64,000 nucleotides of DNA from Rathayibacter sp. VKM Ac-2857 (lineage in GTDB: Bacteria; Actinomycetota; Actinomycetes; Actinomycetales; Microbacteriaceae), in NCBI RefSeq assembly GCF_013205025.1, contig NZ_JABMLE010000003.1, positions 589,332-653,331 on the forward strand. Reading direction: 5' to 3'. How positions within the stretch are numbered: the first letter of the stretch is position 1; every line of letters starts with the position of its first letter. Shown here piece by piece: positions 1 through 64,000 of the stretch. The notes beneath the pieces were generated by a model. The model was given only the letters and a program-made list of their open reading frames with translations, did not search any database and was not told the origin of the DNA. Both the position numbers and the translations under genes were made by a program.

Positions 1-324
1 ACGCCTCCGACGACGCCTCCGACGACGCCTCCGACGACGCCTCCGACGACGCCTCCGACGACGCCTCCGACGACGCCTCCGACGACGCCGCCGACCACCC
101 CTCCGACGACCCCTCCGACGACGCCGCCGACGACGCCGCCGACGACTCCTCCGACCACGCCGCCGACGGCGCCGCCGACGACCCCTCCGACGACGCCGCC
201 CACCACGCCTCCGACGACGCCGCCGCCGACGACGCCGCCGACGACGCCGCCGACCACGCCGCCCACGACCCCGCCGACCACGCCGCCGACCACGCCGCCG
301 ACGACCCCGACGCCGTCCCCGACG
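1..324 (+). repeat. 9-bp coding repeat (ACGCCTCCG-type) encoding TPPTTPP stalk
   Basis: Near-perfect tandem 9-bp units at the left edge degrade gradually toward position 300 through synonymous CCT/CCG and ACG/ACC changes. They encode Thr-Pro-Pro periods. The unit is in frame, so copy-number change would alter stalk length without a frameshift. Confidence 0.85.
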
Positions 325-513
325 GTGCACCCCACGCCGCGGGCGTCGACGCCGCCGGTGATCCCGGCGAAGTCGGGCACGCCTCCGACCGCCGGACTGG
401 CCTCGACCGGAGTCGAGACCGGAGCGGGTCTGTCGCTCGCGTTCCTCGCTCTGGGCGGCGGCGCACTGCTGCTGCTCCAGCAGCGACGAGCACGACGCCG
501 CCACCGCGGCTGA
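1..513 (+). CDS. C-terminal part of a sortase-anchored Thr/Pro-repeat surface protein (5' end outside window)
   Basis: The frame is open from the first base to TGA at 511-513. Residues 1 to about 105 are a low-complexity stalk of TPPTTPPTT-type repeats. It ends in a sorting signal: LASTG, a hydrophobic stretch (LSLAFLALGGGALLLL) and a basic tail (RRARRRHRG). LAXTG is the motif preferred by class E sortases of high-GC actinobacteria, so the protein is probably covalently anchored to peptidoglycan with the stalk spanning the wall. The functional N-terminal domain is not in the window, so the role is unknown. A large hairpin follows directly. Confidence 0.8.
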   Translation, partial: TPPTTPPTTPPTTPPTTPPTTPPTTPPTTPPTTPPTTPPTTPPTTPPTTPPTTPPTAPPTTPPTTPPTTPPTTPPPTTPPTTPPTTPPTTPPTTPPTTPPTTPTPSPTVHPTPRASTPPVIPAKSGTPPTAGLASTGVETGAGLSLAFLALGGGALLLLQQRRARRRHRG

Positions 514-514
514 T

Positions 515-588
515 CACCGCGACGCGGCACCGCCGCTGAGGGAGGGGGGCTCTGAGCCTCCCTCTCCCGGCCGGCGGGTGCCGCGGTG
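515..588 (+). terminator. Branched terminator hairpin after the surface protein gene
   Basis: Starts one base after the stop codon. The inner stem GAGGGAGG (538-545) pairs with CCTCCCTC (557-564). An outer arm around CACCGCG...GCACCGCC pairs with GGCGGGTGCCGCGGTG. There is no U-tract, as is common for actinobacterial terminators. Confidence 0.6.
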
Positions 589-624
589 ACAGCATCGCGG
601 CAGCCCGCACGACGAAGCCCGCAC

Positions 625-690
625 ACGACGAAGGCTGAGAGCGCCGGATCCCCGATCTTCCAGGGTTCCGGCGCTCTCAGCCTTCGTCGT
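625..690. terminator. Perfect 24-bp stem-loop between convergent genes
   Basis: Bases 625-648 are the exact reverse complement of 667-690, with an 18-nt loop. The element lies between the + strand surface gene and the end of the - strand 35-aa gene at 718, so it can terminate transcription from either side. The stem is unusually long and perfect. Confidence 0.7.
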
Positions 691-717
691 TCCGCGCGGC
701 AGTCGCGCAGGCGCGGC

Positions 718-825
718 TCAGCCGGACGGGTTCTCGACCGGGTCGCCCTCGGGGTCGGTCGCCGTCTCGGGGTCGACCTCGTCCGGGTCGGCCGGCTGGG
801 TGTCGGGAGTGCTCTTGTCCGTCAT
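718..825 (-). CDS. 35-aa acidic small protein
   Basis: Starts MTDKSTPDTQPADPDEVD and ends VENPSG, and is very rich in Asp, Glu, Pro and Thr. A strong Shine-Dalgarno sequence (GAGGAGG, about 6 nt before ATG at 825) supports real translation. No domain, membrane segment or cysteine is visible, so it is probably an intrinsically disordered cytoplasmic peptide. The function is unknown. The 24-bp stem-loop lies just beyond its stop and could terminate it. Confidence 0.6.
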   Translation of the reverse strand: MTDKSTPDTQPADPDEVDPETATDPEGDPVENPSG

Positions 826-1054
826 GTGATCCTCCTCAGTGCTGTGCGGTTCTTCGGATCGTGCGTCGGCCACGCTACGGTCCGCTCGGCCCGCCGTGAC
901 CCCCGTTGACGCGAGCGGCGAGCGCGTGCGCTGCCGACGGAAGGGTGCGCGTGCCGAGCGCACGTGGCAGTCCGCCGCCTCCTCCGCAAGGCCTGGCTGC
1001 ACTTCGGCGCGATTCGTAGGGTGAGGGCACCGAGTCGAGGAGCAGGCGCGCCAG

Positions 1055-1318
1055 ATGATCCGAACCACCGTCACCATCGAGGGCAAGACCTACGGCCTGT
1101 CCCAGGGCACGGACGTCGCCGACCTCAAGGACTCGGCGACCCGCGCGACCCAGGCCGGCGGTGGACTGATCGACTTCGTCGTGGTCGGCAACCGCCAGGT
1201 CAGCGTGCTGATCTCGTCCGGCGTGCCGGTGATCTTCGAAGAGGTCCAGGTCCCCGACGACGTCCGTGACACCGGCGACCTGCAGGAGCCGTGGGATGAC
1301 ATCGACTACCTCGACTGA
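1055..1318 (+). CDS. Hypothetical small protein, 87 aa
   Basis: Begins MIRTTVTIEGKTYGL and is predicted to be a small soluble alpha/beta protein with an acidic tail (DDIDYLD). It has no signal peptide or recognised domain. Third-position GC is high, as in real genes here, and a GAGGAG lies upstream with a rather long spacer. It stands alone, with a bidirectional hairpin after the stop. I do not recognise the family. Confidence 0.6.
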   Translation: MIRTTVTIEGKTYGLSQGTDVADLKDSATRATQAGGGLIDFVVVGNRQVSVLISSGVPVIFEEVQVPDDVRDTGDLQEPWDDIDYLD

Positions 1319-1378
1319 CCCGGACTTCCGTTCGGATGCGCTCCCTGATGAGTGTCGCCCGCGCGGTGCCAGACGCCT

Positions 1379-1411
1379 GAGGGGCGCCGCCGGCTCGACC
1401 CGGCGTCCCTC
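1379..1411. terminator. Bidirectional terminator hairpin
   Basis: GAGGGGCGCCG (1379-1389) pairs with CGGCGTCCCTC (1401-1411), an 11-bp stem with one G-T wobble and an 11-nt loop. On the + strand it is followed by a pyrimidine-rich CTCCTTCTTCTCTC stretch. It sits between two convergent genes. Confidence 0.65.
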
Positions 1412-1452
1412 GGGCTCCTTCTTCTCTCGCGCCCGCCGCTGCGAGGCGCGGC

Positions 1453-2004
1453 TCAGGAGGCCGTGCTCTCGCCGTCCTCCGCGCCGGACTCGGCGAGCTC
1501 GCCCGCGACCAGGATCGCCGCAGCCGCGCTCAGGGCCGTGCGCACCTGCCCGACGCTGATCTCGAGGAGGCCGGCGATCGCGTCGACGTCGTGCCCGCCG
1601 GTGTGGCGCAGCAGCCAGCACTGGCGCTCGAGGGCGGCCAGTCCGTGCAGGCGCCGGTGGAAGCCGCTGCGCACCAGGTCGTCCTCGCGGAGCCCGATCG
1701 TCGCGATCGCCGGGAGCAGAGCCGCCGACCGCCCGACGCTGTGGCGGCCGATCTCGGTCCGCGCGATCTCGAGGGCGGACTGCTCGTCGACGACCCGCGG
1801 CGACCCCGAGCGGAGGGTGACCGCGGCCTGGTGCAGGGCGGCGGTGGCCATCGACTCCGAGAGCGTCAGCCGGTAGGCGTAGGCGTGCAGCCCGGCCGTG
1901 CGGTTCAGCGCGGGGGACTGCGCCTTCTCCGCCTTCGCGGGCTGGGCCGTCGCGGGCTGCATCGTCGCGGGCTGGGCCGTCGAGGGCAGGGCGTTCGCGC
2001 TCAC
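1453..2004 (-). CDS. Hypothetical protein with sigma-region-4-like helical segment, 183 aa
   Basis: GTG start with GAGGAG about 9 nt upstream. The N-terminus has short imperfect QPAT repeats (residues 10-24). The rest is all-helical. Residues about 125-170 (LERQCWLLRHTGGHDVDAIA...VGQVRTALSAAA) resemble a sigma-70 region 4 or LuxR helix-turn-helix, with the DVDAIAGLLEISVGQVRTAL spacing of a sigma-4 motif. It could be a DNA-binding adaptor or a degenerate sigma-like regulator, but the core promoter-recognition region 2 is absent. A GAACN4GTTC palindrome lies about 65 bp upstream. Confidence 0.55.
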   Translation of the reverse strand: MSANALPSTAQPATMQPATAQPAKAEKAQSPALNRTAGLHAYAYRLTLSESMATAALHQAAVTLRSGSPRVVDEQSALEIARTEIGRHSVGRSAALLPAIATIGLREDDLVRSGFHRRLHGLAALERQCWLLRHTGGHDVDAIAGLLEISVGQVRTALSAAAAILVAGELAESGAEDGESTAS

Positions 2005-2068
2005 GGGTCTCTCCTCGTCTCAACGCGGCCGGGGGCGGCTCGCGTCGAAGCCGATGGTAGAGGGGCGG

Positions 2069-2082
2069 AGAACGATCGTTCT
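2069..2082. promoter_or_regulatory. SOS-box-like 14-bp palindrome
   Basis: AGAACGATCGTTCT is a perfect palindrome of the GAAC-N4-GTTC type used by LexA in Gram-positive bacteria. It lies 65 bp upstream of the GTG start of the 183-aa helical protein on the - strand. No LexA target function is evident, so this is a motif match only. Confidence 0.35.
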
Positions 2083-2147
2083 ACCCTTGACATTCTCAGA
2101 CGACTATCGATACATACGCATCTTCATCCTTCGTCACTCGCCCTCCG

Positions 2148-2498
2148 TCACTCGCGCGCGGAGAGGATGCAGAACTCGTTCCCCTCCGGATCGGCGAGCA
2201 CCACCCACGACTGCTCGCCCTGGCCGATGTCGATCCGGGTGGCGCCCAGCGCGATCAGCCGGTCGACCTCGGCCGCCTGATCATCGGGGACGAAGTCGAG
2301 ATGCAGGCGGTTCTTCACGGTCTTCTTCTCCGGCACGTCCAGGAAGAGCAGGCTCGGCCCGCGACCGGAGGCGGGCAGCAGCTCGATCCCCTCGTCGTCC
2401 TCGTCCACGACGTCCCAGCCGAGGGCCTCCTGCCACCAGTGCCCGAGGGCGCGGAAGTCGGTGCAGTCGACGATGATCTCTTCGAAGCTCAGGCTCAT
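2148..2498 (-). CDS. VOC-family (glyoxalase-like) protein, 116 aa
   Basis: A single vicinal-oxygen-chelate fold of the actinobacterial glyoxalase-like type. It has an N-terminal beta strand with IIVDCTDF, the helix HWWQEALGW, central RLHLDFVPDD, and a C-terminal VVLADPEGNEFCIL. The His in LHLDF and the Glu in PEGNEF occupy the usual metal-ligand positions. I start at ATG 2498, because the upstream in-frame extension overlaps the divergent methyltransferase region and looks non-coding. The substrate is unknown; this family is often annotated only as VOC. Confidence 0.8.
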   Translation of the reverse strand: MSLSFEEIIVDCTDFRALGHWWQEALGWDVVDEDDEGIELLPASGRGPSLLFLDVPEKKTVKNRLHLDFVPDDQAAEVDRLIALGATRIDIGQGEQSWVVLADPEGNEFCILSARE

Positions 2499-2686
2499 GC
2501 CGCCGACGCTAATCGGCGTCCGCGGTGTCGCGGAAGGGGTCGCGGAGATCGGTGGACGGATCCCGGCGCGAGGCGGCTGGGGAGGAGTGCATGCCGAACC
2601 GGCACGACCGCTGGCTCCCCGCCGCGTGGTCCGGCATCCTCGATCCGAGCCGGACGGACGATCCGAGCTCGCCCGGAGGGGGCGAC

Positions 2687-3367
2687 GTGAGCACCGAGCA
2701 CGAGCAGCACGAGCAGCACGGCACCGAGGGCGGCAGCGCGCGCGAGCACTGGGAGGCGCGCTACTCCGACTCCGACCGCGTCTGGTCGGGCCGACCGAAC
2801 GCGACGCTCGTCGAGCTCGTCGGCGACCTGACCCCCGGTCGAGCACTCGACCTGGGCTGCGGCGAGGGCGGCGACGTCCTCTGGCTCGCGGCGCAGGGCT
2901 GGGCCGTCACGGGCCTCGACCTCTCCGAGACCGCGCTCGAGCGGGCTCGCGCCGAGGCGCTCGCCCGGGGCCTGGTGATCGACGTCCGCCAGGCGGACCT
3001 CAGCGCCGACTGGCCGGTCGAGGGCCTCTTCGACCTGGTCGCCTCGAGCTTCCTGCACTCGATGGTCGAGCTGCCGCGCCTCCCGATCCTCCGTCGCGCC
3101 GCCGACCTCGTCGCGCCGGGCGGCGTCCTCGCGATCGTCTCCCACGCCGCCGCGCCTCCGTGGTCCGCGCACTCGCACCGGCACGAGGGTGGGCCGACCC
3201 TCGCCTCGCCCGAGGAGGAGCTCGACGCCCTCGCCCTCGATCCGGCCGAGTGGACGCCGCGGCTCGTCGAGACGCGCGAGCGGACGGCGACCGGTCGGGA
3301 CGGCGAGGAGGTCGTCCTGCTCGACGGGGTCCTGCTCCTCGAGCGGCGCGCTGTCTCGACGCGCTGA
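2687..3367 (+). CDS. Class I SAM-dependent methyltransferase, 226 aa
   Basis: Rossmann-like methyltransferase. Motif I is ALDLGCGEGGD (about residue 48), motif II is VTGLDLSETAL, followed by VRQADLS and the post-II FDLVASSFLHS segment. The entry HWEARYSDSDRVWSGRPN is characteristic of the small-molecule methyltransferases typically found with this N-terminus. I prefer GTG 2687, which has GGAGGGGG 5 nt upstream and starts close to the conserved region. An in-frame ATG at 2591 also has a GGAGGAG and would add 32 residues. The substrate is unknown. Confidence 0.8.
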   Translation: MSTEHEQHEQHGTEGGSAREHWEARYSDSDRVWSGRPNATLVELVGDLTPGRALDLGCGEGGDVLWLAAQGWAVTGLDLSETALERARAEALARGLVIDVRQADLSADWPVEGLFDLVASSFLHSMVELPRLPILRRAADLVAPGGVLAIVSHAAAPPWSAHSHRHEGGPTLASPEEELDALALDPAEWTPRLVETRERTATGRDGEEVVLLDGVLLLERRAVSTR

Positions 3368-3448
3368 GCCGTCCGCGAGTCGCTGTCGCTCCTCCACAGG
3401 ACGGGTTTTCAGGAGTTGTCTTCGGGTGAGCCGGAGCGGCCGCTCGGG

Positions 3449-3476
3449 TGTCGGTGGTTCCTGCTTCAATACGCGT
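3449..3476 (+). promoter_or_regulatory. Leaderless promoter shared with the second DUF222/HNH gene
   Basis: These 28 bases end directly at the ATG. They match 25 of 28 positions in front of the other DUF222/HNH gene (37044-37071, reverse strand). The -10-like TTCAAT lies 6 bases before the ATG, so the transcript probably begins at the start codon. No ribosome binding site is present. Confidence 0.6.
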
Positions 3477-4787
3477 ATGGATGAGATCAGCGACGCGGAT
3501 GCGGCGGAGGAACGGCCCGGGCCGGCCGCCGCCGTCGGCGCGGTGCTCGGCGTCGCCGCCGATCTCGGCCTCACGTCGGCGCGATTCCTCCTCACGCGGG
3601 CGGAGGCGCTGCATCTCGCGTATCGGACGGCGCTCACCGCTCCGCAGGAGTTCGCCCGCAGACTGTCCCCGAGCGAGGTGACCGGTCTGGTCGAGCGGTC
3701 GATCCGTGCGGAGTTCGCGGTCGCGCTGCGCCTGTCGGAGCGGGAGGCGTCGAAGGTGCTCGATCACGCGATCCTGCTCGTCGAGGAGCTGCCCTGCACG
3801 CGCGCTCTGCTGGCGGAGGGCCGGCTGCTGTGGGAGTCGGGCGAGATCATCGGCGCGACCGCCGCGACCCTCCCCGCGACCTCGCGCGCCGTGTTCGACG
3901 AGCGTGCGGCGGAGGTCGCTCCGGAGGTGACGCCGACGCAGCTGAGGAGGATCGTCGGCCGTCTGCGTGACGAGCTGCACGAGGACTCGCTCGTCCAGCG
4001 CCATGCCCGGGCCCGTCAGGACCGTGCCGTCTGGATCACGCCCGACGTCGACGGGATGGCCACCCTCTGCGCACTCCTCCCCGCGCCGGACGCGATGGGC
4101 ATCGGCGACCGCGTCGACCGCATCGCCCGCTCTCTCCGCGACGGCGGCGACGAGCGCACCCTGGCCCAGCTGAAGGCCGACGTCCTCACCGACCTTCTGC
4201 GCGACGGCGACATCGCCGGCACCACCCCCGCGAGCGACGGACCTCAGCTGTCCGCGTCGTACGTGCCCGGGATCCGCGCCGAGGTGCGGCTCACCCTCGC
4301 CGCATCGACCGCCGTCGGTCTCGATGACGCTCCGGCGGACCTCGACGGCTACGGCCTGATCCCGGCCGACCTCGCTCGTGCGCTGGTCGAGACCGGCGCG
4401 TCGTTCACCCGGGTCCTCACCGATCCGGACACCCGTGCGGTCGTCTCCGTCGGCCGCACCCACCGTCTCCCGCCGCCGCAGATGCGACTGCACCTCCAGC
4501 TCCGCGACCAGACCTGCCGCTTCCCCGGCTGCACCCGCACCGCATCTCGGGCGGAGGCGGACCACACCCTCGAGTGGCGCAACGGCGGCGAGACCTCGCT
4601 CGAGAACCTCGTCTCCCTCTGCACCGGCCACCACCACGTCCGCCACGGCGACCGCTGGACCTACGGCCCCCGCCCGGACGGCAGCATCGTCTGGACCACC
4701 CCGACGGGCCGCGTCGTCGTCGTCCGTCCGCCGGCGCTGGCCGGGGCGCCGCCGGGTCCCCGCTTCGTGGACGTCCCGCCGTTCTGA
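3477..4787 (+). CDS. DUF222 / HNH endonuclease domain protein (13E12-repeat family), 436 aa
   Basis: The N-terminal DUF222 helical domain (about residues 30-300) contains RSIRAEFAVAL, DRAVWITPDVDGMA and VRLTLAAST. It is followed by a C-terminal HNH module with CRFPGCTR, AEADHTLEW, SLENLVSLC and HHHVRH, where the H, N and H residues of the beta-beta-alpha-metal fold are all present. Family length is 400-550 aa. These genes are multicopy in actinobacteria and related to the mycobacterial 13E12 repeats. The function is unproven and the nuclease activity is assumed from the motif. A paralog lies at 35739-37043 with nearly identical C-terminal blocks and the same start region. Palindromic repeats follow immediately. 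Confidence 0.9.
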   Translation: MDEISDADAAEERPGPAAAVGAVLGVAADLGLTSARFLLTRAEALHLAYRTALTAPQEFARRLSPSEVTGLVERSIRAEFAVALRLSEREASKVLDHAILLVEELPCTRALLAEGRLLWESGEIIGATAATLPATSRAVFDERAAEVAPEVTPTQLRRIVGRLRDELHEDSLVQRHARARQDRAVWITPDVDGMATLCALLPAPDAMGIGDRVDRIARSLRDGGDERTLAQLKADVLTDLLRDGDIAGTTPASDGPQLSASYVPGIRAEVRLTLAASTAVGLDDAPADLDGYGLIPADLARALVETGASFTRVLTDPDTRAVVSVGRTHRLPPPQMRLHLQLRDQTCRFPGCTRTASRAEADHTLEWRNGGETSLENLVSLCTGHHHVRHGDRWTYGPRPDGSIVWTTPTGRVVVVRPPALAGAPPGPRFVDVPPF

Positions 4788-4794
4788 CGGACGC

Positions 4795-5037
4795 GGGTCT
4801 CGATACGCGCTCCGCGCTACTCGACCAGCAGGGGTTCGCCGCCCAGGCGGTCTCGTGCAGCCCGCCCGCGCCGGCGCGCGTCCATGCTGATCGAGTAGCC
4901 CTCGCAGAGGGCGTATCGAGATCCGACGTGTCCGGTGCGCGGGTCTCGATACGCGCTGCGCGCTACTCGACCAACATGGAAGGCAACCGCCGCTTCATGC
5001 TGATCGAGTAGCCCTCGCAGAGGGCGTATCGAGATCC
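4795..5037. repeat. Cluster of four REP-like palindromic repeats
   Basis: Four about 40-bp units alternate in orientation: 4795-4830 (+), 4883-4924 (-), 4941-4978 (+) and 4996-5037 (-). The consensus is GGGTCTCGATACGC, then a GC palindrome, then GCTACTCGACCAGCATG. The inner palindrome varies by compensating changes (GCTCCGCGC, CTCGCAGAG). This 312-bp gap between the HNH gene and the esterase holds nothing else. Confidence 0.85.
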
Positions 5038-5099
5038 ACCGTCCCGCAGAACGCTGACTACCGTGTTCCCCGTACCCCGCACCCCTTCTGGAGGCACCG

Positions 5100-6023
5100 T
5101 TGCCGCTCGATCCCTACCTCGCCGCTCGCCTGCCGCTGCTCGACGGCGTCGCCTACCCGCTCGACGCGACACAGGCGGCGAAGGTCGCCGAGTTCGAGCA
5201 GGACCCCGGCCCGTGGTCGCTCCCCGAGGGCGTCACGGTCTCCGACGACTCGCTCGACGGCCCGCACGGCCCGATCCCCGTCCGCGTCTACGCGCCCGCC
5301 GCTCCCGTCTCCGCGCTCCTCTGGGTGCACGGCGGCGGCTTCCAGGCCGGCGACCTCGACATGCGCGAGTCGCACGTCGTCTCCGCCGAGCTCGCCGCCC
5401 GAGCGGGCAGCCGCGTCGTCTCGGTCGGCTACCGCCTGGCGAGTGCCGACGTCCGCTTCCCCGTGCCGCTCGACGACGTGCAGGCTGCCTGGCGCCACCT
5501 CCGCGCTGAGACTCCGGAGGCGCTGCCGGTCGCGATCGGCGGGGCCAGCGCCGGCGCCGCCCTGGCCCTCGCCGCGACGCTCCGCGAGCGCGACGCCGGC
5601 ACCCGACTGCCGGACCACGTGCTGCTCGCCTACCCGTTCGCGCACTTCCCCAACCCGGCGCTCGACGACGCCGTGATCCGCGAGCTGCTGCCGCTCCCGT
5701 CGCTGCTGCGCTTCCCGACCGCCGGCATCGAGGGCATGGTCCGCACCTACGTCGGCCGTCTCTCCGACCTGCCCCCGCACGCCCTACCCGGCGCGGCGCC
5801 GCTGCACGGCCTGCCGCCGACCTCGGTGCTCGTCAACGAGTTCGACGAGCTCCGCGGCTCGGCCGAGCTCCTGCTGCGCCAGCTCGCGGAGGCGGGTGTC
5901 GCGGCGACCGGCTACCTCGCGCAGGGAATGCCGCACGGTCACCTCAACCGCACGCCCGCGCTGCCCGAGGTCGACCGCTCGCTCGCCTTCTTCGCGGCCC
6001 AGCTGCGGACACTCGGGCGGTGA
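5100..6023 (+). CDS. Alpha/beta hydrolase, hormone-sensitive-lipase-type esterase, 307 aa
   Basis: Carries the HSL-family oxyanion-hole motif HGGGF (about residue 77), the nucleophile elbow GGASAGAAL, the acid residue in NEFDELRGS, and the catalytic His in GMPHGHL. It has no signal peptide, so it is a cytoplasmic carboxylesterase or lactonase acting on short acyl esters. It starts at TTG 5100 with CTGGAGG 6 nt upstream. It follows a repeat cluster and is monocistronic. Confidence 0.85.
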   Translation: MPLDPYLAARLPLLDGVAYPLDATQAAKVAEFEQDPGPWSLPEGVTVSDDSLDGPHGPIPVRVYAPAAPVSALLWVHGGGFQAGDLDMRESHVVSAELAARAGSRVVSVGYRLASADVRFPVPLDDVQAAWRHLRAETPEALPVAIGGASAGAALALAATLRERDAGTRLPDHVLLAYPFAHFPNPALDDAVIRELLPLPSLLRFPTAGIEGMVRTYVGRLSDLPPHALPGAAPLHGLPPTSVLVNEFDELRGSAELLLRQLAEAGVAATGYLAQGMPHGHLNRTPALPEVDRSLAFFAAQLRTLGR

Positions 6024-6244
6024 GGTCCCCGAACCCGCCCTCGGTGCACCGGCCAGCACGTGGTGATGAGATGTCCTGTCTGCGCGGTCACCGGTCGTCG
6101 GTGCTGGGCTGTGAGTGATGGCCGGAGCCGTACGCTGCCCACCGCGTGACAGTGGGCCGGATCGACCGCCGGCCCGACGGTGTGTGCTCGCTCCGGTGCG
6201 CCTACCGACTCACCGCCCGACTGCGCCTCGCGGGGCGCTGCGTC

Positions 6245-6709
6245 TCACTCCTGCAGCAGATCGACCTCCCAGTTCGTGCGCTGGATCGCCGCATCGAGGT
6301 CGCGCAGCTCGCGGGCGAGCACATCGGCCCGGCCGCGCAGCTCGCGCACCGGCAGCGCCGGCAGCCGCCGCAGCTCGCTGCGCAGCTGGCGGTAGCCGCG
6401 GTCGCCCGCCGCCGCGTCGGCCGCGCGCACGACGATGCTGTGCTGCGTCCGGAGCGATTCGCGCCGAGCGAGCGCCGCGGTCAGCCGCGTGCCGTCGGGC
6501 GTGGTCGCCGCCGTGTTGGTCAGGTTCACCACGGTGACCAGGCGCTCCAGCGCGTCCAGCGCGCGCAGGCACTCCGCGAGCAGCTCGGACGGGTCCTCCG
6601 TCGGCTCCTCGCCCTCCTGGTAGGAGGCGTTCGCGACGATCCGCGACTGGAGGGCCTCGATCCGCTTCTGCAGATCGGCCCGCTCGAGGAGTGCTTCGGC
6701 AAGCTTCAT
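6245..6709 (-). CDS. DIP1984-family protein, 154 aa
   Basis: A coiled-coil helical protein starting MKLAEALLERADLQKRIEAL. The pattern of an N-terminal helix, an ASYQEGEEP loop, the LVTVVNLTNTAAT motif, then LTAALARRESLR and a long C-terminal helix matches the DIP1984 family seen in many bacteria. The function is unknown. I start at ATG 6709 rather than the upstream in-frame ATG, because family members begin MKLAEAL. It is divergent from the DUF1266 operon. Confidence 0.75.
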   Translation of the reverse strand: MKLAEALLERADLQKRIEALQSRIVANASYQEGEEPTEDPSELLAECLRALDALERLVTVVNLTNTAATTPDGTRLTAALARRESLRTQHSIVVRAADAAAGDRGYRQLRSELRRLPALPVRELRGRADVLARELRDLDAAIQRTNWEVDLLQE

Positions 6710-6763
6710 GCCCCCAGGCAACCACACTGCGCACGACTCCACACCACTCGCCCGCAGCCCGTC

Positions 6764-6769
6764 TAGGCT
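6764..6769 (+). promoter_or_regulatory. -10 element TAGGCT of a leaderless transcript
   Basis: TAGGCT (TANNNT class) ends 7 nt before the GTG at 6777 and no Shine-Dalgarno sequence is present. Transcription is therefore expected to begin at or next to the start codon. Confidence 0.55.
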
Positions 6770-6776
6770 GCCGATC

Positions 6777-7799
6777 GTGCCGCTGCAGAATCACCCCGGA
6801 GACGTCGAGTTCCCCGTGCGCTCGCGGCTGCGCTACGCCCGCGCCGCGGACGCCCACCGGCGCTCGCCCGGCGGGGGGATCGGCCGCCGCGCACTGCTGG
6901 TCACTGCGTGCGCCGCTCCGCTCGGGATCGTCGGCTTCGTGCTCGGCCTGGCGAACGCCGACGGCAGCACCGGACTGCCCGTCTTCACCTTCGGCATCGG
7001 CCTCGTCTTCGGGCTGGCCCTCGCGTCGATCGCCTTCCAGATCCGCGACTCCGGCGCGCCCCGCCGGCAGCAGCTCGCCTACCGGGCCGAGGCGCGCACC
7101 CCGCCGCCGACCCTGCGCCAGCAGCAGCTGCTCGCCCTCGACGCCGTCAGCGACTTCTCCTTCGGCGGCTGGAACTCCTCGCTCGCCTTCCAGCCCACCT
7201 GGGCCGAGCTGCCCGCCACACTCCGCGCCCGCTTCGCCGACGGCGCCAAGGGCTCGCCCTGGCCCGAGCTGCCGATGCCCGCCCTCACCGAGCAGCGGGG
7301 CGCGCTCGACCGCGACTTCCGCATCGCCTCGGCCGAGGACGTCGAGCTCTTCGTCGCGGACGTCCTCGCCGGCGGTCCGCTGTCGACGCGCTTCGCCGAG
7401 GTCTCCGCCTCGGAGGACGCCGAGCGGATGCGCTCCCGGATCGCCGCCCTGACCGGCGAGAGCGAGTTCCACCTCCTCGAGCGCGCGCAGCCGATCGGCG
7501 GCCGCCCGCCGGTGCTGCTGCTCGCGGGCGACGCCGAGCGCACGATCGGAGCGATCCGCTACGCCTACGTGGCCGGCTACCTCACCGCCGACCGGGCCTG
7601 GCAGCTGCTCGAGGGCATCGGCGCGCGCGTCTTCGCGCAGTACGGCGGCTGGGACGACTACTGGCGCGACGCCGCCGTCGCGATCGCGTTCCGCACCGAC
7701 TCGCTCAGCGCCGTCCAGCAGTACCACCGGCTGCGCGGGGAGCTGCTGGCCTCGGACTGGCCGGCGGCGAGCACGCCGTACCCGGAGAGCGCATCGTGA
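6777..7799 (+). CDS. Membrane-anchored DUF1266-like protein, 340 aa
   Basis: Two transmembrane segments near the N-terminus (about residues 38-60 and 68-90: LLVTACAAPLGIVGFVLGLA and VFTFGIGLVFGLALASIAF). A large soluble domain follows. Its end (GAIRYAYVAGYLTADRAWQL ... GWDDYWRDAAVAIAF) matches the DUF1266 pattern of a helical region followed by an SW-type motif. I use GTG 6777 because of the leaderless promoter. The GTG start of the next gene overlaps its stop, so the operon is translationally coupled. The function is unknown. Confidence 0.65.
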   Translation: MPLQNHPGDVEFPVRSRLRYARAADAHRRSPGGGIGRRALLVTACAAPLGIVGFVLGLANADGSTGLPVFTFGIGLVFGLALASIAFQIRDSGAPRRQQLAYRAEARTPPPTLRQQQLLALDAVSDFSFGGWNSSLAFQPTWAELPATLRARFADGAKGSPWPELPMPALTEQRGALDRDFRIASAEDVELFVADVLAGGPLSTRFAEVSASEDAERMRSRIAALTGESEFHLLERAQPIGGRPPVLLLAGDAERTIGAIRYAYVAGYLTADRAWQLLEGIGARVFAQYGGWDDYWRDAAVAIAFRTDSLSAVQQYHRLRGELLASDWPAASTPYPESAS

Positions 7800-8014
7800 C
7801 CGGGTCGCCTCCTGACCTCCACGCGCCGGACCCCCATGCGCCGGACCCCCACGCGCCCGACGACCGCGACCCCGCCCAGCAGGCGCTCGAGGCGATCCAG
7901 CGGATCAGCAGCGGCGGTGACCCCGCCGCCGCCGCCTTCGCGCTGTCGAACGCGTGGACCGACCGCCAGGTCGAGCGGCTCAAGGCGAGGATCGCCGCGT
8001 GGATCTCGAGGTGA
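7796..8014 (+). CDS. 72-aa protein with PDPHAP repeats, coupled to ArfB
   Basis: GTG overlaps the previous TGA by 4 nt (GTGA). The N-terminus has three tandem APDPHAPD-type repeats, and the C-terminus is amphipathic helix (DRQVERLKARIAAWISR). No family is recognised. Its 3' end overlaps the start of the ArfB gene by 16 nt, so the three genes form one coupled operon. It may be an adaptor or simply a spacer gene; the overlap suggests stoichiometric translation. Confidence 0.6.
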   Translation: MTGSPPDLHAPDPHAPDPHAPDDRDPAQQALEAIQRISSGGDPAAAAFALSNAWTDRQVERLKARIAAWISR

Positions 8015-8421
8015 ACCGGCGGCTGACGATCCCCGCGTCCGAGCTGCAGTGGCGGTTCTCGCGCTCCTCCGGCCCCGGCGGGCAGCACGTCAACACCTCC
8101 GACAGCCGCGTGCAGCTCACCTGGAGCGTCGCGGAGTCCGCCGTGCTGACCGACGAGCAGCGGATGCGCCTCCTGCAGCAGCTCGCTCAGCGTCTGGTCG
8201 CGGGCGCGATCACCGTGACCGTCTCGCGGGAGCGCTCGCAGCTGCGCAACCGCGAGATCGCCCTGGACGCCCTCCGCGACCTCGTGATCGCCGCGCTCGC
8301 CCCGCCCGCCGCTCCGCGCCGCCCGACCCGCCCCACCCGCGGCTCCAGCCGCCGCCACCTCGCGAGCAAGCAGCAGCGCTCCGCCACCAAGCAGCAGCGC
8401 CGCCGCCCGACCGCGGACTGA
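7999..8421 (+). CDS. arfB: Alternative ribosome-rescue peptidyl-tRNA hydrolase ArfB (YaeJ), 140 aa
   Basis: A class-I-release-factor-like catalytic domain with the GGQ motif at residues 27-29 (SRSSGPGGQHVNTSDSRV). The Lys/Arg-rich C-terminal tail (SKQQRSATKQQRRRP) is the part that inserts into the empty mRNA channel of stalled ribosomes. It hydrolyses peptidyl-tRNA to rescue non-stop complexes. I chose GTG 7999 (MDLEVNRRL), the usual family N-terminus; GTG 8011 is an alternative with a 4-nt stop/start overlap. It is the last gene of the 6777-8421 operon. Confidence 0.9.
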   Translation: MDLEVNRRLTIPASELQWRFSRSSGPGGQHVNTSDSRVQLTWSVAESAVLTDEQRMRLLQQLAQRLVAGAITVTVSRERSQLRNREIALDALRDLVIAALAPPAAPRRPTRPTRGSSRRHLASKQQRSATKQQRRRPTAD

Positions 8422-8455
8422 GGGCGCCAGGACCGACGGGAGGGCAGGACCGCGG

Positions 8456-10147
8456 CTAGACCCGGTCGCTCCGCCACTCCGCCGCGAGCTCCTCGCCGCG
8501 CGCGAAGGCCTGCTCCTCGCGCTCGCGCAGCTCAACGCGGCGGATCTTGCCCGAGATCGTCTTGGGCAGCGCGTGGAACTCGATCCGGCGCACCCGCTCG
8601 AAGGAGGAGAGCAGCTCGTCGGTGTGCCGGAAGATCGCCGCGGCGGTCTCGGCGGTCGGCTCCCAGCCGTCCGCCAGCGCGACGTAGGCCTTGACCACGC
8701 TGTGCCGGGTCGGGTCGGGCGCGGGGACGACAGCGGACTCGGCGACGGCCGGGTGCTGCAGCAGCACGCTCTCGACCTCGAAGGGCGAGATCTTGAAGTC
8801 GGAGGACTTGAAGATGTCGTCGGTGCGGCCGAGGAAGGTGATGGTGCCGTCGACCGCGCGGACGGCGACGTCGCCGGTGTGGAAGTAGCCGTCGGCCCGC
8901 GCGCGCGAGGTGCGCTCGTCGTCGCCGAGGTAGCCGGACATCAGGTTGACCGGCTCGGTGGCGAGGTCGAGGCAGATCTCGCCGGTGGAGGCGGGCTCGC
9001 CGGTGACCGGGTCGATCAGCGCGATCGCGACGCCCGGCAGCGGCCGGCCCATCGCTCCGGAGACGACCTCGGCGCCGGGCGGGTTGGCGATGATCGCCGT
9101 GGTCTCGGTCTGGCCGTAGCCGTCCCGGATGGTCAGGCCCCAGTCGCGCTCGACGGTCGCGATCACCTCGGGGTTCAGCGGCTCGCCGGCCGAGAGGATC
9201 TCGCTGAGCGCGCGCGGCCGGCCGCCGAGGTCGGACTGGATCAGCATCCGCCAGACCGTCGGCGGCGCGCAGAAGGTGGTGACCCCGGCGCGGTCCAGCT
9301 GCTCGCGCAGCGCCACCGGCGAGAAGCGGGAGTAGTTGTAGACGAACACCGTCGCCTCGGCGTTCCACGGAGCGAAGAAGCAGCTCCAGGCGTGCTTGCC
9401 CCAGCCGGGCGAGCTGATCGCCGAGTGCACGTCGCCCGGCTGCACGCCGAGCCAGTACATCGTGCTGAGGTGCCCGACCGGGTACGACTCGTGGGTGTGC
9501 ACGACCATCTTCGGCTTCGAGGTGGTCCCCGAGGTGAAGTAGATCAGGCAGGCGTCGGTGCTGTCGACGACGACGCTCGGGGCGATGCCGGGGGCCTCGA
9601 TCGAGTCGGTGTAGTCGAGCCAGCCGTCGGGCACTGCGCCGCCGGCGCCGCCGACCGCGATCAGGCCGACGTCGTCCGCGACGCCCTCGAACTTGCCGGT
9701 CTCCGAGGCGTCCGCGATCACGTGCGCGACCTCGCCGCGCTCGAGGCGGTCGGCCAGGTCGGCGGGGGAGAGGAGCGTCGTGGTGGGCAGGATGACCGCG
9801 CCGAGCTTCATGATCGCGAGCATCGACTCCCACAGCTCGAGCCGATTGCCCAGCATCAGCATCACGTGGTCGCCCTGCTCGACGCCGACGGAGTGCAGCC
9901 AGGCGGCGACCTCGTCGGAGCGCCAGCGCATCTCGTCGAACGAGACCTTCGTCTCCGAGCCGTCCTCCTCGACGATCCAGAGGGCGGTCTTCTCGTTGCC
10001 GATCGCGATCTCGTCGAACCAGTCGACGGCCCAGTTGAAGTGCGGGCCGACGTCCGGCCAGCGGAAGGCGTCCGTGGCGGCCGCCGCGTCGGTGCGGTGC
10101 TCGAGCAGGGTGTCGCGCGCGGCGCGGAAGCGCCCGGTGGGGTTCAT
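8456..10147 (-). CDS. AMP-binding acyl-CoA synthetase, 563 aa
   Basis: An ANL-superfamily adenylate-forming ligase. It has the P-loop YFTSGTTSKPKMV (about residues 203-215), DGYGQTET (motif A5), YFHTGD (A7), and KTISGKIRR near the C-terminus with the catalytic Lys of the mobile domain. The arrangement, including FNWAVDWFD at the N-terminus and the HSAISSPGWGKHAWSCFFAP segment, is typical of medium-chain (ACSM-like) acyl-CoA synthetases that activate fatty or aromatic acids. It is cytoplasmic. The next - strand gene upstream is a separate SDR with its own promoter. Confidence 0.88.
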   Translation of the reverse strand: MNPTGRFRAARDTLLEHRTDAAAATDAFRWPDVGPHFNWAVDWFDEIAIGNEKTALWIVEEDGSETKVSFDEMRWRSDEVAAWLHSVGVEQGDHVMLMLGNRLELWESMLAIMKLGAVILPTTTLLSPADLADRLERGEVAHVIADASETGKFEGVADDVGLIAVGGAGGAVPDGWLDYTDSIEAPGIAPSVVVDSTDACLIYFTSGTTSKPKMVVHTHESYPVGHLSTMYWLGVQPGDVHSAISSPGWGKHAWSCFFAPWNAEATVFVYNYSRFSPVALREQLDRAGVTTFCAPPTVWRMLIQSDLGGRPRALSEILSAGEPLNPEVIATVERDWGLTIRDGYGQTETTAIIANPPGAEVVSGAMGRPLPGVAIALIDPVTGEPASTGEICLDLATEPVNLMSGYLGDDERTSRARADGYFHTGDVAVRAVDGTITFLGRTDDIFKSSDFKISPFEVESVLLQHPAVAESAVVPAPDPTRHSVVKAYVALADGWEPTAETAAAIFRHTDELLSSFERVRRIEFHALPKTISGKIRRVELREREEQAFARGEELAAEWRSDRV

Positions 10148-10203
10148 CCGACCATCCTCTCGCGCCGCGGCGGCTTCGACGTGAGGGCTCGGTACTTGAT
10201 CGA

Positions 10204-10989
10204 CTAGTACTTGATCGACTGCCCGCCGTCGATCGGCAGCACGACCGCGTTGATGTAGGAGGCGTCGTCGGAGAGCAGGAAGGCGACGACCGAGGCGATC
10301 TCGGCGGCCTCTCCGTAGCGCTTGGTCGGGTTCACCTGGATGAACTCCTCCGCGGCCTTGCGCGGGTTCTCGGCGTCGAGCTGCTTCATCGAGTTCTCGA
10401 CCATCGGCGTCCAGATGGCGCCGGGGGCGATCGCGTTGATGCGGATGCCGTACTGCCCGTACTCGATGCCGGAGTTGCGGGTGAGGCCGACGACGCCGTG
10501 CTTCGCGGCCGCGTAGCCGGACTGGTTGCCGATGCCCGTGATGCCGCCGACGCTCGCGGTGTTGACGACCATGCCCGAGCCCTGCTCGCGCATCACCTTC
10601 AGCACCTTCTCGAGGCCGAGGAACACGCCGCGGAGGTTGATCGCGACGACCTTGTCGAACTCGTCGGCGGTGAAGTCCTCGGTGCGGTTCTGACGGCCCT
10701 CGATGCCGGCGTTGTTGAAGAAACCGTCGATCCGGCCGAAGCGGGCCAGGGTCTGCGCGACGTAGTCGTCGACGTCGGACGCCTTCGACACGTCCGCGAT
10801 CACGGTGAGCGCCTCGGTGCCCTCGGGGAGCGCCTCGACGGTGGCGGCCAGGCCCTGCTCGGAGACGTCGACGAGGGCGAGCTTCGCGCCCTCCGCGGCG
10901 AGGCGGACGGCGGTGGCGCGGCCGAGGCCGGAGCCGCCGCCGGTGATGAGGACGACGCGGTCGGTGAAGCGGGTGCTGCTGATATCCAT
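10204..10989 (-). CDS. SDR-family NAD(P)-dependent oxidoreductase, levodione-reductase-like, 261 aa
   Basis: A classical short-chain dehydrogenase. It has cofactor motif TGGGSGLG (16-23), Asp41 after beta-2 favouring NAD, NNAG (92-95), and the catalytic Ser146, Tyr159 and Lys163 (YAAAK). The whole chain resembles the levodione (6R-2,2,6-trimethyl-1,4-cyclohexanedione) reductase of Corynebacterium aquaticum/Leifsonia as I remember it, down to FFNNAGIEG and the C-terminal PIDGGQS. The physiological substrate is probably a cyclic ketone or alcohol. Expression starts from a leaderless promoter. Confidence 0.85.
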   Translation of the reverse strand: MDISSTRFTDRVVLITGGGSGLGRATAVRLAAEGAKLALVDVSEQGLAATVEALPEGTEALTVIADVSKASDVDDYVAQTLARFGRIDGFFNNAGIEGRQNRTEDFTADEFDKVVAINLRGVFLGLEKVLKVMREQGSGMVVNTASVGGITGIGNQSGYAAAKHGVVGLTRNSGIEYGQYGIRINAIAPGAIWTPMVENSMKQLDAENPRKAAEEFIQVNPTKRYGEAAEIASVVAFLLSDDASYINAVVLPIDGGQSIKY

Positions 10990-10995
10990 AGGTCC

Positions 10996-11001
10996 ACTAT
11001 A
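10996..11001 (-). promoter_or_regulatory. -10 element TATAGT for the SDR gene (leaderless)
   Basis: Read on the - strand, TATAGT (5 of 6 matches to consensus) ends 6 nt before the ATG at 10989 and no ribosome-binding site intervenes. The surrounding CTAGGTATATAG is AT-rich compared with the rest of the window. Confidence 0.6.
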
Positions 11002-11140
11002 TACCTAGTGATGCTCGGTAATGCCTGTTCATCGCGACCGCGCGACCCTGGCAACCGCCGCAGAGACCCGCCCGCCCGGTGGCCGCCTCGGGTAGACCGG
11101 AGTGATCGAAACGAGCAGACCGACACGAGCAGGGGGAGCC

Positions 11141-11671
11141 GTGAAGACCAACTCGAGAAGACTGCTGTCCGGCGCCGCACTGGCGCTGACCGGGCTGGCG
11201 CTGGCCGCCTGCACGGCACCGTCCGGAAGCGACGCGGCGACACCGACGCCGACGGTCGCGCCGACCGCCTCGGCCTTCGCCGAGCCGACCGACCCGCCGA
11301 CCGACCCTCCGATCGGCCCGGTCCGGCTGCCGGAGGGCGCGACCGCCGCCGTCGAGTGGATCGACGAGATCGGCGCCGTCGAGCCGCAGACCGTGCGCCT
11401 CGCCGGCGAGCCGCTGTACGTGACCGTCTCGGTCGTCTGCGACTCCGCCGACGCCGAGGTCACCGTCGAGGTCGAGGGCCTGACGACGACCGGCTCGTCC
11501 TGCGTCTACAGCCCGAACATCACCCGCACGCCGAACGACGGCGGCGGCAACACCGGCACGATGCACGTCGCCGTCGACCAGGACGCGCGCATCACCGTGA
11601 CCACCGATCCGGCCGACGCGCACTGGTCCGGCGCGGTCTCGACCGGGCCGCTCACGGTGCCGCTGGGCTAG
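11141..11671 (+). CDS. Secreted lipoprotein of unknown function, 176 aa
   Basis: GTG with AGGGGGAG just upstream. The lipoprotein signal peptide has a twin-Arg-like NSRRLL, a hydrophobic core and the lipobox LAAC (Cys about residue 24). A Thr/Pro-rich linker (PTPTVAPT, TDPPTDPP) follows, then a beta-rich domain of about 115 residues with two Cys that could form a disulfide. It resembles small extracytoplasmic lipoproteins common in Microbacteriaceae. The upstream in-frame ATG at 11102 is less likely because it lacks an SD. Confidence 0.7.
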   Translation: MKTNSRRLLSGAALALTGLALAACTAPSGSDAATPTPTVAPTASAFAEPTDPPTDPPIGPVRLPEGATAAVEWIDEIGAVEPQTVRLAGEPLYVTVSVVCDSADAEVTVEVEGLTTTGSSCVYSPNITRTPNDGGGNTGTMHVAVDQDARITVTTDPADAHWSGAVSTGPLTVPLG

Positions 11672-11761
11672 CGCCCGTCGGCCCCCGTTCCGCGTCCTGA
11701 GCCCCGTCCGACCAGACGCGAACCGGGGCCTGCGACCGCTGTAGGCACCGTCAAGCGTCCA

Positions 11762-11789
11762 CTCGCGCGAGCCGGTCCGCTCGCGCGGG
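11762..11789. terminator. Bidirectional GC hairpin between lipoprotein and M23 peptidase
   Basis: CGCGCGAGC (11764-11772) is exactly complementary to GCTCGCGCG (11779-11787), with a 6-nt loop. It abuts the stop of the M23 gene and serves the two convergent genes. Confidence 0.6.
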
Positions 11790-12653
11790 TCAGCCCAGGG
11801 CCACGCCGAGCGCGGCCATGAACGGGACGGCGTCGACCGCCTCGCCGTCGACGCGCGTCTCGAAGTGCAGGTGGCAGCCGGTGGAGGCGCCGGTCGAGCC
11901 GCGGGTCGCGATGACCTGGCCCACCGTGACGGTGTCTCCGACGTCGACGAGCAGATCGGTGTTGTGGGCGTAGCCGGTCTCGATGCCGCCGCCGTTGTCG
12001 AGCAGGATCCAGTTGCCGTAGCTGCCGGAGTAGGCCGCCTCTTCGACGGTGCCGCTCGCGGCCGCGAGGACCGGGGTCCCGCAGGCGCCCGCGAGGTCGG
12101 TGCCCTTGTGGAAGAGGTTCACGCCGGCGACCGGCTGGTCGGGGCGGGGGCCGTAGCTGCTGCTGATGTGCCCGGCGATCGGGAGCACCCAGGTGCCCGA
12201 GACTCCGGCGGCCGCGGCCGTGGACTCGCCGGCTCCGGCGGTGATCGCGTCGAGCGAGGCGGTCGGCACGAGGACCTCGGGCTTGGCCTCGGCGGCGAAG
12301 GCGTCGCGGGTGACGTTCTGCTGCACGACGCCCGCGGCCACGAAGCTCTGCGGACGGGCGGCGGCGACGGCGTTCGCCGTGTCGGTCGCGGCCACGGACT
12401 CCGGGGTGTCGCCGACGGCGAAGGCCGGCATCGTCGAGGTGACGGCCAGACCGACCACGAAGGTCATCGCGGCGAAGGCGGAGACGCGGCGCTTCGAGGG
12501 GCGGGCGGCGGTGCGGCGAGGGGCGGTGCTGCGAGCGACGCGACGGGCTCCGGCCTGCTCGGCCTCGCGCTGCTCGCGCAGCTGCCGACGGGTCGGGGGA
12601 GTGTGCGCGGTCCCTGCGGGGACGGGGGCCGGGGCGTGGTCGGAGTGGTGCAT
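11790..12653 (-). CDS. Secreted M23 metallopeptidase (peptidoglycan endopeptidase, LysM-less), 287 aa
   Basis: An N-terminal basic stretch (TRRQLREQREAEQAG, RRTAARPSKRR) precedes a hydrophobic signal/anchor (FAAMTFVVGLAVTSTMPAFA). The C-terminal lasso domain has the zinc ligands in NLFHKGTDLA (HxxxD) and HLHF (CHLHFETRVDG), with GYAH between them. It cleaves peptide cross-links in peptidoglycan during growth or division. I start at ATG 12653; the in-frame extension to 12875 crosses a low-complexity C-tract and reads as non-coding. There is no clear SD and the 5' region is unusually G/C-monotonous. Confidence 0.85.
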   Translation of the reverse strand: MHHSDHAPAPVPAGTAHTPPTRRQLREQREAEQAGARRVARSTAPRRTAARPSKRRVSAFAAMTFVVGLAVTSTMPAFAVGDTPESVAATDTANAVAAARPQSFVAAGVVQQNVTRDAFAAEAKPEVLVPTASLDAITAGAGESTAAAAGVSGTWVLPIAGHISSSYGPRPDQPVAGVNLFHKGTDLAGACGTPVLAAASGTVEEAAYSGSYGNWILLDNGGGIETGYAHNTDLLVDVGDTVTVGQVIATRGSTGASTGCHLHFETRVDGEAVDAVPFMAALGVALG

Positions 12654-12738
12654 GCAGTCGGTGTTTCCGGGTCGTTCGCCGCGGGGGAACAGGGGCGCGG
12701 CAGGGCGGGGCGGGGGAACAGGATGCTCGGCGGAGCTC

Positions 12739-12749
12739 GGGGGGGGGGG
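12739..12749. repeat. 11-bp G homopolymer in the M23 peptidase upstream region
   Basis: Eleven consecutive G residues lie about 90 bp upstream of the M23 start. Additional runs of 5-6 G flank it (GGGGGAAC twice, GGGGGG, GGGGGCC). Confidence 0.9.
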
Positions 12750-12884
12750 TGCTCGGGGTTTCAGTACACAGGGGGGTGTCAGCCGGGGTTCAGGGGGCCG
12801 CGCGGCGACCCTCCAGAGTACCTGCGGTGCTCCGGAACGCCACTGGGAGAATGCCGAACAGCGCGCGGTATTCACGCGACGAGG

Positions 12885-13334
12885 TCAGTCGAGCGCCTCC
12901 GCGCAGTGGCGGAGCAGGGCGTGCAGGTCGCGGATCCGCGCCCCGTCCAGCCCCGTCAGCATGCGCTCCTCGACGCCCCGGACGGCCGCGCTCGCCTCGC
13001 CCAGGAGCTCCTCGCCGGACGTCGTCAGCCGGATCGGCAGGGCCCGCCCGCTCGGCGCGGTCTCGGCCCGGATCAGGTGGCCGTCGCGCTCCATCGCCTG
13101 CAGCAGCACGTGCATCGACTGCCGGGTCACGAACGCGCCGCGCGCCAGCTCGGAGCTGGACAGCCCCGGCCGGTGCGCCAGCAGCTCCAGGCAGGAGTAG
13201 GCGGTGACCGTGATCCCGAGCGGCCGCAGCGCCGCCTCCATCGCGACGCGCAGGGCGCTCGACGCCTCCTTCAGCACGTAGCCGACGGAGGTGTCCAGCT
13301 CGATCCGCGCGATGCTCTCGCCGTCTTGACTCAT
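12885..13334 (-). CDS. MarR-family transcriptional regulator, 149 aa
   Basis: Winged-helix regulator. It has a helical dimerisation N-terminus (SVGYVLKEASSALRVAMEAAL), recognition region LSSSELARGAFVTRQSMHVLLQAMERDGHL, and wing RAETAPSGRALPIRLTTSGEELL. ATG at 13334 lies inside an 18-bp palindrome that also faces the divergent VOC gene, so autorepression by steric block of transcription and translation start is likely. The partner VOC protein suggests a sensor of a toxic or antibiotic-like small molecule. Confidence 0.85.
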   Translation of the reverse strand: MSQDGESIARIELDTSVGYVLKEASSALRVAMEAALRPLGITVTAYSCLELLAHRPGLSSSELARGAFVTRQSMHVLLQAMERDGHLIRAETAPSGRALPIRLTTSGEELLGEASAAVRGVEERMLTGLDGARIRDLHALLRHCAEALD

Positions 13335-13375
13335 GTCAGTAGTCTGACATACCCTCCATGTAAGGAAACTGACAC
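13333..13375. promoter_or_regulatory. Two MarR operators between divergent marR and VOC genes
   Basis: Operator 1 at 13333-13350 is the perfect palindrome ATGTCAGTAGTCTGACAT, overlapping the MarR start codon. Operator 2 at 13358-13375 is ATGTAAGGAAACTGACAC, with the same half-site CTGACA and the same 4-bp centre. They are 25 bp apart centre to centre, between the divergent starts at 13334 and 13400. Confidence 0.75.
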
Positions 13376-13399
13376 GCACCACCGACGAAAGGCGCTCTC

Positions 13400-13759
13400 A
13401 TGGCGATCACCGGCCCCGACTTCCTCTCCCTCCAGGTCCGCGACCTCGAGCGCTCCGCCGAGTTCTACGAGACCCGCCTCGGCCTCTCCCGCCGCCCGGG
13501 CCCGCCGCACGCCGTCGTCTTCGACACCGCGCCGATCCCGTTCGCCATCAGGGACATCGTCCCCGGCACCGAGCTCCCCGCCGAGCCCGGCCGCGGCATC
13601 GCCCTCTGGCTGCACGCCACCGAGGTCGCCGCCCTGCACGACGATCTCGCCGCCGCCGGCGTCCCGATCACGTCGGCCCCCGCTGAGGGCCCCTTCGGCC
13701 TGACCTTCACCTTCGCCGACCCCGACGGCTACCTGATCACCCTCCACGACCGCGCCTGA
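13400..13759 (+). CDS. VOC-family protein (bleomycin-resistance/glyoxalase fold), 119 aa
   Basis: Residues 1-119 form two beta-alpha-beta-beta-beta modules: LSLQVRDLERSAEFYETRLGL with a C-terminal half ending TFTFADPDGYLITLHD. ADPDGY is the usual end of bleomycin/fosfomycin-type dioxygenase-fold proteins, although the metal-binding Glu is replaced by Tyr at that position. The MarR gene is divergent and its operators lie in the promoter, so it is probably induced by the small molecule that MarR senses. Confidence 0.82.
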   Translation: MAITGPDFLSLQVRDLERSAEFYETRLGLSRRPGPPHAVVFDTAPIPFAIRDIVPGTELPAEPGRGIALWLHATEVAALHDDLAAAGVPITSAPAEGPFGLTFTFADPDGYLITLHDRA

Positions 13760-13834
13760 GGTGTCCTGGCGACTTCGCGCACATTCTGTGATTCGGGGCG
13801 GGATTCACGGAGCGCGCCAGCCTGTGTCCGACGG

Positions 13835-13840
13835 TATTCT
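13835..13840 (+). promoter_or_regulatory. -10 element TATTCT (leaderless)
   Basis: TATTCT ends 6 nt before the ATG at 13847, with no SD in between. Confidence 0.55.
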
Positions 13841-13846
13841 CGAAGC

Positions 13847-14227
13847 ATGTCACTCATCACTCCGGGTCTCGGTGCCTACGAGCAGTCCGTCCGATCCTCG
13901 ACCGCGGACGTCGTGACGGCGTTGCGGGAGCTGCTGGGGGCGAAGCTCGTGGCGTATCTCGGCTCGGTCAACGAGACGCGGGCGGTGCGTCAGTGGGCGG
14001 AGGGCGAGCGCACTCCGTCGAACGAGGTCGTCAGTCGTCTCCGGCTGGCCTATCAGGTGGCAGGCCTGATCTCGGAGCGCGAGCAGCCCCGGGTGGTGCA
14101 GGCCTGGTTCCAAGGGTTGAACCCACAACTCGACGACGTCTCGCCGGCCCGGCTTGTCCGCGAGGCGGAACTCGGTGAAGCGGGCCCGCGGATCCTGGCC
14201 GCCGCTCGCTCCTTCGTCGCGGCGTAG
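13847..14227 (+). CDS. Xre/MbcA/ParS-like antitoxin-family protein, 126 aa, no toxin partner
   Basis: Helical protein. The middle (YLGSVNETRAVRQWAEGERT...VSRLRLAYQVAGLI) looks like the Xre-type helix-turn-helix. The C-terminal part (VVQAWFQGLNPQLDDVSPARLV, with a terminal ILAAARSFV) matches the DUF2384-type region of MbcA/ParS antitoxins, which normally neutralise RES-domain NAD-phosphorylase toxins. No RES-domain gene lies next to it: upstream is a VOC gene, downstream a convergent VOC gene. It is either an orphan antitoxin or a solitary regulator. Confidence 0.6.
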   Translation: MSLITPGLGAYEQSVRSSTADVVTALRELLGAKLVAYLGSVNETRAVRQWAEGERTPSNEVVSRLRLAYQVAGLISEREQPRVVQAWFQGLNPQLDDVSPARLVREAELGEAGPRILAAARSFVAA

Positions 14228-14260
14228 CGGGGACGCGAGCGCGGATCGGAGCGCTTGCGG

Positions 14261-14635
14261 CTAGGCGTCGGCGCCGGCCGGCTGCCAGAGCTGCAGGCGG
14301 TTGCCCTCGGGGTCGTGCAGGTCGGCAAAGCGGCCGTTCGGGTAGGTCTCGGGGTCGATCTCGACGGGGATGCCCGCGTCGCGGAGCTGGGCGACGAGCG
14401 CGTCGAGCGAGCGGACGCGGAGGTTCAGGGTCCAGCCGGCGGGGCCGAGGGGCTCTGAGCCGGCCGGCATCGGGGCGAGGACGGTGGTGCCGGCGTCCTG
14501 GCGCCACGAGGGGGCGCCGTACTCGGTCGGCACCTCGTCGATGCCGAGGTGCTCGGCGTACCAGTGGGCCAGCGCCTCCGGATCGCGCGCGGCGAAGAAG
14601 AAGCCGCCGATGCCCGTGACCCTCTCGCGGGACAC
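14261..14635 (-). CDS. VOC-family protein, 124 aa
   Basis: A short VOC protein beginning VTGIGGFFFAARDPEALAHW, with a central TLNLRVRSLDALVAQL and the C-terminal FADLHDPEGNRLQLWQP. PEGN plus Gln rather than Glu at the last ligand suggests altered or absent metal binding. GTG start at 14635, 2 nt after the stop of the 55-aa membrane protein, so the two genes form an operon. The substrate is unknown. Confidence 0.8.
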   Translation of the reverse strand: MSRERVTGIGGFFFAARDPEALAHWYAEHLGIDEVPTEYGAPSWRQDAGTTVLAPMPAGSEPLGPAGWTLNLRVRSLDALVAQLRDAGIPVEIDPETYPNGRFADLHDPEGNRLQLWQPAGADA

Positions 14636-14637
14636 GA

Positions 14638-14805
14638 TCAGTACCGGCCGCTCGTGAACACCAGCAGGGCGATCAGGCCCGCGAGCGTCGCCGCGACGCC
14701 GGAGCCGAGGCGCCACCACATCCAGCGGTCGCGCTTGGGGCCGCGCATCGGGCGGCGCAGCCCGTGCCTGCCGGAGTAGCCGCCGTGGTTCGGAGTGAAG
14801 ACCAT
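14638..14805 (-). CDS. 55-aa single-pass membrane protein, upstream of VOC gene
   Basis: Sequence MVFTPNHGGYSGRHGLRRP, then a basic MRGPKRDRW, then a hydrophobic helix from about residue 34 (GSGVAATLAGLIALLVFTSG) and a short outside end. The basic residues before the helix predict an inside N-terminus. The gene ends 2 nt before the VOC start. No strong SD is visible, so the start is less certain than the frame. I do not recognise a family. Confidence 0.55.
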   Translation of the reverse strand: MVFTPNHGGYSGRHGLRRPMRGPKRDRWMWWRLGSGVAATLAGLIALLVFTSGRY

Positions 14806-14844
14806 GGGGACCAGCCTGCACCACCCCTTCGAAGAGGCGCTGCC

Positions 14845-15522
14845 TCAGGCGCTCCACTCGCTGTCGTCCCGCCATGGGGCGAGGTCGACCTCGTTGCCCT
14901 CCGGGTCGGCGAGGGTCCACCACTCCGGCGCGTTCTCCTCGTTCACGATGCGGCCGCCCGCGGCGAGGGCCGCGGCGAGGCGGGCGTCGATCGCGTCGCG
15001 GGGGAGGTAGAGGTCGAGGTGGATCGAGTTGCGCTCGGCCCGCGGCTCCTCGATCCGCTGGATCCAGACGTTCGGGCCGAGGGCGCGCGGGTCGGCGAGG
15101 TCGGCGTCCTCGACGGGGGAGTAGCCGAGCACGGCCTGCCAGAAGGCGTGGACCGCGGCGACGTCGACGGCGTCGATCGCGATCTGCAGGCTCTGCACCG
15201 CGGCCGGCTCCGCGGCGAGGCCGAGCTCGCGGGCGGCGGCGGAGATCCCGCGGGCCAGGGCGAGGTCGCGCTCGCTGATGTCGCCGACGTCGTGGCTGAT
15301 CAGGCGCACGCCGACGCCCCCGTAGCGCAGATCGACGTCGGGGTGGTGGCCGGCCTCCTCGGCGAGGGCGGCGATCGCGGCGACGAAGGCGGCCCCGACG
15401 GCGAAGGAGCCGGCCCCGCGATCGCCGGTCCGGAAGTAGGCGCGGGCGCCGTCGCCGACGACCCGCCAGTCGGCGGTGCCGGGGGCGGCGCGGAAGTCGC
15501 GCGGGGAGATCGCATCGGTCAT
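14845..15522 (-). CDS. Fusion of 4a-hydroxytetrahydrobiopterin dehydratase and VOC domain, 225 aa
   Basis: The N-terminal half (residues 1-100) carries the complete pterin-4a-carbinolamine dehydratase signature EEAGHHPDVDLRY...H77, with correct spacing of Glu55, His59-His60-Pro61, Tyr67 and His77. The C-terminal half (about 105-225) is a VOC domain (QIAIDAVDVAAVHAFWQAVLGY ... WWTLADPEGNEVDLAPW). The dehydratase recycles oxidised pterin cofactor. The VOC part may bind a substrate of an associated hydroxylase, but no aromatic amino acid hydroxylase is visible nearby. The fusion is known in actinobacterial proteomes. Confidence 0.85.
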   Translation of the reverse strand: MTDAISPRDFRAAPGTADWRVVGDGARAYFRTGDRGAGSFAVGAAFVAAIAALAEEAGHHPDVDLRYGGVGVRLISHDVGDISERDLALARGISAAARELGLAAEPAAVQSLQIAIDAVDVAAVHAFWQAVLGYSPVEDADLADPRALGPNVWIQRIEEPRAERNSIHLDLYLPRDAIDARLAAALAAGGRIVNEENAPEWWTLADPEGNEVDLAPWRDDSEWSA

Positions 15523-15627
15523 GCGGCAGTTGTACTCCCTGAGCGGTACTGCTGCCCAGGCCCTGCCCGTGCCCGCTCGCTACGGTGGACCCACGACCGA
15601 TTCGGTCGACGAGTGTGAGGAGCCAGC

Positions 15628-16101
15628 ATGGCGCAGCAGAAGAAGTCGGATTCGAAGAAGTCGTCTCAGAAGAAGGACGACAAGGCGGCGCAGAAGCGCG
15701 CGAAGAAGGCCCTGGCGAAGGCCGAGAAGTCGGTGCGCGCGGCGCACGACGCCGTCCGCGACTCCAGCAAGAAGCTGCGCAAGAAGGCCCGCAAGCTCGC
15801 CGAGCAGACCGACACGCTCAAGCGCCGGCAGGAGAAGGCCGCGAAGAAGGCGGCCCAGGCCGAGAAGCGCAGCGCCCCCTCCGCGCCGAAGCACGTGGTC
15901 GAGCGCGAGAACGTCGCCGTCGGTGCGGCGGACCCGTCGGTCACGCCCGACTTCACGCCGCCGCTGCCGAGCGCGGCGCACGACGAGCGGGACGCGGAGC
16001 CGGAGCAGGCCGAGGAGCAGCCCGAGGAGCAGCCCGCTCCCGACGTCGACCCCGAGCACGTGCCGGACCTCACGCTGCCGCTGCCGCACTCCTCGAACTG
16101 A
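15628..16101 (+). CDS. Lys/Ala-rich coiled-coil protein with acidic tail, 157 aa
   Basis: Residues 1-85 are very basic and helical (KKSDSKKSSQKKDDKAAQKR, then KKLRKKARKLAEQTDTLKRR). Residues 95-157 are acidic and Pro-rich with two copies of a short motif (DFTPPLPS and DLTLPLPHS). A clear SD GTGAGGAG precedes ATG. It resembles histone-like or H1-type basic proteins in composition only; nucleic acid binding is a guess. No enzymatic motif. Confidence 0.6.
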   Translation: MAQQKKSDSKKSSQKKDDKAAQKRAKKALAKAEKSVRAAHDAVRDSSKKLRKKARKLAEQTDTLKRRQEKAAKKAAQAEKRSAPSAPKHVVERENVAVGAADPSVTPDFTPPLPSAAHDERDAEPEQAEEQPEEQPAPDVDPEHVPDLTLPLPHSSN

Positions 16102-16183
16102 TCCGGCGGGACGCCCTGATCTCGAGCAAGCAGAGCCCTAGCCTGAAAATCTGCACAGGGTAGCCCGGCGCGCCGCTCGGAGA

Positions 16184-16213
16184 GGTGAACAGCCGGTGAA
16201 CGCCCCGGCGAAC
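16184..16213. promoter_or_regulatory. PHO-box-like tandem direct repeats upstream of pit
   Basis: GGTGAAC at 16184 and 16195 (exactly 11 bp apart), then GGCGAAC at 16207. Read on the opposite strand these are GTTCACC units, the 11-bp direct repeat bound by PhoP in actinobacteria. They lie 39-68 bp before the pit start. Confidence 0.6.
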
Positions 16214-16251
16214 CCTTCCGAGCGGCCCGCGCGGGCGGCAGGATCTCCTCC

Positions 16252-17463
16252 GTGGATCCCTTCATCCTTCTCGCGCTGGTCGTCGTCACCGCGCTGGCGT
16301 TCGACTTCACCAACGGCTTCCACGACACGGCGAACGCGATGGCCACGTCCATCGCGACCGGCGCGTTGAAGCCGAAGGTGGCCGTCACCCTCTCCGCCGT
16401 GCTGAACCTGGTCGGCGCGTTCCTCAGCATCGAGGTCGCGCTCACCGTCACGAACGCGGTCGTCAAGATCCAGGACTCCAGCGGGGCGCCCGACCCGGCG
16501 CTGCTCGAGGGCGGCGGCTCGGCGCTCCTGCTGATCGTGCTCGCCGGCCTGATCGGCGGCATCGTCTGGAACCTCCTCACCTGGCTGCTCGGTCTGCCCT
16601 CGAGCTCGTCGCACGCGCTCTTCGGCGGCCTGATCGGCTCGGCGCTCGCGGGCCTCGGCCTCAACGGCGTCAACTGGGCGGGCGACGGCTCGAAGCTCGA
16701 CGGCGTCGTCGGCAAGGTGATCCTGCCCGCGCTGATGTCGCCGGTGCTCGCCGGCGCGGTCGCCGCGATCGGCACCTGGCTCGTCTTCCGCGTGATCGGC
16801 AACCTCGCCGATCGGCGCATCCACCGCGGCTTCCGGATCGGCCAGATCGGCAGCGCCTCGCTCGTCTCGCTCGCGCACGGCACCAACGACGCGCAGAAGA
16901 CCATGGGCGTCATCACGCTGGCGCTGATCGCGGCGGGCGGCTGGAGCGACACCGAGTCGGTGCCGTTCTGGGTCAAGCTCAGCTGCGCGCTCGCCATCTC
17001 GCTCGGCACCTACATCGGCGGCTGGCGCATCATCCGCACCGTCGGCAAGGGCCTCGTCGAGATCGACACCCCGCAGGGCATGGCCGCCGAGAGCGCCTCC
17101 GCCGCGGTCATCCTCGCCTCCAGCCACCTCGGCTTCGCCCTCTCGACCACGCACGTCGCGACCGGCTCGATCCTCGGCTCCGGCGTCGGCCGGCCCGGCG
17201 CGCAGGTCCGCTGGCGCGTCGCGCTCCGGATGGTGATCGCCTGGGTGATCACGCTCCCCGCCGCCGCCCTGATGGGCGCCGTGATGTGGTGGATCGGCCA
17301 CCTGGTCGGCGGGGCCGCCGGCGGCATCCTGATGACCGCCGTCCTCGTCGCCGTCGCGATCCTCATCTACGTCCGCTCGCGCCGCGACAGCATCGGCGCG
17401 CACAACGTCAACGACGAGTGGTCGGACGCGGGCTCCGCGGCCAAGCAGACCGCCGGCGTCTAG
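16252..17463 (+). CDS. pit: Inorganic phosphate transporter, PiT family, 403 aa
   Basis: Two inverted copies of the PiT signature are visible: FDFTNGFHDTANAMA near the N-terminus and SLAHGTNDAQKTMGV about residues 205-220. Ten or so hydrophobic segments follow the family topology. It imports metal-phosphate with protons at low affinity. GTG start with AGGA upstream. A PHO-box-like repeat precedes it. The next two genes follow at 24 and 2 nt, so it leads an operon. Confidence 0.92.
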   Translation: MDPFILLALVVVTALAFDFTNGFHDTANAMATSIATGALKPKVAVTLSAVLNLVGAFLSIEVALTVTNAVVKIQDSSGAPDPALLEGGGSALLLIVLAGLIGGIVWNLLTWLLGLPSSSSHALFGGLIGSALAGLGLNGVNWAGDGSKLDGVVGKVILPALMSPVLAGAVAAIGTWLVFRVIGNLADRRIHRGFRIGQIGSASLVSLAHGTNDAQKTMGVITLALIAAGGWSDTESVPFWVKLSCALAISLGTYIGGWRIIRTVGKGLVEIDTPQGMAAESASAAVILASSHLGFALSTTHVATGSILGSGVGRPGAQVRWRVALRMVIAWVITLPAAALMGAVMWWIGHLVGGAAGGILMTAVLVAVAILIYVRSRRDSIGAHNVNDEWSDAGSAAKQTAGV

Positions 17464-17487
17464 CCCCCGACTCGAAAGGATCTCTCC

Positions 17488-17802
17488 GTGCTCTCCCTCT
17501 TCCTCGGTGCCGCCGGCCAGGTGGCGCTCATCGCCGTGATCCTCGGGGCCGGCCTGCCCGTGCTCTTCGCGGTCGGCGTCCGCTCGTTCGCCCTCGCCGG
17601 CGGTGACGGAGCCAGTGGAACCGCGGCCTCGACCGCGCAGGCCCCCGGCCTCCCCGCGCCGCTGCTGCGCGCGCTCGGCGTGCTCTGCTTCGTGATCGTG
17701 GTCGCCGCCGTGGCGGTGGGCCTGAGCATCATTATCGCGACCGGTCTCGGCCAGGCCGTCAGCTTCGAGCACGTCTTCCCGACCTTCGTCCCCAAGGGCT
17801 GA
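17488..17802 (+). CDS. Small two-span membrane protein of the pit operon, 104 aa
   Basis: Two hydrophobic helices (VALIAVILGAGLPVLFAVGV and LGVLCFVIVVAAVAVGLSII) are separated by a Gly/Ala/Ser loop, with a short C-terminal VFPTFVPKG. GTG with AAGGA 8 nt upstream. Its place directly behind pit suggests an accessory subunit or a regulatory partner of the transporter. No homolog recognised beyond this context. Confidence 0.7.
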   Translation: MLSLFLGAAGQVALIAVILGAGLPVLFAVGVRSFALAGGDGASGTAASTAQAPGLPAPLLRALGVLCFVIVVAAVAVGLSIIIATGLGQAVSFEHVFPTFVPKG

Positions 17803-17804
17803 GC

Positions 17805-18464
17805 ATGGCGGCGACCGACCCGGCAGCGCCTGAGCCCGCTCCCGCGGACGGCGTGGTCGCGCGGGTGGTCAGCTGGCTGCGCGCCGGCTATCCCGCCGGG
17901 GTGCCCGAGACCGACTACCTGCCGCTGCTCGGCATCCTCCAGCGCAGCCTGACCCCGGACGAGCTGGAGCAGGTCGTCCGCCAGCTGCTCGCCGACGCGG
18001 TGCGCGCCGACGCGGACGGCCAGGAGTTCTCGGCCGCGCGGATGCGCCAGCGGATCGAGGAGACGCTCCTCGGCCCCGCGCTGCCGGAGGACCTCGTCCG
18101 GGTCTCGGCGCGGCTCGCGAGCGCGGGCTGGCCGCTGGCCCGCCCGGAGGAGCTCGCGGCGCCGGAGGAGCAGCGCGCCGGTCTCGTCACGCGCGTCGTC
18201 CGCTGGCTCCGTGCCGGCTACCCCGCGGGGCTGCCCGAGCAGGACTTCGTGCCGCTGATCGCGCTGCTGCGGCGCCGGCTGTCCGACGAGGAGGTCGCCG
18301 AGGTCGCGACGCGCCTGGCCGCCGAGGGCGGGCTGCCGGCGAGCCGCATCGACGTCGGCACCGCGATCGCCGGGGTCACCTCCGAGCTGCCCTCCGACGC
18401 CGACATCGAGCGGGTCCGGCTGTCGCTGGCCGAGCACGGCCGGCCGGAGGAGTTCGCCGGCTGA
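17805..18464 (+). CDS. Tandem DUF3349-domain protein, 219 aa
   Basis: Two copies of one about 95-residue helical domain. Each starts with VSWLRAGYPAGVPETDYLPLL / VRWLRAGYPAGLPEQDFVPLI and contains LTPDELEQV / LSDEEVAEV with a following helix. This is the DUF3349 family, usually found as a single domain. It starts 2 nt after the membrane protein, so it is co-transcribed with pit. The function is unknown. Confidence 0.82.
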   Translation: MAATDPAAPEPAPADGVVARVVSWLRAGYPAGVPETDYLPLLGILQRSLTPDELEQVVRQLLADAVRADADGQEFSAARMRQRIEETLLGPALPEDLVRVSARLASAGWPLARPEELAAPEEQRAGLVTRVVRWLRAGYPAGLPEQDFVPLIALLRRRLSDEEVAEVATRLAAEGGLPASRIDVGTAIAGVTSELPSDADIERVRLSLAEHGRPEEFAG

Positions 18465-18482
18465 GCGGACCGCCCCGGTCGT

Positions 18483-19268
18483 TCAGGCCAGCAGCACGCG
18501 CTCCGGATACGGGTCGTGGCTGAAGCACAGCGTCAGCCCGGCGGCCTCGAGGCGCTCCAGCTCGAGCGAGGTGCGGTGGTGCGCCTCCTCGTCGTGGCTG
18601 ATCAGCCGGGGGAGGGGCCGCAGGCGGTCCGACCAGGTCAGGAACTCCCGTCCCCAGGCCGCGTCGCCCGCCAGCAGCACGCGGTCCTCGACCAGCGCGC
18701 CGAGGTGGCCGCTCGCGTGGCCGGGCAGCGGGGTGACGACGAATCGGCCGTCGCCGAAGAGGTCGTAGCCGGAGACGCCGCTCGGCGTGGTCGCGATCGG
18801 CTGGTCGTCGACCAGCGTCGCCGTGTCCTCCCGCGGCGGGATCAGCGCCGGGAAGACGCCGTCGGTGATCCGGTTGTTCTCGATCGTCGCCAGCTGCCCG
18901 CGCGAGAGCACGAGCGTCGCGTCCGGGAACCAGCGGAGGCCGCCGACGTGGTCGGGGTGCAGGTGCGAGAGCACGACGGTGTCGATGTCGGACGGCGCGA
19001 GGCCGATGGCCGCGAGCCGCCGGTCGATCGTCTCCTCGGCGCCCACGCGGGCCGGGAGGATCCGCCGGTAGAGCGCGCCGACGGCGCCGGTGCCGCGCAG
19101 CGTCGGCGGGTAGCCGGTGTCGAAGAGCACGCGCCGGCCGCTCGGGTGCGTGTAGAGGAAGGCGGCGGAGGGGAAGGTGCGGCGGGTAGGGCTCCCGCCG
19201 CGGAAGACGCGGGAGAGCGGGAAGCTCGTCTCGCCGCAGGCGAAGACCTGGAGGCGCGGCTCACTCAT
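18483..19268 (-). CDS. MBL-fold metallo-hydrolase, lactonase-like, 261 aa
   Basis: Metallo-beta-lactamase fold with the binuclear metal motif HLHPDHVGG (102-110), a further metal His in GHASGHL (conserved PGH position), Asp in LLAGDA, and a distal His in CFSHDPY. The overall shape resembles N-acyl-homoserine-lactonase-type members. Its ATG overlaps the end of the epimerase gene by 8 nt, so it is the third gene of an operon with the epimerase and GT2. Its role may be hydrolysis of a lactone or thioester made by the cluster. Confidence 0.8.
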   Translation of the reverse strand: MSEPRLQVFACGETSFPLSRVFRGGSPTRRTFPSAAFLYTHPSGRRVLFDTGYPPTLRGTGAVGALYRRILPARVGAEETIDRRLAAIGLAPSDIDTVVLSHLHPDHVGGLRWFPDATLVLSRGQLATIENNRITDGVFPALIPPREDTATLVDDQPIATTPSGVSGYDLFGDGRFVVTPLPGHASGHLGALVEDRVLLAGDAAWGREFLTWSDRLRPLPRLISHDEEAHHRTSLELERLEAAGLTLCFSHDPYPERVLLA

Positions 19269-20289
19269 GCGCGCTCCGGTAGTGCTCGCCGACCCTCCGC
19301 AGGCCCTCCGCGAGCGGCACGCGCGGCGCGTAGCCGAGCTCGGCCCGCGCCCGCGAGATGTCGAGCGTCTGCGCGTAGGCGAGCGTCGCCACGGTGTAGC
19401 GGGTGAACGGCGGCTCCGCGCCGCCCGGGAGCGCCGCGTACACGCGCTCGAGGACGACCGCGAGCGCGCTGAGCACCCGCAGGTCCACCGTGAGGTAGCG
19501 CGGCTCCTCGCCCATCGAGGCGAAGAAGCGGTCGAGCAGGTCGCCGAGCGGGGCCGGCTCGCCGTTGGTGATGTTGTAGACGCCGCCGGTCGCGACCGGG
19601 GCGTCCGCGGCGAGGCGGAGCGCGAGGGCCGCGTTCTCGACGCAGGTGATGTCGACCGGGTTCCGGCCGCCGTCGAAGAGCGGGACGCCGCGGCGCCGGC
19701 TCGCCGCGACGAACCGCGGGATCAGGCTCGGGTCGCCGACGCCGATCAGCCCGCGCGGCCGCAGGATCACCAGCTCCGGGATCCGGCCGGCGGCGTGCGC
19801 CTCCTGCAGCAGCCGCTCGGCGGCGATCTTGCTGCGGATGTAGAGGCTCATCCGGCTGCCGGTGTCGACGTCCTCCTCGCGGATGCCGAGCCGGTGGCGC
19901 CGGGCGGAGTAGATGCTGGGCGAGGAGACGAAGACGATCCGGCGGATCCCGCAGCGCTCGGCGAGGTCGATCATCGCCGCGGTGCCCGCGACGTTCGCGG
20001 CGTGGAACTCGCGCCAGCGGCCCCACGGGCTGGAGAGGGCGGCGGCGTGCACGAGCACGTCGGCGCGGACGTCGCGCGTCCCCAGCTCGGCGAGGTCGGC
20101 CTCGATCGTCTCGGCGCCCGTCGCGCGCAGGCGGGCGAGCGCGTCGGCGTTGCGGCCGGTCGCGACGACCTCGTCGCCGGCGGCCAGGAACTCGGCGACC
20201 GCGTGGCCGCCGAGGAAGCCGGTCGCGCCGGTGATCAGGACGCGGCGGGGCCCGCGCTGCTCAGCGGACTCCCGCGCATCAGCGGACAT
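19261..20289 (-). CDS. NAD-dependent epimerase/dehydratase (extended SDR, OleD-like), 342 aa
   Basis: Extended SDR with GATGFLGGH (19-27), catalytic Ser in VFVSSPSIY and YIRSK (Tyr, Lys), and the domain end VPLAEGLRRV. The HAANVAGTAAMIDLAERCGIRR and LRPRGLIG segments resemble 3-beta-HSD-like and OleD-type 2-alkyl-3-ketoalkanoate reductases. It reduces a beta-keto or sugar group in the product of the neighbouring KAS III or GT2. It overlaps both flanking genes. Confidence 0.8.
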   Translation of the reverse strand: MSADARESAEQRGPRRVLITGATGFLGGHAVAEFLAAGDEVVATGRNADALARLRATGAETIEADLAELGTRDVRADVLVHAAALSSPWGRWREFHAANVAGTAAMIDLAERCGIRRIVFVSSPSIYSARRHRLGIREEDVDTGSRMSLYIRSKIAAERLLQEAHAAGRIPELVILRPRGLIGVGDPSLIPRFVAASRRRGVPLFDGGRNPVDITCVENAALALRLAADAPVATGGVYNITNGEPAPLGDLLDRFFASMGEEPRYLTVDLRVLSALAVVLERVYAALPGGAEPPFTRYTVATLAYAQTLDISRARAELGYAPRVPLAEGLRRVGEHYRSAHE

Positions 20290-21055
20290 CGACGACCTCC
20301 GCGACGCCCGCGCGGCCCCAGCGCTTGCGGCCCCAGTACCAGAGCAGGATCCCGAGGTAGCCCAGCGCCTTGCCCTTCCGGATCGACATCCGCACGACCG
20401 CCTTCCGGTCGAGCCGCGCCTGCGCCCGCGGGATCACCCGGCAGACCTTCAGGTGCAGCTCCAGGTCCTCGTCGGTGTCGTCGATGCTCGAGCGCGGGAA
20501 GCCGCCGACCTCGAGGTAGAGCGCGGCGTCGATCGCCAGGTTCGAGCCGGCCGCCATGAACATCCGGTAGCGCTGGCCGGGCCGCCGGTAGAAGATCCCG
20601 GGGGCGTGCTCCATCAGGCGGATCATCGCGGTGCCGATCACGCCGTCGTACCAGCGGTAGACCGGCTCGTCGGTGCGCGGCGAGAGCCGGCCGCCGACGA
20701 AGCGGGCGCCGTCGGCGACGTCCGCCTTCAGCCGCGCCACCCAGTCCGGGGCGGGCAGGCAGTCGGCGTCGGTGCGCGCGACGGTCGTGGGGCCGTGCGC
20801 GATCGCGTGGCGGAAACCGGTGTCCGAAGCGGCTCCGGTGCCCTTCTTCGGCTCGTCGATCACGAGGACCGGGCGGTCGGGCCGCCGGGCCTGGAAGGCC
20901 TCGATCACCGCGCGGGAGCGGTCGGTGCTGCCGTTGTCGACGAGCAGCAGGGTGAAGCCGGGGTCGGTCTGGTCGGCGAGGGCGTCGAGGGCGCCGCCGA
21001 GCAGCTTCTCCTCGTCGTAGAAGGGCACGACCACCCAGAACGCGCCACGATCCAC
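20279..21055 (-). CDS. Family 2 glycosyltransferase, 258 aa
   Basis: GT-A fold: VVVPFYDEEKLLGGALDAL, LLVDNGSTDRS, ARTDADCLPAPDW (DxD), then GGFPRSSIDDTDEDLELHLK with the acceptor-side acidic motif. No transmembrane helix is evident except a hydrophobic LGYLGILLWYWG near the end, which may touch the membrane. It is the first gene of the GT2-epimerase-MBL operon. GTG 21055, with GGAAGGGGGG upstream and a TAGGCT -10 further out. Confidence 0.82.
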   Translation of the reverse strand: MDRGAFWVVVPFYDEEKLLGGALDALADQTDPGFTLLLVDNGSTDRSRAVIEAFQARRPDRPVLVIDEPKKGTGAASDTGFRHAIAHGPTTVARTDADCLPAPDWVARLKADVADGARFVGGRLSPRTDEPVYRWYDGVIGTAMIRLMEHAPGIFYRRPGQRYRMFMAAGSNLAIDAALYLEVGGFPRSSIDDTDEDLELHLKVCRVIPRAQARLDRKAVVRMSIRKGKALGYLGILLWYWGRKRWGRAGVAEVVDVR

Positions 21056-21081
21056 GCCAGACCCCCCTTCCGTCCCGCCGG

Positions 21082-21121
21082 AGCCTAGCGCGAGCGTCGG
21101 CGGGTCGATCAGCGCTATACA
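21082..21121. promoter_or_regulatory. Back-to-back promoters between GT2 operon and KAS III
   Basis: On the - strand TAGGCT (21082-21087) drives the GT2 operon. On the + strand TATACA (21116-21121) lies 5 nt before the GTG of the KAS III gene at 21127, a leaderless arrangement. The two genes are 71 bp apart and therefore co-regulation is plausible. Confidence 0.45.
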
Positions 21122-21126
21122 GGACC

Positions 21127-22113
21127 GTGGCCGATGCGCTCCCGCTCCTGCTGCCCGTCCGTGTCCTCGGCACCGGCGAGGCCCTGCCGTCGCGCGTGGT
21201 CCCGACCGCCGAGGTCGCCGCGCTCTGCGGCATCGACGCGGAGGAGGCGGCCCGCCGCTCCGGAGTGCTCACCCGGCACTGGCTCGCCGACGACGAGGAC
21301 CCGCTCGAGCTCGGCCTGCTCGCCGCCCGGCGGGCGCTGGCCGCGGCGGGGATCGACGCGGCCGACGTCGACGTCGTGCTGAACGCCTCCGGGACCCAGC
21401 TGCAGGCGATCCCCGACGGCGGGGCGCTGATCGCCGCAGGCCTCGGTCTCGAGGACGTCTCGGCCTACAGCCTGAACGCGACCTGCCTCTCGTTCCTCTT
21501 CGCGCTGCAGGAGGCCGGCTTCCTGCTCGCGACCGGCCGCGCCGAGCGGGTGCTCGTCGTCTCGACGGAGGGCGGCAGCCGCGGCATCGACGTCCGGCAG
21601 CCCGAGAGCGCGCTGCTCTTCGGCGACGCGGCGGCCGCCGTGGTCCTCGGCCGCGCCGAGCGGCCGGACCAGGGCATCGTCACCTCGCGCTTCGAGACCC
21701 GGCCGAGCGGGGTCCGGCACGCCGAGATCCGCGGCTTCGGCTCGCGCATCCGGATCGAGGACGCCCCGGGGCGGCTCGACGACTTCCGCTTCGACATGCA
21801 CGGCGGCGCGCTGCTCGTGGACGCGCTCCGGCACTTCCCGGCCTTCCTCGAGCGGGTGCGGCCCGGCCTCGGCACGGGGCTGCCCGGCATCGACCGGGTC
21901 GTGCCGCACCAGACCAGCAAGGCGGGTCTCGAGGGCATGGCCCGGCTCTGGGGCCGCGAGCGGATGGTGATCACCCTCCCCGAGGTCGGCAACACCATCG
22001 GCGCCGCGATCCCGCTCGCGCTGCACCGCGCCCGCGTCCGGGAGGGCGAGTCGGTGCTGCTGGTCGGCACCGGCGCGGGCACGCACTACGGCGCGGTGAT
22101 CCTGCAGGCCTGA
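21127..22113 (+). CDS. 3-oxoacyl-ACP synthase III family protein (FabH/OleA-like), 328 aa
   Basis: Thiolase fold with the full catalytic triad: Cys120 in SLNATCLSFLFAL, His261 in VPHQTS, and Asn289 in VGNTIGAAIP. The N-terminus has no secretion signal. A housekeeping FabH is normally next to acpP/fabD, and none is present, so this is an accessory ketosynthase. The neighbours suggest it makes a beta-keto lipid or a head-to-head condensed fatty chain. GTG start is leaderless. Confidence 0.85.
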   Translation: MADALPLLLPVRVLGTGEALPSRVVPTAEVAALCGIDAEEAARRSGVLTRHWLADDEDPLELGLLAARRALAAAGIDAADVDVVLNASGTQLQAIPDGGALIAAGLGLEDVSAYSLNATCLSFLFALQEAGFLLATGRAERVLVVSTEGGSRGIDVRQPESALLFGDAAAAVVLGRAERPDQGIVTSRFETRPSGVRHAEIRGFGSRIRIEDAPGRLDDFRFDMHGGALLVDALRHFPAFLERVRPGLGTGLPGIDRVVPHQTSKAGLEGMARLWGRERMVITLPEVGNTIGAAIPLALHRARVREGESVLLVGTGAGTHYGAVILQA

Positions 22114-22126
22114 GGCCCGGGTCGCG

Positions 22127-22516
22127 TCACCAGGTGGTGACGGTCGTGCGGGTGATCACCCACTCGTCGCCCACGGGCACGAGGCGACTCGTCAGCTGCA
22201 GCCGCCAGGTGGCATGCAGCGAGCCGATCGTCGCCTCGGTCAGCGTGCGTGAGACGAGCACCGGATGCGCTGCCGTGCCGGAGACCGCGCTCTCGACGTG
22301 GTCGATGGCGTGGTACTCCTTCAGGCCCTCGGCGATGTCGTCCATCCAGTCGAGCTTCGACTGCACGAGCCCGGTCGGGTGCTCGATCACGAAGCGGGTG
22401 TCGAGCAGTGCGTCGAGCACGGGGAGGTCGACGAACACCAGCGCGTCGAAGAGCTCGTCGTGCGCTTCGCGGGGCTCGGCCCGGCCCTCGACCGGCGTCA
22501 CGTCGTCCGGCGTCAC
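22127..22516 (-). CDS. Nuclear-transport-factor-2/SnoaL-like protein, 129 aa
   Basis: Alpha+beta cone fold: DELFDALVFVDLPVLDALLD, RFVIEHPTGLVQSKLDWMDDI, then VSRTLTEATIGSLHATWRLQL and WVITRTTVTTW. This is the DUF4440/SnoaL-like pattern. GTG overlaps the stop of the LacI gene by 4 nt (GTGA), so it is co-translated with that regulator. It may bind a sugar-related ligand or be a small enzyme; the reaction is unknown. Confidence 0.7.
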   Translation of the reverse strand: MTPDDVTPVEGRAEPREAHDELFDALVFVDLPVLDALLDTRFVIEHPTGLVQSKLDWMDDIAEGLKEYHAIDHVESAVSGTAAHPVLVSRTLTEATIGSLHATWRLQLTSRLVPVGDEWVITRTTVTTW

Positions 22517-23538
22517 GGCGTCCTCCGCATCGACGGCGGCGCGGTCGTCGCGCGGCGCACCAGCTGGGTCGGCAGCTGCACGTGCAGCGACGGGGGAGTG
22601 CCGCCCGCCATCAGCGCGATCAGCATCTCGGCCGCCGTCGCGCCGAGGGTCTGCATCGGCTGGCGGATCGTCGTGAGCGGCGGGTCGAAGCGGGCCGCCT
22701 CCGGCACGTCGTCGAAGCCGACCACCGAGAGGTCGTGCGGCACGGCGAGCCCCAGGTGCGCCGCGGTCTCGATGATCGCCAGCGCCGAGACGTCGTTCGC
22801 GGCGAAGACGGCGGTCGGCCGGTCGGCCAGCGAGAGCATCGACGACGCCGGCAGCCGCGCCGCGTCGTGGTGGTAGCTGCCCACCCGGAGCAGCCGCTCG
22901 TCGAACGCGATCCCCGCCTCCGACAGCCCCGCGCAGTAGCCGGCCTCGCGCAGCCGGGCGGAGCGGAGGTCGACGCGGCCGGCGACGAAGCCGATCCGCC
23001 GGTGACCGAGTGCGACGAGATGCCGCACCGCCTGGAGCGCGCCGCCGAAGCTGTCGGACTCGACGGTCGGCAGGTCGGCCCGGCCGGTGTGCGGGTCGAC
23101 CGCGACGAGCGGGATGTCGGACGGGGCGCTGACCACCGACGGGGTGACCATGATCGCGCCGTCGATCAGGGTGCCGCTGAGCCGGCTGAGCGAGCGCCGC
23201 TCCCAGCCCTCCTGCTCGCCCTCGTGTGAGCCGCTGTAGGCGAGCAGGTCGAAGCGCGACCGGCGCAGCACCGAGCCGACGCCCTTGAGGATCTCGGCGC
23301 TGAACGGCTCGAAGCCCGCGACGAGCACGCCGATCACGCCGGTGTGCCGCGAGCGCATGCTGCTCGCGACGAGGCTCGACTCGTAGCCGAGCTCGCGGAC
23401 GATCTCGAGCACCCGGTTCGCCGTCGCCGGCGCGATGCCGTAGCGGCCGTTCACCGCTTTCGACACGGTCGCGACCGAGACGCCGGCGGCGGCGGCGACG
23501 TCGTGGATGGTCGGGCGGAGGCTCATGGGCTCGACCAT
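22513..23538 (-). CDS. LacI-family regulator of the xylobiose/beta-xyloside locus (BxlR-like), 341 aa
   Basis: LacI helix-turn-helix TIHDVAAAAGVSVATVSKAVNGR followed by the hinge LGYESSLVASSM and a periplasmic-binding-type effector domain (SDSFGGALQAVRHLV, AVFAANDVSALAI, SVVGFDDVPEA). It is divergent from an SBP-permease-permease-GH3 operon in the bxlR-bxlEFGA order, so it is probably the repressor that releases that operon on xylobiose or xylose. I take ATG 23538 (weak GCGGGG SD); ATG 23526 is the alternative. The SnoaL-like gene follows. Confidence 0.85.
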   Translation of the reverse strand: MVEPMSLRPTIHDVAAAAGVSVATVSKAVNGRYGIAPATANRVLEIVRELGYESSLVASSMRSRHTGVIGVLVAGFEPFSAEILKGVGSVLRRSRFDLLAYSGSHEGEQEGWERRSLSRLSGTLIDGAIMVTPSVVSAPSDIPLVAVDPHTGRADLPTVESDSFGGALQAVRHLVALGHRRIGFVAGRVDLRSARLREAGYCAGLSEAGIAFDERLLRVGSYHHDAARLPASSMLSLADRPTAVFAANDVSALAIIETAAHLGLAVPHDLSVVGFDDVPEAARFDPPLTTIRQPMQTLGATAAEMLIALMAGGTPPSLHVQLPTQLVRRATTAPPSMRRTP

Positions 23539-23582
23539 AGACCCCGCTGCGAGGCGACGGGACGGCGGCGAAGAGAGCGCGT

Positions 23583-23616
23583 TCTCGAAAATGGAAAATG
23601 GTTTCGAAAACGTTTG
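23583..23616. promoter_or_regulatory. LacI-type operator region between bxlR-like and SBP genes
   Basis: An A/T-rich island (CTCGAAAATGGAAAATGG followed by TTTCGAAAACGTTTGC) contains TTCGAA and AAACGTTT palindromes. These are typical half-sites of LacI-family operators, in an otherwise GC-rich window. It lies 45 bp before the repressor start and about 110 bp before the SBP start. The likely ligand is the divergent LacI protein. Confidence 0.6.
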
Positions 23617-23723
23617 CCGTTCGCGTCGCCCGATCTGAGACTGGGCCTGCCCGCCCCCGGACGGGTGCACCCCGGCGCCGCTCTCCCTGGCGGCGCCTCT
23701 CAGCGAAGAGAACGGTTCGAACG

Positions 23724-25025
23724 ATGAAGTTCACGAGATCAGCATTCAGGAAGACGGCGGTGGCCACTGTGGCCCTGCTCGGCGCGGCGGCGGCCCTCAG
23801 CGGCTGCTCCGCCCAGGACGCGGGATCCTCCGACGGCACCGTCGCGATGACCCTGTGGCAGAACTCCACCACCGGCCCCGGCCAGGAGTTCTGGGAGAAG
23901 ACGATCGCCGACTTCGAGGCCGCCAACCCGGGCGTCACCATCGAGTCGCAGGCCATCCAGAACGAGGACCTGGACGGCAAGCTGCAGACGGCGCTCAACT
24001 CGGGCGACGCCCCAGACATCTTCCTCCAGCGCGGCGGCGGCAAGCTCGCGGCGATGGTCGCGGGCGGCCTCGTCAAGGACATCACCGACGGCGTCTCCGA
24101 CCAGGCGCGCAGCGAGATCCCCGAGGGCTCGTTCCTGGCGAACACGCTCGACGACAAGGTCTGGGCGATGCCCGTGGCCGTGCTCCCCGGCGGCGTCTTC
24201 TACAGCCAGGACCTCTTCACCGCGGCCGGCATCGCCGAAACCCCGAAGACGCTCGACGAGCTCGACTCCGCGGTGACCGCGCTCAAGGGCAGCGGCACCC
24301 AGGCGATCGCGCTCGGCGCCAAGGACGCCTGGCCCGCCGCGCACTGGTTCTACTTCTTCGCGCTGCGCGAGTGCAGCGCCGACACCCTGGCCGAGGCGGC
24401 CGACTCCAAGGACTTCTCGGACGACTGCTGGCTGAAGGCGGGCGAGGACCTGCAGTCCTTCGCCGGCACCGAGCCGTTCAACGAGGGCTTCCTCACCACC
24501 GCCGCCCAGCAGGGCGCCGGCTCCTCGGCCGGACTCCTGGCCAACCACCAGGCCGGCATGGAGCTGATGGGCGCCTGGAACCCCGGCGTCATCGCCTCGC
24601 TCACTCCCGACGAGAAGCCGCTGCCGGACCTCGGCTGGTTCCCCTTCCCCGAGGTGGACGGCGGCGACGGCGCACCCGGCTCGATCATGGGCGGCGTCGA
24701 CGGCTACTCCTGCTCCGCCGCGGCACCCGACGAGTGCGTCGACTTCCTGAACTACCTCGCCACCTCCGACGTGCAGAAGGAGTACTATGCCGCCTTCAAC
24801 GCGCCGCCGGTGAACACCGTCGCGCAGGAGGCCGTCACCGAGCCGTACCTGCAGGACATCCTCGCCGCGTACAACTCGGCGCCCTACGTCTCGCAGTGGC
24901 TCGACACCGTCTACGGCCAGAACGTCGGCAACGCGCTGAACGTCGCCGTCGTCGACCTGCTCGCCGGCAAGAGCGACCCGGAGCAGCTCGTCGAGGCTGT
25001 CAACGCGGCCGCGGCCAAGGCCTGA
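23724..25025 (+). CDS. ABC sugar transporter substrate-binding lipoprotein (BxlE-like), 433 aa
   Basis: Signal peptide MKFTRSAFRKTAVATVALLG with lipobox LSGC (Cys about 30). A family 1 extracellular binding fold follows (MTLWQNSTTGPGQEFW ... VPAGDAPDIFLQRGGGKLA-like DAPD). The mature domain has two cysteine pairs and ends NVAVVDLLAGKSDPEQLVEAV. Synteny with GH3 beta-xylosidase suggests xylobiose or a similar xylo-oligosaccharide as ligand. AGCGAAGAG lies upstream. The permease starts 2 nt after its stop. Confidence 0.87.
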   Translation: MKFTRSAFRKTAVATVALLGAAAALSGCSAQDAGSSDGTVAMTLWQNSTTGPGQEFWEKTIADFEAANPGVTIESQAIQNEDLDGKLQTALNSGDAPDIFLQRGGGKLAAMVAGGLVKDITDGVSDQARSEIPEGSFLANTLDDKVWAMPVAVLPGGVFYSQDLFTAAGIAETPKTLDELDSAVTALKGSGTQAIALGAKDAWPAAHWFYFFALRECSADTLAEAADSKDFSDDCWLKAGEDLQSFAGTEPFNEGFLTTAAQQGAGSSAGLLANHQAGMELMGAWNPGVIASLTPDEKPLPDLGWFPFPEVDGGDGAPGSIMGGVDGYSCSAAAPDECVDFLNYLATSDVQKEYYAAFNAPPVNTVAQEAVTEPYLQDILAAYNSAPYVSQWLDTVYGQNVGNALNVAVVDLLAGKSDPEQLVEAVNAAAAKA

Positions 25026-25027
25026 CC

Positions 25028-25972
25028 GTGACGACCACTGCCGGCCCCGCCTTGCGGCGAAGGCGGGGCCTCGGCTGGTCCGGCCGCCTCGAGGTCGCGA
25101 TCCTCGTCGGCCCGGCGCTGATCGTCTTCCTCGCCTTCGTCATCTTCCCGGTGGTGATGGCGGCGTACTACGGCTTCTTCAGCTGGCAGGGCTACGGCGT
25201 CCCCACCGACTTCGTCGGGTTCAAGAACTACCTGACGATCCTGCAGGACCCGACCTTCCACGAGGCGCTCACCCACAACGGCACGATCGTGGTGCTCTCG
25301 CTCGTGCTGCAGGGGCCGGCCGCGATCCTGATCGCGCTGCTGCTCAACCGCAAGCTGCGCGGGCAGTCGATCATCCGCGTCCTGATCTTCGTGCCCTACG
25401 TGATCTCCGAGGTCGTCGTCGGCACCGGCTGGAGCCTGATGCTCCAGACCAGCGGCGCCGTCAACGGCTTCCTGGAGAAGGTCGGGCTCGGCGCGCTGAA
25501 GCAGGACTGGCTCTCGGACCCGGCGATCGCCATCTGGACCCTGATGCTGATCATCACGTGGAAGTACATCGGCTTCGCCGTGATCCTCTTCCTCGCCGGC
25601 CTCCAGGGCATCCCGGAGGAGCTGTCCGAGGCCGCGTCGATCGACGGCGCCTCCTATTGGCAGGTGCAGCGGCGGATCACCCTGCCGCTGCTCGCTCCGA
25701 CCCTGCGGATCTGGGCGTTCCTGTCGATCATCGGCGCGCTGCAGCTGTTCGACCTCGTCTACATCATCTGGGGGCAGTACGTGTCCTCCACCGCCGGCAC
25801 CTCGACCATGGCGACCTACCTCGTCACCAACGGCCGCAACGCCGGCAACTACGGCTACGGCAACGCGGTCGCCGTGGTCCTGTTCCTCGTCTCGCTGATC
25901 GTCGCGCTGCTCTACCAGCGCTTCGTGCTCCGGCGGGACACCGAAGGCGCACTGACCGGAGACAAGAAGTGA
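25028..25972 (+). CDS. Sugar ABC transporter permease (BxlF-like), 314 aa
   Basis: MalF-type permease with six hydrophobic segments. The first begins AILVGPALIVFLAFVIFPVV, and the EAA loop reads EELSEAASIDGASYWQVQRRITLPLLAPT. GTG start 2 nt after the SBP stop. It pairs with the next permease; a separate ATPase, MsiK-like, would energise it and is not in the window. Confidence 0.9.
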   Translation: MTTTAGPALRRRRGLGWSGRLEVAILVGPALIVFLAFVIFPVVMAAYYGFFSWQGYGVPTDFVGFKNYLTILQDPTFHEALTHNGTIVVLSLVLQGPAAILIALLLNRKLRGQSIIRVLIFVPYVISEVVVGTGWSLMLQTSGAVNGFLEKVGLGALKQDWLSDPAIAIWTLMLIITWKYIGFAVILFLAGLQGIPEELSEAASIDGASYWQVQRRITLPLLAPTLRIWAFLSIIGALQLFDLVYIIWGQYVSSTAGTSTMATYLVTNGRNAGNYGYGNAVAVVLFLVSLIVALLYQRFVLRRDTEGALTGDKK

Positions 25973-26000
25973 CCGGATCGATCCTGATGGGAGCCGTGCG

Positions 26001-26909
26001 ATGAGCACCCTGACCGCCGTGCCCCCGGGCACCAAGCCCCCCACCGCGACCACTCCGCTCGCGCCGCGGCCGCCGAAGCCGCGCCGCCGCCCGCTGGGCC
26101 GCGGCACGATCATCGCCTACGTCGTCGCGATCGTCGTGATCGCGCTGATGCTCGCGCCGGTCGCGTACATCATCATCGGCGGGTTCCGCACGAACGCGCA
26201 GATCACCACCGACCCGTCCGGCTTCCCCGCGCCGTGGAACGTGCAGAACTACCTCGACGTGATCACCGGCGGCATCTTCTGGCAGGAGGTCGGCAACTCG
26301 GCGATCGCGGCCGGGGCGACCACCCTCGGCGTCGTCGTGCTGGGGCTGATGGCGAGCTACGTGCTCGCCCGCTACAGCTTCAGCGGCCGGGGCGTGTTCT
26401 ACGCGCTCTTCGCCGCCGGCCTGATGTTCCCGATGACCGTCGCGATCACCCCGCTCTACCTGGTGATCAAGAGCCTCGGCCTGATGAACTCGCTCGCCGG
26501 CGTCGTGCTCCCGCAGATCGCGTTCGGCCTGCCGACGACGATCATCATCCTGGTGCCGTTCCTGCGGGCGATCCCCGACGAGATCCAGGAGGCCGCCTTC
26601 ATCGACGGCTGCAGCCGGATCGGCTTCTTCTGGCGGATGGTCGTCCGCCTGGCGATGCCGGGCGTGATCACGACGGGCATCCTCGCCTTCATCGCGAGCT
26701 GGAACAGCTACCTGCTGCCGCTGTTCATCCTCAACGACGAGTCGAGCTTCACCCTGCCACTGGGTGTGCAGGCCTTCTCGTCGCAGTACTCCGTCGACAC
26801 GGCGAAGGTGCTCGCCTTCGTGTCGCTGTCGATGATCCCGGCGCTGATCTTCTTCAGCGTCTTCGAGCGCCGCATCGTCGGCGGACTCACCGGAGCGGTG
26901 AAGGGATGA
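26001..26909 (+). CDS. Sugar ABC transporter permease (BxlG-like), 302 aa
   Basis: MalG-type permease with a Pro-rich cytoplasmic N-terminus (TKPPTATTPLAPRPPKPRRR), about six transmembrane segments, and the EAA loop EIQEAAFIDGCSRIGFFWRM. ATG 26001 with TGATGGGAG upstream. Its stop overlaps the GH3 start by 4 nt (ATGA), so the importer and glycosidase are translated together. Confidence 0.9.
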   Translation: MSTLTAVPPGTKPPTATTPLAPRPPKPRRRPLGRGTIIAYVVAIVVIALMLAPVAYIIIGGFRTNAQITTDPSGFPAPWNVQNYLDVITGGIFWQEVGNSAIAAGATTLGVVVLGLMASYVLARYSFSGRGVFYALFAAGLMFPMTVAITPLYLVIKSLGLMNSLAGVVLPQIAFGLPTTIIILVPFLRAIPDEIQEAAFIDGCSRIGFFWRMVVRLAMPGVITTGILAFIASWNSYLLPLFILNDESSFTLPLGVQAFSSQYSVDTAKVLAFVSLSMIPALIFFSVFERRIVGGLTGAVKG

Positions 26910-29281
26910 CCTCCATGACCCACAGGACCGACAAGAACGAGAGCCCGACCACCGAGACGCCGGCCCCCTCCGCGCGCGTCGCCGACCTGATCGGCCGGAT
27001 GACGCTGGAGGAGAAGCTCACCCAGCTCGTCGGCTACTGGGTCGATCAGGGCGGCGAGGTCGTCGCGCCGCTGGCCGGCGAGATGGCCACCTCCACCGGC
27101 TACGCCGACGCGACCCGCGAGGGCATCGGCCAGCTCACCCGCGTCTACGGCACCCGCCCGGTCGATCCGGTCGAGCGCGCGCAGTGGCTGTGGGCCGAGC
27201 AGTGCCGGCTGGTCGAGGAGACCCGGCTGGGCATCCCGGCGATCGTGCACGAGGAGTGCCTGACCGGGCTGGCGGCCTGGAAGGCGGCGACCTTCCCGAC
27301 TCCGCTGGCCTGGGGCGCCTCGTTCGACCCCGAGCTCGTCGAGCAGATGGCGGCGGCCATCGGCGGCTCGATGCGCGAGCTCGGCATCCACCAGGGCTTG
27401 GCCCCCGTGCTCGACGTGATCCGCGACCCGCGCTGGGGCCGGGTGGACGAGTGCATCGCCGAGGACCCGTACGTGGTCGGCACGATCGGCACCGCCTATG
27501 TGCGCGGGCTGCAGTCGGCGGGCGTCGACGCGACGCTCAAGCACTTCATCGGCTACTCCGCCTCGCGCGGCGGCCGCAACCACGCGCCGGTGCACGCCGG
27601 ACCGCGCGAGATCGCGGACGTGCTGCTCCCGCCGTTCGAGATGGCGATCCGCGATGGCGGCGCCCGCTCGGTGATGAACTCCTACGCGGAGATCGACGGC
27701 GACCCGGTCGGCGCGACGCCGGCCTACCTCACCGGCGTCCTCCGCGAGCGCTGGGGCTTCGACGGCGTGGTGGTGGCCGACTACTTCTCGGTCGCCTTCC
27801 TGCACCTGATGCACGCCGTCGCCGCCGACCTCGGCGAGGCCGCGCAGCTCGCGCTGGAGGCGGGCATCGACGTGGAGCTGCCGACCGGCGACGCGTTCCT
27901 CGCGCCGCTCGCCGAGCGGATCCGCTCCGGCGGCGCCGACGAGGCGATCGTCGACCGCGCGCTGCTGCGGGTGCTCGCGCAGAAGGAGCGGCTCGGCCTG
28001 CTCGACGCCCGCTTCGACGACCCGCCCGAGTCGATCGACCTCGACTCGCCCGCGCACCGCGACCTCGCGCGCCGCCTGGCCGAGGAGTCGCTCGTGCTGC
28101 TGACGAACGACGGCGTGCTGCCGCTCGCCCGGCCCGGTGAGACGGCACCGCCGCGTCGGATCGCCCTGATCGGTCCGAACGCCGACAGCGCGCCGGCCCT
28201 GATGGGCTGCTACTCCTTCGCCAACCACGTGCTCGCCCACCACGAGGGCGTGCCGCTCGGCTTCGAGATCCCGACGGTCCGGGAGGCGCTCGTCGCCGAG
28301 TTCCCGGGGAGCGAGCTGCTCCTCGCCGAGGGCTGCTCGGTGGAGGGCGACGACTCCTCCGCCGACACCGCCGGAATCGCCGAGGCCGTCGAGGCCGCCC
28401 GCGACGCGGAGATCGCCGTGCTCGTCGTCGGCGACCGGGCCGGGCTCTTCGGCCGCGGCACCGTCGGCGAGGGCAACGACGTCGAGAGCCTCGAGCTGCC
28501 CGGCCGTCAGCGCGAGCTGGTCGAGGCGGTCGTGGCCACCGGCACGCCGGTCGCCCTGGTGCTGCTCACGGGCCGCCCCTACGCGATCGACTGGGCGATC
28601 CGCGGTGCCTCCGCCCCCGCGGCGGTGCTCCAGGCGTTCTTCCCCGGGGAGGAGGGGGCCGGCGCGATCGCGGGCGTCCTCTCCGGCCGGGTCGCGCCGT
28701 CCGGGCGGCTGCCGGTCTCGCTGCCGCGCTCGGCCGGGGCGCAGCCGTTCTCCTACCTGCACCCGATCCTCGGCGGGCCCTCGGACGTGACCAGCGCCGA
28801 CAGCACGCCGGTGCTGCCGTTCGGGCACGGGCTGACGTACACAGCGTTCACCCGGTCCGGGCTCGCGCTGGAATCGGGCGAGGCGGCGACCGACGGCGCC
28901 TTCACCGCCTCCGTTCGGGTGCGCAACACCGGCGACCGCGACGGCGTCGACGTCGTGCAGCTCTACGCGCGCGACGTGGTCGCCTCCGTCACCCGCCCCG
29001 TCGCGCAGCTGCTCGGCTACGCGCGGGTCGCACTCGCCGCGGGGGAGGAGGCGCTCGTGAGCTTCGACGTCCCCGCCGCGCGGCTGGCCTTCACCGACCG
29101 CCGCGGGGTGCGCTCCGTCGAGCCGGGGCTCGTCGAGCTCTGGGTCGGGCCGGACTGCGCCTCGAAGGAGACGACCGCAGAGGTCGTGCTGGTCGGCGAG
29201 GTGTCGCCGATCGGCGCCGAGTCGCGGCGGACCGTGCTGACCGAGGTCGTCCGCGAGGACGCGCGGGTGGCGGTGCTCTGA
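26906..29281 (+). CDS. bxlA: GH3 beta-xylosidase/beta-glucosidase, BxlA-like, 791 aa
   Basis: GH3 N-terminal barrel (about residues 25-320) with KHF at 212-214 and the nucleophile Asp292 in GVVVADYFSVAFLH. The alpha/beta sandwich follows (about 360-620, with LIGPNADSA), then a fibronectin-III-like domain (SVRVRNTGDRDGVDVVQLY). It has no signal peptide, so it acts on imported disaccharides in the cytoplasm. The features resemble the Streptomyces bxlA beta-xylosidase; a beta-glucosidase role cannot be excluded. ATG 26906 overlaps the permease stop; ATG 26915 is an alternative. Last gene of the operon. Confidence 0.85.
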   Translation: MTSMTHRTDKNESPTTETPAPSARVADLIGRMTLEEKLTQLVGYWVDQGGEVVAPLAGEMATSTGYADATREGIGQLTRVYGTRPVDPVERAQWLWAEQCRLVEETRLGIPAIVHEECLTGLAAWKAATFPTPLAWGASFDPELVEQMAAAIGGSMRELGIHQGLAPVLDVIRDPRWGRVDECIAEDPYVVGTIGTAYVRGLQSAGVDATLKHFIGYSASRGGRNHAPVHAGPREIADVLLPPFEMAIRDGGARSVMNSYAEIDGDPVGATPAYLTGVLRERWGFDGVVVADYFSVAFLHLMHAVAADLGEAAQLALEAGIDVELPTGDAFLAPLAERIRSGGADEAIVDRALLRVLAQKERLGLLDARFDDPPESIDLDSPAHRDLARRLAEESLVLLTNDGVLPLARPGETAPPRRIALIGPNADSAPALMGCYSFANHVLAHHEGVPLGFEIPTVREALVAEFPGSELLLAEGCSVEGDDSSADTAGIAEAVEAARDAEIAVLVVGDRAGLFGRGTVGEGNDVESLELPGRQRELVEAVVATGTPVALVLLTGRPYAIDWAIRGASAPAAVLQAFFPGEEGAGAIAGVLSGRVAPSGRLPVSLPRSAGAQPFSYLHPILGGPSDVTSADSTPVLPFGHGLTYTAFTRSGLALESGEAATDGAFTASVRVRNTGDRDGVDVVQLYARDVVASVTRPVAQLLGYARVALAAGEEALVSFDVPAARLAFTDRRGVRSVEPGLVELWVGPDCASKETTAEVVLVGEVSPIGAESRRTVLTEVVREDARVAVL

Positions 29282-29302
29282 GGGTCGGGCCAGGCTGGGG
29301 GC

Positions 29303-29896
29303 ATGAGCAGCACCGATCCGAGCAGCGCCCATCAGAAGCAGACTCTCCTCCGCTATCTGCAGGAGGGCCGCGACGCCCTCCTGCAGAAGCTCGACGGTCT
29401 GGGGGAGTACGACCTCCGCCGCCCGCTGGTGCCCACCGGCACCAATCTGCTCGGCCTGGTGAAGCACGTCTCGGGGACGGAGGCGGGCTACCTCGGCGAC
29501 GTCTTCGGCCGGCCGTTCCCCGAGCCGCTGCCGTGGATGGCGGAGGACGCCGAGCCGAACGCCGACATGTGGGCGACGGCCGAGGAGTCGCGGGAGCAGG
29601 TGGTGGAGCGGTACCGCCGGGTCTGGGCGCACTCGGACGCGACGGTGGCCGCGCTCGACCTCGACGCTCCGGGGTTCGTACCCTGGTGGACGAACCGCGA
29701 CGTGACGCTGCACCGGATCCTCGTGCACCTCACCGCCGAGACCCACCGGCACGCGGGGCACGCCGACATCGTCCGCGAGCTGATCGACGGCCGGGTCGGG
29801 CTGCGCACACCGGGCGACAACCTGCCGCCGGTCCCCGCCGAGTGGTGGCCGGAGCACGTGGCCCGGCTCGAGACGGTGGCGCGCGAGGCGGAGTAG
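29303..29896 (+). CDS. DinB-family (DUF664-type) protein, 197 aa
   Basis: DinB/YfiT-like four-helix bundle: QKQTLLRYLQEGRDALLQKL, LLGLVKHVSGTEAGYLGDV, with a metal-type triad of His residues (VKHVS, RILVHLTAETHRHAGHADI). Many actinobacterial members of this group work as thiol-dependent (mycothiol/bacillithiol) transferases, but no specific substrate is deducible. GGGGG precedes ATG. Independent of the GH3 operon. Confidence 0.85.
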   Translation: MSSTDPSSAHQKQTLLRYLQEGRDALLQKLDGLGEYDLRRPLVPTGTNLLGLVKHVSGTEAGYLGDVFGRPFPEPLPWMAEDAEPNADMWATAEESREQVVERYRRVWAHSDATVAALDLDAPGFVPWWTNRDVTLHRILVHLTAETHRHAGHADIVRELIDGRVGLRTPGDNLPPVPAEWWPEHVARLETVAREAE

Positions 29897-29904
29897 CGCC
29901 GCTC

Positions 29905-29943
29905 GTCAAGGGGGTGGGAGCGTCCAGCCCCGCGTTCTAGCGT
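29905..29943 (+). promoter_or_regulatory. GTCAAGGG...TAGCGTC promoter motif
   Basis: GTCAAGGGGG followed after about 27 nt by the -10-like TAGCGT (29938-29943), 41 nt before the ATG of the 111-aa protein. The same pair of elements with similar spacing precedes the 61-aa protein at 60154. Confidence 0.35.
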
Positions 29944-29984
29944 CGGATCTCGGCGCGGTCGTGCGCGCGCGAGAGGGGAACACG

Positions 29985-30320
29985 ATGCAGAAGCTGTACT
30001 ACGCGAGCGGATTCGTGCTGCTGGGGGACGCGGTGTGCACCGCGGTCGTCGAGTACGCCCAGGCCCTGGCGAACGTCGGGAAGTCCGACCTCGTCGTCGT
30101 GCCGGGACTGTCCGACGAGGGGCTGCGCGGCGAGACGCGCCTGCTGCTCGGGCCCGCCAGCCAGCTCTTCACCAGCCCGGCGCTCGACCGCGGCATCGAC
30201 CTCGACGACGACGAGGCGGTCGAGTCGATGCGCGACAAGACGCGGCGGCTGCTGCCGGCCCGGCCCACCACCGAGGCGCGGGCGACCGAGGATCACGACA
30301 CCGGCGGGGACTTCTTCTAG
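29985..30320 (+). CDS. Hypothetical protein of unknown function, 111 aa
   Basis: Starts MQKLYYASGFVLLGDAVCTA with GAGAGGGGAA upstream. It is a small alpha/beta protein with one Cys and an acidic tail ending DTGGDFF. The central VGKSDLVVVPGLSDEG has the look of a nucleotide-binding-type strand-loop, but the rest is too short for an enzyme. I do not recognise the family. Possible stress-type promoter upstream. Confidence 0.6.
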   Translation: MQKLYYASGFVLLGDAVCTAVVEYAQALANVGKSDLVVVPGLSDEGLRGETRLLLGPASQLFTSPALDRGIDLDDDEAVESMRDKTRRLLPARPTTEARATEDHDTGGDFF

Positions 30321-30340
30321 GCAGCGCCGCGCGGGTCCGG

Positions 30341-31294
30341 CTACGACTCGAGTGTCGTGCTCGGCCGCTCGCCGAAGCGGTGCGCGTAGGAGGCCGAGAA
30401 GCGGCCGAGGTGCGCGAAGCCCCAGCGGCGCGCCACCTCGGTCACGCTGACCTGGCCCGACTCCTTGGCGCGCAGCTCCTTGCGGACGGCGTCGAGCCGG
30501 ATGCGGCGCAGGTAGTCGACCGCGGTGAAGCCGAACTCGCGGCGGAACTCGGACTGCAGGGTGCGCAGCCCCACCCCGCAGGCCTCGGCGATCGTCTCCG
30601 TGCGGATCGGCTCGTGCGCGTGCGCGTACATGAACTCGATCGCGGTGCGCAGGCGCCCGCTGCGCGGGACGGCGAGGTCGGTCGGCGCGGTGAGCGACTC
30701 GTGCGGGAAGGTCTCGAGCAGTGCCACGGCGACCGCGCGGTCGGCCTCGCGGCGCAGCAGGGCGGAGCTGTCCACGTCGTAGATCACCCGGGCGACCGCG
30801 GCGACAGTGGCCGACCAGCGGCGCAGCGCCTCCCCCTCGGGACGCGCGGTGGTGTCGAACAGCAGCGGTCCGCCCGCGGTGCCCTCGACCTCCTCGGCGA
30901 CGCTCTCGAGGTAGTGGCCGTCGAAGTGGATGAGGTTCTGCCGGTAGTCGTGGAACTCGAAGGCGTTCGGGCGGCCGGTGACGAAGATCGAGGGCTTGCC
31001 GTAGATCTGACGCATCGGCTCGCCGTCGAGGTCGGTGACGCCCTCGCCGGCCGTGAGCCAGGAGACGACGTACTCGCCCTCGGTCTGGATCCGGCCCTCG
31101 ATCGAGCCGGCGAACTGGCTGCCGCGCAGGGTGACGTCGCCGTCGCCGACCGAGGTGTAGCGGTAGGAGAAGTCCGCGCCCGGCTCGACCGAGAAGCGGT
31201 GGCCGTTGTACACCGATTCGAGCAGCGCGCGCGCCTGTTCGAAGTCCCGCCCGCCGATGTCGGAGCGGATCACCTCGTCGCTCGAGTCGTCCAT
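30341..31294 (-). CDS. AraC-family transcriptional regulator, 317 aa
   Basis: The N-terminal part (about residues 1-200) is a cupin-like ligand-binding region of the AraC_binding_2 type (FQFEQ-like ARALLESVYN, then FEFHDYRQNLIHFDGHY). The C-terminal 100 residues form the double helix-turn-helix: IRTETIAEACGVGLRTLQSEF, RREFGFTAVDYLRRIRLDAV and VTEVARRWGFAHLGRFSASY. ATG 31294 is a natural start; in-frame ATGs up to 31321 are also possible. The target genes are not obvious. Confidence 0.85.
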   Translation of the reverse strand: MDDSSDEVIRSDIGGRDFEQARALLESVYNGHRFSVEPGADFSYRYTSVGDGDVTLRGSQFAGSIEGRIQTEGEYVVSWLTAGEGVTDLDGEPMRQIYGKPSIFVTGRPNAFEFHDYRQNLIHFDGHYLESVAEEVEGTAGGPLLFDTTARPEGEALRRWSATVAAVARVIYDVDSSALLRREADRAVAVALLETFPHESLTAPTDLAVPRSGRLRTAIEFMYAHAHEPIRTETIAEACGVGLRTLQSEFRREFGFTAVDYLRRIRLDAVRKELRAKESGQVSVTEVARRWGFAHLGRFSASYAHRFGERPSTTLES

Positions 31295-31367
31295 CGCGAC
31301 CAGCGTCGCATGCGTCCGCATCGACGTCGAGTGCCGCCGCGCAGAAGTTCGCTAGGCGGACACGGCT

Positions 31368-31715
31368 CTAGGCAGCGCTGCGCCGCCTGCGCGGCCCGAA
31401 GGCCTGCGTCATGGCGTGCACCGTGGCGCCGCGGAACTGCGAGAGCAGCACGACCGAGTGCCGCGCGCGCGATTCGACGTCGAGCGAGAAGGTTCCGCTC
31501 GCCGGAGTGTCCCACCAGGAGCGGATGTCGGCCGCGCGCAGCTGCACGGTCGGCTGCGAGCCGACGAGGGTCAGGACGCCCTCGGTGACGCAGAGCGAGC
31601 CGGTGACGCCGCCGACCGTGGTGGAGCAGGTGAAGACCGCGTTCCGGTCGACCTGCCCGGCCAGCTGGAGGAAGTCCGGGGCCCAGAGGTCGCGGTCGTG
31701 CGTCGTCGTCGTCAT
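31368..31715 (-). CDS. Hypothetical protein, 115 aa
   Basis: MTTTTHDRDLWAPDFLQLAG with GGGGAGGGGAG upstream. A beta-rich soluble protein (GSLCVTEGVLTLVGSQPTVQ ... FSLDVESRARHSVVLLSQF) with one disulfide-capable Cys pair and a basic tail (GPRRRRSAA). A related Microbacteriaceae protein follows 34 bp downstream on the same strand. Function unknown. Confidence 0.6.
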   Translation of the reverse strand: MTTTTHDRDLWAPDFLQLAGQVDRNAVFTCSTTVGGVTGSLCVTEGVLTLVGSQPTVQLRAADIRSWWDTPASGTFSLDVESRARHSVVLLSQFRGATVHAMTQAFGPRRRRSAA

Positions 31716-31749
31716 GCGCCTGCTCCCCTCCCCCGGACCCCGCGGCGGA

Positions 31750-32085
31750 TCAGGCTGCGGCGGTGGCGAGGGCCGATTCCGGCTGCTGGGCCGGCTCGGG
31801 GACGATGCGCAGCCCGCGGCCGCTGTTGGCCTCCTCCATCAGCGCGCGCACCCAGGCGGCGTTGATGGCGGGCACGCGGCTGCCGTGGAAGGAGAACTGC
31901 AGCGGGATGGTCGGGTGCAGCCAGAGCGTCTGCCGGCCGGTGCCGTGCGCGCTCGACGCGTCCAGCTGGAAGGCGAAGGCCTCGTTGCGGCGGAACTTGT
32001 TGATCATCACGATCTGCAGGTGCGCCAGGGCGCGGTCGTCGATGTCGTGGGAGGTGGCAGGAGTGCCGTAGAGGAGAGCGCCCAT
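31750..32085 (-). CDS. Small Microbacteriaceae protein (DUF7882-type), 111 aa
   Basis: Begins MGALLYGTPATSHDIDDRAL, with AHLQIVMINKFRRNEAFAFQ, RQTLWLHPTIPLQFSFHGSR and a C-terminal LRIVPEP. The conserved order of a DDRALAHL helix, a NKFRRNE helix and a LWLHPTIPLQF strand matches small proteins often mis-labelled as ATP-dependent DNA ligase in databases and recently catalogued (I believe) as DUF7882. It has no ligase motif. It sits upstream of the 115-aa gene on the same strand. Confidence 0.6.
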   Translation of the reverse strand: MGALLYGTPATSHDIDDRALAHLQIVMINKFRRNEAFAFQLDASSAHGTGRQTLWLHPTIPLQFSFHGSRVPAINAAWVRALMEEANSGRGLRIVPEPAQQPESALATAAA

Positions 32086-32387
32086 GTGCGGAGCCGCCGT
32101 TCTGTGTGAGGCGTCGCGGTGTCGGCCGCGACTCGTGCTGAAGAGGAACCGGCTGAGCGCCGGGACGTCGTGCGGGTCGGACGGGCCGACCCACCGCCGG
32201 ACTCGAGGGCCCTGGCGGTGACTCCCTCTGCCGGGTGCCGGGCGGAGGGGGGAGTCGAGCTGGTGGCCGTCGGAACGGCCGTGCCCCGAAACTACGCGGA
32301 CCCACCCTGGAACGGGGGGAGCTATCCGCTTTGCGAAGCGCTCCCGGAGCCCGGCGGGCGGACTCCCAGGAACGCGGCGCCGGGTGC
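32086..32387. other. 302-bp non-coding region upstream of the 111-aa gene
   Basis: Lies between the start of the 111-aa gene (- strand) and the end of the radical SAM gene. It holds several short GC inverted repeats (for example CGCTTTGCGAAGCG) but no convincing gene, tRNA or promoter with the usual TANNNT spacing. Confidence 0.5.
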
Positions 32388-33476
32388 TCAGAACGCGTAG
32401 CGGACGCGGCAGTACGGCAGGCGCTCGGCGAGCAGGGCGAGGAAGCGGTCGAGGGCGGCGCGCTTGAGGTCGCGGCGGTAGCGGATGTTCACGGCGCCGT
32501 TCTCGGAGACCTTCGACTCCTGCATCCGCGGGGCCCAGAGCAGGTCCTCGGCCTTCGGGTGCCAGCCGAGGTTCACCTCGTGCAGGCCCGCGTTGTGGGT
32601 GAGCAGGATCACCTCGGCGGCGAGCTGCGCCTTCGCTCGGGGGTGCAGGGCCGCGTCGAGCTGCTCGAAGAGCTCGGTCCAGTCGCGCTGCCAGGTCTCG
32701 GTGAGGATCACCGGCGAGAAGTTGACGTGCACCTCGTAGCCGGCGTCGACGAAGTCGTTGATCGCGGCGATCCGCTCGGCCATCGGCGAAGTGCGGACGT
32801 CGGTGACCTTCGCCGTCTCGGCGGGCATCAGCGAGAAGCGGATGCGGGTGCGGCCGAGCGGGTCCCACTCGAGCAGCTCGCGGTTGACGTACTTGGTGGC
32901 GAACGACGCCTTGGCGGTCGGCGACATCCGGAACAGCTCGCAGAGGTCGCGGACGTTGTCGCTGAGCAGGGCGTCGACCGAGCAGTCGCTGTTCTCGCCG
33001 ATGTCGTAGACCCAGGCCTCGGGGTCGCACTGGTTCGCCTCGGTCTTCGCGCCCTGCTTCGCGATGTGGCGGGCGAGGTGGCGCTGGATCTGCTCGATGT
33101 TCGCGAAGACCGTGATCGGGTTGCTGTAGCCCTTCCGCCGCGGCACGTAGCAGTAGACGCAGGCCATCGCGCAGCCGTTCGCGGAGGAGGGGGCGATGAA
33201 GTCGGCGGAGCGGCCGTTGGGCCGGGTGACCAGCGACTTCTTGACGCCCACGACGAGCGCCTCCGTCTTGATCCGCACCCAGCGCGCGACGTTCGCCTCG
33301 TCGCCGTGCACCTCCGGGATGTTCCAGTGCGAGTCGACCGGCACGATCTCGGCCGCCGGCCAGCGCTCCACGATCTCCCGCCCGCGGGGCAGCTCCAGCG
33401 CGGCGGGCTCGGCGTAGATGCGGCGGACGTCGAGGAGGGTGCGCTGATGGAGTGTGCGCTGACGGGTGCCGGACAT
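32388..33476 (-). CDS. Spore photoproduct lyase family radical SAM protein, 362 aa
   Basis: The radical SAM cluster CX3CX2C is CAMACVYC (Cys102, Cys106, Cys109), followed by a partial TIM barrel with TGVFAN-like TVFANIEQI, RFSLMPAETAKV, VNFSPVIL and HNAGLHEVNLGWHP. The family repairs the spore photoproduct 5-thyminyl-5,6-dihydrothymine in Firmicutes. Related proteins in non-spore-forming actinobacteria have unknown substrates. It is divergent from an NTF2-like gene with a repeated 15-bp sequence in between. Confidence 0.85.
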   Translation of the reverse strand: MSGTRQRTLHQRTLLDVRRIYAEPAALELPRGREIVERWPAAEIVPVDSHWNIPEVHGDEANVARWVRIKTEALVVGVKKSLVTRPNGRSADFIAPSSANGCAMACVYCYVPRRKGYSNPITVFANIEQIQRHLARHIAKQGAKTEANQCDPEAWVYDIGENSDCSVDALLSDNVRDLCELFRMSPTAKASFATKYVNRELLEWDPLGRTRIRFSLMPAETAKVTDVRTSPMAERIAAINDFVDAGYEVHVNFSPVILTETWQRDWTELFEQLDAALHPRAKAQLAAEVILLTHNAGLHEVNLGWHPKAEDLLWAPRMQESKVSENGAVNIRYRRDLKRAALDRFLALLAERLPYCRVRYAF

Positions 33477-33496
33477 GCGTCCGTTCTACCGGCGAC

Positions 33497-33545
33497 CACC
33501 GACAGTGCAGGTCACCGACAGTGCAGGCGCCCGCGCGAGTAGAGT
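33497..33545. promoter_or_regulatory. 15-bp direct repeat and promoter between SPL and NTF2-like genes
   Basis: CACCGACAGTGCAGG occurs at 33497-33511 and 33513-33527, one base apart. TAGAGT (33540-33545) ends 6 nt before the ATG of the + strand gene, a leaderless start. On the - strand, the radical SAM gene starts 20 bp from the first copy with a TAGAAC-like element. Confidence 0.5.
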
Positions 33546-33551
33546 CCGCGC

Positions 33552-33971
33552 ATGGACGCCGCCGAGCTGCCGACCGACTTCGTGCTCGCCCTCGAGGCCG
33601 TGGGCGAGGCGCTCGCCGCGATGGCCGCGGGCGACCCGGAGCCCTACCGCCGCTGCTGGGCCGACACCGCCGACTCCACGCTGTACGGCGCGTTCGGCAC
33701 GATCGAGCGGGGACGCGCGGCGATCGACGAGACGCTCGGCTGGGTCGCGAGCCGGTTCGCCGGCGGCGGGCTGACGCCGCACTACGACCTGATCCACGTC
33801 GAGGGTGATCTGGCCTACACGGTGGGCCGCGAGATCGGCGCGACGCGGATCGACGGGCGGGAGGCGACTCCGCTCGTCATCCGCGTCACCCACGTCTACC
33901 GCCGGTTCGACGGCCAGGGCTGGCGGATCGTGCACCGGCACGGCGACCACCCGCCGCGCCTCGAGCGCTGA
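33552..33971 (+). CDS. SnoaL-like/NTF2 superfamily protein, 139 aa
   Basis: Cone-fold protein: FVLALEAVGEALAAMAAGDP, YGAFGTIERGRAAIDETLGWV, AYTVGREIGATRIDGRE and HVYRRFDGQGWRIVHRHGD. This is the SnoaL/DUF4440 pattern with a His-rich C-terminal end that may form an active or ligand site. It starts from a leaderless promoter. The divergent radical SAM gene shares the control region, so the two may be expressed together. Confidence 0.75.
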   Translation: MDAAELPTDFVLALEAVGEALAAMAAGDPEPYRRCWADTADSTLYGAFGTIERGRAAIDETLGWVASRFAGGGLTPHYDLIHVEGDLAYTVGREIGATRIDGREATPLVIRVTHVYRRFDGQGWRIVHRHGDHPPRLER

Positions 33972-34013
33972 GCGGGTCGTCGCGGCGGATGGGACATCGC
34001 GGAGGATGGGGGC

Positions 34014-35006
34014 ATGGAGCCGACTGCCGATCGCTACCGCCGCGCCGCCGTCGAGCTGGCGCAGACCTCCGAGCTGCAGGTCGAGTGGGCGCTCGCCGTC
34101 GCCGACGATGACGCACTGCTCGCGCTGATCGACGGGCTCCCGCCCGCGCATCGGCAGCCGTCGCTGCTGTTTTCGGTAGCGCGGCTGCTCGGGGCGCCGG
34201 CGGTGGACGGCCCGGGCTTCGCGGAGTGGCTGCGGCGGGAGTGGCCGCGGGTCGCGCCGGTGGCGGCGGAGCGGCTCACCCAGACCAACGAGGCGTTGCG
34301 CTGCGCCCCGCTGGTCGCGGCGCTGGAGCGGATCACGGAGCCGGAGGAGCCGGTCGCGCTGATCGAGATCGGCGCCTCGGCCGGGCTGTGCCTGGCTCCG
34401 GAGCGGTACTCGTACTCCTACTCGTCCGCGTTCGCGGGGACGGAGGGCACGACTCGACTGGGGCGGGGTGAGCCGAGCCGGGGCGGGCCGGTGCTCGAGT
34501 GCGCGGTGACCGGAGGAGCGGCGCCGTCCCGGTTGCCGGTCGTCGCCTGGCGGCGCGGGCTGGACCTGCGTCCGCTCGATGTTCGCTCGGCGGAGGACCG
34601 CGCCTGGCTGGAGGCGCTGCTGCCGCCGGACCGGCCGGAGCGCACCGAGCGGCTCCGGGCCGCCGTGGCGACACTGCGGGAGGACCCGCCGGAGATCGTC
34701 GCGGGCGATGCGGCGGAGGCGCTGCCGGGCGTGCTCGCCGGTGTGCCGCGCGGGTTGCGCGCGGTCGTGGTGTCGCTCGGGACGCTGGTGTACCTGCCCT
34801 GGGCCGCGCGCGAGCGGGTGCTGGCCGCGGTCGACGCTGCGGGCGCGAGCCTGGTGACCCTCGAGGCGGAGGCGCTGCTGCCGTCGCTCCGGGAGCGGGC
34901 CGCCGCGCTGACGGCGCCCGAGCGCACGCCGTTCCTGCTGGCGGCGGACGGGGTGCCGCTCGCGTTCGCCGCGCCGCACGGCGGCCGTCTCTCCTGGCTG
35001 AGCTGA
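34014..35006 (+). CDS. DUF2332 family protein, 330 aa
   Basis: DUF2332 hallmark segments: PPAHRQPSLLFSVARLLGA, TNEALRCAPLVAALERITEP, LIEIGASAGLCLAPERYSYS and the final GRLSWLS. The acidic IEIGASAGL segment looks like the SAM-binding motif of an unrecognised methyltransferase (glycine-rich loop after a beta strand ending in Glu). Standard length for the family. GGAGG lies upstream. The function is undetermined, and the SAM-dependence is my reading of the motif. Confidence 0.8.
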   Translation: MEPTADRYRRAAVELAQTSELQVEWALAVADDDALLALIDGLPPAHRQPSLLFSVARLLGAPAVDGPGFAEWLRREWPRVAPVAAERLTQTNEALRCAPLVAALERITEPEEPVALIEIGASAGLCLAPERYSYSYSSAFAGTEGTTRLGRGEPSRGGPVLECAVTGGAAPSRLPVVAWRRGLDLRPLDVRSAEDRAWLEALLPPDRPERTERLRAAVATLREDPPEIVAGDAAEALPGVLAGVPRGLRAVVVSLGTLVYLPWAARERVLAAVDAAGASLVTLEAEALLPSLRERAAALTAPERTPFLLAADGVPLAFAAPHGGRLSWLS

Positions 35007-35193
35007 TGCCGGCGGTCTCGATGCGCGCTGCGCGCTGCCCGACCGGCAGGGAGGGACAGGGACACGAGAGAAGCTGCTGCGCTCCCATGCTGATCGAGTA
35101 GCCGGCGAAGCGGGCGTATCGAGATCCACCTGAGCCGGGACCTCGGCGGAGGCGCGCCTGCTCACGCCGGGTCTCGATACGCACTGCGCGCTA

Positions 35194-35417
35194 CTCGACC
35201 AGCATGAAAGGCGCCCTCCCGGCTGCTCGACCAGCAGGAAAAGCGTCCTTCGGGTTGCTCGACCAGCAGGAAAAGCGTCCTTCGGGTTGCTCGACCAGCA
35301 GGAAAAGCGTCCTTCGGGTTGCTCGACCAGCAGGAAAAGCGCCCTTCGGGCTGCTCGACCAGCATGAAAGGCGCCCTTCGGGCTGCTCGACCAGCAGGGA
35401 AGGCGCGCTGCCGAGCG
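35194..35417. repeat. Seven 32-bp tandem units derived from a REP arm
   Basis: Units start at 35194, 35226, 35258, 35290, 35322, 35354 and 35386, each exactly 32 bp. Each begins CTCGACCAGCA(G/T)G and continues through an AAAGCG and CTTCGGG-like tail. Some units differ by 1-4 bp. The repeat keeps the arm sequence of the REP (CTCGACCAGCATG) at every period. Not a CRISPR: no spacers. Confidence 0.85.
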
Positions 35418-35490
35418 CGAGCGGCGCAGCATGCCGATCGAGTAGCCGTGTACCGCGGGCGCAGCATGCTGATCGGCGCGCAGACGTTTG

Positions 35491-35592
35491 GCGCTGCCTG
35501 CTGATGCAGTAGCCGGCGCAGCGAGCGCTGCCTGCTGGTCCAGTAGCCGGCGCAGCGAGCGCTGCATGCTGATCGAGTAGCTCGCGCAGCGG
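35491..35592. repeat. Three 34-bp tandem units
   Basis: Start points 35491, 35525 and 35559 (spaced 34 bp); each reads GCGCTGC(C/A)TGCTG then a TAGCCGGCGCAGC-like part. They are degenerate REP arms in reverse orientation. Confidence 0.7.
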
Positions 35593-35738
35593 GCGTATCG
35601 AGCGGAGGGGGCGCCTTCGGCGCCAGCGCAGGGCGGGGAAGAGACCGACGTCCTTGGGGTGGTGGGTCTCGATACGCCCCTGCGGGGCTACTCGACCAAC
35701 ATGTCTGCGGGCGTCTCTTCCAAGTAGATCCACCACCG

Positions 35739-37043
35739 TCAGAACGGTGCGGTGGCGTCGTTGAAGCGCGGTCCCGGCGGCGGGTCCGGTGGGCGCCCGG
35801 GCAGGGGTGGCGGCCGGTTGCTGATGCGCCGTCCGGTTGGGCTCGTCCATTCGAGCGTGCCGTGGTCGTCGATTCGCTTGTAGCTCCACTGGTCCCCGTG
35901 CCGGACGTGATGGTGCGACGTGCAGAGACTCACGAGGTTCTCGAGAGAGGTCTCGCCGCCGTTGCGCCACTCGAGGGTGTGGTCGGCCTCGCTCGTGCTG
36001 GCGCTGCGGGTGCAGTCGGGGAAGCGGCAGGTCTGGTCGCGCAGTTGCAGGTGCAGGCGCATCTGAGGTGGTGGGACGCGCCAGGTGCGTCCGACGGACA
36101 CGACGGCGCCGGTGTCCGGATCGGTCAGGACGCGGGTGAAAGACGCAGCTGTCCGGATGAGCTCGCGGGCGATCTCCGCGGGCACGGGGCCGTAGCCGTC
36201 GAGCTCCGCGGGGGCGTCGTCGAGACCGACGGCGGTGGACGCGGCGAGGGTGAGTCGCACCTCGGCGCGGATGCCGGGGACGAAGGTCGGGTCGGGCCGG
36301 TGGTCGGCGTTCGACGTGGTCCCCGCGATGTCGCCGTCGCAGAGCAGATCGATCGCGGCGTCTGCGCTGAGCTGCTGCAGAGTGCGGGGGTCGCCTTCGT
36401 CGCGGAGGGTGCGGGCGATGCGGCGGAGCCGGTCGTGTGCGCCCATCACGGTGGGCGCCGGGCCGTAGAGGCAGAGCGTGGCCATCCCGTCGATGTCGGG
36501 CGTGACCCAGACGGCGCGGTCCTCCTTCGCGCGGGCGTGGCGCTGGGCGAGGGGTTGCTCGTGCAGTTCCTCGCGCCAGCGGCCGAGTGCTCGGCGCAGC
36601 TGCGTGGTGGTCATCGTGAGGGCGGCGTCGGCGGCGCGCTCGTCGAGCGCCGCGCGGGAGGTCTCCGGGAGGCTGCTGGCGGTTCGGCAGATGGCCTCGC
36701 CGACCTTCCAGAGGATCCGGCCGTCGCGGAGCAGGGCGCGGGTGAGCGGGAGGTGCTCCATCAGGAGCTGCGCGGTCTCGAGGCGGCGGGAGACCTCCTG
36801 CTCCGACTCGCCGTACGCCACCGCCAGCTCGGCCCGAATGGAGCGCTCGACCAGGTCGCGAGTCTCGCTGCGGGTCGCACCGCGGGCGAACGCCTCCGGG
36901 ACGGTGAGCGCTTTTCGGTAGCCGCGGTGCATCAGCTCCGCCGCCCGAAGGCGCGTCGGGGACGCGGCGCGCTCGGCGGCGGCGGAGTCGTCGAAGCAGT
37001 CGCGCACCTCCGCGAGTGCTGCTGCATCCTCATCATCTGGCAT
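35739..37043 (-). CDS. DUF222 / HNH endonuclease domain protein 2, 434 aa
   Basis: DUF222 helical region (RSIRAELAVAYG, DRAVWVTPDIDGMA, VRLTLAAST) plus C-terminal HNH with CRFPDCTRSAS, SEADHTLEW, ENLVSLC and HHHVRH. It is close in sequence to the gene at 3477 and shares its upstream region, but is in the opposite orientation. The C-terminal tail is Pro-rich. Flanked by REP clusters on both sides. The activity is unproven, as for the first copy. Confidence 0.9.
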   Translation of the reverse strand: MPDDEDAAALAEVRDCFDDSAAAERAASPTRLRAAELMHRGYRKALTVPEAFARGATRSETRDLVERSIRAELAVAYGESEQEVSRRLETAQLLMEHLPLTRALLRDGRILWKVGEAICRTASSLPETSRAALDERAADAALTMTTTQLRRALGRWREELHEQPLAQRHARAKEDRAVWVTPDIDGMATLCLYGPAPTVMGAHDRLRRIARTLRDEGDPRTLQQLSADAAIDLLCDGDIAGTTSNADHRPDPTFVPGIRAEVRLTLAASTAVGLDDAPAELDGYGPVPAEIARELIRTAASFTRVLTDPDTGAVVSVGRTWRVPPPQMRLHLQLRDQTCRFPDCTRSASTSEADHTLEWRNGGETSLENLVSLCTSHHHVRHGDQWSYKRIDDHGTLEWTSPTGRRISNRPPPLPGRPPDPPPGPRFNDATAPF

Positions 37044-37071
37044 ACGAGTATTGAAGCAAGGACCACCGACA
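37044..37071 (-). promoter_or_regulatory. Leaderless start region shared with DUF222/HNH gene 1
   Basis: On the reverse strand these 28 bases match 25 of 28 in front of the first copy. TTCAAT stands 6 nt before the ATG and no SD is present. Confidence 0.6.
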
Positions 37072-37117
37072 TCGGAGCGGGGATGCGGGCTTGCAGACCC
37101 GCCCTGCTGGTGGTGGC

Positions 37118-37247
37118 GGGTCTCGATACGCCCCTGCGGGGCTACTCGACCAGCAGGACGCGGCGGAGCCGCGTCCTTTCCCTCACCACCGAGACGCGAA
37201 GCGGCTTCGCCGCTCGATACGCCCCTGCGGGGCTACTCGACCAGCAT
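37118..37247. repeat. REP pair with conserved spacer (composite copy 1)
   Basis: Two REP units in the same orientation (37118-37156 and 37213-37247) flank a spacer with the hairpin AGGACGCGG/CCGCGTCCT (37155-37178) and CTTTCCCTCACCACCGAGAC. A near-identical copy in inverted orientation is at 60381-60500. Confidence 0.8.
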
Positions 37248-37316
37248 GGGGCCGGTATCCATCGCTCTGCGGGCTGCTCGGCCGGCTGCAGCGCTCGGTG
37301 GGCGACTCGCGCGCCG

Positions 37317-37994
37317 CTACAGGGCGTCGACGAAGAGCTGGGTGGCCTGCGGGACGTAGGAGGTGTTCGTCGACGGGTCCCAGCCGACGAGGGCGACGAC
37401 GTCGCCGCCGACGCGGGTGGTGATGCCGACGAGGGTGAAGGGGGCGCCGCCGACGTCGCCGGTGACGGTCCAGCCGACGGCCTCGTCGGTGCCCGTGATG
37501 GTGGGCTCGGTCTGCTCGACGGTGGTCTGCACGGGGGTGCCCTGCAGGGCGAACAGCTCGGAGCCGTCGGCGCAGCGCTCGAGCGCGTCCTCGGCGGAGG
37601 CCACGAGGGCGGAGGCGGTGTCCGCGTCGCCGGTGCTGGTGACGACCGAGGTCATCGAGCGGTCGGCGCTCGTGCCGTAGGCGAGACCCGCGTCGGTGAG
37701 CGTGTCGTCCGCGTCCCAGCCGACGCCGAACGGCGCGAGGCAGGAGGCGTCCGTCGCGGTGAGCCCCGGGTAGACCGACCCGAGCATCTCCTCGGTGCTG
37801 GTGAACTCCGCGGGCACGAACTGGATGTCGTCGAAGATCGTCGCCAGCTCGGCGTCGGTGTGCTGCGGCAGCTCCTCGGCGGTCGGCTCGGGCTCGGCGG
37901 CGGCGGTGCAGCCGGTCAGCGCGAGCAGCAGAGCGCCCGTGAGGGCGAGTCCGGCTCGGGCGACTCCGGCTCGGGCGGCGGTGGTGTGCGTCAT
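37317..37994 (-). CDS. Secreted lipoprotein of unknown function, 225 aa
   Basis: Signal MTHTTAARAGVARAGLALTG ends at lipobox LTGC (Cys about 29). The mature part starts with an acidic/Pro linker (EPEPTAEEL) and continues as an alpha+beta domain with two Cys residues (DASCLAPFG, LERCADGS) and a QATQLFVDAL end. It resembles sensor-like domains found in actinobacterial lipoproteins (such as PknH extracellular type), but this is a fold guess only. SD AGGGGGAA. Convergent neighbours are repeats. Confidence 0.65.
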   Translation of the reverse strand: MTHTTAARAGVARAGLALTGALLLALTGCTAAAEPEPTAEELPQHTDAELATIFDDIQFVPAEFTSTEEMLGSVYPGLTATDASCLAPFGVGWDADDTLTDAGLAYGTSADRSMTSVVTSTGDADTASALVASAEDALERCADGSELFALQGTPVQTTVEQTEPTITGTDEAVGWTVTGDVGGAPFTLVGITTRVGGDVVALVGWDPSTNTSYVPQATQLFVDAL

Positions 37995-38038
37995 GGTGGT
38001 TCCCCCTCTGCTCCGCCGTGCGTCGGGGCGGAGGCGGC

Positions 38039-38060
38039 CCGAGGCTAGCAGAGGCCTCGG
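38039..38060 (-). terminator. Terminator after the galactoside operon
   Basis: CCGAGGC (38039-38045) pairs with GCCTCGG (38054-38060), with an 8-nt loop. It lies between the GH35 stop and the lipoprotein start, both on the - strand. Confidence 0.5.
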
Positions 38061-38079
38061 ACACTCCCGCCGCAGCCCG

Positions 38080-39876
38080 CTAGATCTCCGTGTGCCCCAG
38101 GTCCGCGTGCGCGAGCAGCCGGATCTCCGGCTCCGCGATCGACTCGAACTCCAGCACGACCACCTCGTTGCGCCCCGCCCGGGTGACCGGCGACGGCACG
38201 ATCAGCGTGCGCTGCGGCCCGCGCCGCCAGTAGCGGCCGAGCAGGAAGCCGTTCACCCAGACCAGGCCCTTGCCCCAGTGCAGCGTGTCGAGGTGCAGGT
38301 CGGCCGGCGCGTCGAGCTCGAAGGAGCCGGAGGCGAGCCCCGGTCCGGCCGCGAACGACCCGCTGCCGGGCACCTTGCCGCACTCGGGCAGGCACTCGAG
38401 CGCCAGCGGCCGAGCGACCCAGCCGCGGAGCTCGACCCCGTCCAGCCGCACGCCGCCGATCAGCCCCTTGTGCTCGCCGATCCGCTCGCCGTAGTTCACC
38501 CGGCCCTGGTCCTCGACCAGGACCGCCAGCTCGCCGATGCCGCGGGGCAGGGTGATCGCCCGCTCGTGGTCGTCGCGCGCGAGCACGCCGACCGGGACGC
38601 CGTCGAGCAGGACCCAGGCGCGGTCGCGCACCTCCTCGCCGACGACCAGCCGGGCGGGAGCCGCACCGGCGTCGAGCGTCGTCGTGAACAGCACGAAACC
38701 GTCGCCCTGCCCGAGGTCGTCGAAGCTCGCCATCGCCTCGAGTCGCGTCGCCGGCCCGAAGACCGCGTCGAGCCCGAGCAGCGCGGGGCCCGGCACGAGC
38801 GGCGCGGTGAGCACCGGCGCCGGCGGGGAGACCGCGGGCACCTCCTCCGGCACCGGCGCGTAGCGCGCGATGACCTCGCGGAAGGCCCAGTACTTCGCCG
38901 TCGGGTCGCCGCTCTCGTTCAGCGGGGCGTCGTAGTCGTAGCTCGTGGTGATCGCGGCGTAGCGGCCCTTGTCGTTCGCGCCGCTGGTCAGGCCGAAGTT
39001 GGTGCCGCCGTGGAACATGTAGATGTTGACCGAGCCGCCGACCGCGAGCAGCGCGTCGAGCTCGCTCGCCGACGCCGCCGCGTCCGTGGTGTGGTGCTGG
39101 GTGCCCCAGTCGTCGAACCAGCCGCACCAGAACTCCATGCACATCAGCGGGCCGGTGGGCTGGAATTCGCGCAGCGTCGCGAGGCGCTCGGCCGTGCGCG
39201 AGCCGAACGAGCCGGTCAGATGCAGTCCGGGCAGGCTGCCGTCGGCGAGCATCTGCGGGGTCGGCTGGTCGATCGTGGTGAGCGGCACGGTGATGCCGCT
39301 GTCGCGGGTGACGCGGACCAGCTCGGCGAGGTACTCCTTGTCGGAGCCGTACGCGCCGTACTCGTTCTCGATCTGCACGAGCACGACGGGCCCGCCGTCG
39401 TCGATCTGGCGCGGCGCCACGATCGCGGAGATCCGGCGGAGGTACTCGCTCACCGCCGCGAGGTAGTGCGGCTCGGAGCGGCGCACGCCCACCTCGGGGT
39501 CGCGGAGGAGCCAGGCGGGCAGGCCGCCGTTGCTCCACTCCGCGCAGATGTAGGGGCCGGGGCGCACGATCGCGTGCAGGCCCTCGGCGGCGATCAGGTC
39601 GAGGAAGCGGCCGAGGTCGAGCCCGGCGTCCTCGCGCCACGCGCCGCGCTGGGGCTCGTGCGCGTTCCAGGCGACGTAGGTCTCGATGGTGTTCAGGCCC
39701 ATCAGGCGGGCCTTGCGGATCCGGTCGGCCCAGAGGTCCGGGTGGATGCGGAAGTAGTGCAGCGCCCCCGACAGGATGCGGTGCGGCCTGCCGTCGAGCT
39801 CGAAGTCGGTCGCGCCGATGGCGAAGCGGCTCTCGGGCGCAACAGTCGGCGCAGTGGAGTCGGGAGCGGTGGTCAT
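38080..39876 (-). CDS. GH35 beta-galactosidase, 598 aa
   Basis: GH35 barrel: SGALHYFRIHPDLWADR at residue 36, ETYVAWNAHEP, RPGPYICAEWSNGGLP, acid/base Glu172 in QIENEYGAYG, nucleophile Glu248 in CMEFWCGWFDDWG. Jelly-roll domains follow (WVLLDGVPVGVLARDDH and KGLVWVNGFLLGRYW). It has no signal peptide, so it acts on imported galacto-oligosaccharides. It is the last gene of an operon led by two permeases and the SBP, 92 nt after the SBP gene. Confidence 0.92.
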   Translation of the reverse strand: MTTAPDSTAPTVAPESRFAIGATDFELDGRPHRILSGALHYFRIHPDLWADRIRKARLMGLNTIETYVAWNAHEPQRGAWREDAGLDLGRFLDLIAAEGLHAIVRPGPYICAEWSNGGLPAWLLRDPEVGVRRSEPHYLAAVSEYLRRISAIVAPRQIDDGGPVVLVQIENEYGAYGSDKEYLAELVRVTRDSGITVPLTTIDQPTPQMLADGSLPGLHLTGSFGSRTAERLATLREFQPTGPLMCMEFWCGWFDDWGTQHHTTDAAASASELDALLAVGGSVNIYMFHGGTNFGLTSGANDKGRYAAITTSYDYDAPLNESGDPTAKYWAFREVIARYAPVPEEVPAVSPPAPVLTAPLVPGPALLGLDAVFGPATRLEAMASFDDLGQGDGFVLFTTTLDAGAAPARLVVGEEVRDRAWVLLDGVPVGVLARDDHERAITLPRGIGELAVLVEDQGRVNYGERIGEHKGLIGGVRLDGVELRGWVARPLALECLPECGKVPGSGSFAAGPGLASGSFELDAPADLHLDTLHWGKGLVWVNGFLLGRYWRRGPQRTLIVPSPVTRAGRNEVVVLEFESIAEPEIRLLAHADLGHTEI

Positions 39877-39906
39877 GCGGGATCCCCCTCAGGATCGTGG
39901 GACGGG

Positions 39907-39940
39907 TCGAGGCCGGCCGGAGGGATCCGACCGGCCTCGA
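39907..39940 (-). terminator. Intercistronic hairpin between SBP and GH35 genes
   Basis: TCGAGGCCGG (39907-39916) is the exact complement of CCGGCCTCGA (39931-39940), with a 14-nt loop. It may be an attenuator, or protect the SBP message so that the binding protein is made in excess over GH35. Confidence 0.55.
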
Positions 39941-39968
39941 ACGCCGCCAGTGCTACTCGAGAACAGTG

Positions 39969-41321
39969 CTACTCGGAGACGGTGAAGCCCTGAGCGTTGC
40001 CGTACTCGACGAGCTTGCTCTGCCAGGCGGCGATGCCGTCGTCGAGGCTCGTCTTGTTGGCGTAGGCCTGGCCGACGGTGTCGCCGAAGACGCTGTTCGC
40101 GTAGACCTGGAAGGGCAGGTACGACCAGCCCGGACGGACGTCCGTCGAGGCCTGGGTCAGCACCTCGTTGATCTTCTGGCCGCCGAAGTACTCGGACTCG
40201 GCGCCGGTGAAGTCCGGGCTGCTGAGGTCGGCCGAGGTCGACGGGAATCCGCCGCTCTCGAGGAAGACGTCGACCGAGGCCTCGTCGCTGTTCAGCCAGC
40301 GCAGGAACGCGGCGGCCAGCGCCGGGTTCTCGCTCTGCTTGGTGACGGACTGGCCGCCACCGCCGTTCTCGGCGCTGACGGCGGTGCCGTCGTAGGTCGG
40401 GATGGGCGCGACGGCCCAGTCACCGGAGGCGTCGGGGACGCTGGACTCGAGCACGCCGGGCATCCAGGCGCCGGTGATCAGCGAGGCGATCGAGCCGTCG
40501 CCGAGACCCTTGTACCACTCGTCGCCCCACGCGGGGGTGTCGGAGAGGAGGCCGCCCTCGACGAGCTGGTTCCAGACGCCGGTCCACTTCTCGGTGCCCT
40601 CGTCGGCGAGGTTCACGGTGACGTTCGTGCCGTCGGTCGTGAAGGGCTCGCCGCCCGCCTGCCAGATCATGCTGGTCGCGAAGCCGGCGTCGCCGGTGTC
40701 GGCGGTGATGAACTTCGACGGGTCGGCCGCCTGCAGGGCCTTGGCCGCGGCGATGTACTCGTCCCAGGTGGTGGGGACGGCGATGCCGTACTGGTCGAAG
40801 ACCTTCTTGTTGTAGAACATCGCCATGGGGCCCGAGTCCTGCGGGAGGCCGACGAGCTTGCCGTCGATGTTGACGCTGCCCCAGGTGGACGCCGAGAACT
40901 CGTCCTCGAGGTCGCTCATCCCGAACTGCGAGAGGTCGAGCAGCGAGTCCGACAGCGCGAACTGCGGCATGGCGTAGTACTCGATCTGGACGACGTCGGG
41001 GGCGCCCGAGCCGGCCTTGATCGCGTTCTCGAGCTTGGTGTACTCGTCCTTGTTCGTGCCGGCGTTGACCAGCTCGACGTCGACCTTCGGGTACGCCTTC
41101 TCGAACGCGGCGACCTGGGCCTCGGCGCTGGGGGTCCAGCTCCAGTAGGTGATCTTGCCGCCGGTCTCGAGCGCGGCGTCGAGGTCGGCCGCGGTGCCGG
41201 AGGCGGTCGTGCCGCCGCCGGTGGTGCCGCCGGACGAGCAGGCGGCGAGCGAGCCCGCGGCGAGTGCTGCGGCCGCGACGACCGTCAAGGTCCGCCGGAG
41301 GGCGGAGTGGGCGATCTTCAT
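39969..41321 (-). CDS. ABC transporter sugar-binding lipoprotein, galactoside operon, 450 aa
   Basis: Signal MKIAHSALRRTLTVVAAAAL with lipobox LAAC (Cys about 28). A Gly/Thr/Ser linker precedes the family 1 binding fold (KITYWSWTPSAEAQVAAFEK, GAPDVVQIEYYAMPQFA, VGLPQDSGPMAMFYNKKVFD, GAWMPGVLES). Its context with GH35 and the shared operator with a secreted beta-1,6-galactanase suggest beta-1,6-galacto-oligosaccharides as ligand. GAAGGGAAT SD. Confidence 0.87.
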   Translation of the reverse strand: MKIAHSALRRTLTVVAAAALAAGSLAACSSGGTTGGGTTASGTAADLDAALETGGKITYWSWTPSAEAQVAAFEKAYPKVDVELVNAGTNKDEYTKLENAIKAGSGAPDVVQIEYYAMPQFALSDSLLDLSQFGMSDLEDEFSASTWGSVNIDGKLVGLPQDSGPMAMFYNKKVFDQYGIAVPTTWDEYIAAAKALQAADPSKFITADTGDAGFATSMIWQAGGEPFTTDGTNVTVNLADEGTEKWTGVWNQLVEGGLLSDTPAWGDEWYKGLGDGSIASLITGAWMPGVLESSVPDASGDWAVAPIPTYDGTAVSAENGGGGQSVTKQSENPALAAAFLRWLNSDEASVDVFLESGGFPSTSADLSSPDFTGAESEYFGGQKINEVLTQASTDVRPGWSYLPFQVYANSVFGDTVGQAYANKTSLDDGIAAWQSKLVEYGNAQGFTVSE

Positions 41322-41392
41322 GGTGATTCCCTTCACTTCTTCGTGCTGTGGGGTGGGTGGGGGTTCGTGGGGGGGCTGTGACGCCGGAGGGC

Positions 41393-42316
41393 CTAGCCCT
41401 TGACGCTGCCGGCGCTGAGGCCGGACTGCCAGAAGCGCTGCAGGCCGAGGAACGCGACGACGATCGGGATGATCGTCAGCAGCGAGCCGGTGATCACCAG
41501 GTTGTAGATCGGCTGGGCGCTGACGCCGGTGGCCTGCGCGTTCCACTGGTTGAGGCCGACCGTGAGCGGGTACCACTGCGGGTCGCTCAGCATGATCAGC
41601 GGGAGGAAGTAGTTGTTCCAGGTCGCGACGACCGAGAACAGCAGCACGGTGACGATGCCGGGCGCGAGCAGGCGGATCGAGATGGTGAAGAAGGTGCGGA
41701 ACTCGCCCGCGCCGTCCATCCGCGCCGCCTCGAGCAGCTCCGTGGGCACCGACTCCACCGCGTAGACCCAGACCAGGTAGAGGCCGAAGGGGCTGATCAG
41801 CGAGGGGATGATGATCGCCCACGGGGTGTTGGTGAGGCCGAGCTGGCTGAACATCAGGAAGGTCGGGACGGCGAGCGCGGTGCCGGGGACGGCGATCGCG
41901 CCGAGGACGACCGCGAAGACCGCCTTGCGCCCGGCGAAGCGGAACTTCGCGAGGCCGTAGCCGGCGAGCGTGGCGAGCAGGGTCGCTCCGCCCGCGCCGA
42001 CCACCACGTAGAGCAGCGTGTTGCCGAGCCAGCGGAGGAAGATGCCGTCGCGGTAGGTGAGCGTCTCGGCGATGTTCTGGAAGAGGACGAAGTCGCCGTC
42101 GAACCAGAGGCCGAAGCTCGAGAACAGGCCGGCCTGAGTCTTGGTCGCGTTGATCACGAGCCAGGCGAGCGGCACGAGGCTGTAGAGGATGAACGCCGAC
42201 ATCAGCAGGGTGAAGGCGATCGACTTCTTCGGGGCGACCGAGGAGCCGCGGCGGGCGGGGCGCTTCGCCGGGGCGGGCTTGCTCTGCGTGGGGCGGGGTG
42301 CGGTTGCGATGGCCAT
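41393..42316 (-). CDS. Sugar ABC permease (MalG-type), galactoside operon, 307 aa
   Basis: Basic cytoplasmic N-terminus with KPAPAKRPARRGSSVAPKKS, about six hydrophobic segments, and the EAA loop TELLEAARMDGAGEFRTFFT. Its ATG shares one base with the stop of the upstream permease. A 71-nt gap separates it from the SBP gene. Confidence 0.88.
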   Translation of the reverse strand: MAIATAPRPTQSKPAPAKRPARRGSSVAPKKSIAFTLLMSAFILYSLVPLAWLVINATKTQAGLFSSFGLWFDGDFVLFQNIAETLTYRDGIFLRWLGNTLLYVVVGAGGATLLATLAGYGLAKFRFAGRKAVFAVVLGAIAVPGTALAVPTFLMFSQLGLTNTPWAIIIPSLISPFGLYLVWVYAVESVPTELLEAARMDGAGEFRTFFTISIRLLAPGIVTVLLFSVVATWNNYFLPLIMLSDPQWYPLTVGLNQWNAQATGVSAQPIYNLVITGSLLTIIPIVVAFLGLQRFWQSGLSAGSVKG

Positions 42317-43257
42317 CAGTTCTCCTTGCGCGCGCCGCGGAGCTGCACGACGTAGGCGATCACCGCGGTGATCACGCCCATGACGATGGCGACCGTGGCC
42401 GACGCGTTGTACTGCTGACCCGCGAAGGACAGGTTGTAGGCGTACATGTTCGGCGTGAAGTAGGTGGTGATGATGTTCGGCGCGAGCGTCCGGAGGATGT
42501 TCGGCTCGTTGAACAGCTGGAAGCTGCCGATGATCGAGAAGATCGAGGCGATGACGATCGCGCCGCGAAGGGCGGGCAGCTTGATCGAGCGGATGACCCG
42601 CAGCGGGCCGGCGCCGTCGATCTCGGCCGCCTCGTAGAGCTCGCCGGGGATCGTCTTCAGCGCGGAGTAGAAGATCAGCATGTTGTAGCCGACGAACTCC
42701 CACGTGACGATGTTGCCGATCGAGACCAGGATCCAGTCGCGCGAGAACGGCGCGATCAGGTCGGAGCCGAGCAGGTCGTTGACGTTGGCGGTGAGGCCGA
42801 AGTTGTCGCCGTAGATGAAGCCCCACATCAGGACCGCGACGACCGCGGGGACCGCGTAGGGGAGGAAGACGACGATGCGGAAGAAGCCGGTGCCGTGCAG
42901 GCGGCCGCTGTCGATGGCGAGGGCCGCGACGAGCGCGAGCACCAGCATCACCGGGACCTGGACGACCAGGAACAGCAGGACGCGGCCGAAGCCCTCCCAG
43001 AAGTTCGGGTCGCGGAAGATCGCGAGGTAGTTCTCGAAGCCCACGAAGGCGTTGCCGCCGATGAGCTGCTCGCGGAACAGGCTGAGGTAGATCGAGTAGA
43101 TCACCGGCGCGATGAAGACCAGCAGGAAGACCACGAGGAAGGGGGCCACGAAGGCCAGGCCCTTCCACTCGCTCTTCGCCCGGCTGCGCGGGACGGCGAG
43201 CGGTGCGGCCGGCGGAGTGACCTCGCGCAGAGGGACAGGGGGAGACGTCGTCGTCAT
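42316..43257 (-). CDS. Sugar ABC permease (MalF-type), galactoside operon, 313 aa
   Basis: MalF-type permease: SEWKGLAFVAPFLVVFLLVF, GFENYLAIFRDPNFWEGFG, EAA loop GELYEAAEIDGAGPLRVIRS. I start at ATG 43257; further in-frame ATGs at 43290 and 43317 lie in the operator region and have no SD. It leads the operon, directly behind the two LacI-type operators and divergent from the LacI gene. Confidence 0.88.
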   Translation of the reverse strand: MTTTSPPVPLREVTPPAAPLAVPRSRAKSEWKGLAFVAPFLVVFLLVFIAPVIYSIYLSLFREQLIGGNAFVGFENYLAIFRDPNFWEGFGRVLLFLVVQVPVMLVLALVAALAIDSGRLHGTGFFRIVVFLPYAVPAVVAVLMWGFIYGDNFGLTANVNDLLGSDLIAPFSRDWILVSIGNIVTWEFVGYNMLIFYSALKTIPGELYEAAEIDGAGPLRVIRSIKLPALRGAIVIASIFSIIGSFQLFNEPNILRTLAPNIITTYFTPNMYAYNLSFAGQQYNASATVAIVMGVITAVIAYVVQLRGARKEN

Positions 43258-43289
43258 CGGCGGGATTCCGTTCGGGGTCGGTTCCGACA

Positions 43290-43338
43290 TGTTCACGTCA
43301 ACATGGCAGAACGCCACCGTAGCATGGCCACGTCAACA
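43290..43338. promoter_or_regulatory. Two LacI-type operators at the galactoside divergent promoter
   Basis: TGTTCACGTCAACA (43290-43303) and TGGCCACGTCAACA (43325-43338), 35 bp apart centre to centre. Core ACGTSAACA. Identical in type to the two perfect palindromes in front of the GH30 gene at 51586 and 51623. Confidence 0.8.
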
Positions 43339-43410
43339 CGCGCACGATCCGTTAGGTTTCGATGGGGAAACGATGTTCCGCCGCCGGCGCGGGACACGTG
43401 GAGGGACGGC

Positions 43411-44448
43411 ATGGCGATCGAGACGAACGCGGCGACCGCCGTCCCGCGCCGACGGGGCGTGTCGATGGCCGACGTGGCGCGACGCGCGAACGTGTCCGGG
43501 CAGACCGTGTCGCGGGTGTCCAACGGCAAGCAGAACGTCGACACCGAGACCCGCGAGCGCGTGCTCGAGGCGATGCGCGACCTCGGCTACCGGCCCAACA
43601 GCGCCGCGCGGGCCCTGCGCACCGGCCGCTTCCACAGCATCGGCGTGATCATGTTCACGCTGTCCTCCTTCGGCAACATGCGCACCCTCGACGCCATCGC
43701 CGTCGCGGCGGCCGACGCCGGCTACTCGATCACCCTCATCCCCGTCCCGCACCCGACGCAGGGCGAGGTGTCCGTCGCCTTCCACCGCCTGAGCGAGGAG
43801 GCGGTCGACGGCGTCATCATCGTCATGGAGGCGCACCTGCTCGACGAGGCCGACATCGTGCTGCCGCCCGACCTGCCCGTCGTGGTCGTCGACTCCGCGG
43901 GCGGCGATCGCTACCCGGTCGTCGACACCGACCAGGTCTCGGGCGCGCGCCAGGCCGTCGAGCACCTGCTCGGGCTCGGCCACCGGACCGTGCACCACGT
44001 CGCCGGGCCCGAGCGCTCGTACTCCGCGGAGCGGCGCCGCGAGGCCTGGGAGTCGACGCTGCGCGCGCAGGGCGCCCCGGTGCCCGAGGCGCTCGTCGGC
44101 GACTGGTCGAGCGCGTCCGGGCACCGCATCGGGGAGGTGCTGGCCGCGGACCCGTCGGTGACGGCGGTCTTCGCCGCCAACGACCAGATGGCGCTCGGGG
44201 TGCTCCGCGCGCTGCACGACGCGGGCCGCGCGGTGCCCGGGGACGTCAGCGTCGTCGGCTTCGACGACATGGAGGAGTCGGCGAGCTTCTGGCCGCCGCT
44301 GACCACCGTGCACCAGTCGTTCGGCGACACCGGGCGGCGCTCGGTCGACATCCTGCTGCGCGAGCTGGAGTCGGGGGAGCGCTCGGGCGTGACGCTGACG
44401 CCGACGGAGCTCGTCGTGCGGGAGAGCACGGGGCCGGCGCCGCGCTGA
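43411..44448 (+). CDS. LacI-family regulator of the galactoside/galactanase system, 345 aa
   Basis: Helix-turn-helix SMADVARRANVSGQTVSRVSNGK, hinge YRPNSAARALRTGRF, and a periplasmic-binding-like effector domain (DTDQVSGARQAVEHLL, GHRTVHHVAGP, AVFAANDQMALGVLRA, SVVGFDDMEES). It is divergent from the importer operon, with operators in the 153-bp space between them and again before the GH30 gene 8 kb away. SD GGAGGGACGG. Confidence 0.9.
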   Translation: MAIETNAATAVPRRRGVSMADVARRANVSGQTVSRVSNGKQNVDTETRERVLEAMRDLGYRPNSAARALRTGRFHSIGVIMFTLSSFGNMRTLDAIAVAAADAGYSITLIPVPHPTQGEVSVAFHRLSEEAVDGVIIVMEAHLLDEADIVLPPDLPVVVVDSAGGDRYPVVDTDQVSGARQAVEHLLGLGHRTVHHVAGPERSYSAERRREAWESTLRAQGAPVPEALVGDWSSASGHRIGEVLAADPSVTAVFAANDQMALGVLRALHDAGRAVPGDVSVVGFDDMEESASFWPPLTTVHQSFGDTGRRSVDILLRELESGERSGVTLTPTELVVRESTGPAPR

Positions 44449-44519
44449 GGCGTGCTGCCGAGACCTGGAGCGCGGGCGATACTGTGAGGCCTCTCACCCG
44501 TCCTCGCTAAGGAGCAACC

Positions 44520-45410
44520 ATGTCGGTCGGCCTGCTCGCCGTCGTCGATGACATCCTCACCGCCGCCCTGAAGGCGAGCGCGAAGACGGCCGGTGTCGTC
44601 ATCGACGACGCGGCCGTCACTCCGCAGTACGTCCAGGGGCTGACCCCGGCGCGCGAGCTGCCGGTGGTCTGGAAGATCGCGCTGGGCAGCCTCGTCAACA
44701 AGTTCGTGATCATCATCCCGATCGCGCTGCTGCTCTCGTCGTTCGCGCCCTGGGTGCTGCCGTACCTGCTGATCGTCGGTGGCGCCTTCCTCTGCTTCGA
44801 GGGCGCGGAGAAGGTGCTCGAGTGGTTCGGCGTGCACCACGCGGCCGGCGAGACGGAGGCGCGCGACGAGAAGAAGCTCGTCTTCGGCGCCGTGCGCACC
44901 GACCTCATCCTCAGCACCGAGATCATGCTGATCGCGCTCGACGGACTCGACACCGACCTCGGCTTCGGCGGGACGCTCGGGGCGCTCGCCGTGGTCGGCC
45001 TCGGCATGACGCTGCTCGTCTACGGCGCGGTCGCGCTGCTGGTGAAGATCGACGACGTCGGGCTGCGGCTGATGAAGAACGCGGCGCGCGGCGTCCGGCG
45101 CTTCGGCGTGCGCATCGTCGCGTCGATGCCGGCCGTCTTCCGCACCATCAGCATCATCGGCACGCTCGCGATGCTCTGGGTCGGCGGGCACCTCGTCACG
45201 GCGAACCTGGCCGAGACGTTCTGGCACGGCCCGTACGACCTCGTGCACGTCGTCACCCACGCGGTCGAGGGCGCCGGCCCGGTCGTCGTCTGGCTCGCCG
45301 ACACCTTCGTCTCGATGATCTTCGGCCTCGTGCTCGGCCTGATCGTGGTCGCCGTGCTGACGGGCGTCCGGCGCGTGCTGAAGCGCGGCGAGCCGACCGC
45401 GTCCCACTGA
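44520..45410 (+). CDS. DUF808 (YedI-like) membrane protein, 296 aa
   Basis: Multi-span membrane protein beginning MSVGLLAVVDDILTAALKAS, with KFVIIIPIALLLSSFAPWVL, GGAFLCFEGAEKVLEWFG, then DLILSTEIMLIALDGLD and a His-rich stretch (DLVHVVTHAVEGAG). This is the DUF808 pattern. The SD is TAAGGAG. The function is unknown. It is separated from the LacI gene by a short hairpin (GTGAG/CTCAC) and transcribed on its own. Confidence 0.88.
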   Translation: MSVGLLAVVDDILTAALKASAKTAGVVIDDAAVTPQYVQGLTPARELPVVWKIALGSLVNKFVIIIPIALLLSSFAPWVLPYLLIVGGAFLCFEGAEKVLEWFGVHHAAGETEARDEKKLVFGAVRTDLILSTEIMLIALDGLDTDLGFGGTLGALAVVGLGMTLLVYGAVALLVKIDDVGLRLMKNAARGVRRFGVRIVASMPAVFRTISIIGTLAMLWVGGHLVTANLAETFWHGPYDLVHVVTHAVEGAGPVVVWLADTFVSMIFGLVLGLIVVAVLTGVRRVLKRGEPTASH

Positions 45411-45416
45411 CGCGTC

Positions 45417-45529
45417 GGGTCTCGATACGCCGCTCCGCGGCTACTCGACCAACATGGGTCGGCCGCTCATCGAGTAGCCGCGGCCGCTTCATGGTGATCG
45501 AGTAGCCCCGCAGGGGCGTATCGAGATCC
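45417..45529. repeat. REP pair between DUF808 and FAD monooxygenase genes
   Basis: REP (+) at 45417-45456 and REP (-) at 45490-45529 with a partial arm between them. They fill the 126-bp gap between convergent genes and may act as terminator. Confidence 0.8.
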
Positions 45530-45536
45530 GCCGTCC

Positions 45537-46742
45537 TCAGCCCTCCAGGTGCGAGTACTCCGGCAGCGCGATCGCATCCGCAGGCGGCGTGAAGAACCGC
45601 CCCATCGTCCGCCCGATCACCGGCGTCGCCGCGATCTTCACCGCGAGCCCGAACGCCGCCACTCCCAGCCGCGACACGGGGTTCGCCACCCGCGGCACCC
45701 CCGGCGGCAGCTGCTGCGCCTGCGTCACGTACGGCCGCATGATCCGCTCGTACCCCGCGAAGCCGTCGCGCGGATCCACATGCGCGGCGAGCTCCCCCGC
45801 GAGCACGTACGCGCCCGCGAACGACAGGCTCGTCCCCATGCCGCTGACCGGCGAGGCGCAGTAGGCGGCGTCGCCGACCAGCGCGACCCGTCCGCTCGAC
45901 CAGCGCGGCGCGTGCACCTGGCCGATCTGCTCGTAGTAGAGGTCGTCGGCCTCGTCGAGCCCGCGGAGGACGCGCTGCGCCTCCCAGCCGGCGTCGCCGA
46001 AGACCGCGCGGAGGTGGGCGCGCTGCTCGTCGAGCGAGCGGCGCTCGGTGCTCGCGCGGTCGAGGCGGCGGTCGATCACCTGCGAGAGCGCGACGCGGAG
46101 CGTGCCGTGCGGGTCCGGGCGGAGGGTGATGCTGCGCCCGCCGGCCGCGCTGTACCAGCGCCACCAGTCGTCGTCCGCGGCGGTGCGGGGGATGGTGGCG
46201 TAGGAGGTCTCGAGGCCGAGCGAGCGGATCTCCGGCTCGGTGCCGAAGACGAGGCGGCGCGTGCTCGAGCCGATGCCGTCGGCGGCGACGACGAGGTCGA
46301 AGCGCTCGTCGGGGGCGTGCTCGAAGGAGACGGTGACGCCGCTCCCGTTGTCGTCGATTCCGGTGATGCGGTCGCCGTAGCGGTACTCGGCGTGCTCGGC
46401 GGTGCGGTCGACCAGCAGTCGCGCGAGGTCGCCGCGCAGGATCTCCAGCTCGGCGGTCGCGCCGCCGCTGTCGGTGGTGCCGGCCGGGAACTCGGCGAGG
46501 GTGCGTCCGCCGCGGCCGACGAAGCGGGTGCCGACCTCGCCGGTGGTCGCGGCGCGGATGTCGTCCTCGAGGCCCATGCGGCGGGCGACCTCGCGGCCGG
46601 CGCCGCGGACGTCGACGTTCTGGCCGCCGAGCCGGAGTGCGGGCGCGCGCTCGACGATCATCGTCTCGACGCCGTAGCGGTGCAGCCAGAAGGCGAGGGC
46701 GGGGCCGGCGATGCTGGCGCCGGAGATCAGGACACGGGTCAC
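45537..46742 (-). CDS. FAD-dependent monooxygenase (TetX/PHBH-like), 401 aa
   Basis: FAD-binding GASIAGPALAFWLHRYG near the N-terminus (GxGxxG type), DVRGAGREVARR, the second FAD motif VVAADGIGSSTRR and the ribityl-binding GRVALVGDAAYCASPVSGMG. This is the class A flavoprotein hydroxylase pattern that oxidises aromatic or polyketide substrates with NAD(P)H. GTG start, in line with an operator. Divergent MarR gene 60 bp away. Confidence 0.87.
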   Translation of the reverse strand: MTRVLISGASIAGPALAFWLHRYGVETMIVERAPALRLGGQNVDVRGAGREVARRMGLEDDIRAATTGEVGTRFVGRGGRTLAEFPAGTTDSGGATAELEILRGDLARLLVDRTAEHAEYRYGDRITGIDDNGSGVTVSFEHAPDERFDLVVAADGIGSSTRRLVFGTEPEIRSLGLETSYATIPRTAADDDWWRWYSAAGGRSITLRPDPHGTLRVALSQVIDRRLDRASTERRSLDEQRAHLRAVFGDAGWEAQRVLRGLDEADDLYYEQIGQVHAPRWSSGRVALVGDAAYCASPVSGMGTSLSFAGAYVLAGELAAHVDPRDGFAGYERIMRPYVTQAQQLPPGVPRVANPVSRLGVAAFGLAVKIAATPVIGRTMGRFFTPPADAIALPEYSHLEG

Positions 46743-46756
46743 GGTTGCCGCCTTCG

Positions 46757-46795
46757 TTGATAATCAATGAGATTGGCAATGTACACGAGTACCCT
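46757..46795. promoter_or_regulatory. MarR-type operators and promoter between FAD monooxygenase and marR genes
   Basis: TTGATAATCAA (46757-46767), CAATGAGATTG (46765-46775) and ATTGGCAAT (46772-46780) are overlapping palindromes with ATTG/CAAT half-sites. TACCCT (46790-46795) is a -10 that ends 6 nt before the ATG of the MarR gene. They sit between the two divergent starts. Confidence 0.6.
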
Positions 46796-46801
46796 GGGGT
46801 G

Positions 46802-47242
46802 ATGATCTCCGAAGCGCCCGATCTCGGCATCCGGACCCGCGTGCGCCAGGTGACGGAGCGGCAGAAGCTCTTCGAGCAGTCGCTGACCCGCGCGCTCGCC
46901 GTCGACGCCGTCGGGCTCGACGCGATGACGCATCTGATGTCGGCCGGGCCGCTGACGCCGACCGAGCTGGCCGGGCGCCTCGGCGTCTCGACCGCGGCGA
47001 CGACCCTCGTGCTGAACCGCCTCGAGGCGGCCGGGCACGTCCGTCGCGAGCGGCACCCCACGGACGGGCGCAAGCTGATCGTCACGGCCTCGGAGGAGTC
47101 GGCGCGGCGCGCGCAGGAGCGGGTCGCGCCGCTGATCGCGGGCGTCGAAGCGGCGGTCGCCGACCTCGACGCGGCCGAGCGCGCGACGGTGCAGGCCTTC
47201 CTCGACCGCCTGCTCGCGGTCTACGACGCGGCGACGGACTGA
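46802..47242 (+). CDS. MarR-family transcriptional regulator, 146 aa
   Basis: Winged helix: LTRALAVDAVGLDAMTHLMS, LTPTELAGRLGVSTAATTLVLN, RLEAAGHVRRERHPTDGRKL. The wing has the usual DGR turn. It starts from a leaderless promoter at ATG 46802 (GTG one codon earlier is possible). It is divergent from the FAD monooxygenase and most likely represses it until its aromatic substrate appears. Confidence 0.87.
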   Translation: MISEAPDLGIRTRVRQVTERQKLFEQSLTRALAVDAVGLDAMTHLMSAGPLTPTELAGRLGVSTAATTLVLNRLEAAGHVRRERHPTDGRKLIVTASEESARRAQERVAPLIAGVEAAVADLDAAERATVQAFLDRLLAVYDAATD

Positions 47243-47249
47243 CCCGGGC

Positions 47250-47831
47250 GGGTCTCGATACGCCGCTGCGCGGCTACTCGACCAGCATGGAATGGACGCG
47301 GCCCCGTTCGCGTGGGTCCGTGTCTTCATGCTGATCGAGTAGCGCGCGGAGCGCGCGTATCGAGACCCACCAGCGCCAGAAGGCCGAGTCTGCAGACCTG
47401 ACGTGCTGAGGACGGTGGGTCTCGATACGCCGCTGCGCGGCTAGTCGACCACCATGGAGTGGACGTGGGATGGGGTCTGGCGGAGCTGCGGGGCCCGATG
47501 CGGGTCCGTTGGCGGGAGGTGGGGTGGACGAGTGGACGCGTGCGGGGGTCTGCTGGGGGCGTGCGGCCCGTTCCGCGTCCACTCGCGGAAGCATGCTGAT
47601 CGAGTAGCGCGCGGAGCGGGCGTATCGAGATCCGAAGCATCAGAACAGGAGTCTGCAGACCCGCCGTGCTGGGGGTGGTGGGTCTCGATACGCCGCTGCG
47701 CGGCTACTCGACCAACATGCAAGGGCGGACGATTCATGCTGATCGAGTAGGCCGCGGAGCGGGCGTATCGAGATCCACGTGTTCGGCGGGCGGGTCTCGA
47801 TACGCCGCTGCGCGGCTACTCGACCAGCATG
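47250..47831. repeat. REP array of seven units in convergent-gene gap
   Basis: Units at 47250-47289 (+), 47327-47369 (-), 47417-47456 (+), 47592-47634 (-), 47680-47719 (+), 47735-47778 (-) and 47792-47831 (+). Two conserved spacers precede + units: CTGCAGACC(C/T)G(C/A)CGTGCTG...GGTG at about 47390 and 47652. Nothing coding is seen in the 619-bp gap. Confidence 0.88.
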
Positions 47832-47861
47832 CAGTGCGCGGCTAGTCGGTCGGCATGAGCG

Positions 47862-50800
47862 TCAGCAGGTGCGGGCTCCGTAGGCGGCCGGGATCACCGT
47901 GGTGACGGGCTTGCCGTCGACGGTGGCCGTCGCGGTGACGGTGGCCTCGCCGGCGGGCACCGAGGCGGCGCGCGTCGAGAAGGCGGCGGAGGCGTTCTTG
48001 CCGGGGAGGATCCCGGTGAACTCCTTCGAGCCGTAGGCGGAGGCGACGGTCATCGAGACGGGGACCGACGCGTTGTTCTGCGCCGTCACCGTCAGGGTGA
48101 CCTTGCCGGCGATGCAGCGGGTCGTGGCCGTCACCGCGACGGCGAGGGCGGCGGGCGCCTTCAGTGTCACGGTCACGGTCGTCGTCTGCGAGACGGTGCC
48201 GTCGGCCGAGGTGACCGCGATCGTGCCCACTCCGCCGTTCGCGGTGGTCGGCTGCGTCACGCGCACGCGGGCCGCCGAGTCGGTGGCCACCGCGGTGAGC
48301 ACCGGCATCGTCGTGCCGTCGACGGTCACGGCGTAGGAGCCGCGGGCCGGCTCGAAGCCGGCGACGCCGACTCCGTTCACGCGCAGGGCGCCGAGGGTGG
48401 CGACCGCGGCGGGCGAGGCCACCGACTCGTACAGCTTCGTCTCCGAGACGATGAGGTGCGTGTTGGCGTAGGCGTTCATCACGACGCGGAAGGCCTTGGC
48501 CGTCACCGGCGCGAAGGTCGCGTTCAGCGTCGGCGCGGTGCCGTCGGCGGGCGCGGCCAGCGCGACCGCGGACTCGTAGCCGGGGACCGCGGTCCAGGTC
48601 GTGCTGCCGGCGCCCTGGTACTGCAGCTGGTAGCTCTGCGCCCAGCTGGTGCCGCCGTCGCGCTGGAACTGCACCGACACCTGCTGCACCTGGCGGGTGG
48701 CGGGGAAGGTGTAGGTCAGGCTGCTCTGCGCGGCCTTGGTGCCGCTCGTCCAGTTGGACCAGCCCTTGTCGCCGTCGATGCCGTTGCGGGTGCGCTCCGG
48801 TCCGAAGCCCGACTCGGACGAGGTCGCGGTGGCGACGATGCCCGCATCGGGGTTGAAGTTGCGGAGCGTGCCCGCGGTGACCAGCACCGTGAGCGTCGCA
48901 GGGAGGGTCTGGCCGTCGGCCGTCGCGGTGCCGGAGATCGTCACCGATCCGGGCGCGGCGAGCGACGCGGTGGTCAGCGGCGTCCAGTCCCAGACGACCG
49001 GCACCGCGAAGGTGCTGGTCGAGGCGCCGACGCGGGCCGACACGGTGGTCGGGGCGGCGGCCTGCACCGCGGCGACGGAGGCTCCGGCCGCGACGGTGAG
49101 CGACGCCGGGTCGGTGGCGGTGAGGCCGCCGACGTCGACGAGCGCGGTGACGGGGATCGACTGGCCGAAGAGGTCGGTCGCGGTGCCGGTCACCTCGACG
49201 CGGCCGGCGGCGGCGTAGGCCGAGTCGGCCGGGCGCTGCCAGGTGACGGCGATCGGTGCGCCGGTGCCCCAGGCGTACTGCGGGGCGATCGAGGCGGGCA
49301 GGGTCGGCGCGACGCCGACGGTGGTGCGGACGGCGACCATCTGCGCGGCGGACGGGGCGAGGTCGCGCAGCGTCCAGGACTGGTTCGCTCCGCCGTTCGA
49401 GCCGTAGACGCCGACGGTGGTGTTCTCGGTGCTGGACTGGCCGTTGACGTCGAGCGAGAGGCCGATCGACTCGTTGACCAGCGTGTACGCGGTGCCGTCG
49501 GTGGTGCTGACGATCCAGCGGGTGGCGGCGTCGGCCTTCGCGGCGTCGACCGAGAGCGTGCGCAGGTCGGTGCCGGCGCTCGTGGCGCCGAGCACGCGGC
49601 CGTCGCTGCTCTGCAGCACGACGCGGCGGGTGGCCTCGCGCTCGCCGGGGGCGACCTCGCGGACGGTCCAGCTCTGCTTCGCGGCGGCGGTGGAGTCGGT
49701 GGCGAGGGTGGTGATCGTGGTCGCGGCGCCGGTGGGGTTGCCGGTCAGCGCCTTGCCGCTCTGCGTGCCGACCAGCTGGTAGCGGTGGCCGTCGCGGAGG
49801 GCGGGGGCGGAGTCGGCGACGCCGGAGACGCCGTCGATGGAGAAGGAGGTGACCGACTTGGCGGGCACCGTGACGGTCGCGGTGCGCGACTCCCGGTCGA
49901 CGGCGACCGCGGGCTTCGCGACGAGCGCGTTGCCGGTGGGCGCGGCGGCCGAGGCGGCCTGCGTCGTGACGTAGGGGGTGACCGTCGCGCCGTCGGCGAT
50001 GCTGCCGAAGCGGGAGAGGTCGAGCACGACGGTCTTCGCGGTCGCGCCGGTGTTGGTGTGCACCACGGTCGCACCGCTGCCGTCGCCGCGGACGGCGGCG
50101 GTGGAGGAGGTGTCGTTGGTGGGCATCAGGTGGTCGCCCTCGTGGACGAACTTGGTGAAGTTGCGGATCGTGTTGAACTTCGAGTTCGTCTCGACGCCGC
50201 AGACCGGGGCCTTGGTGGAGTCGCCGCCGGCGTCCGCGACGCGGCGCGCGGACTTCCAGACCTCGGCGCCGGCCTCCTGGTACGGCTTGCAGTCGAGGTC
50301 GATGAAGATCGAGCCCCAGTTGAGGTTCTCGCCCTTCGGGCTCATGTTGTAGAGGTCCTCGACCGGCTGCCAGAGCACCCAGGCCTTCGGCTCGAGCTCG
50401 CGCAGGTCGTCGTTGATGCGGCCGGCGATGCCGAGGCCGTTCTCGATGTTGACCGGGTCGTAGCCCGCGACCCAGTTGCCCTCGATCTCGCTCATCCAGA
50501 GGTCCTTGTCGGCCTGCTTGGCGAGGTCGCGGACCGCGAGGCGGTCCGAGGTGCCGTAGGTGTGCACGTTCATCCGGTCCACTTCGGCGCGGACGGCGGC
50601 GGAGTAGGCGGCCCAGTTGGTCTTGAAGATGCTGGGGTTGGTCTCGTCCATCGCGGCGATGCCGGCGTCGCTCGACGAGGCGGCGAGGGCGGCGGCGACG
50701 TCCGGGATCAGGTCGGCCTGGCGGGTCGGGCCCATGTGCATGCCCTCCTGCCGTCCGCCGGTGGGCACGCCGTTGGTGAGCTGCGTGCCCCAGTAGTTGG

Positions 50801-51551
50801 TGTTCGGCTCGTTGAAGGGGTCGAGGGTGTCGAACTCGATGCCGTACTCGTCCTCCATGTGCGCGGTGACGGTCGCGAGGTACTGGGCGAACTTCGCCTC
50901 CGCGGCGGGCTTCAGCTGCTCGCTCGAGGCGTTGAAGCCGCCGGAGACGTAGCCGCTCTCGGTCATGAAGTAGGGGGCGGAGTTGGCGAACGCCTCCCAG
51001 TGCGAGATCTGCTTCTCCTCGGCGAGCTTCTCGACCCACCAGCGCTGCGTCCCGTCGCTCGTCCAGTCGTAGGAGGAGGCGTCGCCCGCGTTCCACTTGG
51101 CCAGGAGCGCGTCGCGGTCGGCGTAGTTCGTGCTCGTGCCGCCGTAGGTCGCGGCGTCGCCGGCCGGGTTCTGCTTCCACCAGCCCTCGACGGCGCCGCC
51201 GGGGCGGAGGTAGTCCTTCACGTCGGAGGCGTTGCCGCCGCCGATGTTGTAGCGGGCGATGTTGAGGTCGAGGCCGTCGTCGCCGAAGACCTTCTGGTAC
51301 AGCTCCTCGCGGAGCGCCTCGGGGTAGTTCCCGGTGGCGTTGGCGAACCAGACGAGGCTGGTGCCCCAGCCCTCGAACGACTCGCCCGCCGCGGCGGGGT
51401 TGGGGGTGATGCGGAAGGCGTCGGCGGCCTGCGCGGGGGCGGCGGCCGCGGGGAGCGCGAGCAGCGCTCCGGCGGCGAGGGCGGCGCTCGTGGCGAGCGC
51501 GGCGATCCGGCCCGCCTTCCGGCGAGTGCGTCTGGCAGTGGACATCGACAT
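47862..51551 (-). CDS. Secreted GH30 endo-beta-1,6-galactanase with lectin, Ig-like and CBM32-like modules, 1229 aa
   Basis: Sec signal peptide with twin basic start (RRTRRKAGRIAALATSAALA) cleaved near AQAADA. The GH30 barrel (about residues 45-480) starts ESFEGWGTSLVWFA and contains LNIARYNIGGG, the acid/base Glu248 in DPFNEPNTNYW and the nucleophile Glu355 in LWMSEIEGNW. This layout fits GH30 subfamily 5 beta-1,6-galactanases. After it come a ricin-type beta-trefoil (about 575-720), two bacterial Ig-like domains, a discoidin/CBM32-like domain (NFNPDAGIVATATSSESGFG) and a Cys-bearing end. It acts outside the cell on arabinogalactan side chains. Confidence 0.85.
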   Translation of the reverse strand: MSMSTARRTRRKAGRIAALATSAALAAGALLALPAAAAPAQAADAFRITPNPAAAGESFEGWGTSLVWFANATGNYPEALREELYQKVFGDDGLDLNIARYNIGGGNASDVKDYLRPGGAVEGWWKQNPAGDAATYGGTSTNYADRDALLAKWNAGDASSYDWTSDGTQRWWVEKLAEEKQISHWEAFANSAPYFMTESGYVSGGFNASSEQLKPAAEAKFAQYLATVTAHMEDEYGIEFDTLDPFNEPNTNYWGTQLTNGVPTGGRQEGMHMGPTRQADLIPDVAAALAASSSDAGIAAMDETNPSIFKTNWAAYSAAVRAEVDRMNVHTYGTSDRLAVRDLAKQADKDLWMSEIEGNWVAGYDPVNIENGLGIAGRINDDLRELEPKAWVLWQPVEDLYNMSPKGENLNWGSIFIDLDCKPYQEAGAEVWKSARRVADAGGDSTKAPVCGVETNSKFNTIRNFTKFVHEGDHLMPTNDTSSTAAVRGDGSGATVVHTNTGATAKTVVLDLSRFGSIADGATVTPYVTTQAASAAAPTGNALVAKPAVAVDRESRTATVTVPAKSVTSFSIDGVSGVADSAPALRDGHRYQLVGTQSGKALTGNPTGAATTITTLATDSTAAAKQSWTVREVAPGEREATRRVVLQSSDGRVLGATSAGTDLRTLSVDAAKADAATRWIVSTTDGTAYTLVNESIGLSLDVNGQSSTENTTVGVYGSNGGANQSWTLRDLAPSAAQMVAVRTTVGVAPTLPASIAPQYAWGTGAPIAVTWQRPADSAYAAAGRVEVTGTATDLFGQSIPVTALVDVGGLTATDPASLTVAAGASVAAVQAAAPTTVSARVGASTSTFAVPVVWDWTPLTTASLAAPGSVTISGTATADGQTLPATLTVLVTAGTLRNFNPDAGIVATATSSESGFGPERTRNGIDGDKGWSNWTSGTKAAQSSLTYTFPATRQVQQVSVQFQRDGGTSWAQSYQLQYQGAGSTTWTAVPGYESAVALAAPADGTAPTLNATFAPVTAKAFRVVMNAYANTHLIVSETKLYESVASPAAVATLGALRVNGVGVAGFEPARGSYAVTVDGTTMPVLTAVATDSAARVRVTQPTTANGGVGTIAVTSADGTVSQTTTVTVTLKAPAALAVAVTATTRCIAGKVTLTVTAQNNASVPVSMTVASAYGSKEFTGILPGKNASAAFSTRAASVPAGEATVTATATVDGKPVTTVIPAAYGARTC

Positions 51552-51563
51552 CGATGCGTCTCT

Positions 51564-51636
51564 CTTTCAACTCTGAAAGGGGAGCTGTTCACGTGAACAC
51601 GCCCGTGGCCTCCGACTGTACATGTTGACGTCAACA
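51564..51636. promoter_or_regulatory. Operator pair and 5'UTR hairpin of the galactanase gene
   Basis: Perfect palindromes TGTTCACGTGAACA (51586-51599) and TGTTGACGTCAACA (51623-51636), 37 bp apart. They are the same operator as at the importer/LacI promoter. CTTTCA (51564-51569) and TGAAAG (51574-51579) form a small hairpin just upstream of the SD-like AAAGAGAGA. Confidence 0.8.
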
Positions 51637-51679
51637 GGTGGAAGGGCGTTCGGCGGCTCAGCGGCTCAGTGGCTCGGCG

Positions 51680-52576
51680 CTAGACCGAGCGCGGGCGCTC
51701 GCGGAACTCCTCGGGCTCGCACTGGATGGTGGCGTGGTCGATGCCGTGGTCGTCGTGCAGGACGGCGAGCACGCCGGAGAGGGCCTCGCGGTAGTCGGCG
51801 TCCGGGGCGACGACGATGTGGCCGGTCGCGCTCTCCATGCCGGAGGTGATGGTCCAGACGTGCAGGTCGTGCAGCGCGAGCACGCCGGGCACCGCGCAGA
51901 CGTCGCGCTCGACCGCGGCGAGGTCGACGTGCGCGGGGGCCGACTCCATCAGGATCCCGAGGGCCTGGCGGGTCAGCGACCAGGTGCGCGGCAGGATCAG
52001 CAGGCCGATCAGCACGCCGACGATCGGGTCGGCCCAGGCCCAGCCGGTGGTCAGCAGCACGATCGCGGCCACGATCACGCCGACCGAGCCGAGCGCGTCG
52101 CCGAGCACCTCGAGCGACGCCCCGCGCAGGGTGATGCTCTCCTTCGCGCCGGCCGAGAGCAGGCGCAGGCTGACCAGGTTGACCGCCAGGCCGACGATCG
52201 CGGTGATCAGGAGCGGCGCGCCGGGCACCGCGGGCGGCTCGGCGAAGCGGCGGACCGCCTCCACGATCACGAAGCCGGCGACGCCGAAGAGCAGCACGCC
52301 GTTGGCCAGCGCGGCGAGCACCTCGAGCCGGTAGGAGCCGTAGGTGCGCGCCTTCGCGGCGGGGCGGGCGGCGAGCGAGATCGCGGCGATCGACATCCCG
52401 AGCGCGATCACGTCGGTGCCCATGTGCGCGGCGTCCGAGATCAGCGCGAGCGAGCCGGTGGCGATCCCGACGACGAACTCCACGACCGCGAACGCGGCGG
52501 TGAGGGCGAAGGCGAGGACGAGCGGACGGCGGTGGCGGGACGCGGCGGAACCGGCGTGCCCGTGGTCGTGTCCCAT
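51680..52576 (-). CDS. Cation diffusion facilitator (CDF) family metal exporter, 298 aa
   Basis: A His-rich N-terminus (MGHDHGHAGSAASRHRR) precedes six membrane segments (LVLAFALTAAFAVVEFVV, LALISDAAHMGTDVIALG). The two metal-site pairs are DAAHMGTD and DALGSVGV-like LEVLGDALGS; the C-terminal cytoplasmic domain has DLHVWTI and the dimer fold. It exports Zn, Co or Cd by proton antiport. SD AGGGAG. Divergent from the copper-type genes to the right. Confidence 0.88.
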   Translation of the reverse strand: MGHDHGHAGSAASRHRRPLVLAFALTAAFAVVEFVVGIATGSLALISDAAHMGTDVIALGMSIAAISLAARPAAKARTYGSYRLEVLAALANGVLLFGVAGFVIVEAVRRFAEPPAVPGAPLLITAIVGLAVNLVSLRLLSAGAKESITLRGASLEVLGDALGSVGVIVAAIVLLTTGWAWADPIVGVLIGLLILPRTWSLTRQALGILMESAPAHVDLAAVERDVCAVPGVLALHDLHVWTITSGMESATGHIVVAPDADYREALSGVLAVLHDDHGIDHATIQCEPEEFRERPRSV

Positions 52577-52703
52577 GCGACTCCCTGTGCTCCGCTCGCC
52601 GTGCTCCGCTCGCCGCGAGGACCGCGGACGTATTGTCGTATGCACACTCTTGCACGTATCGGGCCGGATGCGAAGGGCCGCGAGGGGCTGCGAGACTGAG
52701 TGG

Positions 52704-53306
52704 ATGTCGTCCTCCCGCTCCCTGCGCACCCTCCGCGGTGTCGTGGCGGCGACGACGACGACGACCACGGCCCTGTTCTCGCACGTCGCGGGCGGCGGTG
52801 AGCTGCCGGGCCTGCTCGGTCTCGCGGTGCCGCTCGTGCTCTCGGTGCTGGTCTGCGTCGCCCTCGCCGGCCGCGGGCTGTCGCTCGTGCGCCTGGCGGT
52901 CTCGGTGACGCTCAGCCAGGTCCTCTTCCACACGCTGTTCGTGATCGGCAGCGCCGAGGGGCCGGCCGGGGCGATGGGCACGGCGCACGCGCATCACGGC
53001 GGGACGATCGACGTCAGCGGTGCGACGGCGCACGCCGGCATGGCCGGCTCGATGACCGCCTCACACCTCCTCGCCGCCGTCGTCACCATCGCGGCGCTGC
53101 ACCGGGGCGAGGCGCTGCTGCTCGCGATCGCGGCGACGACCGCGCACGCGATCGTGCGGCTCGTGCGGGTGCCGGTCACCCCGGTCCTCGCCGCACCGCC
53201 CGTGCGCCGCTCCTCGTACGCGCTGCGCGAGATCCTGCCGGTCGCCACGGCCGTGCTCGCCCAGGCCGTGCCCCGCCGCGGGCCGCCCGCCGTCCCCGCC
53301 TCCTGA
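52704..53306 (+). CDS. Polytopic membrane protein with His-rich periplasmic loop, 200 aa
   Basis: Helices GVVAATTTTTTALFSHVAGG, LLGLAVPLVLSVLVCVAL, LVRLAVSVTLSQVLFHTLF, then a loop with MGTAHAHHGGTIDVS and HAGMAGSMTASH rich in His and Met, and a final helix pair. The His/Met loop suggests copper binding. It is directly upstream of the CopD-CtaG gene on the same strand, so a copper delivery or sensing role for oxidase assembly is plausible. No SD is obvious before ATG 52704. Confidence 0.7.
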   Translation: MSSSRSLRTLRGVVAATTTTTTALFSHVAGGGELPGLLGLAVPLVLSVLVCVALAGRGLSLVRLAVSVTLSQVLFHTLFVIGSAEGPAGAMGTAHAHHGGTIDVSGATAHAGMAGSMTASHLLAAVVTIAALHRGEALLLAIAATTAHAIVRLVRVPVTPVLAAPPVRRSSYALREILPVATAVLAQAVPRRGPPAVPAS

Positions 53307-53430
53307 TCCTCGACGCGCGTTGCGCGTCTTCGACGACCCCTGCCCGCGCCTGCGCACCGCCTGCGCGGCGGCGGGGGCTGTGCGCGACGCCCCGTCCCCG
53401 CGGGCGGGCCGCGTGAAGGGAGCCACGGCT

Positions 53431-55491
53431 GTGGCGCATCCATCGACCTCTCTCGACCCTGACGACCTCGACCCGGACGACGACCTCCGCCCGCCCGAGC
53501 GGCTACCGGCCCCGCCGTTGCGCGCGGCGGAGGCGACCCTGCTGCTCGCCGTGCCCGCGGCGGTCGCGGTCGCGCTCGCCGGGCTGACGTACACCGGCGC
53601 GTTCTCGACCGAGACGCGCCTGATCGACCCCGGCGAGCTGGTGACCCGCGGCCTGCCGATCGCGCGGGTCGTGCACGACAGCGCCGCGTCGCTGACGATC
53701 GGCCTGCTCACCGCGGCGACGTTCCTCCTGCCCGGCCAGCGGATCGCGCCCGGGATCGTCTCCTACTCGCAGAACCGGGCGCTGCGCTGGGCGACCTGGT
53801 CGTCCGCGGTCTGGGTGGCGTCGGCGCTCGCCGTGCTGGTCTTCACCGCGGCGAACGCGATCGGGCAGCCGCTGGACGCACCGGGCTTCCGGACGCAGCT
53901 GGTCTTCTACGCCACGCAGCTCGAGCTGGGGCAGACCCTCGTCGCGTCGACGGCCTGCGCGCTGGCGGTGCTGCTGCTCACCCTCTTCTCCCGGCGGCTC
54001 GGCGGGGTGGCGGCGGCGACTGCGATCGCGGTGCTGGCGCTCCTGCCGCTCTCGCTCTCGGGGCACGCGGCCGGCGCGGACGAGCACGCGAACGCGGTGA
54101 ACAGCCTCGCGGTGCACCTGATCGGAGTGACGGCCTGGGCGGGCGGGCTCGTCGCGGTGATCCTGCTGCGGCGCACGGTCGGCGACCAGATCGGCGCGGT
54201 CGTCGCGCGCTACTCGGTGCTCGCGGGCTGGGCGTTCGGCGCCGTCGCCTTCTCCGGGCTGGTCAACGCGTCGCTCCGGATCGAGGGGCTCGAGGACCTG
54301 GGCACGCCCTACGGGCAGCTGCTGATCGTGAAGGCCGTCGCGCTGCTCGCGCTCGGCGGCGCGGGGGCCTGGCATCGGCTGCGGCTGATCCCGCGGCTGC
54401 GCGCGGACCCGGGCGACCGCCGCGCGTTCGTCGCGGTCGCGGTCGGCGAGGTGCTGGTGATGGCGCTGACCATCGGCGTCTCGGTCGCCCTCTCGAACAG
54501 CGCGCCGCCGGTGTCCCAGGACCCGGTCAGCGGCGATGCGCGGCGCAGCCTGCTCGGCTTCCGCTACCCGCCCGAGGTGACGCCGGAGCGGATGCTCGAC
54601 CAGTGGCATCTCGACGCCGTCTGGCTCGGGATCGCCGTCGTCGGCGCCGCCCTCTACGTGCACGCGGTGCTGAAGCTCCGGCGCCGCGGTGACGCGTGGC
54701 CGCTCGGCCGGACCGTGGCCTGGGTGGCCGGCTGCGCCGCCCTCGCCTACACGACCAGCGGCGGGCCGGGCGTGTACGGGCAGGTGCACTTCAGCACGCA
54801 CATGATCCAGCACATGCTGCTGATGATGGTCGTGCCGCCGCTGCTGGTGCTCGGCGGGCCGGTGCTGCTCGCGCTGCGGGTGCTGCCGGTGCGCCGCGAC
54901 GGCGGGCGGGGGCTGCGCGAGTGGATCCTCGCGGTCGTGCACTCGCGCTATCTGGCCGTGCTGTCGAAGGCGCCGGTCGCCGCGGTGCTCTTCGCGGGCA
55001 GCCTCGTCGCGTTCTACTACACGGGCTGGTTCGAGTGGGCGATGTTCAGCCACCAGGGCCACGTGCTGATGACCCTGCACTTCCTCGCGACCGGGTACCT
55101 CTTCTTCTGGGTCCTGATCGGCGTCGACCCCGGCCCCGACCGGCCCGGCCACGTGCTGCGGCTGCTGGTGATGCTGGCGACGCTGGCCTTCCACGCCTTC
55201 TTCGGCCTGGCGATCATGTCGCAGACCACCGTCCTCGCCGCCTCCTGGTGGACGGCGCTCGGCTACACCGACACGGAGGCACTGCTCGCGGACCAGGGCG
55301 TCGGCGGCGGGATCGCCTGGTCGGCGGGCGAGATCCCGATGGTGCTGATCGCGCTGGTCGTCGTCGCGCAGTGGATGCGCTCGGAGGAGCGGACCGCCAA
55401 GCGCTACGACCGCCGCGCCGACCGCGACGGCGAGGCCGAGCTCAGCGCCTACAACGCGCGGCTGGACCGGCTGGACCGCCGGGGGTCCTGA
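53431..55491 (+). CDS. CopD-CtaG fusion: copper import and cytochrome c oxidase assembly protein, 686 aa
   Basis: N-terminal part (about residues 30-400) is a CopD-like eight-helix module with HANAVNSLAVHLIGVTAWAG. C-terminal part (about 400-660) is the caa3_CtaG module with QHMLLMMVVPPLL, GHVLMTLHFLATGYLFFW and HAFFGLAIMSQT. Many actinobacteria encode this fusion. It moves copper across the membrane and helps fill the CuB site of the aa3 oxidase. GTG 53431 has GAAGGGAG 9 nt upstream; GTG 53413 is a second option. Confidence 0.88.
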   Translation: MAHPSTSLDPDDLDPDDDLRPPERLPAPPLRAAEATLLLAVPAAVAVALAGLTYTGAFSTETRLIDPGELVTRGLPIARVVHDSAASLTIGLLTAATFLLPGQRIAPGIVSYSQNRALRWATWSSAVWVASALAVLVFTAANAIGQPLDAPGFRTQLVFYATQLELGQTLVASTACALAVLLLTLFSRRLGGVAAATAIAVLALLPLSLSGHAAGADEHANAVNSLAVHLIGVTAWAGGLVAVILLRRTVGDQIGAVVARYSVLAGWAFGAVAFSGLVNASLRIEGLEDLGTPYGQLLIVKAVALLALGGAGAWHRLRLIPRLRADPGDRRAFVAVAVGEVLVMALTIGVSVALSNSAPPVSQDPVSGDARRSLLGFRYPPEVTPERMLDQWHLDAVWLGIAVVGAALYVHAVLKLRRRGDAWPLGRTVAWVAGCAALAYTTSGGPGVYGQVHFSTHMIQHMLLMMVVPPLLVLGGPVLLALRVLPVRRDGGRGLREWILAVVHSRYLAVLSKAPVAAVLFAGSLVAFYYTGWFEWAMFSHQGHVLMTLHFLATGYLFFWVLIGVDPGPDRPGHVLRLLVMLATLAFHAFFGLAIMSQTTVLAASWWTALGYTDTEALLADQGVGGGIAWSAGEIPMVLIALVVVAQWMRSEERTAKRYDRRADRDGEAELSAYNARLDRLDRRGS

Positions 55492-55520
55492 GCGGCCCGT
55501 GGGCTCCTCGGCCCGGCACC

Positions 55521-56000
55521 TCAGCGGCGGGAGGCGGCGTCCGCGTCCCAGAGGGCCTCGAGCGGGTCGTCGGCGTCCTCGCCCGCGAGGAGCTCGGCCT
55601 GCCGGCGCTCGGCCTCCTCGGCCGAGATCTCGCCGAGGTCGGCGGAGGCGCGCAGGGCCGCGGCCCGGCCGCCCTCGCGGGTGAGGAACGGGTCCTCGGG
55701 GGTGGCGTGCCGGACGCCGTCGCGGGAGTCGAAGGCGCGCGCCGTGACGCCGGTCACCGCGGGGGAGGAGGCGAGCAGGGCCATCGCGACACGGTCGGCC
55801 GCCTGCCAGGCGGAGGCGGAGGAGCCGCGCTCGGCGATGATCGGCCCGTCGGGGGTGCCGATGGTGAGCTGCTCGATGTCGGGGAGGAGGCGGAGGATGC
55901 GCGCGGCGGCGTCGAGCGCCTCGGCGGGCACGGAGTCGACGGGGCCGGAGAACAGCGGGGTCCAGTCCTCGGTGGGCAGGCGGTGCCGCCAGGTGTCCAT
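55521..56000 (-). CDS. Hypothetical protein, 159 aa
   Basis: Acidic soluble protein starting MDTWRHRLPTEDWTPLFSGP with a strong SD (GGAGGAGG). Central IEQLTIGTPDGPIIAERGSS and ALRASADLGEISAEEAERRQ segments have no recognised fold; it ends DADAASRR. It faces the CopD-CtaG gene tail to tail. I do not assign a family. Confidence 0.6.
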   Translation of the reverse strand: MDTWRHRLPTEDWTPLFSGPVDSVPAEALDAAARILRLLPDIEQLTIGTPDGPIIAERGSSASAWQAADRVAMALLASSPAVTGVTARAFDSRDGVRHATPEDPFLTREGGRAAALRASADLGEISAEEAERRQAELLAGEDADDPLEALWDADAASRR

Positions 56001-56375
56001 CCGCGCCTCCTCCGTGATCGCGTCCGTGTTCGCGGCCGTGATCGTTCACGGCGCCGTCGCGCCGTTCGACTCCCAGAAGGCTAAGACCGGCTCCCGCGCG
56101 GGTCGACCCCCGAATCGAGGGAGTGCGCTTTGCGGATCAGACGGCTACCCGTTCGGCGCGGCGGCGCGGCGGGACCGTCCCTCCGGGCGACCTGTCGAGC
56201 TGTGCGGGCGCTGTGCCGCGCGGAGCGCGGGTGGGTGCCTGCGGCGTGATGCCTGGTCGATCCACGTGCCCCGGGGTGACCCCGGAGAGGACGGTGCAGC
56301 GCGTGCCCCGTCCGCCTCGCCCGGAGGGGCGGCGCGCCCCAGCCTAGGCTGGGGCGAACGAGGCGGGGGGTCGTC
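56001..56375. other. 375-bp non-coding region before the reverse transcriptase gene
   Basis: Contains many short GC inverted segments and a perfect palindrome at its right end. There is no coding frame with matching codon bias and no tRNA. If the RT at 56376 is a retron, its non-coding RNA would most likely lie here, but I cannot fold it by hand with confidence. Confidence 0.45.
56335..56356. promoter_or_regulatory. Perfect 22-bp palindrome containing TAGGCT, upstream of RT gene
   Basis: The arms CGCCCCAGCCT and AGGCTGGGGCG are exact complements, centred on CCTAGG. TAGGCT at 56345-56350 is a -10 of the type used here, 25 nt before the GTG. The palindrome ends 20 nt before the start, with a GAGGCGGGGGG SD between. 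Confidence 0.6.
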
Positions 56376-57719
56376 GTGCACGGACGGGACGCGGTCGTCG
56401 AGGCGCTCGTGCACGCGTTCCTCGGGGCGGAGTGGACACCGGCCGGACTGCGCGCCGCCGCGGCCGACTCGCTCGGCGCCCGCCGCCGCTGGCTCGGGCC
56501 GCTGATCACCGCCGTGCTCGTCGCCTTCCCGCATCCGCCGCTCGACGCGCCGCGCGAGCTCGCGCTGGTGATCGCGGGGCTGCTCCCGGAGCGCGCGCAG
56601 CCGGTGGTCGCGCACCTCGCACCGGTCGCCGCGCGGGCGGTGCCCTCCTCCTCCCCGGTGCCGGCGATCGACGGCCGGGACGACCTCGCCCGGCTGCTCG
56701 GGCTCACCCCCGCGCAGCTGGACGGCTTCGCGGACCTCGGGCAGTGGAACCGCCGCACGCCTGTCGGTGCCGCGCAGCCCGGTGCCCTGCAGAACTACGA
56801 CCACGTCTGGCGCTCGCGGCCGGGCCGGGCGCCGCGGCTGCTCGAGGTGCCGCGCTCGCGGCTGCGCGCGGTGCAGCGGAGCGTCCTCGACGAGATCGTC
56901 GGCCTGGCTCCCGTGCACCCGGCCGCGCACGGCTTCGTCCCCGGGCGCAGCGCGATCACCGGGGCGGCCGTGCACGCGGGCTCGGCGATGCTGATCACCC
57001 TCGACCTGCAGCGCTTCTTCGCGCAGGTGACGGCGGCGCGGGTCTTCCGGCTGCTGCGCGGCGAGGGGCTGCCCGAGGCGGTCGCCTACGCGCTGACCGG
57101 GCTGTGCACCCACGCGGTGCCGGTCGCCGCGATCCATCGGATGCCCGCCGGCGGCGACCCGGAGGAGCGGGCCGCGCTGCGCCGCTCCCTCGCGCTCGCG
57201 CACCTGCCGCAGGGCGCGCCGACCTCGCCCGCGCTGGCCAACCTGGCGCTGCGCCGCCTCGACGCGCGGCTGACCGGCTACGCCGAGGCGGCCGGCGCCC
57301 GCTACACCCGCTACGCCGACGACCTCGCCTTCAGCGGCGACGCGGTGTTCGCCCGGCGGGCGGAGGCGTTCGCGCGCGGAGCCGCCCGGATCGTCGAGGA
57401 CGCGGGCTACGCCGTGAACCCGCGGAAGACGCGGCTGCGCCCCGCGTCCACCCGGCAGAGCGTGACCGGGATCGTGGTCAACGAGCGACCGGCGGTCCGG
57501 CGGGCCGACGTCGACCGGCTGCACGCCATCCTGCACAACTGCGCCGTGCACGGACCGGCCGGGCAGAACCGCGCGGGCGTGCCCGACCTCCGGGCGCACC
57601 TGCTCGGCCGGATCGCCTGGGTGAGCGCGGTGCACCCCGGCCGCGGGGCGAAGCTGCGGGCCTTGTTCGAGCGGATCCCGTGGCTGGAGCCCTTAGGGGC
57701 CGCGGGGCCGCGCCCGTAG
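56376..57719 (+). CDS. Retron-like reverse transcriptase, 447 aa
   Basis: RT palm motifs in order: TLDLQRFF (Asp210), LPQGAPTSPALANL (277-290), RYTRYADDLAFSGD with YADD at 313-316, NPRKTRLR, and the VTG motif (363-365, RQSVTGIVVNE) that is typical of retron RTs. The C-terminus LLGRIAWVSAVHPGRGAKLR matches the retron thumb. About 150 N-terminal residues precede the RT core (from HPAAHGFVPGRS at 181). GTG start. There is no effector gene next to it, and the following oxidoreductase has its own promoter, so it is a solitary transcription unit. Confidence 0.85.
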   Translation: MHGRDAVVEALVHAFLGAEWTPAGLRAAAADSLGARRRWLGPLITAVLVAFPHPPLDAPRELALVIAGLLPERAQPVVAHLAPVAARAVPSSSPVPAIDGRDDLARLLGLTPAQLDGFADLGQWNRRTPVGAAQPGALQNYDHVWRSRPGRAPRLLEVPRSRLRAVQRSVLDEIVGLAPVHPAAHGFVPGRSAITGAAVHAGSAMLITLDLQRFFAQVTAARVFRLLRGEGLPEAVAYALTGLCTHAVPVAAIHRMPAGGDPEERAALRRSLALAHLPQGAPTSPALANLALRRLDARLTGYAEAAGARYTRYADDLAFSGDAVFARRAEAFARGAARIVEDAGYAVNPRKTRLRPASTRQSVTGIVVNERPAVRRADVDRLHAILHNCAVHGPAGQNRAGVPDLRAHLLGRIAWVSAVHPGRGAKLRALFERIPWLEPLGAAGPRP

Positions 57720-57722
57720 GAT
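57717..57722 (+). promoter_or_regulatory. -10 element TAGGAT overlapping the RT stop codon
   Basis: TAGGAT uses the TAG stop of the RT gene as its first bases and ends 6 nt before the GTG at 57729, so the oxidoreductase gene is probably transcribed separately as a leaderless message. Confidence 0.5.
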
Positions 57723-57728
57723 TCAGCG

Positions 57729-58787
57729 GTGCCCGTCACCCTCCCCGCTCCGCGAACGATCGACCCCGCCTCCGTCCCCGCCCTGCGCTGGGGTGTGATC
57801 GGCACGGGCATCGCCGACGCGTTCGTCGCGGCGATCCACTCCCGCTCGGTGCAGCGCGCCGTCGCCGTCACCGCGCGGGACGCCGAGAAGACCCAGGCCT
57901 TCGCGGACAAGCACGGCATCGCGACGGTGCACGCGACGGTCGAGGAGCTGGTCGCCGACTCCGGGATCGACGCCGTCTACATCGCGACCCCGCACCCGCT
58001 GCACCGCGCGCAGGCGCTCGCCGCGCTCGCGGCCGGCAAGCACGTGCTGATCGAGAAGCCGATCGCGATGTCCGCGGACGAGGCGCGCGAGATCACCGAC
58101 GCGGGCCGCGCCGCCGGCCTGCTGGTGATGGAGGCGATGTGGGCGCGCTACCTGCCGCAGGCCGACGTGATCCGCCAGGTCGTCGAGAGCGGGGTGCTCG
58201 GCGAGCTCCGCCTGGTCACCGCCGACTTCGGCTTCTCCGTCCCCGTCGACCCGACCGGGCGGCTCTGGGCGAAGGAGCTCGGCGGCGGCGCGCTGCTGGA
58301 CGCCGGCGTGTACCCGATCTCGTTCGCGTCCTCGGTGCTCGGGGCGCCCGTCTCGGTCGTCGCCTCCGGCACCGTCGACCCGTCCACGGGCGTCGACGCG
58401 AGCGCCGACCTGCTGCTGACCATGGGCTCCGGGGCTCGCGCGCTGCTGTCGACCTCGCTCCAGACGTCGCTGCCGGTCGAGGCGATGGTCCTCGGCTCGG
58501 AGGGGCGGCTCGCGGTGCACAGCCCGTTCTTCGGCCCGAGCGGCGTGACGCTGACGCTGGGCAGCATGAGCTCGGGGCAGGACTCGGAGGTCTGGACCGA
58601 CGAGGGCCCGTGGCCGTACGGCGCGCTGTCCTTCCAGGCGACGGCGTTCGCCTCGTACGTCGCCGCGGGGCTCGTGGAGTCGCCGGTGCACCCGCACCAC
58701 GAGGTCGTCTCGGTGCTGGCGACGATCGACGAGGCGCGGCGGCAGGTCGCGGCGCAGGCCGTCTCGCTCGCCTTGTCGGCCGGCTGA
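57729..58787 (+). CDS. Gfo/Idh/MocA-family NAD(P)-dependent oxidoreductase, 352 aa
   Basis: Rossmann N-terminus ALRWGVIGTGIADAFVAAI, then YIATPHPLHRAQALAALAAGKHVLIEKPIAM with the EKP motif, and the C-terminal beta-sheet domain (GGGALLDAGVYPISFASSVLG). It oxidises a sugar or inositol-like diol. The GT4 gene overlaps its stop by one base, so the two are co-translated, consistent with glycan or nucleotide-sugar processing. Confidence 0.9.
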   Translation: MPVTLPAPRTIDPASVPALRWGVIGTGIADAFVAAIHSRSVQRAVAVTARDAEKTQAFADKHGIATVHATVEELVADSGIDAVYIATPHPLHRAQALAALAAGKHVLIEKPIAMSADEAREITDAGRAAGLLVMEAMWARYLPQADVIRQVVESGVLGELRLVTADFGFSVPVDPTGRLWAKELGGGALLDAGVYPISFASSVLGAPVSVVASGTVDPSTGVDASADLLLTMGSGARALLSTSLQTSLPVEAMVLGSEGRLAVHSPFFGPSGVTLTLGSMSSGQDSEVWTDEGPWPYGALSFQATAFASYVAAGLVESPVHPHHEVVSVLATIDEARRQVAAQAVSLALSAG

Positions 58788-60001
58788 TGCGCATCCTCAC
58801 CTGCCTGCACACGATGGAGGTCGGCGGGAGCCAGATCAACGGGATCGAGCTCGCGGGGCGGATGGCCGCGCTCGGTCACGAGGCGGTGGTCTACGGCCCG
58901 GACGGCGATCTGCGGCCGCTCGTCGCCGAGCTCGGGCTGGACTGGGAGGAGGCGCCCGAGAAGGGGCCCCGCCTGTCCGTCCGCAGCATGGCGCGGCTGC
59001 GGCGCATCGTCCGCGAGCGGCGGATCGACCTGATCCACGCCTACGAGTGGGCGCCGACGATGGACGCCGCCTTCGGACCGCACCTGGTCGACGGCGTGCC
59101 CGTGGTGACCACCGTGCTCTCGCCGGAGGTGCCGGACTTCGTGCCGGCCGCGTTCCCGATGATCGTCGGCGTCGTCGAGCTGCTCGCGGAGGAGTCGCGG
59201 CGCCGGCCGACGCTGCACCTGATCGAGCCGCCGGTGGACACCGAGCTGAACGCGCCGGTCGCGGACGCGGCGCGGGTGGCGGAGCTGCGGGCGCGCTTCG
59301 ACGTGGCGGAGGGCGAGATCGCGATCGTCACGGTGGCGCGGCTCGTCGTCGATCTCAAGCGCGAGGGGATCCTCGCGGCGATCGAGGCGGTCGGTGCGCT
59401 GAGTGACCAGGACGGCGGGGACGACCTCCGCCTCCGCCTGATCGTCGTCGGCGACGGGCCGGTGCGCGGCGAGCTGCAGGCCGCGGCCGACCGGGTGAAC
59501 GCGGGGCGCTCGCGCGAGCTGGTCACGCTGACCGGGCAGATGCTCGACCCGCGCGACGCCTACGCGGTGGCCGACATCGTGCTCGGGATGGGCAGCTCCG
59601 CGCTGCGGGGGATGGCGTTCGCCAAGCCGCTCGTGGTGCAGGGCGAGCGCGCGTTCTGGCGGCTGCTGACTCCGGAGTCGCTGCCGTTCTTCCTCGAGGG
59701 CGGCTGGTACTCGCTCGGCGACGGCGTCGACGGGCCGGGGCGGCTCGCCGGGATCCTGGCGCCGCTCGCGGGCGATGCGGAGCTGCGGGAGCGGCTCGGC
59801 GCGCTCGGCCGCGAGGTCGTCGTCGAGCGCTTCAGCCTCGCGGCGGCCGCGCGCACCCAGGCCGCGATCTACACGGAGGCGGTGGCCGCGCGGACGACGC
59901 TGCCGCGGCGCCTGCGGGGGCTGGCGCACCCGGCGGTGCGGTACGCGGCGTACCGGCTGCACCCGCTCAAGCGGCGGGTCCTGGCGCTGCTCGGGCGCTG
60001 A
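58787..60001 (+). CDS. Family 4 glycosyltransferase, 404 aa
   Basis: GT-B fold of the GT4 type: CLHTMEVGGSQINGIELAG at the start, IDLIHAYEWAPTMDAAFG, then GPVRGELQAAADRV and the donor-site VADIVLGMGSSALRGMAFAKPL with the C-terminal E of the GT4 acceptor pocket. The terminal helix is basic (RTTLPRRLRG, KRRVLALLGR), suggesting a membrane-edge location. Its start overlaps the oxidoreductase stop. The acceptor is unknown. Confidence 0.85.
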   Translation: MRILTCLHTMEVGGSQINGIELAGRMAALGHEAVVYGPDGDLRPLVAELGLDWEEAPEKGPRLSVRSMARLRRIVRERRIDLIHAYEWAPTMDAAFGPHLVDGVPVVTTVLSPEVPDFVPAAFPMIVGVVELLAEESRRRPTLHLIEPPVDTELNAPVADAARVAELRARFDVAEGEIAIVTVARLVVDLKREGILAAIEAVGALSDQDGGDDLRLRLIVVGDGPVRGELQAAADRVNAGRSRELVTLTGQMLDPRDAYAVADIVLGMGSSALRGMAFAKPLVVQGERAFWRLLTPESLPFFLEGGWYSLGDGVDGPGRLAGILAPLAGDAELRERLGALGREVVVERFSLAAAARTQAAIYTEAVAARTTLPRRLRGLAHPAVRYAAYRLHPLKRRVLALLGR

Positions 60002-60044
60002 GATCCGGCGCTCTCCGACAGCTGTTGCCGACGCCGGCGCATCC

Positions 60045-60084
60045 GTCAAGGGTCTCCTCCTGGCCGCTGAGCGCGTCCTAGAGT
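60045..60084 (+). promoter_or_regulatory. GTCAAGGG...TAGAGTC promoter motif
   Basis: GTCAAGGG at 60045-60052 with TAGAGT at 60079-60084; the matching pair lies before the gene at 29985. The -10-like box is about 70 nt before the ATG of the 61-aa protein. Confidence 0.35.
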
Positions 60085-60153
60085 CCTGATCATCCGGCCG
60101 CATCCGGAGGCTGAAGACGACTCCGCCGCGGCCTCCGACGACGGGGAGACGAG

Positions 60154-60339
60154 ATGTCCAGGGACGACGTGATGCCGGGGCGGTTCGCGCGCTTCGTGAA
60201 GTGGGTGCACCGGGCCGACGGCTGGGAGCCGCAGTACCTCCGCGGCCGCGTGCTGGCGAAGACCGACGGCGCCTGGATCGTCGCCGTCAACGGCGAGGAG
60301 ACCCGCGTGATGAAGAAGGAGTGGAGCGTCTACCGCTGA
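60154..60339 (+). CDS. 61-aa basic small protein
   Basis: MSRDDVMPGRFARFVKWVHRADGWEPQYLRGRVLAKTDGAWIVAVNGEETRVMKKEWSVYR-type composition: five Arg, several Trp and a compact beta-strand pattern such as RVLAKTDGAWIVAVNGEETR. Strong SD GGGGAGACGAG. The shape suggests a small barrel or SH3-like RNA/DNA-binding fold, but this is a guess. The promoter has a motif shared with the gene at 29985. Confidence 0.6.
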   Translation: MSRDDVMPGRFARFVKWVHRADGWEPQYLRGRVLAKTDGAWIVAVNGEETRVMKKEWSVYR

Positions 60340-60380
60340 GCCGTCGCCGGCGAGCGGCCGCCCTGCTCGCCACGCCTCCT

Positions 60381-60599
60381 GCTGATCGAGTAGCCCGCGG
60401 AGCGGGCGTATCGAGCGGCGGAGCCGCTTCGCGTCTCGGTGGTGAGGGAAAGGACGCGGCTGCGCCGCGTCATGTTGGTCGAGTAGCCCCGCAGGGGCGT
60501 ATCGAGACCCGCCACCACCAGCAGAGCGGGTCTGCAGACTTGCGTTCTGAGGGTGGTGGATCTCGATACGCCCGCTCCGCGGGCTACTCGATCAGCATG
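60381..60599. repeat. REP cluster with inverted composite copy 2
   Basis: REP units at 60381-60416 (-), 60471-60510 (-) and 60558-60599 (+). The segment 60381-60484 is a near-identical inverted copy of 37144-37247, including the non-REP spacer CTTTCCCTCACCACCGAG (seen here as its complement) and the GC hairpin. The 323-bp gap holds no gene. Confidence 0.85.
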
Positions 60600-60662
60600 G
60601 TTCTCCCATACGTACTAGGTGATCTTTCCTAGGAGATCCACCCAGCGGCGATCGCCGTGCGC

Positions 60663-61160
60663 CTAGCTGCGCCGACGGATCCGCCACGGCAGCGCCAGCC
60701 AGATGCCGACGATCAGCACCGCCGTGACCGATGCCATCGTGATCGCGAGCGGTCGCGTCGTCACCACGTCGAAGATCAGCAGCACCGTCCCCACGAGGAC
60801 GAGCGCCACCGCCATCAGCGTCAGCCGCAGCAGGACGTCCGCCGCGCGCACCAGCGTCCGCTTCGCCCGGCGGCGGAACAGCTCGCGGTGCAGGCTGACC
60901 GGCGCGAGCCCGAGCAGGGTCGCGAGCACCGAGCCGCTGATCAGCACCAGGTAGACGTCGGTCTGGAAGCGGTCGAGGTCCTCGAAGCGCTGCTGGAACG
61001 CGATCGCGAGCAGGAACCCGGTCAGGATCTGCGTGCCGGTCTGGATGACCCGCAGCTCCTGCAGGATCTCGCTCCAGTTGCGGTCGAGCCGCTCGTTCTC
61101 GGTCTCGTCGCGGCCGTCGCCGGGCAGGTCGTCGCGCGGGTCGGAAGGTGTGGGCGGCAC
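60663..61160 (-). CDS. DUF6328 membrane protein, 165 aa
   Basis: An N-terminal acidic linker is followed by ERLDRNWSEILQELRVIQTG, then four hydrophobic helices (ILTGFLLAIAFQQRF, VYLVLISGSVLATLLGLAPV, RLTLMAVALVLVGTVLLIFDV, ITMASVTAVLIVGIWLALPW). The ELRVIQTGTQIL and FQTDVYLVLI segments match the DUF6328 pattern. GTG start; the preceding CAGAAT is -10-like with a 6-nt gap. The function is unknown. Confidence 0.8.
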   Translation of the reverse strand: MPPTPSDPRDDLPGDGRDETENERLDRNWSEILQELRVIQTGTQILTGFLLAIAFQQRFEDLDRFQTDVYLVLISGSVLATLLGLAPVSLHRELFRRRAKRTLVRAADVLLRLTLMAVALVLVGTVLLIFDVVTTRPLAITMASVTAVLIVGIWLALPWRIRRRS

Positions 61161-61272
61161 CGTCCCATTCTGCCCGGCGGCATGCATTCGTCCGGCGCCC
61201 GTTCGTCCGGCGTTCGCGAGACCGTCGCCCTCCGCTCTGGTGTCCCGGCCCGCGACGAGCGAGCCTGGTCGC

Positions 61273-62136
61273 ATGACGAAGTGGTGGGGGCCCGCCCTCG
61301 CGGCGCTGGGATCGGTCGCGGTCGTCGTCGGCGGCGTCACGCTCTTCTCCTGGACGGTCAGCGAGACGCAGTTCCCCCGTGCGGATCCGGGCTTCGACCG
61401 GCTGACGGCGGAGGTCGCGAGCGTCCCCGGAGTCGGTGTGCAGGAGTCCGCGCGCTGGGTCGAGGCGCCGGTCTTCCTCGACCCGACGTCTCTGATCGCT
61501 CTCGACGTGGACGAGGCGAGCCTCCCCGCCGTGCTCGACACCGCCTGCTCCACCGAGTACGCCGACCACGTCGCCTGGTCGTTCCGCGTGCGGACCGACG
61601 GCGGCAACGCGGTCTCCGTGCACGGCTCGTGGGAGGACCCCGGTGGCGCGGGCAGCTGCCCCGAGTTCGGCTTCGATCCCGCCGGTCTCCTCGGCCCCCT
61701 CGACGACGTCGTCGCCGGTCTCGACCTGCAGGCCGCCGTCTGGGACGGAGCCGACGGCGAGGCGGGCCGCTTCTCGCTCCTGGCGATCGAGGAGCCCGCG
61801 GAGGTCGACGCCCTCCTGCCGCTCGTCGCGCACGCCGAGGACCTCCGCGCCGCCGCCGGGGTCGCCGCCGATCGCCCGGTCGAGATCAGCGGCTCCCGGC
61901 TCAGCGCGATGGTCGGGCCGGGGGAGCAGGAGCGCTACGCCGCCGTGCTCGCGGAGCTCCTGGAGCGGCACGGGGTGACGGCCTACTACGACAGCAGCGA
62001 CGGCACGCAGAGCGACGGCGTCGACAAAGTGCAGGTCACCGCCCCCGCGAGCGAGCACGCCGCGATCGAGCGGGTGCTGAGCGAGTCGGGCCTGTCCGTC
62101 GCGGAGCTGCCGGTGCGGTTCCTGCCCGAGAGCTGA
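61273..62136 (+). CDS. Membrane-anchored hypothetical protein, 287 aa
   Basis: A single N-terminal hydrophobic helix (WWGPALAALGSVAVVVGGVTLFS) with the rest outside. Extracytoplasmic region: beta/alpha with Cys pair TACSTEYADHVAW and GSCPEFGFDPAGL, an acidic interdomain and a C-terminal ferredoxin-like VQVTAPASEHAAIERVLSESG. Divergent from the DUF6328 gene. No catalytic motif is seen. Start at ATG 61273 without a convincing SD. Confidence 0.65.
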   Translation: MTKWWGPALAALGSVAVVVGGVTLFSWTVSETQFPRADPGFDRLTAEVASVPGVGVQESARWVEAPVFLDPTSLIALDVDEASLPAVLDTACSTEYADHVAWSFRVRTDGGNAVSVHGSWEDPGGAGSCPEFGFDPAGLLGPLDDVVAGLDLQAAVWDGADGEAGRFSLLAIEEPAEVDALLPLVAHAEDLRAAAGVAADRPVEISGSRLSAMVGPGEQERYAAVLAELLERHGVTAYYDSSDGTQSDGVDKVQVTAPASEHAAIERVLSESGLSVAELPVRFLPES

Positions 62137-62150
62137 GCCGCCGGGCCTGC

Positions 62151-62570
62151 TCAGAGGTGCAGCAGGCTCCAGTCGATGATGACCGCGAGCGCGGTGAACA
62201 GTGCCGCGACCGCCCCGACCGCTTTTCCGGCCCGGTCGAGGTCGCTGCGCGGTCCGGGCCGCATGTCGGCGACGACGCGCAGCAGCGCCCCGAGCAGCGC
62301 GATCACGGTGACGGCCAGTATCCAGACCTTGAGCGACACGTGCGAGTCGACGTCGAGCAGGGTGAGGGTCACCACCGGCACGAGCACCGCGAGGAACGAC
62401 ACGACGACCAGCAGGACGCCGCGCCGCGTGAGGTCGGTGGGGCCGTAGGAGCCCTCGCTGAGCCAGGCGCGGAGGGGGCGCCGGGACGCGGCGGCGGCGG
62501 TCCGGCCGTCTGCGGTCTCGGCCTCGTCGGCCTCGGCCGGGGCGGAGGCCTGGGGTGCGCTCGTGCTCAC
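62151..62570 (-). CDS. Small three-span membrane protein, 139 aa
   Basis: A low-complexity Ala/Glu linker (APQASAPAEADEAETADG) precedes three hydrophobic helices: GVLLVVVSFLAVLVPVVTLT, LKVWILAVTVIALLGALLRVV and AVGAVAALFTALAVIIDWSL. GTG start 62570. Convergent with the preceding gene. The function is unknown. Confidence 0.7.
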   Translation of the reverse strand: MSTSAPQASAPAEADEAETADGRTAAAASRRPLRAWLSEGSYGPTDLTRRGVLLVVVSFLAVLVPVVTLTLLDVDSHVSLKVWILAVTVIALLGALLRVVADMRPGPRSDLDRAGKAVGAVAALFTALAVIIDWSLLHL

Positions 62571-62708
62571 GGGCGGGCTCCTGAGGTGGGTGCGGGAGTG
62601 GCGCTGCCGCGGGCGAAGAGGGGTCGGTCGAGTCTGGCGCCGCGCGGGCGTCGGCGGAAGAGCCGCTTGCGGACGTGTCCGGAAGCGGACAGGGGGGTCA
62701 GGGGCGGA

Positions 62709-64000
62709 TCAGGCGGTGGTCACGGCCGGGACGCTGGCGAGATACTCCTCCGAGGCGACGTCGGTCCGGAATTCGAGGATCTCGACGGAGTGTGCCTTGA
62801 GAACGCCGAGGACGTCTTCGGGAGTGACGTAGAAGAATTCGCGCCGGAGATTGACGCGGTTGACGCGCTTGTCCGAGAACGTCTGGTGGAGCATCGTCTC
62901 GATTCCGACCGCGTCGTCCGCGAAGAACAGCGCGTGGACATCGAACCGGAACGGTACCGAGGCGTCACCGAGCTCGTTCACCCGGTCCATCGGCTCGAGG
63001 CGTCTCGTCATGCCGATCTTCACCATCCGATCGCCGAACGCGCCCCTGTTCGAGATGACGTAGACGTATCCCGCCCGGATGTTCGCAGCGCGGTAGTCCA
63101 CATCGTGGAGCGCTCGATCGACATCCGCGATCCTCGCGCGGAGTCTCTCAGCGCCTTCCAGATCGCCGTTGGCCTCCAGGGCGGTGAGAGTGGCCGTGTA
63201 GTGCGCCTTCTCCTTATCGAGCCGCTCGTGCTCGCGCGCCAGTTCCTGCTCCGCCTTGCGCTGCTCGCGCAGCTCTTCCCGACGAGCGCGCTCCATCTCC
63301 TTCTCCCGCTGCAGAGCCTGAAGATGCTGATTCGCGAGCTGGATCTCGGTCAGCCTCAGGTGGTGGTACTCGGGATCGATGGTGAGCGCGATCATCGATC
63401 CTTGACGCTCGATCATCTCCGCGGCCTTGCTCAGCCTCGCCTGCGCGACCGCGAGATTGCCCGCACGGACCGTCTTCACGCAGTTCTCCGCCTCGGCGTT
63501 GTACGCCCGCAGGAGGATCTTCGTCATGTCGCTGACGAACCGCTTTCCCTGGGCCTGGGAGTTGTTGAAGGTGAAGGCGCTCGACGCCCGCGCGGCTCTC
63601 TTGTCCCGGATCGCCGCTTTGATGCGGGAGCGGACGACCTCCAGTCGCGTCGCGAGGTCTGCCGATGCCTCGGCGGGATGCTCGTAGTCGTAGAGGCCGA
63701 GCTCCTGGATGTCGACCGTCTGACGGACGCCGATGATCTGGTCCGCGAGCTCCTCGAACTCTCGGCGCCGGCGAGCGACATGCGTTTCTATCTCTTCGAG
63801 GACCGCGCGTGACGCGGCCGCGCGCGCCTCGTCCTGGGCGGCGCGGGTCGCGACGTCGTTCTGCCACCGAGCCTGCTCCTCGGCGATCTCGGCACGCCGG
63901 CGGCTCTTCTCCGCGTCGAGCTCCGTCAACTCGAGCAGTCCGTAGCGCTGCTGAGCGCGCTCCAGTTCGGCGACACGCGCTGCGAGCTCCTTCGCCGCTT
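62709..64000 (-). CDS. DUF4041 and GIY-YIG (T5orf172) nuclease-domain protein, N-terminus outside window
   Basis: The frame is open through the right end of the window. A long coiled coil (ELTELDAEKSRRRAEIAEEQ and on through RREFEELADQIIGVRQTVDI) is followed by the DUF4041 core (AGSLYDYEHPAE-like LGLYDYEHPAEA, then RAYNAEAENCVKTVRAGNLA), a second coiled-coil stretch (EKEMERARREELREQRKAEQ) and a C-terminal GIY-YIG domain with GYVYVISNRGAFGDRMVKIG and MTRRLEPMDRVNELG. Proteins of this architecture occur on phages and in accessory islands. DNA binding and cleavage is plausible but not shown. GC is a little lower than in the rest of the window. Confidence 0.82.
   Translation of the reverse strand, partial: AAKELAARVAELERAQQRYGLLELTELDAEKSRRRAEIAEEQARWQNDVATRAAQDEARAAASRAVLEEIETHVARRRREFEELADQIIGVRQTVDIQELGLYDYEHPAEASADLATRLEVVRSRIKAAIRDKRAARASSAFTFNNSQAQGKRFVSDMTKILLRAYNAEAENCVKTVRAGNLAVAQARLSKAAEMIERQGSMIALTIDPEYHHLRLTEIQLANQHLQALQREKEMERARREELREQRKAEQELAREHERLDKEKAHYTATLTALEANGDLEGAERLRARIADVDRALHDVDYRAANIRAGYVYVISNRGAFGDRMVKIGMTRRLEPMDRVNELGDASVPFRFDVHALFFADDAVGIETMLHQTFSDKRVNRVNLRREFFYVTPEDVLGVLKAHSVEILEFRTDVASEEYLASVPAVTTA

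Follow-up and report, generated by a model that had tools for sequence, protein, structure and literature searches.

We find that the gene at positions 56376-57719 of the window (the whole 64,000-nucleotide stretch of Rathayibacter DNA analysed here) is real and encodes a retron-type reverse transcriptase (RT) which, together with an RNA element beside it, most probably forms a two-part retron of the class represented by the PADLOC models RT_other and RT_outgroup. In this reading, to which we give a probability of roughly 0.8, the retron consists of an RT and an msr-msd RNA, no linked effector was found, and the RNA was inverted once. Its basis is sequence comparison, namely the RT family, a conserved RNA with a conserved fold, the co-occurrence of the two, the inversion, and the finding of no recurring neighbour in 20 loci. 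That the protein is a retron RT with a cognate RNA seems to us nearly certain; that the RNA is inverted and divergently transcribed is very likely. The features are as follows.

56376-57719, plus strand: retron-type RT, 447 aa, GTG start (ORF, PADLOC, AF2 model, dN/dS)
56376-56660, plus strand: extra N-terminal segment of the RT, approximately residues 1-95 (AF2 model, superposition)
56661-57683, plus strand: RT core and thumb, residues 96-436 (domain search, alignment, AF2 model, superposition)
56360-56370, plus strand: purine-rich stretch GAGGCGGGGGG ahead of the GTG, a possible ribosome-binding site judged from sequence
56335-56356, no strand assigned: perfect 22-bp palindrome CGCCCCAGCCTAGGCTGGGGCG between RNA and RT (sequence, conservation)
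56345-56350 on the plus strand and 56346-56341 on the minus strand, within the palindrome: TAGGCT, a -10-like box with a putative promoter role on both strands
56174-56333, minus strand: putative msr-msd RNA, inverted relative to the RT (conservation, covariation, RNA models R1 and R2)
56317-56333, minus strand: a1 arm, 5' end of the RNA (inverted repeat)
56316, minus strand: candidate priming guanosine, the first unpaired G after a1 (alignment A1, invariant in 37 of 37; analogy with known retrons)
56289-56313, minus strand: msr hairpin 1, stem covarying (covariation)
56269-56287, minus strand: msr hairpin 2, CTCCGGGGTCACCCCGGGG, stem near-invariant (alignment)
56204-56242, minus strand: msd-like long hairpin, the predicted template (covariation)
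56174-56190, minus strand: a2 arm, 3' end of the RNA (inverted repeat)

A first-pass annotation had read the protein as an RT with YADD, VTG and a retron-like thumb, and alignment, PADLOC and an AF2 model, superposed on solved retron RTs with VIA-align, bear this out. The protein matches RVT_1 (Pfam, 2.4e-17) and is the single PF00078 match in the 4.6-Mb genome, and both YADD and the region-Y VTG are invariant in all 35 aligned RT sequences, as befits the retron clade. It is matched over nearly its whole length by PADLOC RT_other (1.1e-164; residues 3-438 on profile positions 67-472 of 481) and RT_outgroup (7.8e-156; residues 5-436 on positions 5-407 of 407), and the best numbered type is RT_XIII, with 262 bits over residues 153-434 in the RT core. 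Region X reads GAAVH at residues 196-200, with A197 and H200 invariant in the alignment and G196 kept in at least 90%; the motif expected of retron RTs at this place is NAxxH, and we count the departure to GAxxH against the retron reading. Six NCBIfam models (three retron, one group II, two DRT) all scored under their own cut-offs. A group II intron RT was rejected (TIGR04416 reached 50 bits where the cut-off is 300, and Rfam matched nothing in 54000-60000), as was a DRT or UG-type RT, for which two DRT families were compared (Drt2, 35 bits against 390; Drt3a, 17.6 against 200). The whole gene is under purifying selection, with dN/dS of 0.17-0.31 in nine pairs. At one Rathayibacter locus (L010, genome G009) the first 25 or so RT residues are out of frame and the remainder is 94% identical.

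When the upstream regions of 10 Rathayibacter loci were aligned, positions 56174-56333 stood out as a sharply bounded block with a mean pairwise identity of 0.90; the corresponding values were 0.37 for 56001-56173, 0.58 for 55776-56000, 0.53 for 56357-56375 and 0.89 for the first 60 bases of the gene. The block is bounded by terminal inverted repeats (a1/a2, 16-nt arms, 94% complementary) of the kind that retrons have, and its common fold comprises the a1/a2 stem, hairpin 1, the near-invariant hairpin 2 and a long msd-like hairpin. Two unpaired G residues directly after a1 are invariant in 37 of 37 RNAs; the priming context here, GAGG, is absent from those listed for known retrons (TAGC, CAGA, CAGC, GAGC, ACGC) in PMC6868368. 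Among 36 distinct rows, 25 of 40 pairs changed on both sides, including 13 of 15 in the terminal helices; paired cells amounted to 95.2%, against 40.5-47.9% with slid partners, the covariation score was 0.389 against 0.058-0.088, and none of 500 shuffles reached the fold on any of five measures. The first-pass annotation had proposed a covarying RNA in homologs and had pointed to 56001-56375 or the DNA downstream of the RT as its place. The former stretch does contain it, by homology on the minus strand; downstream, 420 bp aligned in three groups held nothing common between groups, and the stretch that one group shares there resembles a neighbouring gene. The same annotation had held that homologs lacking a conserved RNA, together with a group II or UG-type match, would refute a retron, and what we found is a conserved RNA and scores of such models far under their cut-offs.

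The set behind these alignments comprised 38 loci (L008-L045), and the anchor hairpin was found upstream of the RT in 37 of them, the remaining one (L043) having only about 100 nt upstream. Alignment A1 omits L043; alignment A2 and the RT tree omit L010 (start out of frame), L017 (contig end) and L028, and A5 omits all four. In two other genera the RNA element sits between a TANNNT box and the RT start. Rfam 15 gave no match to the RNA in the window stretch or in seven loci. At 32 of 43 non-inverted loci (L018-L062) the a1 arm opens with an ATG or GTG, 6-7 nt downstream of a TANNNT box, an arrangement that resembles leaderless mRNAs; in 30 of the 32 the reading frame of this codon stays open across the RNA (the other two frames in 20 and 21), and in 12 loci it joins the RT frame, in some as the sole in-frame start found. 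A coding role for the RNA was considered and not built upon, since the rows share ancestry and control frames, too, are open in two-thirds of cases.

The RNA and the RT occur together. Among 299 Microbacteriaceae genomes, RNA model R1 has one match each in 35 (the window RNA, whose sequence belongs to the R1 training set, scores 137 bits at 56172-56336 on the minus strand), while a search with the RT found any match in 39 and a full-length RT in 35; the two lists of 35 are identical, and six of these genomes (G021, G111, G159, G165, G196 and G221) lie outside the training set. The RNA adjoins the RT in 34 of the 35, and in G165 the two are on separate contigs, with the RT close to the end of its own. 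Partial matches to the RT core, at 31-42% identity, were seen in G063, G087, G153 and G186, none of which has an R1 match, and as a second match in G134. Within Rathayibacter, RT and RNA are present in the same 12 of 15 genomes; in two other genera the RNA was found in 7 of 8 and 41 of 60 genomes, counted as presence of the RNA, not as adjacency to the RT.

Beyond the family, and in each case outside the training set, R1 placed an RNA directly upstream on the RT strand at all 13 loci from other families of the order and, for other orders and classes, at three of four loci with E 3.4e-5 or better, the match at the fourth having E 0.029. At the distant locus L007 R1 had no match. Twelve plasmid-borne RTs were found, and in the three tested, likewise outside the training set, the RNA is upstream on the RT strand (Tsukamurella, 1.5e-12; Dietzia, 1.5e-11; Burkholderia, 5e-6). 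The last of these, on a Burkholderia pyrrocinia plasmid record (L165:5384-6915), has an RT of the same class with a related RNA directly upstream, so that the RT class crosses phyla; the relatives from Tsukamurella, Dietzia, Burkholderia and two other Microbacteriaceae genomes also match RT_other and RT_outgroup best among the PADLOC models. A mobile origin was considered and rejected: among 50,697 phage and 72,556 plasmid records the best match covers 74% of the RT and none reaches 80%, and of 364 relatives in IMG/VR, the 80 listed show an identity of at most 36%.

A partner gene was sought in 20 loci of about 17 kb (about 8 kb either way) from 20 genomes: three inverted and two non-inverted Rathayibacter and 15 others. 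Clustering at E 1e-15 and 30% identity, which would overlook smaller or more divergent proteins, yielded no recurring partner of at least 60 aa, and the RT was the sole gene family common to most of the loci. The other clusters present in more than four loci were discarded as opposite-strand frames of the RT; chaining had pulled the left-hand Rathayibacter neighbour and one distant ORF into them. Three further clusters recur in four loci at scattered positions. In the window the neighbours are a CopD/CtaG-type membrane protein, a 159-aa protein (a sub-threshold match to GvpG only), a Gfo/Idh/MocA oxidoreductase and a glycosyltransferase, and PADLOC matched none of four neighbouring ORFs scanned. 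Neither a type-specific effector gene nor a fused effector domain of the numbered, tripartite types I-XIII was found, and the earlier view of a solitary RT stands as far as tested. The region of the 159-aa protein, which lies left of the retron (55521-56000, minus strand), aligns in 7 of the 10 inverted Rathayibacter loci; the upstream flanks of the other three differ, so that the retron has probably moved.

Retrons typically include a toxic effector, according to PMC12548924, and none recurs here. One explanation is that the effector is unlinked and separately encoded, or is a general host factor, the whole acting as a chromosomally settled anti-phage sensor, which the frequency of the RNA in the three genera (12/15, 7/8, 41/60) would fit; no candidate has come forward, however, and we put this explanation at a little under even odds.

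Another explanation places the effector within the RT itself. The first-pass annotation had counted about 150 extra N-terminal residues and suggested a fused effector, but the superposition reduces the extra length to about 90 residues, which the AF2 model folds into four short helices (4-16, 22-33, 40-50 and 59-69) followed by a linker. Were this segment a toxin, the gene would be a single-gene defence system, which would suit the finding of no linked effector; the segment is also present in the aligned relatives (32 of 34 matches in the 299 family genomes lie inside a homologous RT gene, the other two being marginal) and is under purifying selection in eight of nine pairs (dN/dS 0.19-0.36). 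Against this, only one of its residues, W20, is invariant, constraint is weaker between L018 and L019 (0.61), the domain search that had been suggested for it gave no Pfam match (RVT_1 is the sole Pfam domain of the RT), and sequence profiles gave no PDB relative below E 0.08. A fused effector is thus unlikely. The N-terminus is probably not an enzyme, and the modelled helices most likely serve in structure or in binding a partner, and not as a toxin.

The orientation of the RNA sets the main Rathayibacter clade apart. In every relative outside it where the RNA was found, one Burkholderia included, the RNA is co-directional with the RT. Where the full-length RNA was aligned, it lies opposite the RT at 10 loci and on the RT strand at 27, and the 10 align with the 27 solely as reverse complements; among the 34 contig-sharing pairs of the family set, 30 are on the same strand and four on opposite strands, all four in Rathayibacter, where 10 of the 12 genomes with both parts have the inverted arrangement. 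To avoid circularity, a second RNA model, R2, was built from the 27 non-inverted RNAs alone. It scored 107-123 bits at all 10 inverted loci on the strand opposite the RT (115 bits on the minus strand at L008, a sequence outside its training set) and at most 18.1 bits on the RT strand, that match covering model positions 25-69 only. A tree of 35 RTs, which includes eight of the 10 inverted loci, groups these eight in one clade (support 100/100) to the exclusion of the two non-inverted Rathayibacter RTs, a pattern for which one inversion suffices. On these alignments and this tree, the RNA gene appears to have been turned round a single time, in the common ancestor of the main Rathayibacter clade. 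The anchor hairpin is nearly palindromic. Judged by fewest mismatches, it assigns the minus strand to 9 of the 10 loci of the main Rathayibacter clade and the plus strand to 26 of the 27 remaining ones; L009 and L041 are ties, and this short hairpin by itself is insufficient for assigning the strand.

Folding energy gives the minus strand no support in the inverted clade. The window element has a folding energy of -103.7 (z -3.7) on the plus strand and -89.3 (z -1.8) on the minus strand, and at each of the 10 inverted loci the plus strand has the better fold; since the antisense likewise has it at 22 of the 27 non-inverted loci, minimum energy does not pick the strand. On the common fold, the sense strand is more stable for 26 of 27 non-inverted RNAs, while at the inverted loci the minus strand is the more stable in 2 and the plus strand in 8 of 10, with differences of up to 5 kcal/mol. 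With the conserved U-G pair excluded, G-U stands to A-C at 32 to 13 in the non-inverted RNAs, as expected for a sense strand, and at 0 to 10, over four pair positions, in the inverted clade, within which only three pairs show compensatory changes. Given the energies, the pair counts and the few compensatory changes, it is homology, and not the fold, that assigns the strand in the inverted clade. These results also form the case for a rival proposal, in which the RT of inverted Rathayibacter binds the reverse complement of the RNA, transcribed jointly with the RT gene from a promoter farther upstream: the plus strand is favoured by energy as just described, and the A-C mismatches of the minus strand turn into G-U on the plus strand. 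The R2 scores speak against it, as does the antisense preference of the non-inverted loci, and the GG after a1, the order of the hairpins and the -10-like box before a1 match the other genera solely on the minus strand, which makes the proposal improbable.

Between the inverted RNA and the RT lies the perfect palindrome. Its core, CAGCCTAGGCTG at 56340-56351, has a mean pairwise identity of 0.967 over the 10 loci, compared with 0.73 for all 22 bp, and on the minus strand TAGGCT lies 7 nt before a1, so that the inverted unit includes its own -10-like box. L017 departs from this in the plus-side half of the core and has a further TAGGCT closer to the RT. A scan for sigma-70-type promoters or terminators found none, and the promoter reading therefore rests on the TANNNT boxes. 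A palindrome with TAGGCT on both strands and a conserved core makes a promoter for both genes likely, and we consider it likely, from sequence, that one promoter serves RNA and RT. We consider it improbable that retron function was lost in Rathayibacter and that the element survives there solely to regulate the RT in cis through the palindrome. For this, the inverted position, the conserved core and a fold that no longer favours the sense strand can be cited, but the full 160 nt, beyond the palindrome, are held at 0.90 mean identity, a few compensatory changes persist and the RT is under purifying selection.

Under the preferred reading of a two-part retron with a divergent RNA, RNA polymerase would start at the palindromic -10 region and transcribe the RT rightwards and the RNA leftwards. 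The a1/a2 stem of the RNA would close and, by analogy with known retrons, the RT would bind the msr hairpins and use the 2'-OH of the invariant G at 56316, immediately beyond a1, for priming. Copying of the msd hairpin, from a template that begins at about 56191 and stops short of 56268, would then give a short, branched msDNA. Plus-strand sequence from 56191 onwards would form the start of the cDNA, whose length would be 77 nt if copying continued as far as 56267. As no effector is linked, the msDNA particle most likely acts through an unlinked host protein or as a sensor. That the retron occurs in the majority of genomes sampled from some genera points to a host-adapted role, for which phage defence would be the leading guess, at about an even chance.

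The full picture, in which msr-msd and RT diverge from one palindromic bidirectional promoter after a single inversion, within a two-part class that pairs an RT bearing the N-terminal helical module with a conserved RNA of about 165 nt, has no linked effector and extends over Actinomycetota and at least one Burkholderia, is one that we hold, as a reading of sequences, to be somewhat better than a coin toss. If true, the inversion uncouples the dosage of RNA and RT and may put both under one dimeric regulator, and the msDNA particle would act without a linked toxin. The inversion is also a natural experiment which suggests that RT and RNA need no common transcript.

A solitary RT with an N-terminal extension is not new, since both traits have been described: in PMC6868368, the RTs of the myxobacterial retrons Mx162, Mx65, Sa163 and Ne144 have an extended N-terminal region of unknown function, and in PMC12548924, lone retron RTs without a typed effector are noted. 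The departure from known types that the first-pass annotation had seen in the N-terminus is therefore not upheld, the more so as the RT fits RT_other and RT_outgroup nearly end to end. PMC6868368 also reports msDNA in 27 of 28 tested myxobacterial strains, with vertical inheritance likely, and putative retrons from Actinobacteria; PMC12548924 describes other retrons as restraining a toxic effector until a trigger appears. As far as searched in the open-licence literature, what appears to be new is the covarying RNA of the RT_other/RT_outgroup class, the occurrence of that RNA both in Actinomycetota and in at least one Burkholderia, and its probable inverted arrangement in Rathayibacter; in that literature, titles and abstract openings made no mention of an inverted msr-msd, and no paper on a retron RT of Microbacteriaceae was found. 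Retrons of this class stand in a defence database without a named partner, their RNA is absent from Rfam, and the RNA, its model and about 60 natural RT-RNA pairs now make the class directly testable for msDNA and function. If the pair works without a linked effector, the long-standing puzzle of the role of msDNA in retrons of the myxobacterial type, where no toxin is linked, could become approachable in actinobacteria.

Myxobacterial retrons of the Mx162 type have their msr-msd upstream, in the RT's own direction, and to our knowledge no linked effector. The Rathayibacter retron is like Mxa1 (Mx162), Mxa2 (Mx65), Sau1 (Sa163) and Nex2 (Ne144) in the extended N-terminus of its RT, a likeness by description only, and unlike these co-directional retrons in that its RNA is inverted in the main Rathayibacter clade. 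Retron-Eco1 (Ec86; RT-msDNA complexes 7v9u and 7v9x) differs from it by a separate effector and by lacking the additional N-terminal helices that precede the aligned part here. Retron type XIII (PADLOC RT_XIII), although the best numbered type, scores less than half of RT_other, and, unlike type XIII, the Rathayibacter RT has no recurring partner genes beside it. Its likeness is to PADLOC RT_other (PDLC02949) and RT_outgroup (PDLC03740), neither of which names a partner; the match to both is nearly full-length, N-terminus included.
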